Position numbers and translations under genes: made by a program. A stretch of 50,164 nucleotides of DNA from an uncultured Muribaculaceae bacterium (lineage in GTDB: Bacteria > Bacteroidota > Bacteroidia > Bacteroidales > Muribaculaceae): the NCBI GenBank assembly GCA_947627615.1, contig CANQWS010000023.1, forward strand, positions 1 through 50,164. Reading direction: 5' to 3'. Shown here one piece after another: positions 1-50,164 of this stretch; positions within the stretch are counted from its first letter, which is position 1; the number at the start of each line of letters is the position of its first letter. The notes beneath the pieces were generated by a model. That model was not told the origin of the DNA and ran no database searches. It was given only the letters and a program-made list of their open reading frames with translations.

Positions 1-141
1 ATGCTCGAAGACCCGCCCGAGCCAAGAGAGGCCGACGGCTTCGACATCACCGAAATCACCCTCAGCGACAATCCCCATGGGTCTCCCCAGGCAAGAGAGC
101 CACTCGAGACCCCGCTTCCCGATTCGGAAGCCTTCCTCTAA
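1..141 (+). CDS. C-terminal end of an upstream protein (partial)
   Basis: An open frame enters at the left edge and ends at the TAA at 139-141. It encodes 46 residues rich in Pro, Glu and Asp, with no recognisable domain. The ATG at base 1 may be an internal Met, so the real start is probably outside the window. An acidic, proline-rich tail of this kind is usually disordered. Function cannot be named. Confidence 0.45.
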   Translation: MLEDPPEPREADGFDITEITLSDNPHGSPQAREPLETPLPDSEAFL

Positions 142-312
142 AAAGCGGCGCCATGGCCGCGCGGCGTGACAACCCGAATCATGGCGAGAGCACATTGACA
201 TTTTGGAACCCATATAGCACAGGTTGCTGGCCGGCATGGAGCCGATTTGACCGTCAGGCTCTGCCGCACTTGCTATGAGAGTACATAAAGAGCCATAAAT
301 TCCGGCTAAACA

Positions 313-344
313 TTTGCGGAAACGGTTAATTTGGCTTAATTTTG
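313..344 (+). promoter_or_regulatory. Bacteroidota-type promoter of the frdCAB operon
   Basis: TTTG at 313-316 is followed after exactly 20 nt by TAATTTTG at 337-344, matching the Bacteroidota -33/-7 consensus (TTTG, about 19-21 nt, TAnnTTTG). Transcription would start near 351 and give a leader of about 58 nt before the ATG at 409. The rest of 142-408 shows no gene; a short GC-rich dyad at 145-160 might belong to the upstream gene's terminator. Confidence 0.75.
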
Positions 345-408
345 CAGATATTTATCTACCTGCAAAAACATATTATTATCTCATATTCATATTAAATCCC
401 CAACTGCT

Positions 409-1539
409 ATGTGGTTAACATGTTCATCCGTAGGAAGAAAGCTCGTGATGTCAATTACCGGAGCTTGTCTTATCCTATTTGTAACCTTCCATGCGGTGAT
501 GAATGCTGTAGCGCTGATCAGCCCCGCTGCCTACAATGACGTCTGCCAATTCTTAGGCGCCAACTGGTATGCTCTGATTGCATCGGCCGGTCTCGCATTG
601 CTTTTCATCATCCACATTATCTATGCCTTATGGCTTACTTTGCAAAACCGCAAGGCCCGCGGTAACGACCGTTATAAAGTGGTGTCGAAGGCACCGCAGG
701 TTGAATGGTCGTCACAGAACATGCTCGTTCTGGGTATCGTGGTTCTCGCTTTCCTCGGTGTCCATCTGGTTCAGTTCTGGGCCAAGATGCAGCTTCAGGA
801 GCTTCTCCATCATGACCTCTCGGCTCTGCCGATGCTCGATGGCGCTCCCGTTGAGCCCGCCATGGGTTCTCTCTTCCTGCAGATGGCATTCTCTCAGGTT
901 TGGACTCCCATTGTCTACATCATCGGTTTCATCGCCCTCTGGTTCCACATGAATCACGGTTTCTGGTCAATGTTCCAGACCTGTGGATGGGATAACGATG
1001 TATGGATCAACCGTCTCAAAAAGATCGGTCTCTGGTGGTCGTCGATAGTGATAGCTCTCTTCATCGCTCAGGCTATCGTGTTCACCGTTCAGGCCCACAA
1101 CAAGGCTTATCTCAACGACCCCGAACTTCAGGAGCAGTACTCTGAAAGCTGGAACATGAAGGCAATGGCCATGGTCGATGACTTCAGCGCCGGAATCCAG
1201 AAAGAAATGGCTCCCGTTCAGGAAAAAGCCAAGGCTCTTCAGGCTGCCAATGACCAGGAAGGCATGGGCCAGCTCCAGCAGGAAGCCATGAAGATTCAGG
1301 AAGAGTATCTCGCAGCTCAGGGCCCCGTGTTCGTCTCCAAGGGCGAAGCCGTGCTGGCTGCCTTCAAGAAACAGTGCCCCGACGTTGCTCCCGGTCAGGA
1401 ATTGATGCAGCTCGAGCAGATGGTGACACAGTTCAGAAGCATGCTCGGCGCCAAAGCCGATGTCATGGCTCCCCGCGCTGAAGCTCCCGCTCAGCCCGAG
1501 GCACAGGAACCTAACGAAACTGATTCAGTAAAAAAATAA
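409..1539 (+). CDS. frdC: Succinate dehydrogenase/fumarate reductase cytochrome b subunit with long C-terminal extension
   Basis: Membrane anchor that carries haem b and exchanges electrons with the quinone pool for the FrdAB catalytic dimer. About five transmembrane helices fill residues 10-235. Candidate haem-ligand histidines sit in FHAVMN (~28), the helix around 69, VHLVQF (~109) and the FHMNHGFWSM stretch (~180), typical of the diheme Wolinella/Bacteroides-type SdhC. First gene of frdCAB; frdA begins 12 nt downstream. Oddity: after the last helix the protein continues for about 140 Glu/Gln/Ala-rich residues, predicted helical or coiled-coil and ending in a Pro/Glu-rich tail. The family is usually near 220-230 residues. 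Subunit identity is secure; the role of the tail is unknown. Confidence 0.93.
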   Translation: MWLTCSSVGRKLVMSITGACLILFVTFHAVMNAVALISPAAYNDVCQFLGANWYALIASAGLALLFIIHIIYALWLTLQNRKARGNDRYKVVSKAPQVEWSSQNMLVLGIVVLAFLGVHLVQFWAKMQLQELLHHDLSALPMLDGAPVEPAMGSLFLQMAFSQVWTPIVYIIGFIALWFHMNHGFWSMFQTCGWDNDVWINRLKKIGLWWSSIVIALFIAQAIVFTVQAHNKAYLNDPELQEQYSESWNMKAMAMVDDFSAGIQKEMAPVQEKAKALQAANDQEGMGQLQQEAMKIQEEYLAAQGPVFVSKGEAVLAAFKKQCPDVAPGQELMQLEQMVTQFRSMLGAKADVMAPRAEAPAQPEAQEPNETDSVKK

Positions 1540-1551
1540 CAACTCAGAGAT

Positions 1552-3579
1552 ATGACCGATTTAAATAAGCTCGAGGGTATGATTGACTCTACCCCCATCA
1601 TGAAGGACTTTGCCGATATCGAGAGCTCTAAATTACCCGAGTATCAGATTGACTCAAAAATCCCCGAAGGTCCTATCGCAGAGAAATGGACCAACTACAA
1701 GGCTCATCAGAAACTGGTGAACCCCGCAAATAAGCGTAACCTCGACATCATCGTCGTGGGTACCGGTCTCGCCGGTGCTTCCGCCGCTTCCACCCTTGCC
1801 GAACTCGGCTTCAATGTGTGGAACTTCTGCATTCAGGACAGCCCGCGCCGCGCTCACTCAATCGCTGCCCAGGGCGGTATCAACGCTGCCAAGGACTATC
1901 AGAACGACGGTGACTCAATCTATCGTCTTTTCTATGACACAGTGAAGGGCGGTGACTTCCGCTCACGCGAAGCCAACGTTTACCGTCTGGCCGAAGTGTC
2001 CAACAACATCATCGACCAGTGCGTTGCACAGGGCGTTCCTTTTGCCCGCGAATACGGCGGCCTGCTCGCCAACCGTTCGTTCGGCGGCGCTCAGGTTTCA
2101 CGTACTTTCTATGCCAAAGGTCAGACCGGCCAGCAGCTCCTTCTCGGCGCCTACGCCTCTCTGAACCGTCAGATCGAGAAAGGCACCGTCCGCTCGTTCA
2201 ACCGTCGCGAGATGCTTGACATCGTCATCATCGACGGCCGTTGCCGCGGTATTATCGTGCGCAACCTCGTGACCGGCGAACTCGAGCGCTATGCAGCCCA
2301 CGCAGTGGTGCTCGCAACCGGCGGTTATGGCCGCACATTCTTCCTCTCAACCAATGCCATGGGATGTAACGGCTCAGCTGCCATTCAGGCATTCAAGAAA
2401 GGCGCTTATCTGGCCAACCTCGCTTTCACTCAGATCCACCCCACCTGTATCCCCGTTCACGGCGAAGACCAGTCAAAACTGACCCTCATGAGCGAATCGC
2501 TCCGTAACGACGGCCGCATCTGGGTGCCAAAGAAGAAAGAAGATGCCGAAGCAATCCGTGCCGGCAAGAAGAAACCTACCGACATCCCCGACGAGGACCG
2601 CGACTTCTATCTGGAGCGCCGCTATCCCGCCTTCGGTAATCTCTGCCCCCGTGACATCGCCTCACGTGCCGCCAAGGAGCGTTGCGACGCCGGCTATGGC
2701 GTAGGTACTGGCAATGCCGTTTACCTCGACTTCAAATATGCCATTGACCGTCTGGGTGCCGACGTGGTGCGTGACCGCTACGGAAACCTCTTCGACATGT
2801 ATCAGATGATCTCCGATGACAACCCCTACGAGACTCCTATGATGATATTCCCCGCCTCCCACTACACTATGGGCGGTATCTGGGTCGACTACGAACTCCA
2901 GACTTCCATCAAGGGTCTGTTTGCCATCGGTGAATGTAACTTCTCCGACCACGGTGCCAACCGTCTCGGCGCTTCCGCCCTCATGCAGGGTCTTGCCGAC
3001 GGTTACTTCGTGCTTCCCTACACAATGCAGAACTACCTCAGCGACCAGATCAAAGTGCCTCACTTCACAACCGACACTCCTGAGTTCGATGCCGCTGAAA
3101 AGGGTGTGCGTGACCGCATAGAGCGTCTCATGTCAATCAAGGGTACCAAGAGCCCCGACCAGATCCACAAACGTCTCGGTCATGTGATGTGGGATCTCGT
3201 AGGTATGGGACGTACTCTCCAGAGCCTCGTAAAGGCCCTCAACAATCTGGAGGACATCCGCAAGGAATTCTACACCGACCTCCGCATTGTAGGCGACGCC
3301 AACGACCTCAACACCGAGCTTGAAAAAGCGCTCCGTCTCGAGGACTTCATCGTTATGGCCCGCATGATGGCCATCGACGCCCTTAACCGCAACGAATCAT
3401 GCGGTGCTCACTTCCGCGAGGAATATCAGACTGCCGACGGCGAAGCCGCACGTGACGACGAGCACTACATGTATGTGAGCTGCTGGAAGTGGACCGGCGA
3501 CAACGAGAAGCCCGTGCTCATCAAGGAGCCCCTCAAATACGAGGCCATCAAGGTGCAGACACGTAACTACAAGTCTTAA
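1552..3579 (+). CDS. frdA: Fumarate reductase/succinate dehydrogenase flavoprotein subunit
   Basis: Catalytic flavoprotein that interconverts fumarate and succinate, the terminal step of anaerobic succinate formation in Bacteroidota. The dinucleotide-binding motif [12 protein letters not shown] lies near residues 69-80. [13 protein letters not shown] (~102-114) carries the His expected to bind FAD covalently. [11 protein letters not shown] and [14 protein letters not shown] are the substrate-domain and FAD-contact motifs. Length 675 residues fits the long Wolinella/Bacteroides type. It lies between frdC and frdB in one operon. Nothing appears missing. Confidence 0.96.
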
Positions 3580-3617
3580 TAAAACCCTTTTCACAATCTT
3601 TTAATAAAAAGAAATCA

Positions 3618-4373
3618 ATGGAACATACTATAAGCGTAAATCTGAAAATTTGGCGTCAACGTGGTCCTAAAGAAAAGGGTCAGTTCGTCAGCTATCACCT
3701 CGACAATGTGTCGACTGACAGCTCTTTTCTTGAAATGCTCGACATGCTCAACCAGCAGCTTGTGGAGAACAACGAGGAACCCGTAGTGTTCGACAATGAC
3801 TGCCGCGAGGGTATCTGCGGAATGTGCTCGCTTTACATCAACGGACATCCCCACGGTCCCGTGCAGGGCATCACTACCTGTCAGCTCCACATGCGCAAAT
3901 TCAACGACGGTGATACAATCACCATCGAACCCTGGCGTTCAGCCGCTTTCCCTGTTATCCGTGACCTCATCGTTGACCGCAACGCATTCGATAAGATCCA
4001 GCAGGCCGGCGGTTATGTATCGTTCAACTGCGGCGGTGCTCCTGACGCTAACGCAACTCCCATCTCCAAGGAGGTTGCCGACGTGGCCATGGACTCTGCC
4101 ACTTGTATCGGCTGCGGCGCTTGTGTCGCTGCCTGCAAGAACGGTTCAGCCATGCTCTTCGTTTCTGCCAAGGTGAGCCAGTTCGCTCTCCTTCCCCAGG
4201 GACAGGTTGAGCGCGCACGCCGCGCACGTGCCATGGTACGCCGCATGGACGAACTCGGATTCGGTAACTGCACCAACACCGGAGCATGTGCCGCCGAGTG
4301 CCCCAAGAATGTGCCTCTGAGCAACATCGCCCGCCTGAACCGCGAGTTCATCAAAGCCAAATTCGCTGACTGA
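3618..4373 (+). CDS. frdB: Fumarate reductase/succinate dehydrogenase iron-sulfur subunit
   Basis: Electron-transfer subunit linking the FAD of FrdA to the haems of FrdC. The [2Fe-2S] ferredoxin-like domain shows CREGICGMC and a distal Cys in TTCQLHM (~residues 60-95). The C-terminal domain has [11 protein letters not shown] for [4Fe-4S] and [16 protein letters not shown] for the remaining cluster. Length 251 residues is normal. It follows frdA by 38 nt and is the last operon gene, ending just before a strong hairpin. Confidence 0.96.
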
Positions 4374-4401
4374 TACTTTTCAGTCTTGCCTATAAAAACT
4401 G

Positions 4402-4438
4402 CCGGGCTGCGTCACTGAGTGATGCAGCCCGGTTGTTT
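4402..4438 (+). terminator. Bidirectional terminator between frdB and the RSH gene
   Basis: A 14-bp stem (4402-4415 with 4419-4432, one G-U pair) encloses a TGA triloop. TTGTTT follows on the plus strand and a T-rich stretch follows on the minus strand. It lies between convergent genes and can serve both. Confidence 0.85.
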
Positions 4439-4483
4439 AAACTTATGGCCTTTGGCTTGGGCGGATTGTACGTCGTCCGGGTA

Positions 4484-6373
4484 TCAGGGATGGTGATGGG
4501 CGCGGTGAACGGTATCCACATCCGGAATCGCCGCAATCTGTTTCATGATGGACTGCAGCTCGTCAAACGAGTGGACGCCCAGCGATATGGTGCATGTCAC
4601 GATTGAGTCATGCGTTTCGGTGTTGAAGGAATCCATCGAAAGTCCGAGCTGGTTGGTGATGCACTCCACGAGGTCAATGAACAGATGATATCGGTCCACA
4701 GCCGTCACCAGTATAGTTTCAGGATAGAGCGTCTGGTCCGGCTCGTAATCCACCGAGACAATATTGTCGCCCAGCTGGGAGGCGAGGCGGATGGCTGTGG
4801 GGCAGTCGCGTTTGTGAACCGTCAGTGACGATGTGTCGGGGTCGCTGAACCCCACCACTTCCTCCCCGGGAATGGGGTTGCACACCGGGCAGCGTTCGAA
4901 ATAGCGCCGGGGCCTTGATGCGAGATAATCCGATATGGCTTTCTTGGCCTTGTAGGTCACGCAGCTGTTCAGCCAGTCCTCGCGCGGTTCAGTTGCAGGG
5001 TCCGTGAAAATCTCCACAACGTCGCCCCTGTGCAGGCGGTCCTTAATCGATGCGAGGAAGTTGTTTATGCGTGCGTATTTGGCGTGTTGTCCCGTTTCGG
5101 GCGAAATTTCGTAGGCGAAATCGAGCACTGTGGCTTTCTGCGGCATCACCACGGGTTTGCCGTGGGTGGTGAAAGTCATGATGTCGTCATTGTAGAACGT
5201 GGTGACAATCTTGTCAATGAATTCCGTCCCGCTGTCAGGCTGGTGCACTAGATCGCGGAGCACCCCGCGGAATTTCTCAATCCACCGTTGAATGTTGTCC
5301 TCCGTGCGGTCAGCCACGCATCCCAGCTTTGAATCGCGTATCATGCGCTCTGAGCTGATGTGGACCTCCTGCCAGCGTCCGAAATCGGCGAGAAGCTTCA
5401 CGTGGAAACTCTGGTAGCCGTTTTCCTTCGGCGAATCTATGTAGTTGGTTATTCCGCCCGGCTTTTCCTTGAAGTGTGATGTCAGTATCGAATATATTTT
5501 CAGGACCATCTCCTTCTCCTGGGCCGGAGTTGCGCCTTTGAGAGGGAATATTACGTCGGTGAAATGTCGGTATTTCAGATGGTTGAAGTCATCGCCGAAT
5601 TTGGCCATCTTGCGCCAGATGCTGTATGGGGCACGGTACTCCACCCTGACCTCCGCGTTGATGCCTTCGGCCAGGAGCGTGGTCTTTATCTGGTGGCAGA
5701 AACGTGCCAGACGTTCTCGCTGCATTTCCTCGTCGCTGCGTATGAGAGCGTGGAGTTCTTCGTACTCGTGCGGACAGCGGAACCGGAAACTCAGGTTCTC
5801 CAGTTCGGTCTTCACGTGGTACAGTCCGAGGCGGTTGGCGAGCGGCGCATAGAAATAGTCCGTCTCGCCCGCTATCTTCATCTGCTTGTCGGGACGCATT
5901 GACGAGAGGGTGCGCATGTTGTGGAGGCGGTCCGCGAGCTTGATGAGCATGGCGCGGATGTCATACTGGAACGAGTCAAGCATCTGACGGAAATTGTCGA
6001 CCTGCTTCGTTGACTGGTATTTGTCCTTCTTGCGCTTGGTCACCACCTTTACCAGAAAGGCCACATCGGGGCCGAAACGGCTTTCAATGTCGTCAATGGT
6101 GTAGTCCGTGTCCTCCACCACGTCATGCAGAAATGCCGCCATGACGGGGTGGGAGTCAAGCATCAGTTCCTCGGCCGCGATTGTGGCCACGGCTATGGGG
6201 TGCAGGATGTAAGGCTCGCCGGTCTTGCGTTTCTGTTTGGCATGGGCTTTTCGCGCAAGCTCGAAAGCCGCGCGGATGTTGCGGAGTTCTTCCGGTGTGA
6301 CGCGGGAGCTCATGATGTCGAACACCTTCTGTGCCCGTTCCTCTATGATGGGGGTGTAATCTTTTTCCTGCAT
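4484..6373 (-). CDS. spoT: RelA/SpoT homologue, probably mainly a (p)ppGpp hydrolase
   Basis: Long RSH protein of the stringent response. Start set at the ATG 6373-6371 (MQEKDYTP); the frame is open further upstream but reads an atypical hydrophobic stretch and runs over the promoter. From this start (629 aa) the HD hydrolase site is intact: H58, HDVVED at 83-88, D148. The synthetase region (~230-350) keeps S251, D273, NGYQS and E336. It has lost the usual GRxK (here VEYR), RFKDY (here GITNY) and the IRT of the EIQIRT motif (here ISS). TGS (~390-460), a Cys-containing linker (CPVCNPIPG) and a C-terminal ACT domain follow. Short for a long RSH (usually 700+). Bacteroidota often carry two RSHs; this could be the hydrolase-biased one. 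Confidence 0.88.
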   Translation of the reverse strand: MQEKDYTPIIEERAQKVFDIMSSRVTPEELRNIRAAFELARKAHAKQKRKTGEPYILHPIAVATIAAEELMLDSHPVMAAFLHDVVEDTDYTIDDIESRFGPDVAFLVKVVTKRKKDKYQSTKQVDNFRQMLDSFQYDIRAMLIKLADRLHNMRTLSSMRPDKQMKIAGETDYFYAPLANRLGLYHVKTELENLSFRFRCPHEYEELHALIRSDEEMQRERLARFCHQIKTTLLAEGINAEVRVEYRAPYSIWRKMAKFGDDFNHLKYRHFTDVIFPLKGATPAQEKEMVLKIYSILTSHFKEKPGGITNYIDSPKENGYQSFHVKLLADFGRWQEVHISSERMIRDSKLGCVADRTEDNIQRWIEKFRGVLRDLVHQPDSGTEFIDKIVTTFYNDDIMTFTTHGKPVVMPQKATVLDFAYEISPETGQHAKYARINNFLASIKDRLHRGDVVEIFTDPATEPREDWLNSCVTYKAKKAISDYLASRPRRYFERCPVCNPIPGEEVVGFSDPDTSSLTVHKRDCPTAIRLASQLGDNIVSVDYEPDQTLYPETILVTAVDRYHLFIDLVECITNQLGLSMDSFNTETHDSIVTCTISLGVHSFDELQSIMKQIAAIPDVDTVHRAHHHP

Positions 6374-6430
6374 AGTGACTTTTGTTGAGAGAGTTGACTG
6401 TAAGCTGTGTGTGGAGGGATATTGAAACTG

Positions 6431-6463
6431 CAAATATACATATTTTAATGTAAAAAATGCAAA
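6431..6463 (-). promoter_or_regulatory. Promoter of the RSH gene
   Basis: On the minus strand TTTG (6463-6460) and TATATTTG (6438-6431) are 21 nt apart, matching the Bacteroidota -33/-7 pattern. The leader would be about 50 nt to the ATG at 6373, which supports that start. Confidence 0.65.
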
Positions 6464-6528
6464 TAAAGCAATGAAACATTGCAGGAAAAAATTTATTGCC
6501 ATATTAGGCTAATGTGGATTAAAGTTGG

Positions 6529-6536
6529 TAACTTTG
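6529..6536 (+). promoter_or_regulatory. -7 box upstream of the THUMP methyltransferase gene
   Basis: TAACTTTG fits TAnnTTTG and lies 46 nt before the ATG at 6583. No good -33 box is visible at the expected distance. Confidence 0.45.
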
Positions 6537-6582
6537 CAGTCAGATTATTGACATTTTTTTCACTTCGACTCCTTTTTTATTT

Positions 6583-8118
6583 ATGCAGACTCAACAGTTT
6601 GAGATGGTGGCCAAGACCTTTCAGGGTCTGGAAGATGTGCTGGCCGAGGAGCTGCGCTCGTTGGGCGCGGTCAATGTGGAACCTGGCCGGAGGATGGTGT
6701 CGTTCGAGGGCGACAAGACCATGCTTTACAAAGCCAATATGTGCTGCCGCACGGCATTACGCATCCTCAAGCCTATCTACAAGTTCATTGCCAAGGATCC
6801 CGACGAGCTTTACGAGCTTATTAAGGCCTACGACTGGAGCGGAGTCCTCACCCTTGACAAGACCTTTTCAATTGACACTGTTTCAAACTCCGACGAGTTC
6901 ACCCACTCGCGTTACGTAACCTACCGTGTCAAGGACGGCATTGTCGATTACTTCCGTGACAAATTCGGTCCCGATTCCCGTCCGAGGGTGAGGCTGCAGG
7001 ATGCCGATGTGAGAATCAATGTCCACATTCAGGGCGAGCGCGTGACGGTATCGCTTGATTCGTCGGGCGAATCGCTCCACAAACGCGGTTACCGCGTGGC
7101 GCAGACCGAGGCCCCCATCAACGAGGTCCTTGCCGCCGGAATCATCCTCAAGAGCGGCTGGCGCGGCGATTGTCCGTTTGTCGACCCCATGTGTGGCTCC
7201 GGAACCTTCGTCATTGAGGCCGCAATGATTGCCGCCGGCATAAATCCGGGCGTCTATCGCCGCCGCTTCGCATTCGAGGCATGGCCTGACTTCGATGCTG
7301 AACTTTTCGATTCAATCTACAATGACGACAGTCACGAACGCACTGTCAGTTTCCCCATAATCGGTGCCGACATGTCGCCGCGCGCCATAGCCATAGCCAT
7401 AGCCACCGAGAATGTCAAGAGTGCCGGAGTGGCCCGCTATGTGAGTCTCGAGGTCAAGCCCCTCTCGCAGTGGAAAGAAGCACCCGAAGGCGGTGTGCTT
7501 GTCACCAATCCTCCCTACGGCGAGCGAATCAGCAGCGATGACATGGACGGCCTCTACGCTTTGCTTGGCACCAAGCTCAAGCAGGTGTTCACGGGCTATC
7601 ATGCATGGATCATAGGCTATCACGAGGAATATTTCCAGAAGATTGGTCTGGCTCCCTCGTCGCGCGAGCCCATCTTCAACGGCGCGCTCGAATGCGAGCT
7701 GCGTGAATACGTTATTTTCGAGGGCGATTACAAATCGTTCAGACGCGAGGGCGGCAAACTGAAGACTGCCCGCGAGGAACGGGAAGAGAAATTCGGCAAA
7801 CGACGCAAGTCTGACCGCGAGTGGCGCGACGAGGCCCGTCGCTCCGGATTCGGCGGAAAATCGGCCGACGGACACCGTCCCTTCAAAGGCGATTCCAAAT
7901 ATCGCCCAACAAAAGGCCGTTTCGCCAAGGCTCTCGAAAAGGAAAATCCCGAAAATCCGCTTGCCGTCCGCCGCAACGAACATGCGCTGAAATCTATTGT
8001 GGGCCGTGAGCCGTCGCTGTCAAAGGACAAGAGCGGCGTGACATTCCGTCCGCGCCGCGGATGGAAACGTCCCGGAGCCAAAGACGGAGACACAAACGAA
8101 AACAATGAAAATTCTTAA
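6583..8118 (+). CDS. THUMP-domain class I SAM-dependent RNA methyltransferase (RlmL/YpsC-like)
   Basis: Probable guanine-N2 methyltransferase acting on 23S rRNA, similar to the methylase half of RlmKL. An N-terminal ferredoxin-like plus THUMP region (~1-160) binds RNA. The Rossmann methylase follows with DPMCGSGTFVIEAA (~203-216, SAM site) and NPPYGER (~310, catalytic NPPY). After ~residue 385 comes a tail of about 125 residues very rich in Arg, Lys, Ser and Gly, probably disordered and RNA-binding. purD starts 12 nt after its stop, so they are likely co-transcribed. The exact target base is not determinable from sequence. Confidence 0.88.
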   Translation: MQTQQFEMVAKTFQGLEDVLAEELRSLGAVNVEPGRRMVSFEGDKTMLYKANMCCRTALRILKPIYKFIAKDPDELYELIKAYDWSGVLTLDKTFSIDTVSNSDEFTHSRYVTYRVKDGIVDYFRDKFGPDSRPRVRLQDADVRINVHIQGERVTVSLDSSGESLHKRGYRVAQTEAPINEVLAAGIILKSGWRGDCPFVDPMCGSGTFVIEAAMIAAGINPGVYRRRFAFEAWPDFDAELFDSIYNDDSHERTVSFPIIGADMSPRAIAIAIATENVKSAGVARYVSLEVKPLSQWKEAPEGGVLVTNPPYGERISSDDMDGLYALLGTKLKQVFTGYHAWIIGYHEEYFQKIGLAPSSREPIFNGALECELREYVIFEGDYKSFRREGGKLKTAREEREEKFGKRRKSDREWRDEARRSGFGGKSADGHRPFKGDSKYRPTKGRFAKALEKENPENPLAVRRNEHALKSIVGREPSLSKDKSGVTFRPRRGWKRPGAKDGDTNENNENS

Positions 8119-8130
8119 CACTGACCAACG

Positions 8131-9405
8131 ATGAACATACTTCTGCTCGGATCCGGTGGCCGCGAATCGGCACTGGCATGGAAAATTAGCCGCAGTCCTC
8201 TTACCGAAAAGCTCTTCATTGCTCCCGGCAATGGAGGCACCGGCCTCTACGGCACCAATGTCAAGCTCAATCCTCTCGACTTCGAGGGAGTGAAGAAATT
8301 TGCCGCCGATAATGCCATTGACATGATTGTGGTGGGTAATGAAGATCCTCTTGTCGCAGGAATCTATGACTATATGTCGGCCGAACTGCCTCAGGTGCTG
8401 GTGGTTGGTCCGTCAAAGGAAGGCGCACGCCTCGAAGGCAGCAAGGACTTCGCCAAGAACTTCATGAACCGTCACGGAATCCCCACGGCCCGTCACCGCT
8501 CGTTCTCGGCCGCCGAGGCTGAACAGGGATGCGGGTTCCTGGCCACTCTGCAGGCTCCTTATGTGCTGAAAGCCGACGGCCTCGCCGCAGGCAAGGGCGT
8601 CCTGATAATCGACGACCTCAAGGAGGCTCAGGACAGTCTCCGCGAGATGCTTTCCGGTAAATTCGGCAGCGCCAGCGCCACTGTGGTCGTCGAGGAATTC
8701 CTTTCCGGCATAGAATGCTCTGTGTTCGTGCTGACCGACGGCAACGACGGTTACCGCGTGCTGCCTGTGGCCAAGGACTACAAGCGCATCGGTGAAGGCG
8801 ACACCGGTCTCAACACCGGCGGCATGGGTGCCGTGAGCCCCGTTCCGTTTGCTGACGAAGTCTTCATGGAAAAGGTCCGTCAGCGCATAATAGAGCCTAC
8901 CGTAAAGGGTCTGGCTCAGGAAGGTATAGTCTACCGCGGATTTATTTTCCTCGGACTGATTAACGTAGGCGGTGAGCCTATGGTGATAGAGTACAACGTT
9001 CGCATGGGCGACCCCGAGACCGAAGCCGTGATGCTCCGCATTGATTCCGACCTCGTGCCTCTCATGGAAGCCGCAGCCCGCGGAAACCTCGGAGATATGG
9101 AGCTGCTCCACAGCCCGCTCGCCGCAGCCACGGTTATGATGGTCAGCGGTGGATATCCCGGAAGCTATCCCAAAGGCAAGGTGATGACAGGTCTGGATGA
9201 CGTTGATGAAAGCACATTGTTCCATGCCGGTACGGCAATCGACGCCGAGGGCCGTACAGTGACCTCCGGAGGCCGCGTCATAGCTGTCAGCTCCACCGCT
9301 CCCACTCTTGCCGAAGCTCTTGAAAAAAGCTACCGTTCGGCCGGCAAAATACATTTCGACGGTGCCTACTATCGCCGCGACATAGGCCGTGACGTGATGA
9401 AATAA
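8131..9405 (+). CDS. purD: Phosphoribosylamine-glycine ligase
   Basis: Second step of de novo purine synthesis: ATP-dependent joining of glycine to phosphoribosylamine to form GAR. Length 424 is normal. The N-terminal domain starts [17 protein letters not shown]. The ATP-grasp region carries [11 protein letters not shown] (~residues 150-160), and [10 protein letters not shown] (~290) supplies metal/ATP contacts. The usual GGREHA signature reads GGRESA, a His-to-Ser change in an otherwise typical sequence. Neighbours are the methyltransferase upstream and a membrane protein 26 nt downstream. Confidence 0.95.
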
Positions 9406-9431
9406 TATCCCCCTTTTCAGTAAAACTTCCG

Positions 9432-10421
9432 GTGACCCCATCCGAACGCACATTCACCCGTCTCCTTCAGAGCCGTCTCGGCGCCGTGGCGCTTATGGCG
9501 CTCGGATTCGTGGCTGTCACTGTGGCCAAGGGTGTGGCCTCGCTACCGGCTGTGGCTACCGGCCGCGGACTTGTGACCGGAACGGCCGTTGCCGATTTCA
9601 TCGGCGACCCGTGGTCATTCATCGGCGCTCTCGCCATGATGGCCTTCATTATGGGCGCCATGTCGGTGATAAACAGCACGTTCAATCTCCTGCGCACGTC
9701 GTCGCTTCTGTTTCTTGGAGTCTTTGCCGTGATGGAGGCCGCGAGTCCGCTGATTTCCACCCGGTTGTGTTCCGGCATGGCGGTTGCCGTGATTGTGCTG
9801 CTGTCCATGGGGCTGATGTACTCGGTGTATCAGCGTCCGGCATCCGGCTCCCGGCGGATTTTTCTGGTGTTTTTCATGCTCTCGGCGGGAACCATGGTGC
9901 AGTATGCGTTTCTGGCCTACCTCCCGGTATTCCTGCTGGGATGCGTGCAGATGAGGTGCTTCCGCCTGCGCACGCTCATGGCCTCGTTGGCCGGAGTGGT
10001 CACTCCCTGGTGGATGCTGTGGGGCTTCGGACTCCTTGATTGGAGCGATGTGGATTTCCCTGCCGGATTCAGCATTTTCTCCGACCTTGACACTGGTGAC
10101 AAGGCGCAGCTCATATCCGTCATAGTGGTAACCGTAATCACGGGATTCGCGCTGACCCTGACCAATATGGTGAAGGTCTACAGCTACAATGCCCGCTCCC
10201 GCTCGTTTACCGGTCTGCTCGTGCTGGTGACCATAGCCACGCTGCTGATGACCATGATTGACATAGCCAATGTGACCACCTATCTCACACTGCTCAACTG
10301 CTGTGTGGCTTTCCAGACCGCCCTCTGTTTCCGCATCAATGTTGAGAATCGCGGTTACATCCCGGTGGTTGTGATACTCTCATGCTATCTCATCCTTTAC
10401 GTATGGAGTCTGATAATATGA
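9432..10421 (+). CDS. Polytopic membrane protein of unknown function
   Basis: A 329-residue inner-membrane protein with about ten hydrophobic helices and very few charged loops; no motif I recognise. The start is GTG at 9432; no upstream ATG fits. Its stop overlaps the pdxB start in an ATGA (10418-10421), indicating translational coupling. Similar-sized small-family membrane proteins are common in Bacteroidota next to housekeeping genes. A link to vitamin B6 or purine metabolism is only suggested by position. Confidence 0.75.
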   Translation: MTPSERTFTRLLQSRLGAVALMALGFVAVTVAKGVASLPAVATGRGLVTGTAVADFIGDPWSFIGALAMMAFIMGAMSVINSTFNLLRTSSLLFLGVFAVMEAASPLISTRLCSGMAVAVIVLLSMGLMYSVYQRPASGSRRIFLVFFMLSAGTMVQYAFLAYLPVFLLGCVQMRCFRLRTLMASLAGVVTPWWMLWGFGLLDWSDVDFPAGFSIFSDLDTGDKAQLISVIVVTVITGFALTLTNMVKVYSYNARSRSFTGLLVLVTIATLLMTMIDIANVTTYLTLLNCCVAFQTALCFRINVENRGYIPVVVILSCYLILYVWSLII

Positions 10422-11437
10422 AATCCTCTCTTCCTCTGATTGTTGTGGAGAGCAACGTCCCTTTCATGGAGGGAGTGTTCTCCGGTGTGGCCCGCGTGGA
10501 ATCTGTCCCGTCCCGGGACATAACCCGTGAAGTCATGCACGATGCCGATGCCCTGATAACCCGCACCCGGACACGCTGCGATGAGGCTCTGCTCTCCGGC
10601 TCGCGTTGCCGGATAGTGGCCTCGGCCACCATAGGGCTTGACCACGTGGACACCCGGTGGTGCCGCTCGGCGGGAATAGCCGTGGAGAATGCTCCGGGGT
10701 GTAACGCTCCCGCCGTGGCGCAATATGAGCTCTCATCCGTAATCTCGGCCTACGGAACTGACCTGCGCGGGCTTACGCTCGGCATCATAGGTGTGGGACA
10801 TGTCGGTTCCATCGTCGAGCGCTGGGCCCGCGGCCTCGGAATGAATCTTCTGCTCTGCGATCCGCCGCGTGCGGCTGCCGAGGGGCCGGAAGGCTTTTCC
10901 TCGCTTGACCGTCTGGCGCGCGAGGCCGATATAATCACCGTACATACCCCTCTGACCGTGTCCGGACCATATCCCACCCGCCATCTGCTGTCCGACGGTT
11001 TCTTCAACAGTCTCGAACGGAAGCCCATGGTCATCAATTCGGCCCGCGGTCCTGTTGCCGACACCGGGGCATGGATCCGCGCCTTGAACGAGGGCAAAGT
11101 GAGCAGGGCAGTGGTCGATTGCTGGGAAAACGAGCCTGACATTGACCGCCGGCTTCTGGAGGCAGCCTATATAGCCACGCCCCACATCGCCGGCTATTCG
11201 CGCGAGGGCAAGATCAGGGCCACCGCAATGGCCGCACAGGCAGTGGCGCATCATCTCGGCCTCCCCGAGCCACGGCTGTCGGTAGCCGTGCCGCCGGCAG
11301 CTCCTGAATCCGTCACGGCGCAGGCCATAGCCTCGAGCTATGACCCGCTGGCCGACACAGCCATGCTCCGCACCGACCCCGGTCGCTTCGAATCGCTCCG
11401 CAACAACTACTCCCTCCGCCACGAACCCCCGGCTTAA
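10418..11437 (+). CDS. pdxB: 4-phosphoerythronate dehydrogenase
   Basis: NAD-dependent oxidation of 4-phospho-D-erythronate in the DXP-dependent pyridoxal 5'-phosphate pathway. Start chosen at ATG 10418, which overlaps the previous stop as ATGA; an upstream in-frame ATG would overlap that gene by 40 nt. The protein is 339 residues. Dinucleotide motif GIIGVGHVG is near residue 118. NSARGPVAD supplies the catalytic Arg, CWENEPD the Glu, and TPHIAGYSREGK the His plus the PdxB-specific signature that separates it from other 2-hydroxyacid dehydrogenases. Confidence 0.9.
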   Translation: MKSSLPLIVVESNVPFMEGVFSGVARVESVPSRDITREVMHDADALITRTRTRCDEALLSGSRCRIVASATIGLDHVDTRWCRSAGIAVENAPGCNAPAVAQYELSSVISAYGTDLRGLTLGIIGVGHVGSIVERWARGLGMNLLLCDPPRAAAEGPEGFSSLDRLAREADIITVHTPLTVSGPYPTRHLLSDGFFNSLERKPMVINSARGPVADTGAWIRALNEGKVSRAVVDCWENEPDIDRRLLEAAYIATPHIAGYSREGKIRATAMAAQAVAHHLGLPEPRLSVAVPPAAPESVTAQAIASSYDPLADTAMLRTDPGRFESLRNNYSLRHEPPA

Positions 11438-11482
11438 TCCGGGTTCCACGGAAGGGAATTTAGGATAATTTCAGGAATGCGG

Positions 11483-11514
11483 CTTGATTGGTTGCATCTT
11501 TATGATTATCTTTG
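11483..11514 (+). promoter_or_regulatory. Promoter of the sialidase gene
   Basis: CTTG (11483-11486), 20 nt, then TATCTTTG (11507-11514): a close match to the Bacteroidota -33/-7 consensus. Transcription would begin near 11521, about 36 nt before the start codon. Confidence 0.65.
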
Positions 11515-11556
11515 TGGCTGATTCATAATCAATACGCAAAATCTTAAATTCCAGAT

Positions 11557-12723
11557 ATGACCATGAAACCCAACAGAATCCTCCTTGCCGGCGCTCTGCT
11601 CGCAGTCGCCGCAGCAGCGTCTCCCTTATGCGCCCAGACTCCGGTGACCTACACCAACGGCGAGACAACCCGCTCGTTAGTAATGGATAAGGGCGATTTT
11701 GACTCAAAATTCTACCGCATTCCCGCCATCACCACATTGCCTGACGGCACCATTGTTGTTGTTGCCGACAAGCGCATAGAAACCCTCAATGACCTCCCCG
11801 GAAAAATCGACGTGGTGGTTCGCCGCAGCACTGACGGCGGCCGCACATGGGGCCCCTACATCACCGTGGCCGAGCATGATTCAATGGGCGGTTACGGCGA
11901 CCCGGCCATTGTCTATGACCGCCGCACGGGCGACCTGATTGTGATTTCGTCACACGGCAACGGCCTGTGGGACAAATCACCGAGCCACACGAGCATTTCC
12001 CGCAGCCATGACGGCGGCCTGACATGGGAGAAACCGGTGGATATATCCGACCAGATTTTCACCACTGACCCGAACGGAAAGCAGCCTATCAAGTTGACCG
12101 CGGCTTTTGCTTCATCGGGCCGCGCTCTGCAGCTGCGCAACGGACGTCTGATGTTCGTGCTGGTGACCCGCAAGGACGGCGTGGATCCCTTCCCCTGCTA
12201 TGCCATCTACAGCGATGACGGCGGCCGCACATGGAAGGCCAGCAAGACTCCCGGCACCCTTGACGGCGACGAGTCAAAGATTGTGGAGCTGCCCAACGGC
12301 GACCTGCTCATGAGCATCCGCGCACGCTTCGGCAAGACCCGTAAGTTCTCCCTGTCAAAGGACAAGGGCGTGACATGGACGGAGCTTACCGAGGGCTACG
12401 ACAATCTCCCCGACGTGAAATGTAACGGCGACATAATCCCCATCCGCTATAACGGCAAGGACATACTCCTGCAGTCACTTCCGGCCGGCCCGTGGCGCAG
12501 CAACATCACCATCTATGCCTCCTCCGACGGCGGCCGCACATGGCCCCGCAGCTATCAGGTGATGCACGGCCCCGCAGCCTATTCCACAATGACCCTCATG
12601 CCCGACGGCAAATCAATAGGAATTGTCAACGAGGAAGGTGTGCACGATGTCGACGACCGTCACCATCAGGGCTACCGCCTCTGGTTCCAGTCCATCCCCC
12701 TGTCGGACATTCTCGGCGAATGA
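11557..12723 (+). CDS. Secreted exo-alpha-sialidase (GH33)
   Basis: Releases terminal sialic acid from host mucin-type glycans. The signal peptide covers residues ~1-26, ending LCAQT; the start could also be the ATG two codons on. RIP motif YRIPAI (~52) gives the first triad Arg. Asp-box repeats of the SxDxGxxW type appear as STDGGRTW, SHDGGLTW, SDDGGRTW, SKDKGVTW and SSDGGRTW, the signature of the six-bladed sialidase propeller. VELPNGDLLMSIRAR and PAAYS match the Glu/Arg and Tyr nucleophile regions. At 388 residues it is only the catalytic domain; Bacteroides enzymes near 540 residues carry an extra N-terminal module. Monocistronic. Confidence 0.9.
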   Translation: MTMKPNRILLAGALLAVAAAASPLCAQTPVTYTNGETTRSLVMDKGDFDSKFYRIPAITTLPDGTIVVVADKRIETLNDLPGKIDVVVRRSTDGGRTWGPYITVAEHDSMGGYGDPAIVYDRRTGDLIVISSHGNGLWDKSPSHTSISRSHDGGLTWEKPVDISDQIFTTDPNGKQPIKLTAAFASSGRALQLRNGRLMFVLVTRKDGVDPFPCYAIYSDDGGRTWKASKTPGTLDGDESKIVELPNGDLLMSIRARFGKTRKFSLSKDKGVTWTELTEGYDNLPDVKCNGDIIPIRYNGKDILLQSLPAGPWRSNITIYASSDGGRTWPRSYQVMHGPAAYSTMTLMPDGKSIGIVNEEGVHDVDDRHHQGYRLWFQSIPLSDILGE

Positions 12724-12777
12724 CAGGGCGGCCCCGCGCCGCAGGCCTGCAGCCAGTCACACATATAACAATACAGC

Positions 12778-12809
12778 AAACCCCGGCAGCTCTGAGAGCG
12801 CCGGGGTTT
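12778..12809 (+). terminator. Bidirectional terminator between the sialidase gene and prsA
   Basis: A 10-bp stem (12778-12787 with 12800-12809) continues into an inner GCTCT/AGAGC stem. The outer bases are A- and T-rich on either side, so it can terminate both convergent genes. Confidence 0.8.
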
Positions 12810-12847
12810 GATATGCTTCGGAGTCCCGCGGGGGAGTGGGACGGCCG

Positions 12848-13792
12848 TTATTTGAACACGTACTGTGACGAGATCGATTCGTTGTTGTGGACGCGGCGAA
12901 TGGTGTCGGCAATCAGATGGGCCACTGAAAGAATGTGGACCTTCTTGCTCTCCTTGGTGTAGGGGATTGAGTTGGTGAACACCATTTCGGTCATTTTCGA
13001 CGCGTTCACGCGCTCTGTGGCGGGATCGCTCATGATGGCGTGGGAGGCGATGGCACGCACGGATTTTGCGCCGTTGGCCATCATCAGGTCGGCTGCCTTG
13101 GATATGGTGCCGGCTGTGTCGACCATATCGTCAATCAGAATCACGTTCTTGTCCTTCACGTCGCCTATGACGGTCATGGATTCCACCACGTTGGCTTTGG
13201 CGCGCTGCTTGTGGCACAGTACCAGAGGCACGTCGAGGAACTTGGCGTAGGAGTTGGCGCGTTTCGCACCGCCCACGTCGGGAGTGGCTATCACCATATC
13301 CTCGAGCTGGAGGCTCTTGATATAGGGGATGAATACCGACGACGCATAGAGGTGGTCAACAGGTACATCGAAGAATCCCTGAATCTGGTCGGCGTGGAGG
13401 TCCATGGTGATGATGCGGTTCACGCCTGCGGCTGTCAGAAGATCGGCCACGAGCTTGGCGGCGATGGACACTCTGGGTTTGTCCTTGCGGTCCTGACGGG
13501 CCCAGCCGAAATAGGGAATCACGGCAATCACAGCGTGGGCCGAGGCGCGTTTGGCCGCGTCAATCATGAGCAGAAGCTCCATTAGATTGTCGGAATTCGG
13601 GAATGTTGACTGAACGAGATAAACCTCGCATCCGCGCACGGTTTCCTCAAACGATACTTCAAATTCGCCGTCGGCGAAATGCTGGATGTTCATTTTGCCG
13701 AGCTCGATGCCCAGGTCACGGCATATTTCTTCGCCCATATAGCGCGATTTGGTACCGGCAAAAATCTTGATTGGATGGACTGATGATTGCAT
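12848..13792 (-). CDS. prsA: Ribose-phosphate pyrophosphokinase
   Basis: Makes PRPP from ribose 5-phosphate and ATP for purine, pyrimidine, histidine and NAD synthesis. Length 314 is standard. IPYFGWARQDRK (~95-106) is the ATP-binding flexible region. MDLHADQIQGFF (~130) is the conserved PRPP synthase signature. VILIDDMVDTAGT (~220) is the PRPP-binding loop. It is transcribed alone from a nearby -7 box and meets the sialidase gene tail to tail. Confidence 0.95.
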   Translation of the reverse strand: MQSSVHPIKIFAGTKSRYMGEEICRDLGIELGKMNIQHFADGEFEVSFEETVRGCEVYLVQSTFPNSDNLMELLLMIDAAKRASAHAVIAVIPYFGWARQDRKDKPRVSIAAKLVADLLTAAGVNRIITMDLHADQIQGFFDVPVDHLYASSVFIPYIKSLQLEDMVIATPDVGGAKRANSYAKFLDVPLVLCHKQRAKANVVESMTVIGDVKDKNVILIDDMVDTAGTISKAADLMMANGAKSVRAIASHAIMSDPATERVNASKMTEMVFTNSIPYTKESKKVHILSVAHLIADTIRRVHNNESISSQYVFK

Positions 13793-13820
13793 GGAATCTG
13801 AATAGTTGGTTTTGACTCTG

Positions 13821-13828
13821 CAAAATTA
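13821..13828 (-). promoter_or_regulatory. -7 box of prsA
   Basis: Minus-strand TAATTTTG matches TAnnTTTG and lies 28 nt upstream of the prsA ATG. No clear -33 partner at 19-21 nt. Confidence 0.5.
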
Positions 13829-13880
13829 CATCTTTTTATCCAAACTTCATAGTCTGCGCCGCCACAAAATCATTACGAAG

Positions 13881-13908
13881 CTGACAAGAGTCCCTCAGGA
13901 CCTGTCAG
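13881..13908. other. Stem-loop in the prsA/lipoprotein intergenic region
   Basis: CTGACA and TGTCAG flank an inner GTCC/GGAC stem, giving about 10 bp with small bulges. No T-run follows on either side, so it is not a clear terminator; it may add to the neighbouring hairpin. Confidence 0.35.
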
Positions 13909-13923
13909 CCGGGATGCAAAGAA

Positions 13924-13954
13924 GAAGGGGACCGCGCCATGTGCAGCCCCCTTC
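13924..13954 (-). terminator. Probable terminator of the susC-susD-lipoprotein operon
   Basis: On the minus strand a perfect 7-bp stem GAAGGGG/CCCCTTC with a 17-nt loop is followed by TTCTTT, about 40 nt after the last operon gene. Confidence 0.5.
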
Positions 13955-13993
13955 CCTAAAAGGATTGTCCGTCAAAAGGACAGGAGTGATCGA

Positions 13994-14929
13994 TTAAAGT
14001 TTTTCGAGTGACATCTGTGTCCAGCCGTCCCAGAATCCCAAAATCTGATTCATTGCGGGGTAAGGCATTACATTCAGGAACCATTCGGCTGAAGGATCCA
14101 CTTCAATCTTGCTGTAGTCAGTAACGGTCACAGGTATGTCGGGACCGAAGCCTTGTTTGGTGTAGATACTGTTACCTGCAACCACGCATTTTCCAAAGCC
14201 GGTGAAGTTGATGAGCGATGTCGTGGCCAGAGTTCCACTCTGAATTGACATGGTGACAACCTCGGTGTCGGCATCGTACTCGAAGTTGAAGGGCAGGAAC
14301 ACGAAGTTATGTCCCATCAGGCCGAAGGCATAGAGCTCCTTGCCGTAGTAGTCGGCTTCGGTCACGGGGTCAGGTGTCTTCATTGTGAGCAGATATTCCA
14401 CAGGACCGTCACCGAACGCTGATTCGGCTTTGAACTTCCATGTGCCGAGCATCATGGTGTAGGCGTCGTCAACGTTGACCAGAGTTACAACGGTCGATTT
14501 CTGGCTGCCTATGGTAGCACCTTCGGCGCCGATGATGGTAACGGTGAACACGCGGTCGTCATTGATCACACCCTGCTCCCAGTTGTTGCGCACTTCGATT
14601 TTGCCAACGTGCTCGCCGGCGGGAACATTGATCGAGTAAGAGGTGATGATATAATCCTCGTCCTTGAGCGCGGGGATGGTGGGATGGTTCGTGTCATTGG
14701 GATTGGCCGGACCTTCTTTCACTTCAACTGTGACATTTATCATGCCGTTGGCATCACCGGTGACATTGAAGGGTATATAGAACATGTCGACATTCTCTTC
14801 GATGTCAAAGGTGGCCTGAGCCATCTCGACAGTGACTCCGGAAGCGGTGTTGTAATCCGAGTCATCATCGGAACATGCCGTCAGAGAAAGTGCGGCAAGC
14901 GCGATGGCGAATATTTTGTTTAGTTTCAT
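13994..14929 (-). CDS. SusE-position lipoprotein, likely surface glycan- or ligand-binding accessory
   Basis: A 311-residue lipoprotein with signal and lipobox SLTACSDDD; the Asp-rich stretch after the Cys resembles Bacteroidota surface lipoprotein export signals. The N-terminal half (~30-150) looks like a Calx-beta/Ig-type beta-sandwich (YIPFNVTGD, FTVTIIGAEG). The C-terminal half (~155-311) begins MLGTWKFKAES, a lipocalin-like opening, and is also beta-rich. It lies 31 nt downstream of susD in the same operon, where SusE/F-type proteins usually sit. The ligand is unknown. Confidence 0.75.
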   Translation of the reverse strand: MKLNKIFAIALAALSLTACSDDDSDYNTASGVTVEMAQATFDIEENVDMFYIPFNVTGDANGMINVTVEVKEGPANPNDTNHPTIPALKDEDYIITSYSINVPAGEHVGKIEVRNNWEQGVINDDRVFTVTIIGAEGATIGSQKSTVVTLVNVDDAYTMMLGTWKFKAESAFGDGPVEYLLTMKTPDPVTEADYYGKELYAFGLMGHNFVFLPFNFEYDADTEVVTMSIQSGTLATTSLINFTGFGKCVVAGNSIYTKQGFGPDIPVTVTDYSKIEVDPSAEWFLNVMPYPAMNQILGFWDGWTQMSLEKL

Positions 14930-14960
14930 AATTGTAATCTTGACTAAAAGTTACACAATA

Positions 14961-16493
14961 TCAATAGCCGGGATTCTGCTGACCTTTGAGCTGGGGGTTG
15001 GTCTGAATTTCGGCCGACGGAATGGGCCATGTGTAGCGGGAGTCGCCATCGGTGTAGCGCACGTTGAGAGCCTGATTGAGGATGAAGCCGGCCATGTCGG
15101 TGAATCCGAGTGTGGCGTAGTTGCCGTCACGTGTGAAACCGATTTTCCAGCGGCGCAGGTCGGAGAGGCGGAAGCCTTCGCCGATGAGCTCGAGAACACG
15201 TTCCTCGCGGATTGCGTTGCGCAGGTTGGCGCCTGTGAGTGACTGGTCTTCGTAGCCTTCGATACGATTCTTGCGAAGATCGTTGAGGGCATCCATGGCT
15301 ATGTCGTCATGACCGAGTGCGTTGGCTGCCTCTGCGAGAATCAGGTACTGCTCGGCGCAACGGAAGGGCTTGGGAAGATTTCTCTGGGCCGAAGTGTTGC
15401 CTGAGTTGAACTGGGGATTGCCGGGATACTTGTCAAGTGATACGGCAAAGATGTTCATACCGTTGTAGTTGACCTGAGTGGCACCGATGAAGGTGGAGAA
15501 GCGGATGTCGTCGTCGGAGTAATCCATGATCACGTCGGCAGCGGGCGAGAATTTGATGCTCACGGGCTGAACGTTGGCGAAGATTGCGCCGGTGGCGGGC
15601 ACTGATTCACGCTGTGAAGCGTCACCGTAGGGCTGGAATATGAGCTCCGAGCCGGTGTCGTTGGTCCACATGTCGGCATAGTCGGCAATCTTGGTCAGGG
15701 GGAACAGACCCGAGACAATGATTTTCTTGGAGAGTGTCTCGGCTGTTGTGTTCTCGCCTTTGTAGAGGGCTATACGGGCCTGAAGGGCCATGACGGCGTA
15801 GGAGTTCAGGTAACCGTTGCCGCCGGCAACAAGGAAGTTCTGGTTGGTTTCCTCGAAGGCTTTCAGACCGTCGTAGGCTGCCTTGAGGTCATCCTCGATG
15901 AATTTGAAAGTTTTCTGCAGGGTGCTGCGGCCGGGATATTTGGAGCGGTCGCCGCTGGGGTCGTACTTGTCAACGAGGGGCACACCGGTAGCTTCCTGGG
16001 TGGCTGTGGCTTCGTCATAGCGGGGAGTGAAGTAAGAGGTCAGCAGCCAGTAGAAGTAGCCGCGGGCAAAATGGGTCTCGGCGAGGTAACGCTGGCATTC
16101 GGCGCGTTCGGCGTCGGTGCGTTCTTCGGCTTCGGCGTATTTGCCTACATATTCAAGGAAATAGTTGGTCTGCATGATGCCGCTGTAGAGGCCGGCCCAG
16201 ATGCCTTCGATGTCACCGTCGTTGGAGAGGATGTTACCGGTTGTGAAGGCCAGGTAGGAGTTACCGTTCTGCATGGTTCCGATGAACAGATCGGTCTGGA
16301 GGTCGCTGGTCACTATGTATCCGCCGCCGCAGCGCGCACGGAGGAATGAGTAGATACCGTTGCGTTCAGCTCTGACATCGAGCATTGACTGCACACCATC
16401 TTCGATTTTGATGCTTCCGTCAGGCTCGTTGTTCATATCGCAGGATGTCAGAAGGCTGCCTGCGAGCAATAAGCTTAATATTATTTTTTTCAT
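14961..16493 (-). CDS. susD: SusD/RagB-family outer-membrane nutrient-binding lipoprotein
   Basis: Extracellular lid of a SusCD transporter; opens to capture ligand and closes over the SusC barrel. The 510-residue protein has lipobox SLLTSCDMNN. The TPR-rich N-terminal part includes the ARGYFYWLLTSYF helix. The C-terminal part ends with REERVLELIGEGFRLSDLRRW, the RagB/SusD signature. It follows susC by 21 nt. No glycoside hydrolase lies in this operon, so the substrate (glycan, peptide or other) cannot be read from the context. Confidence 0.93.
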   Translation of the reverse strand: MKKIILSLLLAGSLLTSCDMNNEPDGSIKIEDGVQSMLDVRAERNGIYSFLRARCGGGYIVTSDLQTDLFIGTMQNGNSYLAFTTGNILSNDGDIEGIWAGLYSGIMQTNYFLEYVGKYAEAEERTDAERAECQRYLAETHFARGYFYWLLTSYFTPRYDEATATQEATGVPLVDKYDPSGDRSKYPGRSTLQKTFKFIEDDLKAAYDGLKAFEETNQNFLVAGGNGYLNSYAVMALQARIALYKGENTTAETLSKKIIVSGLFPLTKIADYADMWTNDTGSELIFQPYGDASQRESVPATGAIFANVQPVSIKFSPAADVIMDYSDDDIRFSTFIGATQVNYNGMNIFAVSLDKYPGNPQFNSGNTSAQRNLPKPFRCAEQYLILAEAANALGHDDIAMDALNDLRKNRIEGYEDQSLTGANLRNAIREERVLELIGEGFRLSDLRRWKIGFTRDGNYATLGFTDMAGFILNQALNVRYTDGDSRYTWPIPSAEIQTNPQLKGQQNPGY

Positions 16494-16514
16494 TTGTCTG
16501 ATTCTTTTTGTTGG

Positions 16515-19500
16515 TTAGAATGTCACGTCGAAACCGAATTCATACTGGCGTGTGTTGGGGTAGAAGAAGAGCACACGGTTGATTGCGGGTTCCGGGTCAA
16601 GTCCCTTGTAATCGGTGACTGTCCAGAGGTTTCTTCCGGTGAAGTGGAAGTTGAGGCCCTTGAGATAGATCTTGTCAAGCAGAGACTTGGGGAGAGAATA
16701 AGAGAGTGTGAGATTCTTAAGGCGCATGAATGAAGCGTCTTCAATGAATCGGCTGTCGAACTGGATGTCCTCGGAAGCGGCGGGGATGTCGGTGATCTGA
16801 CCGGGCTTGGTCCAGATGTTGAGCATGTCAACGCTCTGGTTAAGACCCTGGATGAAGAGGTCGACGCCCTGAACATAGCGGAGGTCGTTGTTCATGAGGT
16901 ACTTCTCGGCTGACCAGTTGAAATCGGCGCGGAGGCTCAGGCCCTTGTAGCGGAGGTCGAGACCGAAACCGCCGTTCCACGGTGCTATGTAGTTTTTGCC
17001 GAGGAACTGGCTCATTGTTTCCTCGCTGAACACCTTGGTGAGGTTGCCGTTGAGGTCATACCAGAGCTGCTTACCGTCGCGGGGATCGACGCCGGCATAT
17101 TTCACATAGTAGTAGTCAGATGCGCTCTTGCCAACTTCGTAGCGTACACCGGTGTTGGGGATGGTGTAGTTGTCCATGCCGTCGAACAGCTCGGTGATTT
17201 CGTTCTCGTTGTAACCTACGTTGGCGCGGAGACCCACGTACCAGTCCTTGTTCTTGAACAGGTCGGCCTTGAGGTCGATTTCAACACCTGTGTTGGTCAT
17301 GGCACCCACGTTGCTCCAGTCTGAAGAGAAACCGGTGGTGTAGGACCAGGGCACACTCATGAGCATGTCGAATGTTTTCTTCTTGTAGAAGTCAACGTCG
17401 GCCGAGAGGATGTCGAACACTCTGAACTGGAGAGCCACGTCGAATGATCTGGTTGTTTCCCAGGTCAGATATTTGTTACCCGGAGAGGCCACGCCTGAAC
17501 CGGTGGTGGAGTTGGGCTTGCCGTTGATTTCGGAGGGACCGTAGTTTGACGAGCTGCCGAGTGAACCGAAGTAGAGGTAGTTGGGGATTCCGGAGTTACC
17601 GATTTCACCGTAGTTGGCGCGAAGGGCCAGTTCGTTGAGCCAGGTCACATCCTTGAGGAAGCTTTCGCCCTTCATGTTCCAGCGGCCGCCGAAAGCGTAG
17701 AAGGTACCCCAGCGGTGGCCGGGAGAGAACTTGGAGCTGCCGTCGCGACGTATTGAAGCGTCGATGAAGTAGCGGTTGTCGAACTCATAGTTGAAGTTGG
17801 CGAAGTAGGAGTTCATGGTGATGTCGCTCGAGCTTTCGCTGAGGTTGCCTATGGTCACAGTCTCACCCTGATTCAGGAGCATCTTTCTGCGGTCAACGTG
17901 GCCTGACGAAGATGCGCCGAAGCCGTGCTGACGGGTGATGATTGCTTCCTGACCGATAAGGAAACCGAAATGGTTCTTTTCAGCCAGCGAGAAGCGGTAC
18001 TCTGCGGTGTTGGTGTAGGTGAACGAGTAGTAGCGGCTCATTGACTGCTGTGAGAGACCGGTGGTGTACTCGCCGGGAGCGAGAGAAGTGGTGGGGTACT
18101 GGTCGCCCATCGGAGAAACCTCCACGAGGCGCGGAAGAGCGCGGTTGTAGAGACGGGTCTCGTAAGCGTCAACGTTCTGCTGTGCGCGCAGGGTCAGGCC
18201 CTTGATGGGAGTGATCTGCTCGTAGATACCGGCATTGACAGTCACGCGGTTGCGGTGGTAGTCGCTCTGGCTTGCGAGATAGTCGGGAGTAACGGCGCCG
18301 GTGTAGTGGAGATACTTGGCTTTGCCGCCGTAGACCAGGTCGCCGTTCTCGTTGATGGAGTAGTAGTAGGGCGAATCCCAGGGACGTGCGAAATACTGGA
18401 ACAAGCTCGGAGTGTAGATGCTCGGGCCGTCAGGTATGTTGTTGCCGTAGATATTGTCGGAGTTGCCGTTGGTCTCGTACTTGGTGTAACCGAGGTTGCC
18501 CTGGAAACCTACGCGGAACCAGTTGTTGACCTTGGATTCGAGGCTGAAACGCAGGGTTTCGCGGCGCATTCCTGACTGGACGATGATACCGTCCTGATCA
18601 TAGTGGTTGAGCGACAGGTAGTAGCTGCTCTTGTCTGAACCGCCCTGAACAACGGCTTCAAGAGAGTAGGTGAGAGCTGTGTGGAACATCTCCTTGCTCC
18701 AGTCGGTGTTGATGTCGTAGGTGTTCACGAAGTCCTTGATGGACTGGGGGAACGGCTGTCCGATAAGGTCACCGAACTCAAGGAGCTGCTTGGAGTTCAT
18801 CATTTTGAGCTTGTCGGGCTGCTTGGTACCCCAACCCACATTGGCGCGGATTGAAACGCGGGCATCTTCGCCGAATTTACCTTTCTTGGAAGTTATGACA
18901 ATCACACCGTTGGCGGCACGAGAACCGTAGATGGCCACTGATGCGGCATCCTTGAGCACGGTGATGTTTTCGATGTCAGTGGGGTTGAGGGTCGTGAACA
19001 CGTTCTGCGAGACCGGCGCACCGTCAAGAATGTAAAGAGGTGTGGTGGAAGCGTTGAGCGAGTTGAGACCGCGGATCATCACCTCGTTGTCGACCGATGA
19101 GGGGTCACCCGAGTTGGAGAAGATTGCCAGACCGGGCACCTGTCCCTGAAGGGCGTCCACGAAGGTGGTGGCAGGTGTGTTCTCGAGAACCTTGTTGTCG
19201 ACCACCGAAACCGAACCCACAACGGAGCCGAGCTTCTTGCCCGAACCGTAACCGGTCACCACGACCTGATCGAGCATAGTGGCTGACGGATCAAGAAACA
19301 CTTTCATGTTGTCGGAAAGTGTTACTGTTTTGGAAGTCATACCCACATACGATACCTTTACCTGTGTAACAGAGGCAGGCACGGTGATGGTGAACTCACC
19401 GTTGATGTTGGTCATGACACCACTGTTGGGGCTGCCTACGGGCTGGACTGCCGCGCCGACGAGCGGTTCGTCATCGGCTGAGCTGAGCACAACGCCTTTG

Positions 19501-19574
19501 TATGTGCGGTTCTGTGCAGAAACGCTCATAGCCAAAGTCACGATGGCTGCAAGTAATAGAAACAGCTTTTTCAT
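16515..19574 (-). CDS. susC: SusC/RagA-family TonB-linked outer-membrane transporter
   Basis: Outer-membrane barrel that imports the SusD-captured ligand using TonB energy. Length 1019 residues. Signal peptide ~1-20 ends SVSAQ. A carboxypeptidase-D regulatory-like domain (~24-95) contains GVMTNINGEFTITV. The plug domain (~120-230) shows ALQGQVPGL and MIRGLNSLN plus LYILDGAP, classic SusC signatures. The rest is a 22-strand barrel ending in an aromatic Phe (FDVTF). First gene of a three-gene operon. Its first ~190 coding bases and 47-nt leader are repeated in inverted orientation upstream, suggesting recombination at this locus. Confidence 0.95.
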   Translation of the reverse strand: MKKLFLLLAAIVTLAMSVSAQNRTYKGVVLSSADDEPLVGAAVQPVGSPNSGVMTNINGEFTITVPASVTQVKVSYVGMTSKTVTLSDNMKVFLDPSATMLDQVVVTGYGSGKKLGSVVGSVSVVDNKVLENTPATTFVDALQGQVPGLAIFSNSGDPSSVDNEVMIRGLNSLNASTTPLYILDGAPVSQNVFTTLNPTDIENITVLKDAASVAIYGSRAANGVIVITSKKGKFGEDARVSIRANVGWGTKQPDKLKMMNSKQLLEFGDLIGQPFPQSIKDFVNTYDINTDWSKEMFHTALTYSLEAVVQGGSDKSSYYLSLNHYDQDGIIVQSGMRRETLRFSLESKVNNWFRVGFQGNLGYTKYETNGNSDNIYGNNIPDGPSIYTPSLFQYFARPWDSPYYYSINENGDLVYGGKAKYLHYTGAVTPDYLASQSDYHRNRVTVNAGIYEQITPIKGLTLRAQQNVDAYETRLYNRALPRLVEVSPMGDQYPTTSLAPGEYTTGLSQQSMSRYYSFTYTNTAEYRFSLAEKNHFGFLIGQEAIITRQHGFGASSSGHVDRRKMLLNQGETVTIGNLSESSSDITMNSYFANFNYEFDNRYFIDASIRRDGSSKFSPGHRWGTFYAFGGRWNMKGESFLKDVTWLNELALRANYGEIGNSGIPNYLYFGSLGSSSNYGPSEINGKPNSTTGSGVASPGNKYLTWETTRSFDVALQFRVFDILSADVDFYKKKTFDMLMSVPWSYTTGFSSDWSNVGAMTNTGVEIDLKADLFKNKDWYVGLRANVGYNENEITELFDGMDNYTIPNTGVRYEVGKSASDYYYVKYAGVDPRDGKQLWYDLNGNLTKVFSEETMSQFLGKNYIAPWNGGFGLDLRYKGLSLRADFNWSAEKYLMNNDLRYVQGVDLFIQGLNQSVDMLNIWTKPGQITDIPAASEDIQFDSRFIEDASFMRLKNLTLSYSLPKSLLDKIYLKGLNFHFTGRNLWTVTDYKGLDPEPAINRVLFFYPNTRQYEFGFDVTF

Positions 19575-19621
19575 ACTAAAAATTTAATTAGACATATATG
19601 ATTTGATAGATATTATCCTTG
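19384..19621 (-). repeat. Left arm of a 238-bp inverted repeat (susC leader and N-terminus)
   Basis: The susC 5' end from the leader (19621) to codon ~64 matches 20359-20596 on the other strand over exactly 238 bp. I count four mismatches. Beyond 19384 the two copies diverge at once, and beyond 19621 they share only scattered blocks. Confidence 0.9.
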
Positions 19622-19763
19622 ATTTGTATCATTGGCTAAACGGTTGATTTGCCGTGAAATGCGAGGGGCTTCGGCACCGTTGGCGCCTGACCTGCCTGCT
19701 TTTACGGGGACAATGATGATTGTTTCTATATTGACTTTATTTCTGTGCCTATTGTGTTAAACT

Positions 19764-19809
19764 CAAATTTATTGCTCTCTTGCCAAGAGATAAACATGGC
19801 GCAAATTTA
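19764..19809 (-). promoter_or_regulatory. Candidate susC promoter boxes
   Basis: Minus-strand TAAATTTG occurs at 19771-19764 and again at 19809-19802, both matching TAnnTTTG. The downstream one begins 4 nt after the dyad at 19775-19790, so a protein bound to the dyad would sit on the promoter. The leader would be about 180 nt. Confidence 0.5.
19775..19790. promoter_or_regulatory. Palindromic site upstream of susC (operator-like)
   Basis: TCTCTTG and CAAGAGA arms around a single central base, read on either strand. A near copy lies inverted at 20185-20201. Placement at the promoter suggests an operator; a recombinase site is the alternative. Confidence 0.5.
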
Positions 19810-20184
19810 ATAATAATTATTAACAATCCAACACTTAAAAGCAATTATTTTCAGGTTTTAACATTTTCGTTTGCAACTTTTGGGGCGTTAAACATGTCGT
19901 AATGCGCTATTTTTTACCGGATTTAGAGCATTTTGTCAGAATCGGGGCGCGAGGGCGATTTTTGCGGATTTAAAAAGTGTGAACTTCGGGCGGTGTTTGT
20001 TTTCAGATTTTAAGTAAAAGCGGCGATTTGCTTTCAATTTATCAGTTTTGAAGGCGCGTCATTGAGTCCGCGCGGGCATGTCTGTCCGGCCTGTCCGCCG
20101 GCCCGTGACCGGCACAGATTCCGGGGATGTTTAGCAACGGCAGGGGAATGTGTATTGTCAATCAAGCGGTTAGGCGCATTTACG

Positions 20185-20201
20185 CTCTCTTGGTAAGAGA
20201 G
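20185..20201. promoter_or_regulatory. Second palindromic site, inverted partner of 19775-19790
   Basis: CTCTCTT/AAGAGAG arms around GGT. Fifteen of sixteen core bases match the first site in opposite orientation. It lies about 205 nt before the truncated susC copy, the same distance the first site has from susC. No TAnnTTTG box follows it. Confidence 0.5.
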
Positions 20202-20358
20202 TATTAAAAATTTAACAGAAGCACCAACAGGTACAAATCAACTAACGAAGAAACAAGTGTTTAACACCTCCAGTCACATCAGGCAGCGGAGCGCCGGAGC
20301 GTTTCGGCCTGTTACATATTTAATAAGCCAATGAATTAAAAATCAGAGCTGTAATATC

Positions 20359-20596
20359 CAAGGATAATATCTATCAAATCATATATGTCTAATTAAATTT
20401 TTAGTATGAAAAAGCTGTTTCTATTACTTGCAGCCATCGTGACTTTGGCTATGAGCGTTTCTGCACAGAACCGCACATACAAAGGCGTTGTGCTCAGCTA
20501 GGCCGATGACGAACCGCTCGTCGGCGCGGCAGTCCAGCCCGTAGGCAGCCCCAACAGTGGTGTCATGACCAACATTGACGGTGAGTTCACCATCAC
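20359..20596 (+). repeat. Right arm of the 238-bp inverted repeat
   Basis: Matches the susC leader and first ~64 codons (19384-19621) on the opposite strand with four differences: two in the codon that became TAG and two near 20570. Confidence 0.9.
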
Positions 20597-20669
20597 TGTC
20601 CCCGCCTCGGTAAAGGAAATCACAGTTTCTTACGTCGGTATGACCCCCAAGACGGTTTCCATACCCTGA
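20406..20669 (+). pseudogene. Truncated, inverted copy of the susC 5' end
   Basis: Encodes the same signal peptide as susC, then an in-frame TAG where susC has Ser (TCA). It continues through the regulatory-like domain to TGA at 20667-20669. The last ~25 residues drift from susC (KEITV for TQVKV, TPKTVSIP for TSKTVTLS) while the first ~60 are almost identical. It has no plug or barrel and cannot make a transporter. It is either a remnant of a second susC or a silent partner for inversion or gene conversion. Confidence 0.8.
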
Positions 20670-20770
20670 CGGGATTTTCTACGACAAAGATTCTGAGGAT
20701 TATCGAACCGATTCTGTCAACCCTGCACTTGAAATATTTCGCAGGTTTACAGAGAGTTGCGGGAACGATA

Positions 20771-20806
20771 AAAGAAAAGCAGACACGGAATCGCTTCCAA
20801 ATCTGC
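20771..20806 (-). terminator. Terminator of the tRNA-Ala gene
   Basis: On the minus strand GCAGA/TCTGC and inner GGAA/TTCC stems are followed by TTTTCTTT, a few bases after the tRNA 3' end. Confidence 0.7.
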
Positions 20807-20809
20807 CTG

Positions 20810-20886
20810 TGGTGGAGTATAGCGGACTCGAACCGCTCACCTCGACACTGCCAGTGTCGCGCTCTAGCCAGATGAGCTAATACCCC
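20810..20886 (-). tRNA. tRNA-Ala (GGC anticodon)
   Basis: Folds as a full cloverleaf on the minus strand. The acceptor GGGGTAT pairs with ATACTCC (one G-U), the D arm has GCTC/GAGC, and the anticodon stem is CGACA/TGTCG with loop CTGGCAG, anticodon GGC. The T arm is AGCGG/CCGCT with TTCGAGT, and CCA is encoded. 77 nt including CCA. A CTTG-N20-TATCTTTG promoter lies just upstream and a terminator follows. Confidence 0.93.
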
Positions 20887-20902
20887 TTTTGGTTTTCAGG
20901 TG

Positions 20903-20934
20903 CAAAGATATGAGTTTTTTTTGTTTCATGCAAG
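20903..20934 (-). promoter_or_regulatory. Promoter of tRNA-Ala
   Basis: Minus-strand CTTG (20934-20931), 20 nt, TATCTTTG (20910-20903). The tRNA 5' end is 17 nt further on. Confidence 0.65.
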
Positions 20935-20953
20935 TTTTTCCGGCCGATTTTGC

Positions 20954-20961
20954 TAATTTTG
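20954..20961 (+). promoter_or_regulatory. -7 box upstream of the capA-like gene
   Basis: TAATTTTG fits TAnnTTTG, 51 nt before the ATG at 21012. No good -33 match. Confidence 0.4.
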
Positions 20962-21011
20962 TCGTGATAAACATCTCCTGAACTACCCAAAGACACTTCC
21001 ACTATTCCCGA

Positions 21012-22139
21012 ATGAGACTCTTTTTCTATATCTCGCTTGCAGTATTTTTCTGCGCCTGTTCCAATTCCAAAGCCCGTGCGGTGGCAGAGGCTGACTCGAT
21101 TAAAAATCCCGTAAAGGCCGATACCGCAGGGGAAATCCCGGCGACGGAGGCCGACACTATGACCGTGAGTTTCGCTTTCATGGGCGACATTATGATGGGC
21201 ACCACTTTCCCGGACTCGATCCACGGGACCCATCTGCCGGCCGACGGCGGCCGGCATCTGTTTGATGACGCCCGCACGGTGACGGAGCGGGTGGATGTGG
21301 CCGGCGGCAATTTGGAGGGCAGTTTCCTCGACGGACCGGGACGGCGCCGCCCCATGAGGAATCCGAAGACCTACTATGTGTTCCGCATGCCAACGGCCTA
21401 CGTTGACAATCTGGTTGACGCGGGCTTCGATTTCATGGGCATAGCCAACAACCACATCAATGATTTCGGGCAGCCGGGGCGTTTGTCGACCATGGCCACG
21501 CTGCGCAAGGCCGGCATTCCGGCGGTGGGGCTGAAAGGGAGCTGCGAGACGGCCGTGATTACGCGCAAGGGTCTGCGCATAGGCGTGACCCAGTTCGGAC
21601 ACGGCGGCAACAATCTCGACGTCACCTCTCTGGCTGAACTGCGCCGGGTGGTCAAGGAGCTGAAGCAGGAGTGTGACCTTGTGGTGGTGTCGTTCCACGG
21701 CGGAGCCGAAGGGGCGGCCTATCTCCACGTGGCGGGCAAGCCTGAGACCTACGTGGGCGAGCGCCGCGGCAATGTCAGGGAGTTCGCAAGAGCGGCCATT
21801 GATGCGGGGGCCGACATTGTGTTCGGCCACGGACCGCACGTGCCGCGCGCCGCGGAGCTTTACAAGGACCACATCATTTTCTACAGTCTCGGAAATTTCT
21901 GCACGCCTTACAGGATGGGGCTTACCGGAGTGTCGGGCTATGCGCCTCTGGCGGAGGTGAGGGTTGACCGCAGCGGGAAGTTCGTCGACGGCAAAATCCA
22001 CTCCCTGCTCCAGCAGCGCGGGCGCGGGCCGAGGTTCGACAAGAACAATTCGGCTGCGAAACTGATAAAGAAGCTCTCGAAAGAGGATTTTCCGGAATCA
22101 CCGCTGAAGATAGCCGACGACGGCACTCTCAGCCGATGA
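21012..22139 (+). CDS. CapA-family lipoprotein (PgsA/CapA metallophosphatase fold)
   Basis: A 375-residue protein of the family named after poly-gamma-glutamate synthesis protein CapA. The N-terminal signal ends FFCACSNS, probably a lipoprotein site. Fold motifs in order: FMGDIMMG (~57), GNLEGSF, IANNHINDFG (~145), VVVSFHGGAE (~217), VFGHGPHVPR (~273) and YSLGNFC (~293), which supply the metal-binding Asp, Asn and His residues. No other capsule or polyglutamate genes are nearby, so the usual name may not reflect its activity; an envelope hydrolase is as likely. It ends 10 nt from the convergent exonuclease gene. Confidence 0.88.
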   Translation: MRLFFYISLAVFFCACSNSKARAVAEADSIKNPVKADTAGEIPATEADTMTVSFAFMGDIMMGTTFPDSIHGTHLPADGGRHLFDDARTVTERVDVAGGNLEGSFLDGPGRRRPMRNPKTYYVFRMPTAYVDNLVDAGFDFMGIANNHINDFGQPGRLSTMATLRKAGIPAVGLKGSCETAVITRKGLRIGVTQFGHGGNNLDVTSLAELRRVVKELKQECDLVVVSFHGGAEGAAYLHVAGKPETYVGERRGNVREFARAAIDAGADIVFGHGPHVPRAAELYKDHIIFYSLGNFCTPYRMGLTGVSGYAPLAEVRVDRSGKFVDGKIHSLLQQRGRGPRFDKNNSAAKLIKKLSKEDFPESPLKIADDGTLSR

Positions 22140-22149
22140 CCCGGAGGGT

Positions 22150-23070
22150 TCAGCGGCGTTTGAGGCCGCTGACGTTGTAACGGGCGGAGAGTCCCTGGAG
22201 TTTCTTGAAGAAATTGTGATCGTCGGCGTCGAAGCCGTTGGCGTAGTTGCGGAATTCCTCGATGTCGGCGGGCGTGAGCCGGAACACACCTTTGGATATT
22301 TCGGCCCTGCGGGCCATCATGTTGTGCAGCTCTATGCCGGCTTTGTGACGGTCGGCCACGCTGATGCATGCCTCGATGCGTCCGCCGGGGCGCGGTTCCT
22401 CGCGCTTAATGCGCAGGGCATAGCCCTGACCTACGCGCAGGAGCAGGGCGTAGCCCTCGGCATGGGTGCGGTCATACTCCAGTTTCTCGCGGATGAATAT
22501 GTCGTCAAACGCTTTCATGGCGCCCTCGAAATCCTCGGGGTCCAGCGAGTTGGCTGAGCAGAAGCGGTCATAGAGCATGCGGAAGCAGTCAAGGGTGGCG
22601 CGGGTGTCGCCGGCGGCGCTGTGCATGCCTTCCTCGCCGAAGCTGACTCCGAGATGTTCGGTCACGGACGCGAGGCTCACTTTCTGGAACAGGTCGAGGC
22701 CGTTCTGCAGCCCGTGGTTGATCCAGAACCAGTTGCGCAGCTCAATGATGTGTTTGCCTGAGAGGTTCCGGATGCCCTGGTGGGAAAGGTGGGTGATGTC
22801 GTTGTCAACGGCGAATCCTATGAGATGGTCGGCGCTGTCTATTATGTCCTGGATTTCGGGGCGCAGGGCCTCGAATGACGGGGCGTCGCTGACCATCCCG
22901 GGGGTTATGTGGTGGATTGAAGAGTCCCACGAACTGTAGCCCGCGGGACGGAAAAGGTGATGGAACAGCTGCGTGCGGTCAAGCGCGAATATGGAGATCT
23001 CGATTATCTCGTCGCCCTCCACGAATTCGGCATCGAGACACACGCAGCGCTTGTGTCTGTCTGTGGTCAC
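22150..23070 (-). CDS. DEDDh 3'-5' exonuclease (DnaQ/RNase T-like)
   Basis: Nuclease of the DnaQ superfamily. Exo I is LDAEF (D13, E15), Exo II is FAVDNDITHL (~100), and Exo III is HSAAGDTRATL (~170) with the His and Asp of the DEDDh type. The last ~130 residues are a separate, unrecognised region. The start is GTG at 23070, one base after the preceding stop, so translation is coupled to the bactofilin-like gene. It is the last gene of the SPFH cluster. The substrate could be DNA or RNA. Confidence 0.82.
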   Translation of the reverse strand: MTTDRHKRCVCLDAEFVEGDEIIEISIFALDRTQLFHHLFRPAGYSSWDSSIHHITPGMVSDAPSFEALRPEIQDIIDSADHLIGFAVDNDITHLSHQGIRNLSGKHIIELRNWFWINHGLQNGLDLFQKVSLASVTEHLGVSFGEEGMHSAAGDTRATLDCFRMLYDRFCSANSLDPEDFEGAMKAFDDIFIREKLEYDRTHAEGYALLLRVGQGYALRIKREEPRPGGRIEACISVADRHKAGIELHNMMARRAEISKGVFRLTPADIEEFRNYANGFDADDHNFFKKLQGLSARYNVSGLKRR

Positions 23071-23071
23071 G

Positions 23072-24040
23072 TCAGTGTTTGGTTATGTCGGAAATGTTGA
23101 ACTTGCCTGACAGCGGCTGAACGGCCGTTTTGCCGTGGAGAATGTCGAAGAGGAAGTCGCGGATGCGTCCGGTGGTCAGGGTGGATACTTTGCCGTCACG
23201 GTCGGTTCCGAGGTCGTAGGTTTTCAGCAGCTGCGGGCCGAGGGCGGCGGCCGTAAGCAGGAAATGGTTCTGGAACCTGTCGGTGTCGATGAGGTCGGCG
23301 GCCAGGACTTTTCCCACCACGGTGTAGCTTCTGAGGGTTTTGGAGACTTCGCCGTCGGAGAGTGACGAGCGGACCTCGTCGTTGCTCAGGCTGATCTCTA
23401 TGGCGCCGGAATCGGGGGCCTGGGGCAGGCCCTTGTAAAGGTCTCCGAGGTCGGCCAGACTGAGGTTGATGAGGCGGGTTCCCTCGGCGGCCACTATGGG
23501 CTCGATGGAGAAGGCGCTCGGCAGGAGCAGGAAGTTGATGTCGGAGATGCGCACGGAGGGGGCGTTGAATGTGCCCACCATCGAGCCGCGCATGTCTATT
23601 TCCTGAGTGGCGAACACGCTGCCCACCACCACGCAGTTGATGAGCGTGATTTCATCGGCATAGATGCTTCCGGCCACGAAGGCGTTGGTCAGCTCTACGG
23701 TCTTGGCGTTGATGTCGGCGAGAAACGACAGGCGTATCGCCGAGCCGCGTGACACTACGGAGTTGGCCGAGCCGACGGATTTGTTGAAACGGGCCGATCC
23801 GGTGGCGTCGTTGGCCACATAGAGCTCGCTCTGGGCGAAAGTGGCGCCCTGGACCTCGACGTCGCCCTTGCGCACCTCAATGCGGTTGCCGTAGATGGGG
23901 CCTTCGACAATGGTGTCGCCCTTGAATATTATGTTGCGGTTGAGCTCGGATGTGCGCTCCGGCAGGATGGAGCTGTGGACGAGGTTGTCCTCGAGCAATA
24001 TGTCGGTACCGTTTATGCGGATTTCTTTAAGTTCTTTCAT
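23072..24040 (-). CDS. Bactofilin-like beta-repeat protein of unknown function
   Basis: 322 residues, no signal peptide or membrane helix. From ~30 to 190 the sequence is a run of short beta strands with Gly/Asn turns (GPIYGNRIEVRKGDVEVQGA, GSIYADEITLINCVVVGSVF). This is the pattern of a right-handed beta-helix as in bactofilins (polymer-forming cytoskeletal proteins). The C-terminal third is different and probably helical. It is 6 nt downstream of the 337-aa gene in a tight operon. A scaffold or polymer role is inferred from the repeats only. Confidence 0.65.
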   Translation of the reverse strand: MKELKEIRINGTDILLEDNLVHSSILPERTSELNRNIIFKGDTIVEGPIYGNRIEVRKGDVEVQGATFAQSELYVANDATGSARFNKSVGSANSVVSRGSAIRLSFLADINAKTVELTNAFVAGSIYADEITLINCVVVGSVFATQEIDMRGSMVGTFNAPSVRISDINFLLLPSAFSIEPIVAAEGTRLINLSLADLGDLYKGLPQAPDSGAIEISLSNDEVRSSLSDGEVSKTLRSYTVVGKVLAADLIDTDRFQNHFLLTAAALGPQLLKTYDLGTDRDGKVSTLTTGRIRDFLFDILHGKTAVQPLSGKFNISDITKH

Positions 24041-24046
24041 TGGTGT

Positions 24047-25060
24047 TTACAGACTGAGGATTGGGTTGTTGATGAATTTGTTGAGGTAGGCTTTGACGCG
24101 GCGGTCGTGGTCGGAATGGGCGGGAACAGCCTCGGCCACGTTGTGGGCGAAAGCCGTGCGGATTCTCTCCATCTCGGATTCCGGCATGGGACGCCATGCG
24201 GCCTGCTGGAGCTGGCCTGTCATGCGGCGGCGCGAGCTGTTGGGGATGACCGAGGGCTTGTAGAGCGTGGGGCGTAGGGCGCCCGGGGCGTCGTCTTCGG
24301 TCTGGACGGCCAGACACACCGGCACGTAGTAGCTGCGCTCGCGGCTGTCATCGAACAGGGAGCGGTTGATCACGTTGCGGTTCTCCTGCTGATAGACGAG
24401 GTAGCCGCTGGCGCGGTGTATGGCGTCGAGAGCGCGTTTCTTTGTCATGGAGGCGAGAAGCTCGCTCTGGATGCGGGCGTTTTCGGCCGAGCTGATGAGG
24501 GCCACGCCCGCCGGTTCGGAAATCAGGGTGCGGTCAGAGCATTCCGAGGTCTGTTCGCGGAGCTTGAACGCCGGCCGGTCAAGCTCGAACACGCGGTGCT
24601 GCAGTTCGGTGTTGAGGTCGGTGAATATCTTGGAGTAGCGCTCGGTTATGCGGTGGTAGTCGGCCTCCATCTGGAGCTGTTTGCCCCGGCAGCGCTCGGC
24701 GAGTTTGTTGAGGTGCACCAGTGTGGCGTCGATGCTGCTGCGGAGCATGGCCATCTGCTGGCCCAGCTCGGAGCGCACGGTCTTGAAGAAGCCCTTGATA
24801 ATGGTGTCGGATATTTTCTTGGAGTTCTCGCTTATCGAGGCTATGTGGGCTGTTTTAGTGGCAACTACCGACGTTGTCAGGGCGTCGACATGCGTGCTGC
24901 AGTCAACCACTGAGGAATCGAGGTCATCGGTATCGACGTGGATGTTGATATGCACCGGTTCGGTCACTGTCCCGCTGTAGGGGATGGACGTGTCACCGCT
25001 CCGGGCCACACCGGAGTAGTGGACTTCGATGGTTTTGGTGAAATGTCGGGAGTAACTCAT
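24047..25060 (-). CDS. Helical protein of the SPFH cluster, paralogue B
   Basis: 337 residues, no signal or membrane segment. A long helical/coiled-coil region spans ~60-170. Its core MEADYHRITERYSKIF and RVFELDRPAFKL aligns without gaps to the upstream neighbour (MERDYAMIAQRYSKLF, RVHELDRAAFRF), so the two genes are tandem paralogues. This copy has an extra ~30-residue beta-like N-terminus. It overlaps the preceding gene by ATGA. I do not recognise the family. Confidence 0.7.
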   Translation of the reverse strand: MSYSRHFTKTIEVHYSGVARSGDTSIPYSGTVTEPVHINIHVDTDDLDSSVVDCSTHVDALTTSVVATKTAHIASISENSKKISDTIIKGFFKTVRSELGQQMAMLRSSIDATLVHLNKLAERCRGKQLQMEADYHRITERYSKIFTDLNTELQHRVFELDRPAFKLREQTSECSDRTLISEPAGVALISSAENARIQSELLASMTKKRALDAIHRASGYLVYQQENRNVINRSLFDDSRERSYYVPVCLAVQTEDDAPGALRPTLYKPSVIPNSSRRRMTGQLQQAAWRPMPESEMERIRTAFAHNVAEAVPAHSDHDRRVKAYLNKFINNPILSL

Positions 25061-25989
25061 GGCCTGCCGGATTGAAGTGTCTGATAGGAAGCGTCGGCAA
25101 AGAGCCGGCTCATTGTCTGCTTGATGCGGGGTGTGGCGTCGAAGTCAGCGAGCATGGCGTTGAAACTTTCCTTCACGCGCGGGTCGGCCTGTACGGGCGC
25201 TGCCGTCCACTGCAGACCGGCGTCGGCCGCGGAGAAGGAATTGACAATGCGGTGGCGGGTTGACTCCGAAATCTGCGACGAGGGTGTCACCACGTGCTGC
25301 AGCGAGCCTTCGTCGCGGCCGGCCACGCCCTGCCACACGGCTATGGGGGCGTAGGTCATGGCTTCGGGCGAACGGAGCGGGCGGTTGAGCAACACGCGCG
25401 ATGTCAGAATCTTCTGTTCGTTGAGACCGGCGAGGAAGCCTTTCATGATGTCGATGAGCCGCGCTCCGCGATATTTGATGTTGGACGTCATCAGTTTCTG
25501 CGAGGCGGTGAGTGACTCGGCCTGCGATACGGGCACGGTGGCGGTCAGCTGGCGTCCGCGGTTCTGGATGGTGTCTATTTCGGTCACCGCGAATCTGAAG
25601 GCCGCGCGGTCAAGCTCATGCACGCGGCGCTGAAGCGCGCGGTTGAGGGTGCCGAACAGCTTGGAGTAGCGCTGCGCAATCATGGCGTAGTCACGCTCCA
25701 TGCGGCTGCGTATGCCGTTGAGCTGCCGGCGCTGCTGGTTGAGCTGCAGGAGCAGGGAATCGACGTCGCTCTTGTATTTTGCAATTTTCTGTGAAATCTG
25801 GGAGTGAATCAGCGAGTAGAAGCCGCGGTTCACATTGCTGCACACGTTGTTGGCGGCATCGTCCTGCGCTTTCACCACGGCGGTCTGCATGGCCACAACT
25901 GCGGTTGTGGTTCCGTCGACATGATTCTTGACCCTGTCGATACTCTGCGCCATAGGGGCGGTATCGACCAAACAATCTATTACTGCCAT
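25057..25989 (-). CDS. Helical protein of the SPFH cluster, paralogue A
   Basis: 310 residues, mostly helical, soluble. It shares with the downstream gene a segment of ~100 residues containing the conserved Arg-Tyr-Ser-Lys and Glu-Leu-Asp-Arg motifs. It starts 3 nt after the preceding stop and overlaps the next gene by 4 nt, so the products are probably made in equal amounts and may pair. Function unknown. Confidence 0.7.
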   Translation of the reverse strand: MAVIDCLVDTAPMAQSIDRVKNHVDGTTTAVVAMQTAVVKAQDDAANNVCSNVNRGFYSLIHSQISQKIAKYKSDVDSLLLQLNQQRRQLNGIRSRMERDYAMIAQRYSKLFGTLNRALQRRVHELDRAAFRFAVTEIDTIQNRGRQLTATVPVSQAESLTASQKLMTSNIKYRGARLIDIMKGFLAGLNEQKILTSRVLLNRPLRSPEAMTYAPIAVWQGVAGRDEGSLQHVVTPSSQISESTRHRIVNSFSAADAGLQWTAAPVQADPRVKESFNAMLADFDATPRIKQTMSRLFADASYQTLQSGRP

Positions 25990-25992
25990 GGC

Positions 25993-27588
25993 TTACTGCT
26001 GGTTAGGGTTCTGGTCAATGGGACGGGTAGGGGTGTTGTTGGCCGAGCCCTCGGGACGGGCGGCGGCCTCCATGTCGCAAAGTTCCGAAAGGGCTTCGCG
26101 GGCTATGGCGGGCAGATTCAGGGCCATGTGTTCGTGGGCTATGTCCTCGATGCTCGGCTCCGGGGGCAGCTGCGATGACTTGGCGAACAGCGGGTTGACT
26201 CTGGCGAGGTTCTGGCGGCGGCTGTCGAGCGAATGGATTTCGTTGGCGGCCACGGCGGCTTCGTTGGAGTGTCCGTCGCGGAGTTTCGCGTCGTAATATT
26301 CCACGTGGCCGAACTGTTCGGCACGGATGTCTATGTCCTCTTTCAGGCGTTCCATGTATTCCTCGAACTCCTGCTGCACTCGCTGGAATTCCTGAGACTG
26401 CACCTCAAAGGCGGCGATGGTCTCTTCGGTGTTCTCCACGGCCTCAACCACGGTCTGGTCCAGGTCGGTTCCGCCGGTCTTCATGGAATCCTCGGTTTTC
26501 TTGAGCGAGGCGAGGGTGTTGTAGGCGGCCACGTATTCGCGGAGGCTCTGCTGCATGAGGTTTATGATGTCGGAGCTTTCGGCGCGGTTGGCGCGGTAGA
26601 ACGCATCGGTGTCCTGATGCCACTTGTTGAGATATGATATTTTCTGGTCCTTGATGCTGTTGTAGATGCGCAGGCGTTCCACACGGTTCTCGGCCATGAG
26701 ATTCTGAACCACCGGAGCCATGATTTCCTCGATTATCTGATGGACGCCGAAAGGCATGGAGCTTACGTTGCCGTCCTCGGATGTCCACATTCCGGAGAGC
26801 AGGTTGAATTTCATCCGTGAGCTCGGGCGCAGATTGAACGGCTCGTAGTCCTCGACATCCTGCGAGTAATCGAATTTCTCGTTGCGGATGCGCTCGATTT
26901 CATCGTATTCGAGGATGGGCGAGTAATGGTTGTAGGGCGCTTTAAGAATCTGATAGAGCAGACGGTTGGACTCGAACACAACCTTGTCGACCGAAGCCAC
27001 TTTCAGGGCCGAGATGGCCTGAACTGAGCTTGCCATGGTTGACATGAGTGATTTGATGACGTCCTCGAACTGCAGGGATTCGTTGGAAAGGGAATCCTTG
27101 AGTTTGTTGAGCTCGTTGAAGCGGTTGATGCGTTCGGCATAGCGCTCGGAGTTGAACACATCCATGACGGGAGCGCCCTCGGGAACGGTGTCGGTTGCAT
27201 ACTGGTCAATGAAGTCAAGATATTCGCTGCCGCGCTGTACGAGCGGAAGGGCCACGGAAACCGTGTCGACGTCCTCCATGCAGAACGAGACGGTGCGGAG
27301 CGAGCGCTCCAGCGCGCCGAGATAATCGTTTTCGTTGACTTCCTGAATTGACGTGGAGTAGTCCGATGTCTCCACTTTCTCGGAATCCTCGGATGTCTCC
27401 ACCAGCGGCGCCTCGGTTGCAAGAGCGTCTATCTTATTTATAGTCTCAACCAGAAGCTCGTTCTGGCGGGGGAGCTGCAGGGCCACCTCGCTGTCGGGAA
27501 TCTCGCCTGTGTAGTCGACCATGAAGCTCTTGTCGTCATACTTCACCTGGTCGGCCACCGGAACGTAGGCAATGCCGAGCTTCTCCAC
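25993..27588 (-). CDS. Large C-terminal part of a coiled-coil protein split by an in-frame TAG
   Basis: 531 residues if read from the GTG at 27588, mostly helical and acidic with coiled-coil stretches (e.g. ~375-430) and an Asn/Pro-rich tail. The same frame is open upstream to a TAG at 27672-27670, which is the stop of the 77-residue membrane-anchored ORF. The 27 codons between (FTQKIDEINENING...) have clear coiled-coil character, so this was probably one protein of about 636 codons. No ribosome binding site is visible at the GTG. The start is therefore uncertain, and this may be a broken gene. Confidence 0.6.
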   Translation of the reverse strand: MEKLGIAYVPVADQVKYDDKSFMVDYTGEIPDSEVALQLPRQNELLVETINKIDALATEAPLVETSEDSEKVETSDYSTSIQEVNENDYLGALERSLRTVSFCMEDVDTVSVALPLVQRGSEYLDFIDQYATDTVPEGAPVMDVFNSERYAERINRFNELNKLKDSLSNESLQFEDVIKSLMSTMASSVQAISALKVASVDKVVFESNRLLYQILKAPYNHYSPILEYDEIERIRNEKFDYSQDVEDYEPFNLRPSSRMKFNLLSGMWTSEDGNVSSMPFGVHQIIEEIMAPVVQNLMAENRVERLRIYNSIKDQKISYLNKWHQDTDAFYRANRAESSDIINLMQQSLREYVAAYNTLASLKKTEDSMKTGGTDLDQTVVEAVENTEETIAAFEVQSQEFQRVQQEFEEYMERLKEDIDIRAEQFGHVEYYDAKLRDGHSNEAAVAANEIHSLDSRRQNLARVNPLFAKSSQLPPEPSIEDIAHEHMALNLPAIAREALSELCDMEAAARPEGSANNTPTRPIDQNPNQQ

Positions 27589-27669
27589 TTTGTAATCGCG
27601 GAAAATTGCTTCGTGCTGCTTACGGAGGCCATTGATGTTCTCGTTGATTTCGTCAATTTTCTGAGTGAA

Positions 27670-27903
27670 CTACTTTTTCTTCACGAAAGCCATGAAGAAA
27701 AGGATTATGGTGAGGTACCAGTACCAGGTTTTGGACAGTTTTTCCTCATACACGGCACGTTCCTGCTCGCATTCGCTGATCTGAGCTTCAATACGTTCTT
27801 CTTCCGACACTATCTTGTCGGCGGCCATCTTGTAATAATTGAACAGAATCCTTGCCTGATCCTGATAAATATTACTTGATTCGGGGAAAATTTTTCCGTT
27901 CAT
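27670..27903 (-). CDS. N-terminal membrane-anchor part of the split coiled-coil protein
   Basis: 77 residues: a charged helical N-terminus (~20-57), one transmembrane helix (WYWYLTIILFFMAFV, ~60-74) and KKK before the TAG stop. The reading frame continues past the TAG into the 531-residue ORF without another stop. As it stands it would be a small tail-anchored peptide. The more economical reading is the 5' end of one interrupted gene. It follows the 4-helix membrane protein gene by 79 nt. Confidence 0.55.
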   Translation of the reverse strand: MNGKIFPESSNIYQDQARILFNYYKMAADKIVSEEERIEAQISECEQERAVYEEKLSKTWYWYLTIILFFMAFVKKK

Positions 27904-27982
27904 TGTGTGTGATAGATGAAATGGTGGGTTTAAAAAATTTGATTCAAGGTTGGAAAGCCGGCGAGGCGCGGCTCAGAGAGGA

Positions 27983-28690
27983 TTAGAGTGAGGTGATGTT
28001 CTTGCGCTCCTTTATCAGACTCTCGATTTCAGAGAGAACGGCATCGATTCTGTCGGCGTTCAGCTCATAATCGGCCATGGCGTTTATGGCGAAGTCAATT
28101 CTGGAAGCGGCAAGGCTCTCGATGTCGGTGGCCTCGGGGTTGTTGCACGGAGTGACATAGCGCAGACTTGAGCCTATGTCGCTGATGCGGCCTCTGATCT
28201 GGACGGGTACGGACTGTCCGGTACCTGCCACGCGCTCGAGCTGACGCATCTGTCGGCGCAGACGTTCAAGCCCGTTGACCATCCGGGTTTCCTCGTTATA
28301 GACGGTGACAACTTTCTCGCTGACCCGTATGGTGGCCATCGCCACGAGCACGAGGATGAACATCAGGATGATCTGCACGAGAAGCTGATACTTGAATTCC
28401 AGCTCGTAACGGTGCATGACCACCATGGCCACAACAGCGGCCACGGCATAGCACACCGTTGTGGCGATGCTCAGTCCGAGGGTGCCTACTTCACGTTTGG
28501 CGGGGTCCTTGATGTCAATCATGGGAGTGGCGGCCCTTAGATATATGATTCCGAAGGCAAGAGCGCTTACGATCAGGTCAAGCCAGAGGATTGCGGTGGG
28601 GAGCGACGAGCCGAAAAGGAAGAAACAGAGTACAAGAATCACCTCGCCGGCACCGAAAACAATCCAGTTGAGGATGCTCAGATGTTTCAT
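27983..28690 (-). CDS. Inner-membrane protein with cytoplasmic helical tail
   Basis: About four transmembrane helices in the first ~125 residues and a cytoplasmic tail of ~110 residues with heptad-like Leu/Arg/Glu pattern (ERLRRQMRQLERVAG). Start set at ATG 28690 (MKHLSILNW, 235 aa). A TTG at 28717 overlaps the SPFH stop as TTGA and would add nine residues; it cannot be excluded. Family not recognised. Position right after the SPFH gene suggests a membrane partner. Confidence 0.68.
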   Translation of the reverse strand: MKHLSILNWIVFGAGEVILVLCFFLFGSSLPTAILWLDLIVSALAFGIIYLRAATPMIDIKDPAKREVGTLGLSIATTVCYAVAAVVAMVVMHRYELEFKYQLLVQIILMFILVLVAMATIRVSEKVVTVYNEETRMVNGLERLRRQMRQLERVAGTGQSVPVQIRGRISDIGSSLRYVTPCNNPEATDIESLAASRIDFAINAMADYELNADRIDAVLSEIESLIKERKNITSL

Positions 28691-28713
28691 GGGATTGGAT
28701 ATGGTTAGGGTTG

Positions 28714-30084
28714 TCAATTACGTTTGTTGCCGCATCGGGGGCAGAATTTCACATTGGGAGGGAAGGGCGAGCCGCACCTTGTGCAGGTGTCGGACGACAC
28801 TACCCTCTGACCGCAGTTTCCGCAGAACACGCTTCCGGGAGCCAGCGGCGCGTTGCAGTTGGGGCAGAGGTTTCCGCCGGCAGCCGCTCCGCCGCCGAGC
28901 TGTGTGCCGCAGCTAACGCACCGTTTCGCATGGGGATTGTTGTCGGTGCCGCATTTCGGACACGGATTGTACTGGTTGCCGCAGTTGGGACAGAAGCTCG
29001 ATGTTGAGGGGTATTTCTTGCCGCAGTTGGAGCAATAGACCATTCTGACGCCCTGTTGCTGCTGTTGCTGCTGGCCGTAGTTCTGCTGCTGTGCGCCGAA
29101 TCCCTGATGCGGGTTTCCGAAGTTCTGCTGCTGATGCTGCTGCGCGCCTCCGAAGGTGGGCTGGTTGTACTGTGGCGCCATCATGTCCGAGGCCACGCCG
29201 CCGCCGTTCTGGCCCTGACGGCCTCCGCCGCCCATCATTCCGTTCATCATGTTGATGGCCATGATTCCGCCAAGCAGTCCGCCTGTTCCTCCTGACCCCA
29301 TGGCGCCGCTCAGTCCGCCTATGGCATTGTTGGCCGTGTCAAACATCTGCTCCTGCTGCCAGGTGTGGCCGGTGATTGACATGGCGCTCTGTTTTGCTAT
29401 GGCCTCGCGGATGCTGCGCCCGTCAGGAGCGGAATCGTCAATATCGATCTCGCTGATGTAGAATTTTGTCAGTTCAAGGCCCAGATCGTTCCAGAACGGG
29501 GCAATCTGCTGGCGCAGGTAGCCCGACATCTGGTCGAGGAACGCCGATATCTGTTTGAATCCCACGTTGTTCTGAAGCATGAACTGGACTATGGTCGATT
29601 TGGCTTTTGAGGTGAATTCGCCGCGTGCCTGCTCGGTCATGTCGGATTCGGTGAAAGTGTGGCGCGTGCCAACGAAATTGACAAGGAACTTTTCGGTGTC
29701 GGTTATCCTGAGGCCGTACTGTCCGGCGGCATACAGCGGTATCTGGGTGTTGTAATCGGCGTCGTGGATGGGCATGCGGGTTATGCGCCAGTCAATGTTG
29801 AACACCTGAACTTTATTGACGAACCATATCTCGGCGGTGAAGGGATTCTTGCCGCCGAAAGGTATGCCGAAGAAATTGTGGAGTATCGGCAGGTTCTCGG
29901 TGTTGAGGGTGTGTTTTCCCGGACCGAATTTTCCCATGAGCTGTCCTTTGGAGAAAAGCACGGCCTCCTGGGACTCGGAGACTAAAAGCTGGGTGTAGGT
30001 TGACAGATTTGTCTCCGGAAAACGGTAGGCGTAGATGGTCGGAGACCCTTGGGGTTGCCATCGGACGAGGTCGATTATTGCCAT
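28714..30084 (-). CDS. SPFH-domain protein with C-terminal zinc ribbons (YdjI/virion-core-like)
   Basis: 456 residues. The first ~240 are an SPFH (stomatin/flotillin-type) domain of the kind annotated 'virion core protein' and seen in Bacillus YdjI (LLVSESQEAVLFSKGQLMG, FGPGKHTL). A Gly/Met- then Gln-rich linker (~255-345) follows. At 349-456 there are eight CxxC pairs (CSNC, CPNC, CPKC, CVSC, CPNC, CGNC, CTRC, CPRC), enough for four zinc ribbons. There is no transmembrane helix; the related Bacillus protein is linked to membrane stress. It heads the cluster, 51 nt after manC. Confidence 0.85.
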   Translation of the reverse strand: MAIIDLVRWQPQGSPTIYAYRFPETNLSTYTQLLVSESQEAVLFSKGQLMGKFGPGKHTLNTENLPILHNFFGIPFGGKNPFTAEIWFVNKVQVFNIDWRITRMPIHDADYNTQIPLYAAGQYGLRITDTEKFLVNFVGTRHTFTESDMTEQARGEFTSKAKSTIVQFMLQNNVGFKQISAFLDQMSGYLRQQIAPFWNDLGLELTKFYISEIDIDDSAPDGRSIREAIAKQSAMSITGHTWQQEQMFDTANNAIGGLSGAMGSGGTGGLLGGIMAINMMNGMMGGGGRQGQNGGGVASDMMAPQYNQPTFGGAQQHQQQNFGNPHQGFGAQQQNYGQQQQQQQGVRMVYCSNCGKKYPSTSSFCPNCGNQYNPCPKCGTDNNPHAKRCVSCGTQLGGGAAAGGNLCPNCNAPLAPGSVFCGNCGQRVVSSDTCTRCGSPFPPNVKFCPRCGNKRN

Positions 30085-30135
30085 AGAGATTCTGTAATGA
30101 TTGGTTTCTAATATTTTTATCGGAGTCGGTTCCGT

Positions 30136-31230
30136 TCAGAGGAACCGGTCGTCATGTTTTATCTGCACGTCGGTCAGCATCACCTTTATCTGCTGCTCGT
30201 CGCTTTTGGGACAGATCAGGAGCACGTCACCGGCATCGGCCACTATGCAGTCATGGATTCCGTTGACCACGACGAGCTTGCCTTCGGGGGCCATGAATAT
30301 GTTGCCGGTGGAGTTGTAGGTCATCACGCTTGCCGAGCACGAGACGTTGTTGCTGTCGTCCTTGTGTGAATTCTCGTAGAGGGAGCCCCAGGTGCCGAGG
30401 TCACTCCAGCCGAAGTTCACGCATTCCACGTAGACATTGTCGGCCTTCTCCATGACGGCGAAGTCAATTGATATGGAGGGGCAGCCTGAGAAATTGGTTG
30501 CTATGAAATCCGTTTCGCGAGGGGTCCCGAAATCGTGCGCTCCGCGGTCAAAGACGCTCGTCAGGTCAGGAGCGAAGCGGTGGAGTGCCTTCTTGATGGC
30601 ATCGACGGTCCAGAGGAATATGCCGGCGTTCCAGAAGAACTCGCCCGTGTCAAGAAACACCTGCGCCAGCTCCTTGTTGGGCTTCTCGGTGAATGTCTTG
30701 ACCTTGAGCAGTCCCGGCTCTATTTCCTGACCTATCTGGATGTAGCCGTAACCAGTCTCGGGCCGGGTGGGCTTGATTCCGAGGGTGAGCAGTGCGTCAT
30801 GATGCTCCACAAAGTCAAAGCCTCTTGTCACGCATTCCTCGAAGATGCTTTCGCGTGTGATCAGATGGTCGCTCGGGGTCACAATCATGGACGCCTCCGG
30901 GTCAATAGCGGCGATGTGATAGGCCGCCCATGCTATGCAGGGGGCGGTGTTGCGCCTGTCAGGTTCGAGCAGTATGCGCGATTCGTCGATTTCCGGGAGC
31001 TGCTGCCGTACCATGTCGACATATCTGCGGTTGGTCACCACAAGGATATTCTCCGGTCTGACAAGTGGCAGAATGCGGTCGTAGCTCATCTGCAGCAGAG
31101 AGCGTCCGGTGCCGAAGAAATCGAGGAACTGTTTGGGTTTGTCCGTGCGGCTGTAGGGCCAGAAGCGGCTGCCTATTCCTCCGCACATTATTACGCAATA
31201 TCTATGTTTATCAGGGATTGGTGTGTCCAT
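30136..31230 (-). CDS. manC: Mannose-1-phosphate guanylyltransferase
   Basis: Makes GDP-mannose from GTP and mannose 1-phosphate for surface glycans and protein O-glycosylation. Start set at ATG 31230 (MDTPIPDKHRY, 364 aa); the frame extends upstream only with a TTG. Nucleotide motif CGGIGSRFWPYSRTDKPKQF sits at ~15-34 and FTEKPN near 195. It ends after the transferase and short beta region and lacks the isomerase (cupin) half of two-domain enzymes. Divergent from panB. Confidence 0.92.
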   Translation of the reverse strand: MDTPIPDKHRYCVIMCGGIGSRFWPYSRTDKPKQFLDFFGTGRSLLQMSYDRILPLVRPENILVVTNRRYVDMVRQQLPEIDESRILLEPDRRNTAPCIAWAAYHIAAIDPEASMIVTPSDHLITRESIFEECVTRGFDFVEHHDALLTLGIKPTRPETGYGYIQIGQEIEPGLLKVKTFTEKPNKELAQVFLDTGEFFWNAGIFLWTVDAIKKALHRFAPDLTSVFDRGAHDFGTPRETDFIATNFSGCPSISIDFAVMEKADNVYVECVNFGWSDLGTWGSLYENSHKDDSNNVSCSASVMTYNSTGNIFMAPEGKLVVVNGIHDCIVADAGDVLLICPKSDEQQIKVMLTDVQIKHDDRFL

Positions 31231-31350
31231 GGGCGTTTTCACTTCATGATTTTGAGTGGCTAAGATAGGAAAGATTAAAGAATAAATCAAATTTTTTTAA
31301 GGTCAAATGGGTTTTTGGCCGGAATTGGCACGGATTATGAGATTAATTGC

Positions 31351-31358
31351 TAACTTTG
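31351..31358 (+). promoter_or_regulatory. -7 box of panB
   Basis: TAACTTTG matches TAnnTTTG, 45 nt before the panB ATG. A TTGG lies 22 nt upstream, slightly too far for a standard -33. Confidence 0.5.
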
Positions 31359-31403
31359 CCGCGATTTTTCATATAGTCAGAACCAAAAACAGTAATTCAA
31401 GAA

Positions 31404-32225
31404 ATGTCAACATACAATGAAGCCGCACGTCCGCGCGTAACCACGGCGCGTCTGCAGGCCATGAAGGCCGCAGGAGAGAAAATAGCCTGCATAACATCCT
31501 ACGATTACACAATGTCACGTCTGGTGGATGCCGCCGGAGTGGATTTTATCCTTGTCGGAGACTCGGCCGCCAATGTGATGATGGGCTATGACACCACGCT
31601 CCCCATCACTCTTGACGACATGATCACCTACGCCAAAGGCGCCGTACGCGGTGCCGAACACGCCATGGTGGTCGTGGACCTTCCGTTCGGATACTATCAG
31701 GGCTGTCCCGAGCTGGCTCTTAAATCGGCAGTCAGAATCATGAAGGAGACCGGAGCCGCAGCCGTCAAGATGGAAGGTGGCCGCGAAATCCGCGAATCGA
31801 TAGAGCGGGTGCTCTCGGCCGGAATCCCTGTGTGCGGACATCTCGGACTGACACCACAGTCCGTCAACAAGTTCGGCGGTTACGGTGTCAGGGCCAAAGG
31901 CGATGCCGAGGCAGCGCGTCTGCTCGAGGATGCCGCCATGCTTGAGGAAATAGGCTGCTATGCCGTGGTGCTGGAGAAGATACCTCAGGAACTCGCGGCC
32001 AAAGTGACTGCAGCCCTCACCGTGCCCACCATAGGAATCGGCGCCGGTTCCGTTACCGACGGCCAGATACTCGTGGTGCAGGACATGCTCGGCATGAACG
32101 AGGGATTCAAGCCCAAATTCATGCGTCATTTCGGACAGATAGGGCAGGCGATAAAGGACGCCATTGGCTCTTACGTCGGCGAGGTGAAAGCCGTGACCTT
32201 TCCCTCTGACACCGAACACTATTGA
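31404..32225 (+). CDS. panB: 3-methyl-2-oxobutanoate hydroxymethyltransferase
   Basis: First committed step of pantothenate/CoA synthesis: methylene-tetrahydrofolate-dependent hydroxymethylation of ketoisovalerate. Length 273 is normal. Motifs: ITSYDYTMSRLVDAAGVDFI (~30), VGDSAANVMMGYDTTLP with the metal-binding Asp, VKMEGG (~115), CGHLGLTPQS (~140) and GIGAG. Its stop TGA shares a base with the ATG of the MATE gene. Confidence 0.95.
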   Translation: MSTYNEAARPRVTTARLQAMKAAGEKIACITSYDYTMSRLVDAAGVDFILVGDSAANVMMGYDTTLPITLDDMITYAKGAVRGAEHAMVVVDLPFGYYQGCPELALKSAVRIMKETGAAAVKMEGGREIRESIERVLSAGIPVCGHLGLTPQSVNKFGGYGVRAKGDAEAARLLEDAAMLEEIGCYAVVLEKIPQELAAKVTAALTVPTIGIGAGSVTDGQILVVQDMLGMNEGFKPKFMRHFGQIGQAIKDAIGSYVGEVKAVTFPSDTEHY

Positions 32226-33562
32226 TGGCCCAGTCCCTTGACAGCAAAATCCTCAGGCTCGGGCTCCCGATCCTGATAGGCCAGATAGGCACCATTGTGG
32301 TGGGGTTCGCCGATACGGCCATGGTGGGACACTACACCACCGCGGCTCTGTCGTCGGCTTCGTTCGTCAACAATGTGTTCAATGTGGCCATATTCACTCT
32401 CCTTGGATTCTCTTACGGACTGACTCCGCTGGTGGGCGCGTTGTTCGGACGCGATGACCGCCGGGGCATAGGTTCGCTTCTGCGCACGGCGTTGCTGACC
32501 AATGTGGTTTTCGCCGTGGCTGTAGGGCTTGTGATGACCGTAATCTATCTGAATCTGGGCCATCTCGGACAGCCTGAAGAATTGCTTCCGCTTATAAGGC
32601 CTTATTACCTGATTTATCTTGTGGGGCTGCTGCCAATAGCGGTGTTCAACGCCTTCTCGCAGTGGGCCTACGCCATAAAACGCACGGCCATGCCGATGTG
32701 GATAGTGTTGATTTCCAACGTAATCAACATAGCGGGGAATTATCTGTTCATCTACGGTAACTGCGGCATGCCCGAGATGGGGCTCAACGGAGCCGGTGTG
32801 GCTACTCTGTCGGCGCGAGTGTTCTGTGCCGTGGCCATAGTGGCGGTGTTCTGCATTTCAGGCGATTTCGCGGTCTACAGGCGCGGTTTCCGGACGGGAA
32901 CCGGCATGAAAGGGGCGGTGAAGGTGACGGTCACCTCTCTGCCCGTGGCCGTGCAGATGGGATGCGAGGCCGGTTCCTTTACCATGGCTGCCGTCATGGC
33001 CGGATGGCTCGGCGCCCTTGAACTTGCGTCGTATCAGCTCACGGTGATTATGGGAACGCTGGGATTCTGCATCTATTACAGCATAGGGGCCGCTACGTCG
33101 GTTCTCGTGGCCAATGCCGCAGGACGCGATGACCGCCGGCTCGAGCGGCTCACGGCCTACGCCGGCTACCGTATAATTCTGGTGCTGGCCTGCTGTTCGT
33201 CACTGATATTCCTCCTGGGCAGCAGAGCCATTTTCCATATCTTCACTGATGATGAGGCCGTCATTGCCCTGAGTATGACTCTTATAGTGCCGCTGATACT
33301 GTATCAGCTCGGCGACGCCACGCAGATAGCGTTTGCCAATTCGCTCCGCGGAACCTCGTTCGTCATGCCCATGATGTGGATTTCCATCATAAGCTACATA
33401 GTGGTGGGCATGCCGGCCACATATCTGCTCGCATTCACCGCCGGCATGGGGCTTTACGGGATAATTCTCAGTTTCTCGGCCTCACTGTTTCTTGCGGGAG
33501 CGCTGTTCCTCTATTTTTTCCTGCGGGCGACAAGGGAACGCGTCCCGGCCGCAAACCGCTGA
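32225..33562 (+). CDS. MATE-family efflux transporter
   Basis: Cation-coupled multidrug or metabolite exporter, 445 residues, about 12 transmembrane helices in two related halves. The N-terminal half opens LRLGLPILIGQIGTIVVGFADTAMVGHY, typical of the NorM/DinF group with the conserved Asp. The start is ATG 32225, overlapping the panB stop by one base (TGATG). Substrate unknown; co-transcription with panB appears accidental or family-specific. Confidence 0.9.
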   Translation: MAQSLDSKILRLGLPILIGQIGTIVVGFADTAMVGHYTTAALSSASFVNNVFNVAIFTLLGFSYGLTPLVGALFGRDDRRGIGSLLRTALLTNVVFAVAVGLVMTVIYLNLGHLGQPEELLPLIRPYYLIYLVGLLPIAVFNAFSQWAYAIKRTAMPMWIVLISNVINIAGNYLFIYGNCGMPEMGLNGAGVATLSARVFCAVAIVAVFCISGDFAVYRRGFRTGTGMKGAVKVTVTSLPVAVQMGCEAGSFTMAAVMAGWLGALELASYQLTVIMGTLGFCIYYSIGAATSVLVANAAGRDDRRLERLTAYAGYRIILVLACCSSLIFLLGSRAIFHIFTDDEAVIALSMTLIVPLILYQLGDATQIAFANSLRGTSFVMPMMWISIISYIVVGMPATYLLAFTAGMGLYGIILSFSASLFLAGALFLYFFLRATRERVPAANR

Positions 33563-33694
33563 CGGTCCAAACTTTTGGCGATGTGGTTTGTTGTCACTTG
33601 CGTAAAGCAGCAGAAACGGCAACTTGTCACGGCTTTTATGGACCATTTAATATTTTTTTTATGAAAAAAGTGCAAGTTACCGCAATATTTAATC

Positions 33695-33702
33695 TAACTT
33701 TG
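33695..33702 (+). promoter_or_regulatory. -7 box of the FKBP/sirtuin gene group
   Basis: TAACTTTG matches TAnnTTTG, 43 nt before the ATG at 33746. No clear -33 box. The remaining 33563-33694 shows only a T-run at about 33650. Confidence 0.5.
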
Positions 33703-33745
33703 CATACTGTATTCAAGTAGAGTCTAACAAATTAAACATACAAAA

Positions 33746-34369
33746 ATGGATAATAAAGATTTTGACCGCATAAGCTATGCTCTCGGACTGAGCATGGGCA
33801 ACAATTTCCAGAGCAGCGGCATCAAGGAGCTTAACTTCAAGGATTTCGCTGACGGAGTGGAAGCCGTTTACACCGGCAACACTCCCAAGATGACCTACGA
33901 CGAGGCCAAGGAGGAAATCCGCAAGTTCTTCACGGAGATGGAAAACCGTCAGAAAGAGGAAGCCGCCAAGATGGGCGAGGTGAATGCCAAGGCAGGCGAG
34001 GAATTCCTCAAGACCAACGGCGCACGTCCCGAAGTGAAGACCACCGCCACCGGTCTGCAGTATGAAGTGGTTAAGGAAGGCTCGGGCGAGACTCCAAACC
34101 GCGGCGACCGCGTAACGGTACATTATACCGGCAAACTGATTGACGGTACGGTATTCGACTCGTCGGTTGAGCGCGGCGAACCCGCCACATTCGGCGTTAC
34201 ACAGGTAATACCCGGATGGGTGGAGGCACTCCAGATGATGAAGGTAGGCTCCCAGTGGCGTCTGTTCATTCCCTCGAAACTCGCCTACGGCCCCAACGGT
34301 GCCGGCGGTGTAATAGGTCCCAACGCCACTCTGATTTTCGACGTGGAACTTCTCGGAATTGAAAAATAA
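33746..34369 (+). CDS. FKBP-type peptidyl-prolyl isomerase, cytoplasmic
   Basis: 207 residues without signal peptide. The N-terminal ~95 residues are the Mip/FkpA-type helical dimerisation domain (SYALGLSMGNNF). The FKBP domain follows (~100-207): VHYTGKLIDGTVFDSS, TFGVTQVIPGWVEALQMM and IPSKLAYGPNGAGG hold the standard active-site Tyr, Phe, Asp, Trp and Tyr. Likely a folding catalyst. First of three FKBP genes within 3.3 kb. Confidence 0.92.
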   Translation: MDNKDFDRISYALGLSMGNNFQSSGIKELNFKDFADGVEAVYTGNTPKMTYDEAKEEIRKFFTEMENRQKEEAAKMGEVNAKAGEEFLKTNGARPEVKTTATGLQYEVVKEGSGETPNRGDRVTVHYTGKLIDGTVFDSSVERGEPATFGVTQVIPGWVEALQMMKVGSQWRLFIPSKLAYGPNGAGGVIGPNATLIFDVELLGIEK

Positions 34370-34410
34370 CCATTACAATAAATACAGAATATAGTAATTA
34401 ACAAACAATT

Positions 34411-35343
34411 ATGAAGAAAATTCTTATGGCCGCCGGCATTGCCGCAGTGGCTTTGTGCATGACAAGCTGCGACAAGGGCTCGAACGCCGGTTCAGCTGAA
34501 GGCAATGACTCGCTCTCGATACTTCTCGGTGACGTTCAGGGCTCCAACTACAACGGACAGTGGAAGAACTACAGCGAACAGGTGCCCGATTCAGTCAAGG
34601 CCACTCTTGACAAAAAAGCATTCCTCAACGGTATGCGTTCGGTTATCCTCAAGGATCCTTCCAAGGACAACTCCTATATCATGGGTGTGAGCACTGCACT
34701 CCAGATCTACGGTCAGCTCGCCAACATGAAGATGTCAGGCGTGGATCTCGATTTCAAGGAATTCATGAGCCACTTCGAGAAGGCATTCCTTGCCGATTCA
34801 GTTGACCAGCAGAAACTGATGATTGACCAGACACAGCTTCAGGTGATGATGAATGCCGCCAACGACCTGATGATGAAGAAACAGCAGGAAGAGCAGGCAC
34901 GTATCCGTCAGGAAATGGAAGCCAAGGCCGCTGAAAACGTCAAGGCCGGAAAGGCTTACGTGGAGAAAGTGAAGAAGGAAGATCCTAAAATCAAGACTCT
35001 CGAATCAGGCGTAAGCTACAAGGTGATCAAAGAGGGTACCGGTTCCAAGCCTGGCAAGAGCGACGTGGTTAAAGTCAACTATGTGGGCAAACACATTGAC
35101 GGAAGCGAATTCGATTCATCCAATGGCGAACCCCGTCAGTTCAACGTGAGCGGCGTTGTTCCCGGATTCAGCGAAATCCTCCAGATGATGGCCCCCGGTG
35201 CCAAATATGTGGCTTATCTGCCCTCCGACCAGGCTTACGGCGATCAGGGCGCAGGAAACATCAAGCCCGGTGAAACTCTTATATTCGAGATAGAGATGGT
35301 AGAGGTAGTCCCCACCACCAACACCACCTCAGTCAAGAGATAA
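34411..35343 (+). CDS. FKBP-type peptidyl-prolyl isomerase, lipoprotein
   Basis: 310 residues. Signal with lipobox CMTSCDKGS, so anchored in the envelope. A helical FkpA-type N-terminal domain (~35-190) includes a Gln/Glu-rich helix. The FKBP domain (~205-300) reads VNYVGKHIDGSEFDSS, VVPGFSEILQMM, LPSDQAYGDQGAG. The usual Trp of the active-site floor is Phe here (GFSEIL), as in many FkpA proteins. It starts 41 nt after the cytoplasmic FKBP gene. Confidence 0.92.
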   Translation: MKKILMAAGIAAVALCMTSCDKGSNAGSAEGNDSLSILLGDVQGSNYNGQWKNYSEQVPDSVKATLDKKAFLNGMRSVILKDPSKDNSYIMGVSTALQIYGQLANMKMSGVDLDFKEFMSHFEKAFLADSVDQQKLMIDQTQLQVMMNAANDLMMKKQQEEQARIRQEMEAKAAENVKAGKAYVEKVKKEDPKIKTLESGVSYKVIKEGTGSKPGKSDVVKVNYVGKHIDGSEFDSSNGEPRQFNVSGVVPGFSEILQMMAPGAKYVAYLPSDQAYGDQGAGNIKPGETLIFEIEMVEVVPTTNTTSVKR

Positions 35344-35364
35344 ATTCCTGAATCAACAAAACAT

Positions 35365-35411
35365 GACGTCACCGCTTGACAGGCTGCTACGGCGGCTCGG
35401 GCGGTGACGTC
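35365..35411 (+). terminator. Terminator or attenuator hairpin between the lipoprotein FKBP and sirtuin genes
   Basis: A perfect 11-bp stem (35365-35375 with 35401-35411) has an inner GCTGC/GCGGC stem in its loop, followed by a pyrimidine-rich TTATTTCTCCTT. The sirtuin ATG is only 31 nt on, so readthrough or a promoter inside the hairpin region must drive it. Confidence 0.65.
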
Positions 35412-35441
35412 CGTTATTTCTCCTTAAAAAATCGGTCAATT

Positions 35442-36131
35442 ATGAAAAAACCTCGACTGGTAGTCCTCACCGGCGCGGGAATGAGTGCCGAAAGCGGAAT
35501 CTCCACCTTCCGCGACAGCGGAGGCCTCTGGGACAAGTATCCCGTGATGGAGGTGGCGAGCCATGAAGGATTCGTGCGCAATCCGGCTCTGATCCATGAG
35601 TTCTACAACACCCGCCGCCGCGAGCTCGTCAATGCGCGGCCCAATGCCGGCCACACCGGACTGAAAGAACTTGAACAGTGGTATGATGTTGACATCATAA
35701 CCCAGAATGTGGATGACCTCCACGAACGCGCCGGCTCCCTGAAGGTGCTCCATCTCCACGGCGAACTGATGAAGGTGCGTTCCATGAAACATCCCGAAAG
35801 AGTGTACACTCTGGGACCCGACAACCTTTCAACCTCTGTGGATACCCGCGACAGCTACGGAGACCCCGTGCGTCCGCACATAGTTTTCTTTCAGGAGGCT
35901 GTTCCGAATATCGAGCCGGCCATAGAACTCGTGGAGAAGGCCGACGTGTTGGTGATAATAGGCACCTCCATGGCCGTCTATCCGGCAGCCGGACTGGTAA
36001 ACTATGCCCGACGCGGCATTCCGGTTTACTATATTGACCCTAATCCGGCTCCGGTGCCCGACGGTGTGACCGTGCTTCGCACCACCGCTACTCAGGGCGT
36101 GAAGGAACTCATAGACATATTGCGGCCGTAA
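35442..36131 (+). CDS. cobB: Sir2-family NAD-dependent protein deacylase
   Basis: Removes acyl groups from lysines using NAD. Start set at ATG 35442 (MKKPRLVVL, 229 aa); the upstream frame runs through the hairpin. Motifs: TGAGMSAESGISTFRD (10-25), ITQNVDDLHERAG (86-98), catalytic H106 in HLHGEL and GTSMAVYPAAGL. Y55 and R58 in FYNTRRREL match the CobB/SIRT5 class that accepts succinyl and malonyl groups. The small domain lacks all four zinc-binding Cys; the protein has no Cys at all. Two FKBP genes flank it. Confidence 0.88.
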   Translation: MKKPRLVVLTGAGMSAESGISTFRDSGGLWDKYPVMEVASHEGFVRNPALIHEFYNTRRRELVNARPNAGHTGLKELEQWYDVDIITQNVDDLHERAGSLKVLHLHGELMKVRSMKHPERVYTLGPDNLSTSVDTRDSYGDPVRPHIVFFQEAVPNIEPAIELVEKADVLVIIGTSMAVYPAAGLVNYARRGIPVYYIDPNPAPVPDGVTVLRTTATQGVKELIDILRP

Positions 36132-36146
36132 TCATTTCAGAAAGAT

Positions 36147-37022
36147 ATGAAGAAAATATTGTTGGCTGTGGTGATGGCAGGTCTCGGCCTGCTCACGGCA
36201 AAAAGTCAGACCGCCGAAGCCGGAATTTCCGAGCTCGCGGACTCGATGTGCGTGCTGCTCGGCTCTACCGAAGGCGGCTACACCCGAAATATGATTTCAA
36301 GACTTCCGGAATCGGACAGAAACCGTTGCCGCGAGGATTATCTCAAGGCCATGCGGGAGGTGTTTTCAGGCGATGCCTACTATGCCGACGGCCTCAAACG
36401 GGCCCTTGACCTTTACGGATTTGTCCGTGAGCTGGAATCCAAAGGCGTGAAGGTGGACCGCAATCTGGTCATCGAGGCTTTTGAGAGCGGACTGGACAAT
36501 ACTTCCCTGACCAGAGAACAGATCGCCGCCAATGTCAAGGCCACGAACGGTCTGTATGACAGACTGCAGGCCGCAGTGCGCGAACATCAGGCTGCTGTGC
36601 GTAAAGCCCAGGCCGCTGAAAACGAGGCCGCCGGAAAAGCATTCGTGGACAGCCTGAAGAAAAAGAACAAATCGATAAAGACCACGGAGTCAGGCCTGTC
36701 ATACAGAATGGTGAAAAAAGGCAGCGGCAAGGTCACGCCTCAGGCCGGCGACAAGGTGAAGGTGCACTATACCGGCCGGCATATCGACGGGTCGGTGTTC
36801 GATTCTTCCGTTGAACGCGGCGAACCGGCGGTGTTCGGCGTGGGACAGGTGATAAAAGGTTTCGGCGAGGGCCTTCAGATGATGACTCCGGGTTCGAAAT
36901 ACACGTTCTACATCCCCGCATCCATAGGCTACGGTGAAACCGGCGGAGGCGACAGAATCAAGCCGGGAGAAACACTTCAGTTCGATGTGGAACTCCTGGA
37001 AATCAATCCCAAAGATGAATAA
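36147..37022 (+). CDS. FKBP-type peptidyl-prolyl isomerase, periplasmic
   Basis: 291 residues with an N-terminal signal (~1-20, ending TAKSQ) and no lipobox Cys, so secreted to the periplasm or processed there. The N-terminal domain (~25-165) is helical. The FKBP domain (~180-285) has VHYTGRHIDGSVFDSS, VFGVGQVIKGFGEGLQMM and IPASIGYGETGGG. It starts 15 nt after the sirtuin stop and 12 nt before the thioredoxin-like gene, likely one transcript for envelope protein folding. Confidence 0.9.
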   Translation: MKKILLAVVMAGLGLLTAKSQTAEAGISELADSMCVLLGSTEGGYTRNMISRLPESDRNRCREDYLKAMREVFSGDAYYADGLKRALDLYGFVRELESKGVKVDRNLVIEAFESGLDNTSLTREQIAANVKATNGLYDRLQAAVREHQAAVRKAQAAENEAAGKAFVDSLKKKNKSIKTTESGLSYRMVKKGSGKVTPQAGDKVKVHYTGRHIDGSVFDSSVERGEPAVFGVGQVIKGFGEGLQMMTPGSKYTFYIPASIGYGETGGGDRIKPGETLQFDVELLEINPKDE

Positions 37023-37034
37023 AAAATCAAGATT

Positions 37035-37442
37035 ATGAAAAAGATATTTTATGTTACGCTAATGACAATCATGGCCCTTGCCGGCTTTCAGGCCAGGGCG
37101 GAGTCAGAGAACGGCGAGCGCGAATATGTCTATCAGGTTCAGGCCGGCGAAGATTTGCCGGAAGTTGCCGAAGGCACCTACATGGTCATAGACTTCAATG
37201 CCTCATGGTGCATGCCGTGCCGCATGTTCAAGCCCGCTTTTGACCGCGCCGCGCAGGAGTTTGACGGAAAGGCGGTGTTCGTTTCGGTCAACGTTGACGC
37301 CTGTCCGGATCTGGCCCGTGAGTTTGCTGTCCAGTCCATACCCTTCGTGCTCGTGCTCCATGACGGAAACGAGGTGGCACGTCAGCTCGGAGCCACATCC
37401 TACCCGGAATTCAAAGCCTTTCTCGAGCGAACGCTGCGCTGA
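37035..37442 (+). CDS. Secreted thioredoxin-fold protein
   Basis: 135 residues. The signal peptide (~1-22) ends FQARAE. The thioredoxin domain has an active site SWCMPCR (C59, C62), atypical WCMPC rather than WCGPC, and the cis-Pro loop SIPFVLVL. Probably a periplasmic disulfide reductase or oxidase working with the neighbouring FKBP. Last gene of that group; the next gene has its own promoter. Confidence 0.87.
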   Translation: MKKIFYVTLMTIMALAGFQARAESENGEREYVYQVQAGEDLPEVAEGTYMVIDFNASWCMPCRMFKPAFDRAAQEFDGKAVFVSVNVDACPDLAREFAVQSIPFVLVLHDGNEVARQLGATSYPEFKAFLERTLR

Positions 37443-37454
37443 GGTTTTCCGCCG

Positions 37455-37486
37455 CTTGCATAATAGACGATAAAATTGTATTTTTG
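37455..37486 (+). promoter_or_regulatory. Promoter of the SIS-domain isomerase gene
   Basis: CTTG (37455-37458), 20 nt, TATTTTTG (37479-37486): close to the Bacteroidota consensus. The leader would be about 95 nt to the ATG at 37589. Confidence 0.6.
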
Positions 37487-37588
37487 CAAAAAAATGGCGG
37501 GGTCATGAATATGGCCCGGATTTATCGATAAAATGTGGCCGTTCAGGCCTCTAAACAACAGGGCCTCCGGGCCGTTAAAACGATTGAA

Positions 37589-38188
37589 ATGAATATTTCC
37601 GACTCTATGCGGGAGATTCTCGCAGCCGAAAGTCAGGCCATAGCGGCCATCCCTTATACTCCTGACTATGACAAGGCCGTGGAGCTGATTGTGGAACATG
37701 TCAGCCGCCGTGGCGGCAAGCTTGTAACCTCGGGCATGGGCAAGGCCGGGCAGATAGCCCTCAACATAGCCACAACCTTTTCGTCGACCGGCATACCTGC
37801 TGTGAATCTTCATCCATCGGAAGCCCAGCACGGCGACCTCGGAGTGCTTCAGCCCAATGACGTGATGCTTCTTGTGTCAAACTCCGGACGCACACGCGAA
37901 ATCATTGATCTGGTGATGCTTGCGAGAAACCTCTACAGCGATGTGCCCATCATTGTGATAACCGGCAACGGCGACAGCGAGCTGGCCCATACCGCCAACG
38001 CTACCCTCGTCACTGCCCCGGCCCCCGAGGTGTGTCCCCTCGGACTCACGCCCACCACTTCCACTACCATGATGACCGTAATAGGCGACATCCTTGTGGT
38101 GAATGTGATGAGGACGACGGGTTTCACCCGCTCGCAGTATGCCCTGCGTCATCATGGCGGCTATCTCGGAACCAAGTCACGTGACTGA
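37589..38188 (+). CDS. kdsD: Arabinose-5-phosphate isomerase, SIS domain only
   Basis: Converts ribulose 5-phosphate to arabinose 5-phosphate for Kdo of lipid A/LPS. Start set at ATG 37589 (MNISDSMRE, 199 aa); a GTG 54 nt upstream is in frame but less likely. Motifs of the KdsD/KpsF/GutQ group: SGMGKAG with the catalytic Lys, HPSEAQHGDLG, SNSGRTREI, EVCPLGLTPTTSTT and ALRHHGGYLG. The two CBS domains of enterobacterial KdsD are absent, as known for short Bacteroides enzymes, so allosteric control differs. Confidence 0.87.
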   Translation: MNISDSMREILAAESQAIAAIPYTPDYDKAVELIVEHVSRRGGKLVTSGMGKAGQIALNIATTFSSTGIPAVNLHPSEAQHGDLGVLQPNDVMLLVSNSGRTREIIDLVMLARNLYSDVPIIVITGNGDSELAHTANATLVTAPAPEVCPLGLTPTTSTTMMTVIGDILVVNVMRTTGFTRSQYALRHHGGYLGTKSRD

Positions 38189-38251
38189 CGCGCTGACGGC
38201 GGCCGGCCTGATGCACGCGGATATAAAACTCACTTCTCAACTCTGCTTCAG

Positions 38252-39163
38252 ATGAAGAAAATCATAATAATCGACGGCTGTTCAGCCAACATCGTTTTCC
38301 CTCCGGAAGTTTCGGATTTGCCCGCCGCCACCTGCGCCGAACCGGGAGGGAGGCTCCTGAACGCGGCCATCATGCTCGCCGGCGGAGGATGTGACGTGAC
38401 CGTGATGGGCGAGGCCGGACGCGATCCCCTCGGCGACCTGATAGTGAAGCGTCTGGAGGATTGCGGAATCGATGTCTCATGCATAGACCGTTACAGTGAC
38501 GGAGCCGCCACGCCTTCAGTGCTCGTTTTCCCGGGAGCCGACGGAGAGTCAGGCCGTTCGATAGTCTACAACATGACCATGGCAGAGTCATGGGATTCCA
38601 AATGGCCCCGCACGGATGCCGGCGACATAGTGGTGTTCGGCGGATTCTTCGCACTGCAGCAGCGTGTGCGCCAGCGGCTTCAGGAGTTCATAGCCAATGC
38701 CCGCAGCCGGGGTGCCCTGATCGTCAACCTCCCCGGATTCAATCCGGCCATGGTTCCGGCAGTGACCCGCGTGATGCCGGCCCTGCTCGAGGACCTCGAG
38801 ATTGCCGACGCCGTGGTGACCGCCACACCTGACCTGAAACATATTTTCGGAACGGATTCGCCCCGCAGCTGTTATGACAGCAAAATCAGTTTCTATTCCA
38901 GGCTGATGGTCAACGTTGACCCGGCAGGAAAACTCGACCTGATGTACGGCCCGACGACCGTGACGCGGGCTGTGACCGTAGGAGGCACTCAGGCGGCCCA
39001 CCGCCAGTCCGAAACGCCTCTGGCCATGCTTGTCCATGCAATGCAGCGTCTCGACATAAACGCAAAAAATATTTCCTCTCTTTCCCAACCAACACTCGAG
39101 GCTCTGGCCGATGCGGCAGTAATGCCGGGCTTTGCCACCGAACTTGCTCCTTCAGACGAATGA
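38252..39163 (+). CDS. PfkB-like carbohydrate kinase family protein, probably degenerate
   Basis: 303 residues with a ribokinase-like fold. The N-terminal signature is good: GGRLLNAAIMLAGGGCDVTV and GEAGRDPLGDLI (~residues 31-70). The C-terminal active-site signature (DTxGAGD with the catalytic Asp and anion hole) is missing; the corresponding place reads AAHRQSETPLAML (~257-270). It may bind a sugar or nucleoside without phosphorylating it. Its stop overlaps the TPR gene start by ATGA. Confidence 0.72.
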   Translation: MKKIIIIDGCSANIVFPPEVSDLPAATCAEPGGRLLNAAIMLAGGGCDVTVMGEAGRDPLGDLIVKRLEDCGIDVSCIDRYSDGAATPSVLVFPGADGESGRSIVYNMTMAESWDSKWPRTDAGDIVVFGGFFALQQRVRQRLQEFIANARSRGALIVNLPGFNPAMVPAVTRVMPALLEDLEIADAVVTATPDLKHIFGTDSPRSCYDSKISFYSRLMVNVDPAGKLDLMYGPTTVTRAVTVGGTQAAHRQSETPLAMLVHAMQRLDINAKNISSLSQPTLEALADAAVMPGFATELAPSDE

Positions 39164-40179
39164 AACATATTTCCCTTGACCCCATATTCATTCCGCCCGG
39201 CGATGTTGAAGGCATGAGCCTTGACATGCTGCAGGGCGATGTAAATATGAGCGAGTTGCGTCACACTCTCGACGGACTCCCGTTCAACACGGTCTACGAT
39301 TTTATGAGAGCCGCCGCCTACAGGATGGTGTCGGAGAACCGTACGGACGAGGCTGTGGCTCTGATCCGGGATTTCGATGCCGCAGTGACCCGCATGGGCA
39401 GCGAGTCAGCCACGTTGCTAAACATCCATGCGGCCCTGATGCAGATTCTCACGGCCATCTATATCCACGGCGAGATGTATTCCGACGCGTTGCTAACGGC
39501 GGCTGCGGTGCTTAACCTGCTGTCGCAAAGTCCGAAACGCAAGGATGAGCCGTTTCTTTCCATACTCGCGGCGCTGCTCTATGACATTTCGCACATCCAC
39601 AGCGCCCGTGACGAGAACAAGCAGGCCGAACGCGAGATAGAGAAGTCAATGAAGCTGTTCGAGCGCCTTGCCCGTCAGAACCCCGACCGTTACGGAGCCG
39701 CCCACCTGCTGGCTCTCAATGCCTCGACCTCGGTCTACAAATCGCGTGTCAAGCAGGCTAATGCGCTCGCCCACTATCAGGCCGCCACATCGACCTATCT
39801 CCAGATGCTCAACGAGGGCATGGAGGACGCCGGCATGAGGCTCATAGAATCGCTCGCCACGGAGGGCCGGACTCTCGTGAAGATGAACCGCCAGCGTGAG
39901 GCCGTGCAGTATTTCACCCGCGCGCTGAAGTATCTGACCAAGATATCACCGGAATTCGACCTGCTGCAGCTGCAGCTCTCCATTGATCTGGGCCATGCGC
40001 TGCTTGCCGTGAAGGGTACCCGCGAAAAAGGCATACATCTGCTCAACACCATGCTCTACAAGGCCTCCAAAATCAATGCCGGCGAGGAACACCGCCGCAT
40101 AGTGGACATCCTTGTCGATGCCAAGAATCCCTCTCTTGACATATTCAATTTCTGGCATAAACTGTTTCCGCGTTCATGA
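39160..40179 (+). CDS. TPR-like helical repeat protein
   Basis: 339 residues, no signal peptide, nearly all helical. Tetratricopeptide-type helix pairs are recognisable at ~190-300 (ALAHYQAATSTYLQMLNEGM, EAVQYFTRALKYLTKI). Soluble scaffold or adaptor; partners unknown. It overlaps the PfkB-like stop by ATGA and its own stop overlaps a possible early ATG of ribH, so the three are probably one transcript. Confidence 0.7.
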   Translation: MKHISLDPIFIPPGDVEGMSLDMLQGDVNMSELRHTLDGLPFNTVYDFMRAAAYRMVSENRTDEAVALIRDFDAAVTRMGSESATLLNIHAALMQILTAIYIHGEMYSDALLTAAAVLNLLSQSPKRKDEPFLSILAALLYDISHIHSARDENKQAEREIEKSMKLFERLARQNPDRYGAAHLLALNASTSVYKSRVKQANALAHYQAATSTYLQMLNEGMEDAGMRLIESLATEGRTLVKMNRQREAVQYFTRALKYLTKISPEFDLLQLQLSIDLGHALLAVKGTREKGIHLLNTMLYKASKINAGEEHRRIVDILVDAKNPSLDIFNFWHKLFPRS

Positions 40180-40241
40180 CCGACGGGCGCCGGAACACTC
40201 TCAGAATCCAAAACAGTCAAATCCAAAACATATCCAAAATC

Positions 40242-40712
40242 ATGTCAACCCACGCACCATCAATGCCACTGCCTGTGGTCAAGGACGCCCGCATAGGCAT
40301 AGCCGTAGCCACCTGGAACTCACAATTCACTTACGCGCTGCGCGACGGCGCTCTGGAAGTGCTTCATGCCAACGGTTTCAACGATGAAGCCATTGACGTG
40401 TTCTACGTGCCCGGAGCCGTGGAACTGACGTTTGCCGCCTCCCATCTGATAGAGGCGTCGGCTTACGATGCGGTCATTGTGTTCGGATGCGTGATTCGCG
40501 GCGATACACCGCACTTTGACTATGTCTGCCAGAGTGTTACGCAGGGTGTGACCACCCTCAACGCTGACTGTGACATTCCGGTTATTTTCGGTCTGCTGAC
40601 AGTGGAGAACGAGGCTCAGGCCTACGAGCGTCTGGGCGGCGTGCACGGCCACAAGGGCCGCGAAGCCGCCGAAGCCGCCATTCACATGATTGACTTCGCC
40701 CGCAAGGTCTGA
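40242..40712 (+). CDS. ribH: 6,7-dimethyl-8-ribityllumazine synthase
   Basis: Penultimate step of riboflavin synthesis. Start set at ATG 40242 (MSTHAPSMP, 156 aa), which gives a normal length; an ATG at 40176 overlapping the upstream stop would add 22 atypical residues. Motifs: ATWNSQFT (substrate site), VPGAVELTFAA, GCVIRGDTPHFDYV with the catalytic His, FGLLTVEN and HKGREAAEAA. Convergent with the carbonic anhydrase gene, 13 nt apart. Confidence 0.93.
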   Translation: MSTHAPSMPLPVVKDARIGIAVATWNSQFTYALRDGALEVLHANGFNDEAIDVFYVPGAVELTFAASHLIEASAYDAVIVFGCVIRGDTPHFDYVCQSVTQGVTTLNADCDIPVIFGLLTVENEAQAYERLGGVHGHKGREAAEAAIHMIDFARKV

Positions 40713-40725
40713 GCAAAAAAGGTTA

Positions 40726-41268
40726 TTATTCTATAGGCGTGAGCGCGCCGGTTACGGAATCCATGATGTAACCGCGTACCTTGACGTCGGCTGCCATGAG
40801 CGGATGGCGGGCTATGAGGTCGACAGTCTCGCTGATGGCATCGGCTGTGTTTTCAAAGCCGTGGAGCCAGCTGTCAAGGTCTATTCCGCAGTGGCGCATG
40901 AGGGTGATGTGTTCGTCGCTGATACCGCGGCGGCGCATGGCTTCGAGCATCTCGGCCGAATCCATGCCCTGAACGCCGCATTCCGTATGGCCTATCACCA
41001 TGATTTCGTTGACGCCCAATTCATAGACGGCCACAAGCAGTGACCTTATGGTGGAGTCAAACGGATTGGTTATGGTGCCGCCGGCATTCTTGATGATTTT
41101 GACATCGCCGTTGCGCAGGCCCAGAGCCGCCGGCAGCAGCTCCACCAGACGGGTGTCCATGCAGGTGACAATGGCGATGCGTTTGTCGGGATACTTGGAG
41201 GTGATGAACTTTCTGTAGGCTCCCGAGGCCACAAACTCGGCGTTATGCCTCAAAATCTCTTCAATCAT
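40726..41268 (-). CDS. Beta-carbonic anhydrase
   Basis: Hydrates CO2 to bicarbonate, useful for carboxylation and succinate production in the gut. 180 residues. Zinc ligands and gate are visible: C36-x-D38-x-R40 (CMDTR) and H94-x2-C97 (GHTEC). NAGGTITNPF is the usual following loop. It begins 24 nt after the sulfatase-fold gene and is the last gene on this strand before ribH, so it may be read from the long upstream operon. Confidence 0.92.
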   Translation of the reverse strand: MIEEILRHNAEFVASGAYRKFITSKYPDKRIAIVTCMDTRLVELLPAALGLRNGDVKIIKNAGGTITNPFDSTIRSLLVAVYELGVNEIMVIGHTECGVQGMDSAEMLEAMRRRGISDEHITLMRHCGIDLDSWLHGFENTADAISETVDLIARHPLMAADVKVRGYIMDSVTGALTPIE

Positions 41269-41292
41269 GATTCTTTCTCTTATATCGGTTTA

Positions 41293-42987
41293 TTATCGGT
41301 TCGTATGTTCGTAAGGCCAGATTTCTTCATCGACGTATCTTGGCCGGATTCTGTAATCGTCTGAAAGGATGTCGCTCTGAGGGTCATATCCGCTGTAGCC
41401 GGTTCCGGTGACCGAGAGCAGCAGATGGACCATACTGGCGGTTGACATGGGTTTCGACACGGCGTCACGCAGCCGTTCAATGATTTCCGCGTTGTTCCGT
41501 CGGTAGGCGTCGTTGGCATAGATTATGAACGGAACCTCCACAAAACGGCCGCCTCTGCCGGTGACGCCTCCTTCATCGTAGACGTTCTCTCCGTGGTCGG
41601 AGAAATAGATCAGCACGGTGCTTTCGGTCGAGTGTCTGATTTTCCCGATGATTTCGTGAAGGATATAATCGGTGTATCTTATTGAGTTGTCATATCCTGC
41701 CCGTCGGCGCGCCATGGTTCCGTCAAGGTTCAGCGACGGGAACGAACGGGTTTCATCGTCAGCGGTGAATATGTCGAATTCAGCGGGGTATCGGTGGGAG
41801 TATTCGGTGTGGGACCCAAGCAGATGCAGCATGATCAGTTTATGGGCGGCGCTGTCGGCCACGGCCTCGGAGAACGGTTTCAGCAGTACCTCGTCATACT
41901 TCACGGCCAGAGCGTCCTCGCTGTTCTCGGCCCCCACATATCGGATCACCGATGCGTTCATGACCATGACGCCCGATGTGTTGCTCACGCTGCCAGTGCG
42001 TTCCTGATTCGAAAGCCAGAAGGTCCGGTAACCGGCCACGTTGAACACGTCAATCAGCAGCGGGTAGCGGAGGCCGTCGCCGCAGGTGGCGTCATCTTTT
42101 TTGAACGAAAGTATCCGCTCCATGTTTCCGGACGTGTTTCCGGCAGAAGCGATGACATCGGTGAAAACGAAAAGACTGTCGGCCATCGATTCCATGAACG
42201 GGGTGGTGGGCAGCGGATAACCGTAGAGCGAGTGGTGGGACCTCGATGCCGATTCGCCTATGACCACAATCACGTTATCGGCCAGATGCAGGCTTGAAAC
42301 ACTTCCGGCATCGGGCAGCTCAGGCTTTTTTGACGCGAGCTCAGTATAAGTCCGGTGCCACTGCATGACCTCATGGCCGTACTTCAGCGTCCGTGCCGAC
42401 AGCAGATGTGCCGTCCTCCCGGACGTGAAGCATATTGAAAAGACAATGGCGGCCACCAGTCCGAGGACACTTGCGGTGCCGGTTATCAGGCAAAACATCC
42501 TTTGGGACGCACGGCGCGTCAGCCATGCAAGCAGCGATATTGCCGCAATGGAAATATACGGCCACGGTGTCCTGAGGCATCCGAGGATGTTCAGCAGTAG
42601 TCCGGGCATGAACTCGGCCGCTTCATTCGGGGTGGTCTGTGCCAGTATCAGAATCAGCTTCCGTGTGATGCCGAAGCCATAGAATGCGTAGCTGACGAGA
42701 TTGACCAGCGACAGGAGCGTATATGCAAAAATCAGTATCCATGCTATGGGGCGCCCGATTCTGTGTTTCAGCAGTAGCGCCGCGGCGAGGGTAATCACCG
42801 TTGCCTTGAAAGCCGCTACAACCGGAGTGTAGATGACGCAGAGCCATGCGGGCCAGTCGCAATAGGAAGCGCAAGTGATGTCAAAGACGCTCATGATGCT
42901 TATAATCCACAGAAACAGCCATAGGTATCTGTGACTGTAGAGCAGGTCTGAAATCCTTGAAAGCGACAGGTTCCTGAGGGTCATCAT
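41293..42987 (-). CDS. Phosphoethanolamine transferase-like (EptA/CptA) membrane enzyme
   Basis: 564 residues: about five transmembrane helices (~15-165) then a periplasmic alkaline-phosphatase/sulfatase-fold domain. The active-site stretch VIGESASRSHHSLYGYPLPT (~240) resembles that of lipid A or core phosphoethanolamine transferases, with Ser in the GE(S/T) position. LLGSHTEYSHRYP (~395) and YFSDHGENVYDEGG (~450) carry the other metal ligands. It probably decorates lipid A or another surface glycan. It starts 6 nt after the TIR-like/PstS-like gene, which places it inside the unusual operon. Confidence 0.85.
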   Translation of the reverse strand: MMTLRNLSLSRISDLLYSHRYLWLFLWIISIMSVFDITCASYCDWPAWLCVIYTPVVAAFKATVITLAAALLLKHRIGRPIAWILIFAYTLLSLVNLVSYAFYGFGITRKLILILAQTTPNEAAEFMPGLLLNILGCLRTPWPYISIAAISLLAWLTRRASQRMFCLITGTASVLGLVAAIVFSICFTSGRTAHLLSARTLKYGHEVMQWHRTYTELASKKPELPDAGSVSSLHLADNVIVVIGESASRSHHSLYGYPLPTTPFMESMADSLFVFTDVIASAGNTSGNMERILSFKKDDATCGDGLRYPLLIDVFNVAGYRTFWLSNQERTGSVSNTSGVMVMNASVIRYVGAENSEDALAVKYDEVLLKPFSEAVADSAAHKLIMLHLLGSHTEYSHRYPAEFDIFTADDETRSFPSLNLDGTMARRRAGYDNSIRYTDYILHEIIGKIRHSTESTVLIYFSDHGENVYDEGGVTGRGGRFVEVPFIIYANDAYRRNNAEIIERLRDAVSKPMSTASMVHLLLSVTGTGYSGYDPQSDILSDDYRIRPRYVDEEIWPYEHTNR

Positions 42988-42993
42988 CGGAAT

Positions 42994-44433
42994 TTAATTC
43001 TCCTTTACGTAAATGTCCGAAAGCGTATGGATCACATTGTCTTCGCCGTCAGAGATATAGAAGCGCTTCGCATTGAGAATCGCATCGATTTTGGGTGAGG
43101 AACCCAACGGCAGATTTCTCAGGAGCTTTTTGGTGACATCGGGAAACTCCAGCCCGCCGTCACGGGCATTGGCAAGGCAGTAGAGCATTATGGGATTCTC
43201 CACAGGTCTGTCCAGGGAATCAACCAGAATCATAGGCTTCGGTCGGAGGACAGAGTCGGCATTGTTGAAGACAAGCGGATAGTAATGGCGAGTGCCGAGC
43301 ACCATGAACGGTTTCCCTTTTTTGGATAGCGTAAGGAAATCCGAGGTCTCGGTGTAGAAAAGGTCCGGGTCCGAAAGACCGGTGCCGTACTGCGGCAGAA
43401 CGGACTCGTAGGCCCGGCGGGTCCCGCTTCGGGAGGTCGTTGGCAGCACGTTCAGACTGTCACTGTTCAGGCTGATGACCTCGGCAAGTCTCCGGATGCT
43501 TATTCTGCCGGAATTAAACTCGTTGGTGAGAAGTTTTTTCGTGTAGTCAGTCTGTTTAGCATAAACCACGAGCGTGTCGTTGCCCAGATGGAAGGATATG
43601 ACGGCTCCCTTTTCCAGAAATTTATCCTTACTGATTATGTTGGAGAGGAAAGCCGAGTCTGTGGCTACGGAGGCGGAGATGCAGACCGGGACATAACGCT
43701 GGGTCCGGCTGTCGGAATTCGAGAGAACCTCTTCCGTGAGCAGCTGCCATGCCGCCTCGCTCGGCAGATGAAGATAGAAGCCTCCGGGATAGTCCTTGAT
43801 ATTAATCTTTTTGGTCTTTGCGGAAACATAGTTGGCGGCCGATCCCCCTCCGGCTATGATGATGGTCTGGCTCTGGTGGAAAAACATGAAGGCAAGCAGC
43901 CCTATAATGGTCAGCACGGAGGCAATCAGGGCCCATGGCAGGAAGCCTGAAGGCCTGGTTTTAGAGCAGGATTTATGGATGTAATGGCGCAGACGCCTGG
44001 CTGACTGGAACGCAAGGTCGTCATCGTCGGTATAGTCTATGCAGTATTTCTGAATCGAGGCATCCAGCAATCCTTTTATGAATCCCTCGTTGTGAGCGTC
44101 CTCATTGGTTTTATGGTCGGACTTGTGGATAAAAATGTGGATGTCGGGCCGTCCTTTGGACTTGAAGGATTCTATGGCCAGATTTAATTCCTCACGGGTC
44201 TTGTCGCCTGTCTTGCCGTCGATTATAAAGAACACTATGTCGGCTTCATCGGAAATGATCCGGTTGTAGGCGTTCTGGCTGTCCTCGGCGTTGTCGTGGG
44301 AGCGCATCCGCAGCGTGACGTTTTTCTTTTTCTCATGCAACTCGTCGTTGAGGTCCGAGGCCATCGCCTTGAGGATGGAGCGCTCTTTCTTCAGCCTGGT
44401 GGAGCCGGCGATGAATATTGTGATTGTCTTCAT
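42994..44433 (-). CDS. TIR/DUF4062-like cytoplasmic domain - transmembrane helix - PstS-like periplasmic domain
   Basis: 479 residues, three parts. Residues ~1-155 resemble a TIR/DUF4062-type nucleotide-related domain: FIAGSTRLKKERSIL, DIVFFIIDGKTGDKTREELN with a Glu in the place of the TIR catalytic Glu. One transmembrane helix spans ~165-185 with positive residues before it, so the rest is periplasmic. The outer part (~188-479) begins IIIAGGGSAANYV, has HLGNDTLVVYAKQ and TSRSGTRRAYES (336-339 SGTR), recalling the phosphate-binding protein PstS. A one-piece receptor with outside sensor and inside effector is inferred. Neighbours: RyR gene 44 nt upstream, Ept-like gene 6 nt downstream. Confidence 0.7.
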   Translation of the reverse strand: MKTITIFIAGSTRLKKERSILKAMASDLNDELHEKKKNVTLRMRSHDNAEDSQNAYNRIISDEADIVFFIIDGKTGDKTREELNLAIESFKSKGRPDIHIFIHKSDHKTNEDAHNEGFIKGLLDASIQKYCIDYTDDDDLAFQSARRLRHYIHKSCSKTRPSGFLPWALIASVLTIIGLLAFMFFHQSQTIIIAGGGSAANYVSAKTKKINIKDYPGGFYLHLPSEAAWQLLTEEVLSNSDSRTQRYVPVCISASVATDSAFLSNIISKDKFLEKGAVISFHLGNDTLVVYAKQTDYTKKLLTNEFNSGRISIRRLAEVISLNSDSLNVLPTTSRSGTRRAYESVLPQYGTGLSDPDLFYTETSDFLTLSKKGKPFMVLGTRHYYPLVFNNADSVLRPKPMILVDSLDRPVENPIMLYCLANARDGGLEFPDVTKKLLRNLPLGSSPKIDAILNAKRFYISDGEDNVIHTLSDIYVKEN

Positions 44434-44477
44434 ATTGCGGGAGGGATTGATTGGTTAGAAAAGCGATGCGCGGGCCT

Positions 44478-45713
44478 TCAGATAAGGGCTGTGAGCAGGC
44501 GGCCTATGAGATTCTGCGGGCGGTATTTCTGCATGAGAATGGTGGGCATGGCGAGCATGATGAAGCAGTCATATTTGAGGTCATCGGGATTGATACGCTT
44601 CAGGTCGGCGTTGCTGACAAGGTCAATGTGGGCGGGCGCTTTGTCCCGTTTTTTGAGTCCTTTGCGGTAGTCATTGCGGTGGTTCAGTTTTATCTCGTCC
44701 GTATAGGATTCGCTCCGGCTGAGAGGACTGAAACCGAGTATCAGCTTCTCGGCGTTCCAGCGGGAATGTTCGCATTCCGACAGTGCCTTGAGATTTCCGG
44801 CTATAAGCCTATGGATTGTATTGGCGTTGGACAGCAGGGTTTTATGGGTGAAGCGCTTCGGCGCGTCGGCCATCAGCCCCTGAATGCGTGACTCGAATGT
44901 GTCGGCACAGAATATACATGACAGTATGTTGTTGATCTGGCTGCGTGTCAGCTTGTCGTCACCATCGGTCTTGTTTCTAAAATTCTTGTGCCAGGACTCT
45001 TTTGTTATCTTGCGTTTGGTGCCATTGAGGCATTTAAGGGCCAGACCGTAGCGGTTTGCCTTTTCGTTTTCGGTCGAAGACAGATTGCTTATTTCCTCTC
45101 CGGCCGAATAGGCCTGATTGACAAGCATTGCGGCCGCCAGCTCTCTGTCGGTCAGGAACATGTCATGGTCGTTTTCGACGATCTTCTCGATTCCCTCTTT
45201 GGTGATCAGGGTCTCGTCGGGAGCTTTGCTGTAAGAGTCAGTGGCCTTGAGCACGAACTGAATATCGAGAAACGGCAGCCCGGGCTTGACTTTCCTCTCT
45301 TTTTCATCAGCGGGTTCAAGGATGTATGTACTGTGGCGTATCAGGTTGCAGAGGTATTCCTCCCGGGCCAGACAGTCTATTTCGGCCTCAAGCTTTTTCA
45401 GTCCGAATTCCTTGGGATATAAGATGGTAATGGTGGAGATGTTTTTCCCCGTTCCCTCATTGAAATTGGGAAAGTGGGCAAGAAGGGCAATGTGCCGGAC
45501 CACGGAGTAGACCAGCGGTCCGTGGCCCTGGATTGCAATTCTGAATGCTCTGGAACTCTTCGGCCCGATTCCCCCTCCGGTCCAGTCCGGGAAGGAATCG
45601 AGCACATAGCGGCGAGCGCGGTACCAGTTGGGGACTACGACCGTGTCAAAATGCCCGGTGTCCGGTTCTGCAGGTCTCAGCTTCTGGAATATTTCTTTAC
45701 ACTGGTGTTTCAT
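44478..45713 (-). CDS. Rossmann (TrkA-N/KTN-like) plus ryanodine-receptor (RyR) domain protein
   Basis: Start set at ATG 45713 (MKHQCKEIF, 411 aa), overlapping the channel gene by 17 nt; the frame is open further but runs deeper into that gene. FRIAIQGHGPLVYSVVRHIA (~60-80) has the GxGxxx pattern of a TrkA-N/KTN Rossmann domain. The last ~105 residues match the bacterial RyR domain: ECEHSRWNAEKLILGF, then KKRDKAPAHIDLV and a closing hydrophobic segment. Published comparative genomics proposed that bacterial RyR domains bind nucleotide-type ligands in conflict systems. The overlap with the MscS-type gene suggests the two products work together. Confidence 0.75.
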   Translation of the reverse strand: MKHQCKEIFQKLRPAEPDTGHFDTVVVPNWYRARRYVLDSFPDWTGGGIGPKSSRAFRIAIQGHGPLVYSVVRHIALLAHFPNFNEGTGKNISTITILYPKEFGLKKLEAEIDCLAREEYLCNLIRHSTYILEPADEKERKVKPGLPFLDIQFVLKATDSYSKAPDETLITKEGIEKIVENDHDMFLTDRELAAAMLVNQAYSAGEEISNLSSTENEKANRYGLALKCLNGTKRKITKESWHKNFRNKTDGDDKLTRSQINNILSCIFCADTFESRIQGLMADAPKRFTHKTLLSNANTIHRLIAGNLKALSECEHSRWNAEKLILGFSPLSRSESYTDEIKLNHRNDYRKGLKKRDKAPAHIDLVSNADLKRINPDDLKYDCFIMLAMPTILMQKYRPQNLIGRLLTALI

Positions 45714-46908
45714 CACATTCGTTTTTATATTGTGCAGTCTCTTTGGAGAGATAGATATTGGAGTTGGAGACGTCAAATGCCGATGCGTTCTGATAGAGCC
45801 GCAGGTTGAACCATTTCATTGATTCGAGGATGTGTTCAATTATGGCTGACTGGGTCCATTCGAAAGGCTCGAGCGAGATTTCGGTCAGGTAGGCGTAGAC
45901 CTGCAGGGGCACTCCGTTGTCGGTCGGTTCCAGATAGCGGACCACAAGACGCGGCCTGCGGCACACCTTCTTGTGGTTCATGAGCCAGTGGAACAGATAG
46001 AGACGGAAGAGGTGGATGTTGAGAATCTGTCGGTTTCCGGCATTGGCTTTGCGGATGGCGTCAATGAATTCCGATTCCTTGAAATGGTCGTCGGTGTCGA
46101 GTTTCTTTGCAATGGCCCGGGCCTCGTCGACAGTCAGGGGCTGTATCCAGCCCGAGTCAATGGTGAACGACATCAGCATTCTGCGGCCGTGGGTTTTGCC
46201 CAGAAGCATTGACTGCAGGTTGGTAAAGCTGTCGGAATGGAGCATGTAGGTGGGGAACGAGGTCTCGGTAGTGTCCCAGTTCTCTACCGTGACCATTGTC
46301 AGGGTTATGCGTTTGACCATGCCGTCAATCTTCTTTGAATCGATTTTAATCCAGTCGTCTATGTGGATCATTCCGTTGATTCTGACATAGATGAAGGCCA
46401 CAACGCTCTTGATTGTGTCCTGGAAAATCCATGAAATCAGCGTGCCGGCTGCCGCAATGACAAGCATGTCCTTCACCTGATCAAGCTCAAAGATGATTAT
46501 GACGGCTGAAAGCCAGCCACCCAGGGCCACCAGAATGCATATCTGGCTCACGGTGATCCGGATTTCCTGCCGGCGGATGCTGAAAAGGGGCGTCAGCTTG
46601 TGCACAATCCAGATGATTTCACCGAGAATTAGAGTGCATAAGGCGAATTTCAGGGTCTTCTCGCCGAAGAAATCCTTGATGTGCCACGCCGTATCCTCCA
46701 GACTGGAGTAATCGATGCCTCTCCACACCAGTGCCACGGCGATGAAAGGCAACAGGTCAACTATCAGACACGCTATCTGATAAATCATGTAGCCTGCTAT
46801 CTGCCACAGCCATGATTTGGATGACAGGACCCGTGACAGGAATTTCCTGCGGATGAAGTCCAGATAATTCCAGCAATAATAAAAGACTGATTTCAATTTC
46901 TCTTTCAT
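45697..46908 (-). CDS. YbdG/MscM-type mechanosensitive channel (MscS family)
   Basis: 403 residues. About five transmembrane helices occupy ~35-190. The MscS pore and beta domain follow: AAAGTLISWIFQDTIKSVVA, IHIDDWIKI, ITLTMVTVENWDTTETSFPT and SFTNLQSM, close to E. coli YbdG. The C-terminal domain NIHLFRLYLFHWL to RYLEPTDNGVPLQVYAY is also YbdG-like. Opens on membrane tension or on a partner's signal. It overlaps the RyR gene start by 17 nt and follows the barrel gene by 26 nt, so ligand gating through the RyR protein is plausible. Confidence 0.88.
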   Translation of the reverse strand: MKEKLKSVFYYCWNYLDFIRRKFLSRVLSSKSWLWQIAGYMIYQIACLIVDLLPFIAVALVWRGIDYSSLEDTAWHIKDFFGEKTLKFALCTLILGEIIWIVHKLTPLFSIRRQEIRITVSQICILVALGGWLSAVIIIFELDQVKDMLVIAAAGTLISWIFQDTIKSVVAFIYVRINGMIHIDDWIKIDSKKIDGMVKRITLTMVTVENWDTTETSFPTYMLHSDSFTNLQSMLLGKTHGRRMLMSFTIDSGWIQPLTVDEARAIAKKLDTDDHFKESEFIDAIRKANAGNRQILNIHLFRLYLFHWLMNHKKVCRRPRLVVRYLEPTDNGVPLQVYAYLTEISLEPFEWTQSAIIEHILESMKWFNLRLYQNASAFDVSNSNIYLSKETAQYKNECDETPV

Positions 46909-46934
46909 TGTTCGGATGTGATAATGTCGGTTGG

Positions 46935-47558
46935 TCAGTTGAAGTTATAGGCCATGCTCAGGTCGGCCGTCTCCGTGCCGCCGTCAACTCTCAGCTGAAT
47001 CCACAGGTTGTTGTTGAACTTGTAGCGGACGGTCCCGACCATGCCTTTATGAGACCTGAACGAGTAACCCACATTGAAAATTGTGCGGATGCGGTCAAGA
47101 TTCATGCCTGCCACCATCTGGAAGCGGTCGGTGTCACACCATCGTCGGCCGTCGTAGACGTTGTCCCACGTGGCATCGATCATCACTCCGGCGGGCAGCT
47201 TCACCGTGGCGGCCAGCGACTGCACGAAACGGCTCTCCTTGAAGTTGTAGATGCTTCGGGTCAGCAGATAGTAGCGTCCCGCCACGTTGAAATTCAGCCA
47301 TATCGAGGGCATGAAAGCCTTTGACGAGAAGTTGTAACGGGCCAGGCCGGTTGCATTGAACCAGCTGCAAATATCCTGCTTGTAGCCGAAATAGGTCGAG
47401 GCCGAGGCATCGCCGCCCTTGTAAGGCTGTGAAACCGCGCCCCAGAAACGGAAACGGTCGGGCTGCGTGATGCCGTCGTAGATCTGGGCCGCACCCTGCA
47501 GCCCTCCCGCAACAACCATCAACGCCACCCATATCGCTATTTTAATTTGTCTTGTCAT
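46935..47558 (-). CDS. Small outer-membrane beta-barrel-like protein
   Basis: Start set at ATG 47558 (MTRQIKIAIW, 207 aa) for a clean signal peptide ending GGLQGAAQ; an ATG seven codons upstream is possible. The mature part alternates polar and hydrophobic residues in 8-10 strands with many aromatics at strand ends (FRFWGAVSQPY, STYFGYKQDI, ARYNFSSKAF), ending AYNFN. No family recognised. It lies between the TIR-TPR and channel genes in the operon and would add an outer-membrane component. Confidence 0.68.
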   Translation of the reverse strand: MTRQIKIAIWVALMVVAGGLQGAAQIYDGITQPDRFRFWGAVSQPYKGGDASASTYFGYKQDICSWFNATGLARYNFSSKAFMPSIWLNFNVAGRYYLLTRSIYNFKESRFVQSLAATVKLPAGVMIDATWDNVYDGRRWCDTDRFQMVAGMNLDRIRTIFNVGYSFRSHKGMVGTVRYKFNNNLWIQLRVDGGTETADLSMAYNFN

Positions 47559-47587
47559 ATTCGATATATTTAACTGCATAAGATGTC

Positions 47588-50104
47588 TTAATTGCTTTTT
47601 GAGCTGCCGCCTTCAAGCATTTTTGCCTTGACAGATTCTATGTTTTGTTTTACTGTGGCTACGTAATCATGTTCCTCGCCATATAAATCGCTAAGTATTT
47701 GAAGAGCTTTATTGTAATTCTCTAAAGCCATCTGGTATTCACAATTGTCATCATATACTAATCCGATGTTATAGAAGGATTCAGCCACATCCTGATGGTT
47801 TTCGCCGAATAGTGGTAATCGGATATTTAAAGCCTTATTAAGGTTATCCAACGCTAAACGGTAATCACCCTTAACACCGTGTATACATCCTATATTGTCA
47901 TAGAGCGTAGCCACGTCGGAATCGTTTTCGCCGAATGCTGACGATTTGATATTCAAAGCCTTGTTAAAATTCTCCAAAGCCGCGGCGAAATCTTCCTGAC
48001 AATAATAGATATTTCCTATATTATGATATGTTCTAGCGACATCCGGATGGTCCTCGCCGAGTCTCAACAATTGTATTTTCAATGCTTTTTGATAATTCTC
48101 CAAAGCAGAGTCATAGTCCCTTTTACTTTCATAGATATTTCCAATACTGTTGTATGAGGTCGCTACATCCGGATGATCCTCGCCGAGTCTCAACAATTGT
48201 ATTTTCAATGCTTTGTAATGATTCTCCAATGCTTTGGCATATTCGCCTTGCGAATCATATACAAGTCCGATAAAGCTGTAGCTTGTAGCCAAATCGGGAT
48301 TTCCCTCACCGTAAATCTTACGTTGTATGTTCAGCGCTTTTTGGGAATATTCCAATGCTTTGGCATATTTGCCCTGCGAATAATATACAACTCCGATAGA
48401 GTAGTAGCTTGTAGCCACACCGGGATGTTCCTCACCGTAAATCTTAAGCATTATGTTCAGCGCTTTTTGGTGATTCTCTAATGCTTTGGCATATTCGCCC
48501 TGAGAATCATATACAATTCCGACAGAGCCGTAGCTTGCAGCCACGCAGAGATGTTCCTCACCGTAAATCTTACGTTGTATGTTCAGCGCTTTTTGGGAAT
48601 ATTCCAATGCTTTGGCATATTCGCCCTGAGTATTATATACAACTCCGATACAATTGTAGCTTACAGCCACACCGGGATGATTCTCACCGAAAATCTTAAG
48701 CTGTATGTTCAGCGCTTTTTGGGAATATTCCAATGCTTTGGCATATTTGCCCTGCGAATAATATATTCCTCCGATGTTGTCGTAGCATTCCGCCACATCC
48801 GGATGGTTCTTGCCGAGAATCTTAAGCCGTATGTTCAGCGCTTTTTGGGAATATTCCAATGCTTCGGCATATTCGTTTTGTGAACAATATACGATTCCGA
48901 TTCTGATGTAGCTTGTGGCCATATCAGGATGATTTTCACCTAAAATCTTAAGCCGTATGTTCAGCGCGTCTTCATTATATTGCAGGGCATCGCTATAATG
49001 ACCTAATTCGTTACAAAAAAATGCTATAGAGGATATCGCGTCAGCATATTCTTCTGAATATTTACCATAAACCTGTTCGGTTAAGGTAACTATTTTTTTG
49101 TGTATTGCTTCTGTTTCTTCTCGCCAACCGTTGGATAGCTCTGTTCTCAGTATATCAATTTTCAGTTTTAGTTCGGCGATATTGTTTTTAAGACCTTCTT
49201 TCCCAAGTTCTATGTTCTTTAGGTTTCGATTTATGTCGCAATCTATCTCCGCCTCATCGAGGATGGCGTTGGCTCCTCTGTTATCGCCCATGTTGAATAG
49301 CTCTATGGCACGTTGAAGTCGCTCCGAACTTGCTTTGTTGCTCAGACGAGTTATGGTAAGTGCAGTGTGCCACAGGCTTTCTTCCATTTTCTGCCGTTTC
49401 TCGGTCAAGTCCTGCAGTTCCTGAGCATATTCGGAATAATCGGGGTCAGAAACTTCGGTTTTTGCAAGAAATTTTCGTGTTTTCCTGATATTTTGAAGCA
49501 ACTGTTGGTATTCCTCATTGTTGCCTACAAATCCCACATTATTTAGGTCTACATACTCCCGACCGGCAACACAAACTTTGGCGTCTTTTACTTCCACGAG
49601 ACCCGTCATGGAATTCTTTTGCTGTGAATTCTGATAGTCGATGAATTGAAGCAGGAAATGCGATCTAAGCGCGTCCTCGTTCCTGAACACACAATAGAAG
49701 TGGCCGTAAAGAGAGGGAAAGCTGTCGCGAAACTCCTTCAGTTCGGGGGTAAGCTCTTGTTCCGATTCTTTGAAATAGACGTAGAGCTTGCGTGGATTAC
49801 GTCCGGCGCACAGTTCGGAATAAGCAGTGTCAAGCTCGGTTTTGGTGTACATGCCGAATTTTGTATAATAGAGCACCATGCAGATTTCACAATCCTTAAG
49901 TTCTCTATTATATTCCTCTTGCTTGTGCAAAGGGCCCATTGAAGCGTCAAGATATTCCCACTTTATAAGCAGAATATTCATGCCAATTTTGTTGAGGCTG
50001 TAATTGAGGTGTTCTACCATCTCGGCAAGCTCCAGACGTTCAGTCTTCAGCTCATCGGACGAAGCCACGAATATCTTAATAATTTTCATTTTAGTAGATG
50101 ACAA
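47588..50104 (-). CDS. TIR/DUF4062-like domain protein with 11 kinesin-light-chain-type TPRs
   Basis: 838 residues, cytoplasmic. Residues ~1-155 form a DUF4062/TIR-like domain: IFVASSDELKTERLEL, CEICMVLYYTKFGMYTKTELD with a Glu placed as in TIR enzymes. A helical/coiled-coil linker covers ~190-345. Eleven TPRs follow (347-812), ten of exactly 42 residues with consensus ATSYxxIGxVYxSQGxYAKALE. The start could be the Met six codons in. First gene of the seven-gene operon. The gene is clearly more AT-rich than the rest of the window, and several repeats are nearly identical in DNA. Sensor or adaptor with effector domain is inferred. Confidence 0.8.
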   Translation of the reverse strand: MSSTKMKIIKIFVASSDELKTERLELAEMVEHLNYSLNKIGMNILLIKWEYLDASMGPLHKQEEYNRELKDCEICMVLYYTKFGMYTKTELDTAYSELCAGRNPRKLYVYFKESEQELTPELKEFRDSFPSLYGHFYCVFRNEDALRSHFLLQFIDYQNSQQKNSMTGLVEVKDAKVCVAGREYVDLNNVGFVGNNEEYQQLLQNIRKTRKFLAKTEVSDPDYSEYAQELQDLTEKRQKMEESLWHTALTITRLSNKASSERLQRAIELFNMGDNRGANAILDEAEIDCDINRNLKNIELGKEGLKNNIAELKLKIDILRTELSNGWREETEAIHKKIVTLTEQVYGKYSEEYADAISSIAFFCNELGHYSDALQYNEDALNIRLKILGENHPDMATSYIRIGIVYCSQNEYAEALEYSQKALNIRLKILGKNHPDVAECYDNIGGIYYSQGKYAKALEYSQKALNIQLKIFGENHPGVAVSYNCIGVVYNTQGEYAKALEYSQKALNIQRKIYGEEHLCVAASYGSVGIVYDSQGEYAKALENHQKALNIMLKIYGEEHPGVATSYYSIGVVYYSQGKYAKALEYSQKALNIQRKIYGEGNPDLATSYSFIGLVYDSQGEYAKALENHYKALKIQLLRLGEDHPDVATSYNSIGNIYESKRDYDSALENYQKALKIQLLRLGEDHPDVARTYHNIGNIYYCQEDFAAALENFNKALNIKSSAFGENDSDVATLYDNIGCIHGVKGDYRLALDNLNKALNIRLPLFGENHQDVAESFYNIGLVYDDNCEYQMALENYNKALQILSDLYGEEHDYVATVKQNIESVKAKMLEGGSSKSN
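47669..48928 (-). repeat. Ten in-frame 126-bp tandem repeats encoding TPRs
   Basis: Ten consecutive 42-codon units. Neighbouring units in 48200-48900 share long identical DNA blocks, for example around GCTTTTTGGGAATATTCCAA, which points to recent duplication or homogenisation. Repeat number could vary between strains. Confidence 0.85.
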
Positions 50105-50164
50105 AATTTGAAAATGTGTTATTAAACACCTAAATATCAGCGTATTAAATTTGCAAAAGTCCCT

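What the first reader, a model, noticed from the sequence alone, without database searches (positions are those of the whole stretch)
40726..50104. Seven-gene envelope-spanning operon combining TIR-like, RyR, YbdG channel, barrel and PstS-like parts
All seven genes are on one strand with gaps of 6-44 nt or overlaps. The first five place a TIR/DUF4062-TPR protein in the cytoplasm, a barrel in the outer membrane, a YbdG-type channel in the inner membrane, a Rossmann-RyR ligand sensor next to it, and a fusion with a periplasmic binding domain and inner TIR-like domain. RyR and TIR domains are known from predicted nucleotide-signalling conflict systems. A plausible scheme is that stress or infection changes a nucleotide or phosphate ligand, the RyR protein gates the channel, and the TIR-like domains act as effectors. 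I know of no described system with this full set.
Basis: partly seen in the sequence, partly recalled or inferred. Interest (0 to 1): 0.87.

Follow-up and report, generated by a model that had tools for sequence, protein, structure and literature searches.

The report
RyR-domain sensor paired with MscS channel
In the Bacteroidales loci examined, a small membrane channel is encoded next to a protein with a ryanodine-receptor-type domain, often near TIR-type enzymes of a kind that can cut NAD, which suggests a bacterial signalling or defence circuit in which a nucleotide signal gates a channel.

Summary
The seven genes are real, but not one conserved operon. The conserved unit is g3-g4: a YnaI/YbdG-type MscS channel (45697-46908) and a Rossmann-like protein with a divergent C-terminal RyR domain (44478-45713). 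MscS lies directly upstream of this protein in 25 of 25 loci examined. TIR proteins lie within the fetched stretch in 13 of 25, stand-alone or peptidase-linked PF02026 RyR proteins in 12 of 25; neither occurs at 20 ordinary MscS loci or in 19 stretches of one carrier contig. The window has two DUF4062-like (TIR-like NADase family) proteins instead: g1, DUF4062-TPR, and g5, DUF4062-TM-putative periplasmic domain. The two other g5 relatives matched over most of their length sit in clusters with a larger membrane protein that bears the same RyR-type C-terminus. Pfam misses RyR in g4; profile comparison through bridging proteins and conserved ligand-contact residues support it. g6 and g7 do not belong, 'barrel' and 'PstS-like' are unproven, and a multicopy element ends at g1's start codon. 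Best reading: TIR-like NADases make an ADP-ribose-type signal that g4 senses to gate g3, probably for phage defence. Function is untested.

The parts
47588..50089 (-). g1: DUF4062-like (TIR-like NADase family) domain fused to about 10 TPRs; probable ATG at 50089, 833 aa
   Evidence: Pfam DUF4062 9.1e-5 (below cut-off) and TPR_12; ORF check
46935..47579 (-). g2: 214 aa, N-terminal hydrophobic segment; putative small outer-membrane barrel, unverified
   Evidence: no Pfam hit over cut-off, no NCBIfam hit; hydrophobic 12-30; no other relative in the 65 loci scanned
45697..46908 (-). g3: MscS-superfamily channel, YnaI/YbdG-like, a distinct subfamily
   Evidence: PF00924 1.2e-8; YnaI entries in PDB; three subfamily members at 530 bits or more, next best 167 bits (two of the three were in the profile)
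44478..45713 (-). g4: Rossmann/RCK-like N-terminal domain (inferred) plus divergent RyR C-terminal domain (about residues 300-395), 411 aa
   Evidence: 24 full-length relatives; profile bridge to PF02026 domains; model pLDDT 85.0, pTM 0.88
42994..44433 (-). g5: DUF4062-like domain, one TM segment (167-185), about 290-aa putative periplasmic domain
   Evidence: phmmer hit by g1 DUF4062 3.4e-5; relatives in G693 and G827 clusters; TM by hydropathy
50089..50164 (.). end of a multicopy (IS-like, inferred) element, also near the starts of contigs C16, C17, C30; contig end
41293..42987 (-). g6: CptA/EptA-like phosphoethanolamine transferase; not part of the conserved system
   Evidence: Pfam, NCBIfam; 1 of 34 genus genomes at 1e-60, the own one; no other relative in the loci scanned
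40726..41268 (-). g7: beta-carbonic-anhydrase-like; ordinary gene, not part of the system
   Evidence: Pro_CA; 21 of 34 genus genomes; no other relative in the loci scanned

Best explanation
g3 and g4 form a ligand-gated channel: g4 is a cytoplasmic Rossmann-RyR sensor subunit and g3 the MscS-type pore. TIR or TIR-like NADases encoded beside the pair (here g1 and g5) are switched on by infection or envelope stress and turn NAD into an ADP-ribose-type nucleotide, perhaps a cyclic ADPR. The RyR domain of g4 binds it and changes the gating of g3, so that ions or solutes leak and the cell stops growing or dies, as in abortive infection. g5 would sense in the periplasm through its outer domain. In relatives, small stand-alone RyR proteins would bind or destroy the signal and limit the response. 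Shown: the gene pair, its neighbours, the homologies and the residue conservation. Inferred: enzyme activity, ligand, gating and the defence role.
For: MscS directly upstream in 25 of 25 loci; 4-nt overlap in 16 of the 21 pairs listed. MscS and g4 distances correlate, r=0.94 over 21 loci, which common descent alone could give. TIR in 13 of 25 loci, canonical RyR in 12 of 25, either in 17 of 25 (13 of 17 clusters at 70% identity), against 0 of 20 ordinary MscS loci and 0 of 19 stretches of a carrier contig. RyR homology by profile: 25 canonical domains versus 20 bridging C-termini 95.2%, E 2.7e-8; those versus g4-type 99.6%, E 1.8e-24; controls 1.1% or less. H316, W319 and D382 kept in 25 of 25 and H362 in 23 of 25, aligned with the canonical HxxW, H and D, the positions that bind the ligand in phage RyDEP (PMC13232231). 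DUF4062 is a TIR-like NADase family with antiphage members (preprint PMC13174449). At 19 loci where the same C-terminal domain was found mostly in larger proteins, TIR is near in 7 and canonical RyR in 9. The g5 relatives of G693 and G827 lie in such clusters.
Against: 8 of 25 loci show neither TIR nor canonical RyR in the fetched stretch; one is the window (DUF4062 instead), four are close relatives of each other. The window cluster has no classical TIR or PF02026 gene, although its genome has both on contig C1. Only 19 of 28 TIR domain hits show WxxxE. g1's DUF4062 hit is below Pfam's cut-off. The RCK or channel nature of the larger bridging proteins is partly inferred: Slo-like RCK is over cut-off in L144, below it in L011, absent in L010 and L055. 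Direct comparison of g4-type C-termini with canonical RyR is not significant (0.1-0.2%). Foldseek gave no match at E 0.001 or better for g4 in PDB or BFVD. PADLOC named only generic or weak hits. No activity data exist.
Confidence: 0.5

Rival explanations
1. The pair is an osmotic or envelope-stress valve set by cellular NAD/ADP-ribose level, not a defence system. The TIR-like neighbours report envelope damage, and the channel vents solutes so that the cell survives.
For: MscS channels are known safety valves (recalled). g5 and the two TIR proteins tested (L095, L111) have one TM segment and a part beyond it. TPR partners in relatives begin with signal-peptide-like stretches by reading. In L092, L094, L096 and L110 the same-strand run holds the pair and only a few other genes, in L092 a DUF4301 protein.
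Against: Patchy spread (full length in 3 of 393 order genomes) and partners such as SIR2-TIR, nSTAND1, Macro-TIR and WD40-TIR look like conflict systems.
Confidence: 0.25
2. g4's RyR domain is an enzyme or sponge that removes the signal, and g4 keeps the channel shut; the pair is an off-switch or self-protection part of a TIR system.
For: Phage RyDEP proteins hydrolyse or sequester 2'/3'cADPR with the same residue types (PMC13232231), and canonical RyR proteins are common neighbours.
Against: The link with a channel gene in 25 of 25 loci and the presence of the same domain in larger, channel-like proteins elsewhere point to gating rather than disposal.
Confidence: 0.13
3. The TIR, RyR and DUF4062 genes are chance neighbours in defence-rich regions; only the MscS-RyR pair is a functional unit, with another ligand.
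For: Order and content outside the pair vary from locus to locus; 8 of 25 loci lack both TIR and canonical RyR.
Against: 0 of 39 control stretches against 17 of 25; the same partners recur beside the larger RyR-type proteins, and g5 recurs in such clusters. The controls were not chosen to be defence-rich.
Confidence: 0.12

Closest known systems
Thoeris (TIR ThsB + ThsA effector)
   Same: TIR neighbours beside a putative nucleotide-sensing effector; eight of the neighbour proteins sent to Pfam match ThsB_TIR over cut-off (one of them at L114, outside the 25 loci)
   Different: sensor is a Rossmann-RyR protein and the effector an MscS pore; in the window no TIR, SIR2, SLOG or Macro hit; activity untested
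Swarozyc (DUF4062 NADase), PMC13174449
   Same: DUF4062-like domain in g1 and g5, with a G..T..E...A pattern by reading
   Different: partners are TPRs, or TM plus outer domain, not the HTH/winged portal-binding auxiliary domain; comes with a channel pair
RyDEP phage RyR-domain proteins, PMC13232231
   Same: RyR family and the same four ligand-contact residue types
   Different: cellular, joined to a Rossmann-like domain and paired with a channel; not an evasion protein
RCK-gated K+ channels (Slo/TrkA-type)
   Same: Rossmann-type sensor and channel; some bridging relatives have an RCK match (over cut-off in L144, below it in L011) and the same C-terminal domain
   Different: the pore is a separate MscS protein in the window type; two other bridging relatives tested had no RCK match
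MscS/YnaI/YbdG channels
   Same: pore family
   Different: a subfamily tied to a RyR-type sensor gene (530 bits or more against 167 for the next best)

Membership tests
MscS superfamily | MscS beta domain and TM segments | tested here: met
   PF00924 1.2e-8 over cut-off; 3 hydrophobic segments; YnaI PDB matches
MscS superfamily | mechanosensitive conductance | not testable with these tools
   needs electrophysiology
RyR domain (PF02026) | direct Pfam match | tested here: not met
   no PF02026 hit in g4 or in two relatives
RyR domain (PF02026) | profile-profile homology to canonical members | tested here: met
   only through bridging C-termini: 95.2% and 99.6%; merged set against canonical 92.7%, E 4.2e-7. 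Direct comparison without the bridge is not significant (0.1-0.2%)
RyR domain (PF02026) | ligand residues HxxW, H, D | tested here: met
   H316 25/25, W319 25/25, H362 23/25, D382 25/25; in register with canonical H, W, H, D
RyR domain (PF02026) | RyR fold in a structure search | tested here: inconclusive
   good model but no Foldseek match at E 0.001 or better; coordinates not available to measure the pocket
Thoeris | TIR gene plus ThsA (SIR2-SLOG or Macro-TM) effector | tested here: not met
   window: no TIR hit by my profile; no SIR2, SLOG or Macro among the Pfam rows shown for the seven proteins (25 of 34 rows shown for g1)
Thoeris | cADPR-type signal production | not testable with these tools
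   needs biochemistry
Swarozyc | DUF4062 domain with catalytic Glu | tested here: inconclusive
   g1 DUF4062 9.1e-5 but below cut-off; a Glu (E82) is shared by g5 and its G693 relative; no Swarozyc sequence was compared
Swarozyc | HTH/winged auxiliary domain binding phage portal | tested here: not met
   g1 carries TPRs; g5 a TM plus outer domain

The most novel reading that the evidence does not exclude
This is a bacterial ADP-ribose-nucleotide / RyR / ion-channel circuit: TIR-like NADases make a cADPR-type messenger that opens an MscS pore through an RyR domain. It would be a prokaryotic counterpart of the proposed cADPR control of animal ryanodine receptors, built as an immune effector, with two versions (MscS plus separate sensor, and a fused membrane protein with RCK- and RyR-type parts).
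Probability: 0.3. Interest if true: 0.95.

Novelty: new variant of a known kind. Interest (0 to 1): 0.8.

Why it matters
TIR-made nucleotide signals are shared by bacterial, plant and animal immunity, and a 2026 preprint (PMC13232231) shows that phage RyR domains bind or cleave such signals. A conserved channel whose partner is an RyR-type protein, next to TIR genes, would add a new class of effector (a gated pore) and put the question whether cADPR acts on RyR domains into a simple bacterial system where it can be tested directly.

Tried and rejected
Rejected: the seven genes as one conserved system (g6, g7). Rejected: start of g1 at 50104, which lies in the multicopy element.

Led nowhere: genome-contig scan with g5; phylum sample with g4 (1 of 395, own only); PDB sequence searches with g4-type alignments, g5 and the DUF4062 part (best hits an aminotransferase, nanobodies, kinases and a GTPase-activating protein, judged chance); first structure model, 3 sequences, pLDDT 47.9; Foldseek PDB and BFVD; direct comparison of g4-type C-termini with canonical RyR; plasmids, phages and viral contigs (no relatives of g4); one frame of the multicopy element against Pfam (no hit), so its identity as an IS is inferred only; two papers by Burroughs and colleagues, whose DOIs I recalled, are not held, so any earlier mention of RyR-TIR loci there is unchecked.

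Weak points of my counts. The TIR profile was built from 11 domains of loci in the case set (one from L114), and the canonical RyR profile from 4 domains, 3 of them from case loci, which favours hits there; neither profile hit the 39 control stretches, but both hit the separate loci of larger RyR-type proteins. The L097 TIR call rests on my profile only (Pfam table cut at 25 of 61 rows). Controls are next-best MscS loci of the same order (one stretch of 11 kb, the rest 20 kb) and one carrier contig; they are not matched by species and not chosen to be defence-rich. Case stretches differ in length and several end at contig ends. L114, a divergent locus where tblastn found no MscS, was left out of the 25. 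L095 and L100 are the loci already seen in G650 and G063. The correlation r=0.94 used 21 of 25 loci because my ORF caller missed MscS in four where tblastn found it. The loci were found by g4 peptide patterns, so more distant members are missed. Two further proteins matched by the g4 profile at 45-68 bits (L097, L114) were not counted as pairs, and one protein (L048) was hit by the canonical RyR profile but not by the g4 profile.
Full report
What is there. The region holds seven minus-strand genes at the coordinates given. Their junctions are tight (8, 26, -17, 44, 6 and 24 nt). The upstream end is not a natural operon start. The last 76 bases of the contig, which end at the A of the ATG at 50089, recur at 100% on contig C16 and at 84% at the starts of C17 and C30. 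I read this as the end of a multicopy, probably IS-type, element that the assembly could not cross. The native promoter is therefore displaced or unseen, and the TTG at 50104 lies in the element.

The conserved core. With a two-member g4 profile, 21 of 393 genomes of the order gave a match, but only 3 over the full length: own, G063 and G650. With the MscS profile the same three genomes, at the same places, scored 530-813 bits, and the next best match scored 167 (own and G063 were in the profile). A pattern scan of the genome-contig collection with a three-member g4 alignment gave 25 loci whose titles name Bacteroidales, families of that order, or Bacteroidia, many from ruminant guts. In 24 the protein is full length; the 25th, L114, is divergent and was left out. 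With the window this makes 25 loci (two of them, L095 and L100, are those of G650 and G063). MscS lies directly upstream in all 25, with a 4-nt overlap in 16 of the 21 pairs listed. At 70% identity these are 17 clusters. The closest relative of the pair is in a Muribaculaceae MAG (L090: 48% for g4, 57% for g3).

Neighbours. In the fetched stretches, TIR domains occur in 13 of 25 loci and canonical RyR domains (stand-alone or linked to a C39-like peptidase part) in 12 of 25; 17 of 25 have either (13 of 17 clusters). Of 20 ordinary MscS loci none has either (Fisher p 7e-7 for clusters), and none of 19 stretches of 20 kb from the contig that carries the pair in G650 has either. Pfam confirms TIR, ThsB-type TIR, SIR2-TIR, Macro-TIR, TIR-FGE, nSTAND1 and PF02026 RyR proteins among the neighbours sent to it. 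Locus L111 reads TPR, TIR, MscS, RyR, which parallels the window order DUF4062-TPR, g2, MscS, RyR. Against this, 8 of 25 loci have neither, and the window itself has no TIR or PF02026 protein in this cluster; its genome has a TIR-type protein and two RyR proteins together on contig C1.

TIR-like parts of the window. g1 carries a DUF4062-like domain (9.1e-5, below the Pfam cut-off). g5's N-terminal part is related to it (phmmer 3.4e-5). DUF4062 was reported in a 2026 preprint as a TIR-like NADase family with antiphage members (PMC13174449; I saw outline, abstract, the first part of the results and passages). g5 has one TM segment and a large putative outer domain. The TIR proteins of L095 and L111 have one TM segment at a similar place and keep WxxxE. 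g5 is rare: 5 of 393 genomes, 3 of them over most of the length. Besides the window these are G693, where it follows a larger protein with a g4-type C-terminus by 21 nt, and G827, where it lies in one cluster with a Slo-like-RCK protein that also matches the g4 profile (25.5 bits), a TIR protein and two canonical RyR proteins. So g5 seems to belong with RyR-type channel genes, whichever pore is used.

Is it an RyR domain? Pfam says no, and a direct profile comparison is not significant. But 20 C-termini found with the g4 profile, mostly from larger proteins, link the two: 25 canonical RyR domains match them at 95.2% (E 2.7e-8), they match the g4 family at 99.6% (E 1.8e-24), and comparisons of canonical RyR with the Rossmann part, TIR and MscS give 1.1% or less. 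In four proteins the canonical and g4 profiles hit overlapping residues. The preprint on phage RyDEP (PMC13232231; parts 1 and 2 of 6 read) names H75, W78, H100 and D117 as ligand residues of this family. Of four canonical RyR proteins aligned, all keep HxxW and the Asp and three keep the second His. The g4 family keeps H316, W319 and D382 in 25 of 25 and H362 in 23 of 25. The model of g4 is good (pLDDT 85.0, pTM 0.88), but Foldseek found nothing significant, so the fold itself is not independently confirmed.

The larger proteins. I take most of them to be two-TM channels with RCK domains followed by the RyR-type part. This is partly inferred: of the four such proteins sent to Pfam, Slo-like RCK is over cut-off in L144 and below it in L011, and L010 and L055 have no RCK match. 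At the 19 loci, TIR is near in 7 and canonical RyR in 9.

What is not part of it. g6 is a CptA/EptA-like transferase found in 1 of 34 genus genomes at E 1e-60, the own one. g7 is a common carbonic-anhydrase-like gene, in 21 of 34. Neither has another relative in the 65 loci scanned. I have no support for g2 as a barrel beyond an N-terminal hydrophobic stretch, nor for g5 as PstS-like.

Mechanism. The most economical reading is a nucleotide-gated channel: TIR-like NADases make an ADP-ribose-type signal, the RyR domain of g4 senses it, its Rossmann-like part couples to the MscS pore, and the pore change stops or kills the cell. Which steps are shown and which inferred is stated in the explanation section. 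Rivals are an osmotic or stress valve, an off-switch role for g4, and chance neighbourhood in defence-rich DNA.

What is known. Text searches of the held library showed, among the rows listed (3 to 20 per search, of up to 4,542 papers), no title or abstract describing a TIR-RyR-MscS locus. The term MscS mostly returned papers on stem cells, so this search is weak. Term look-ups in two conflict-system papers found no RyR or MscS in the text. Two likely sources by Burroughs and colleagues are not held, and I recall, without a call, that they discuss nucleotide-centred systems with such domains. I therefore rate this as a new variant of TIR-signal systems rather than a wholly new kind.

Noticed in passing
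L138 (own genome, contig C1) 4943-9942: A TIR-type protein of 1028 aa flanked by a stand-alone canonical RyR protein and by a second RyR protein (C39-like by reading), followed by a sigma-70-like gene by reading: a second TIR-RyR locus in the same genome.
   Followed up: partly
L010, L011, L043-L059: Larger proteins (two-TM with RCK-like parts, partly inferred) with the same C-terminal RyR-type domain, near TIR in 7 of 19 loci and canonical RyR in 9 of 19; possibly the fused form of the same circuit.
   Followed up: partly
L105 1006-8870: SIR2-TIR protein, nSTAND1 ATPase and a Porin_O_P protein in the same-strand run upstream of the MscS-RyR pair.
   Followed up: no
L091, L093, L095, L100, L109, L111, L114: TPR proteins with signal-peptide-like starts and a shared N-terminal region beside TIR or RyR genes; in the window the TPRs are fused to DUF4062 instead.
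   Followed up: partly
window 50089-50164; contigs C16, C17, C30: End of a multicopy element that abuts the start codon of g1; identity not determined.
   Followed up: partly
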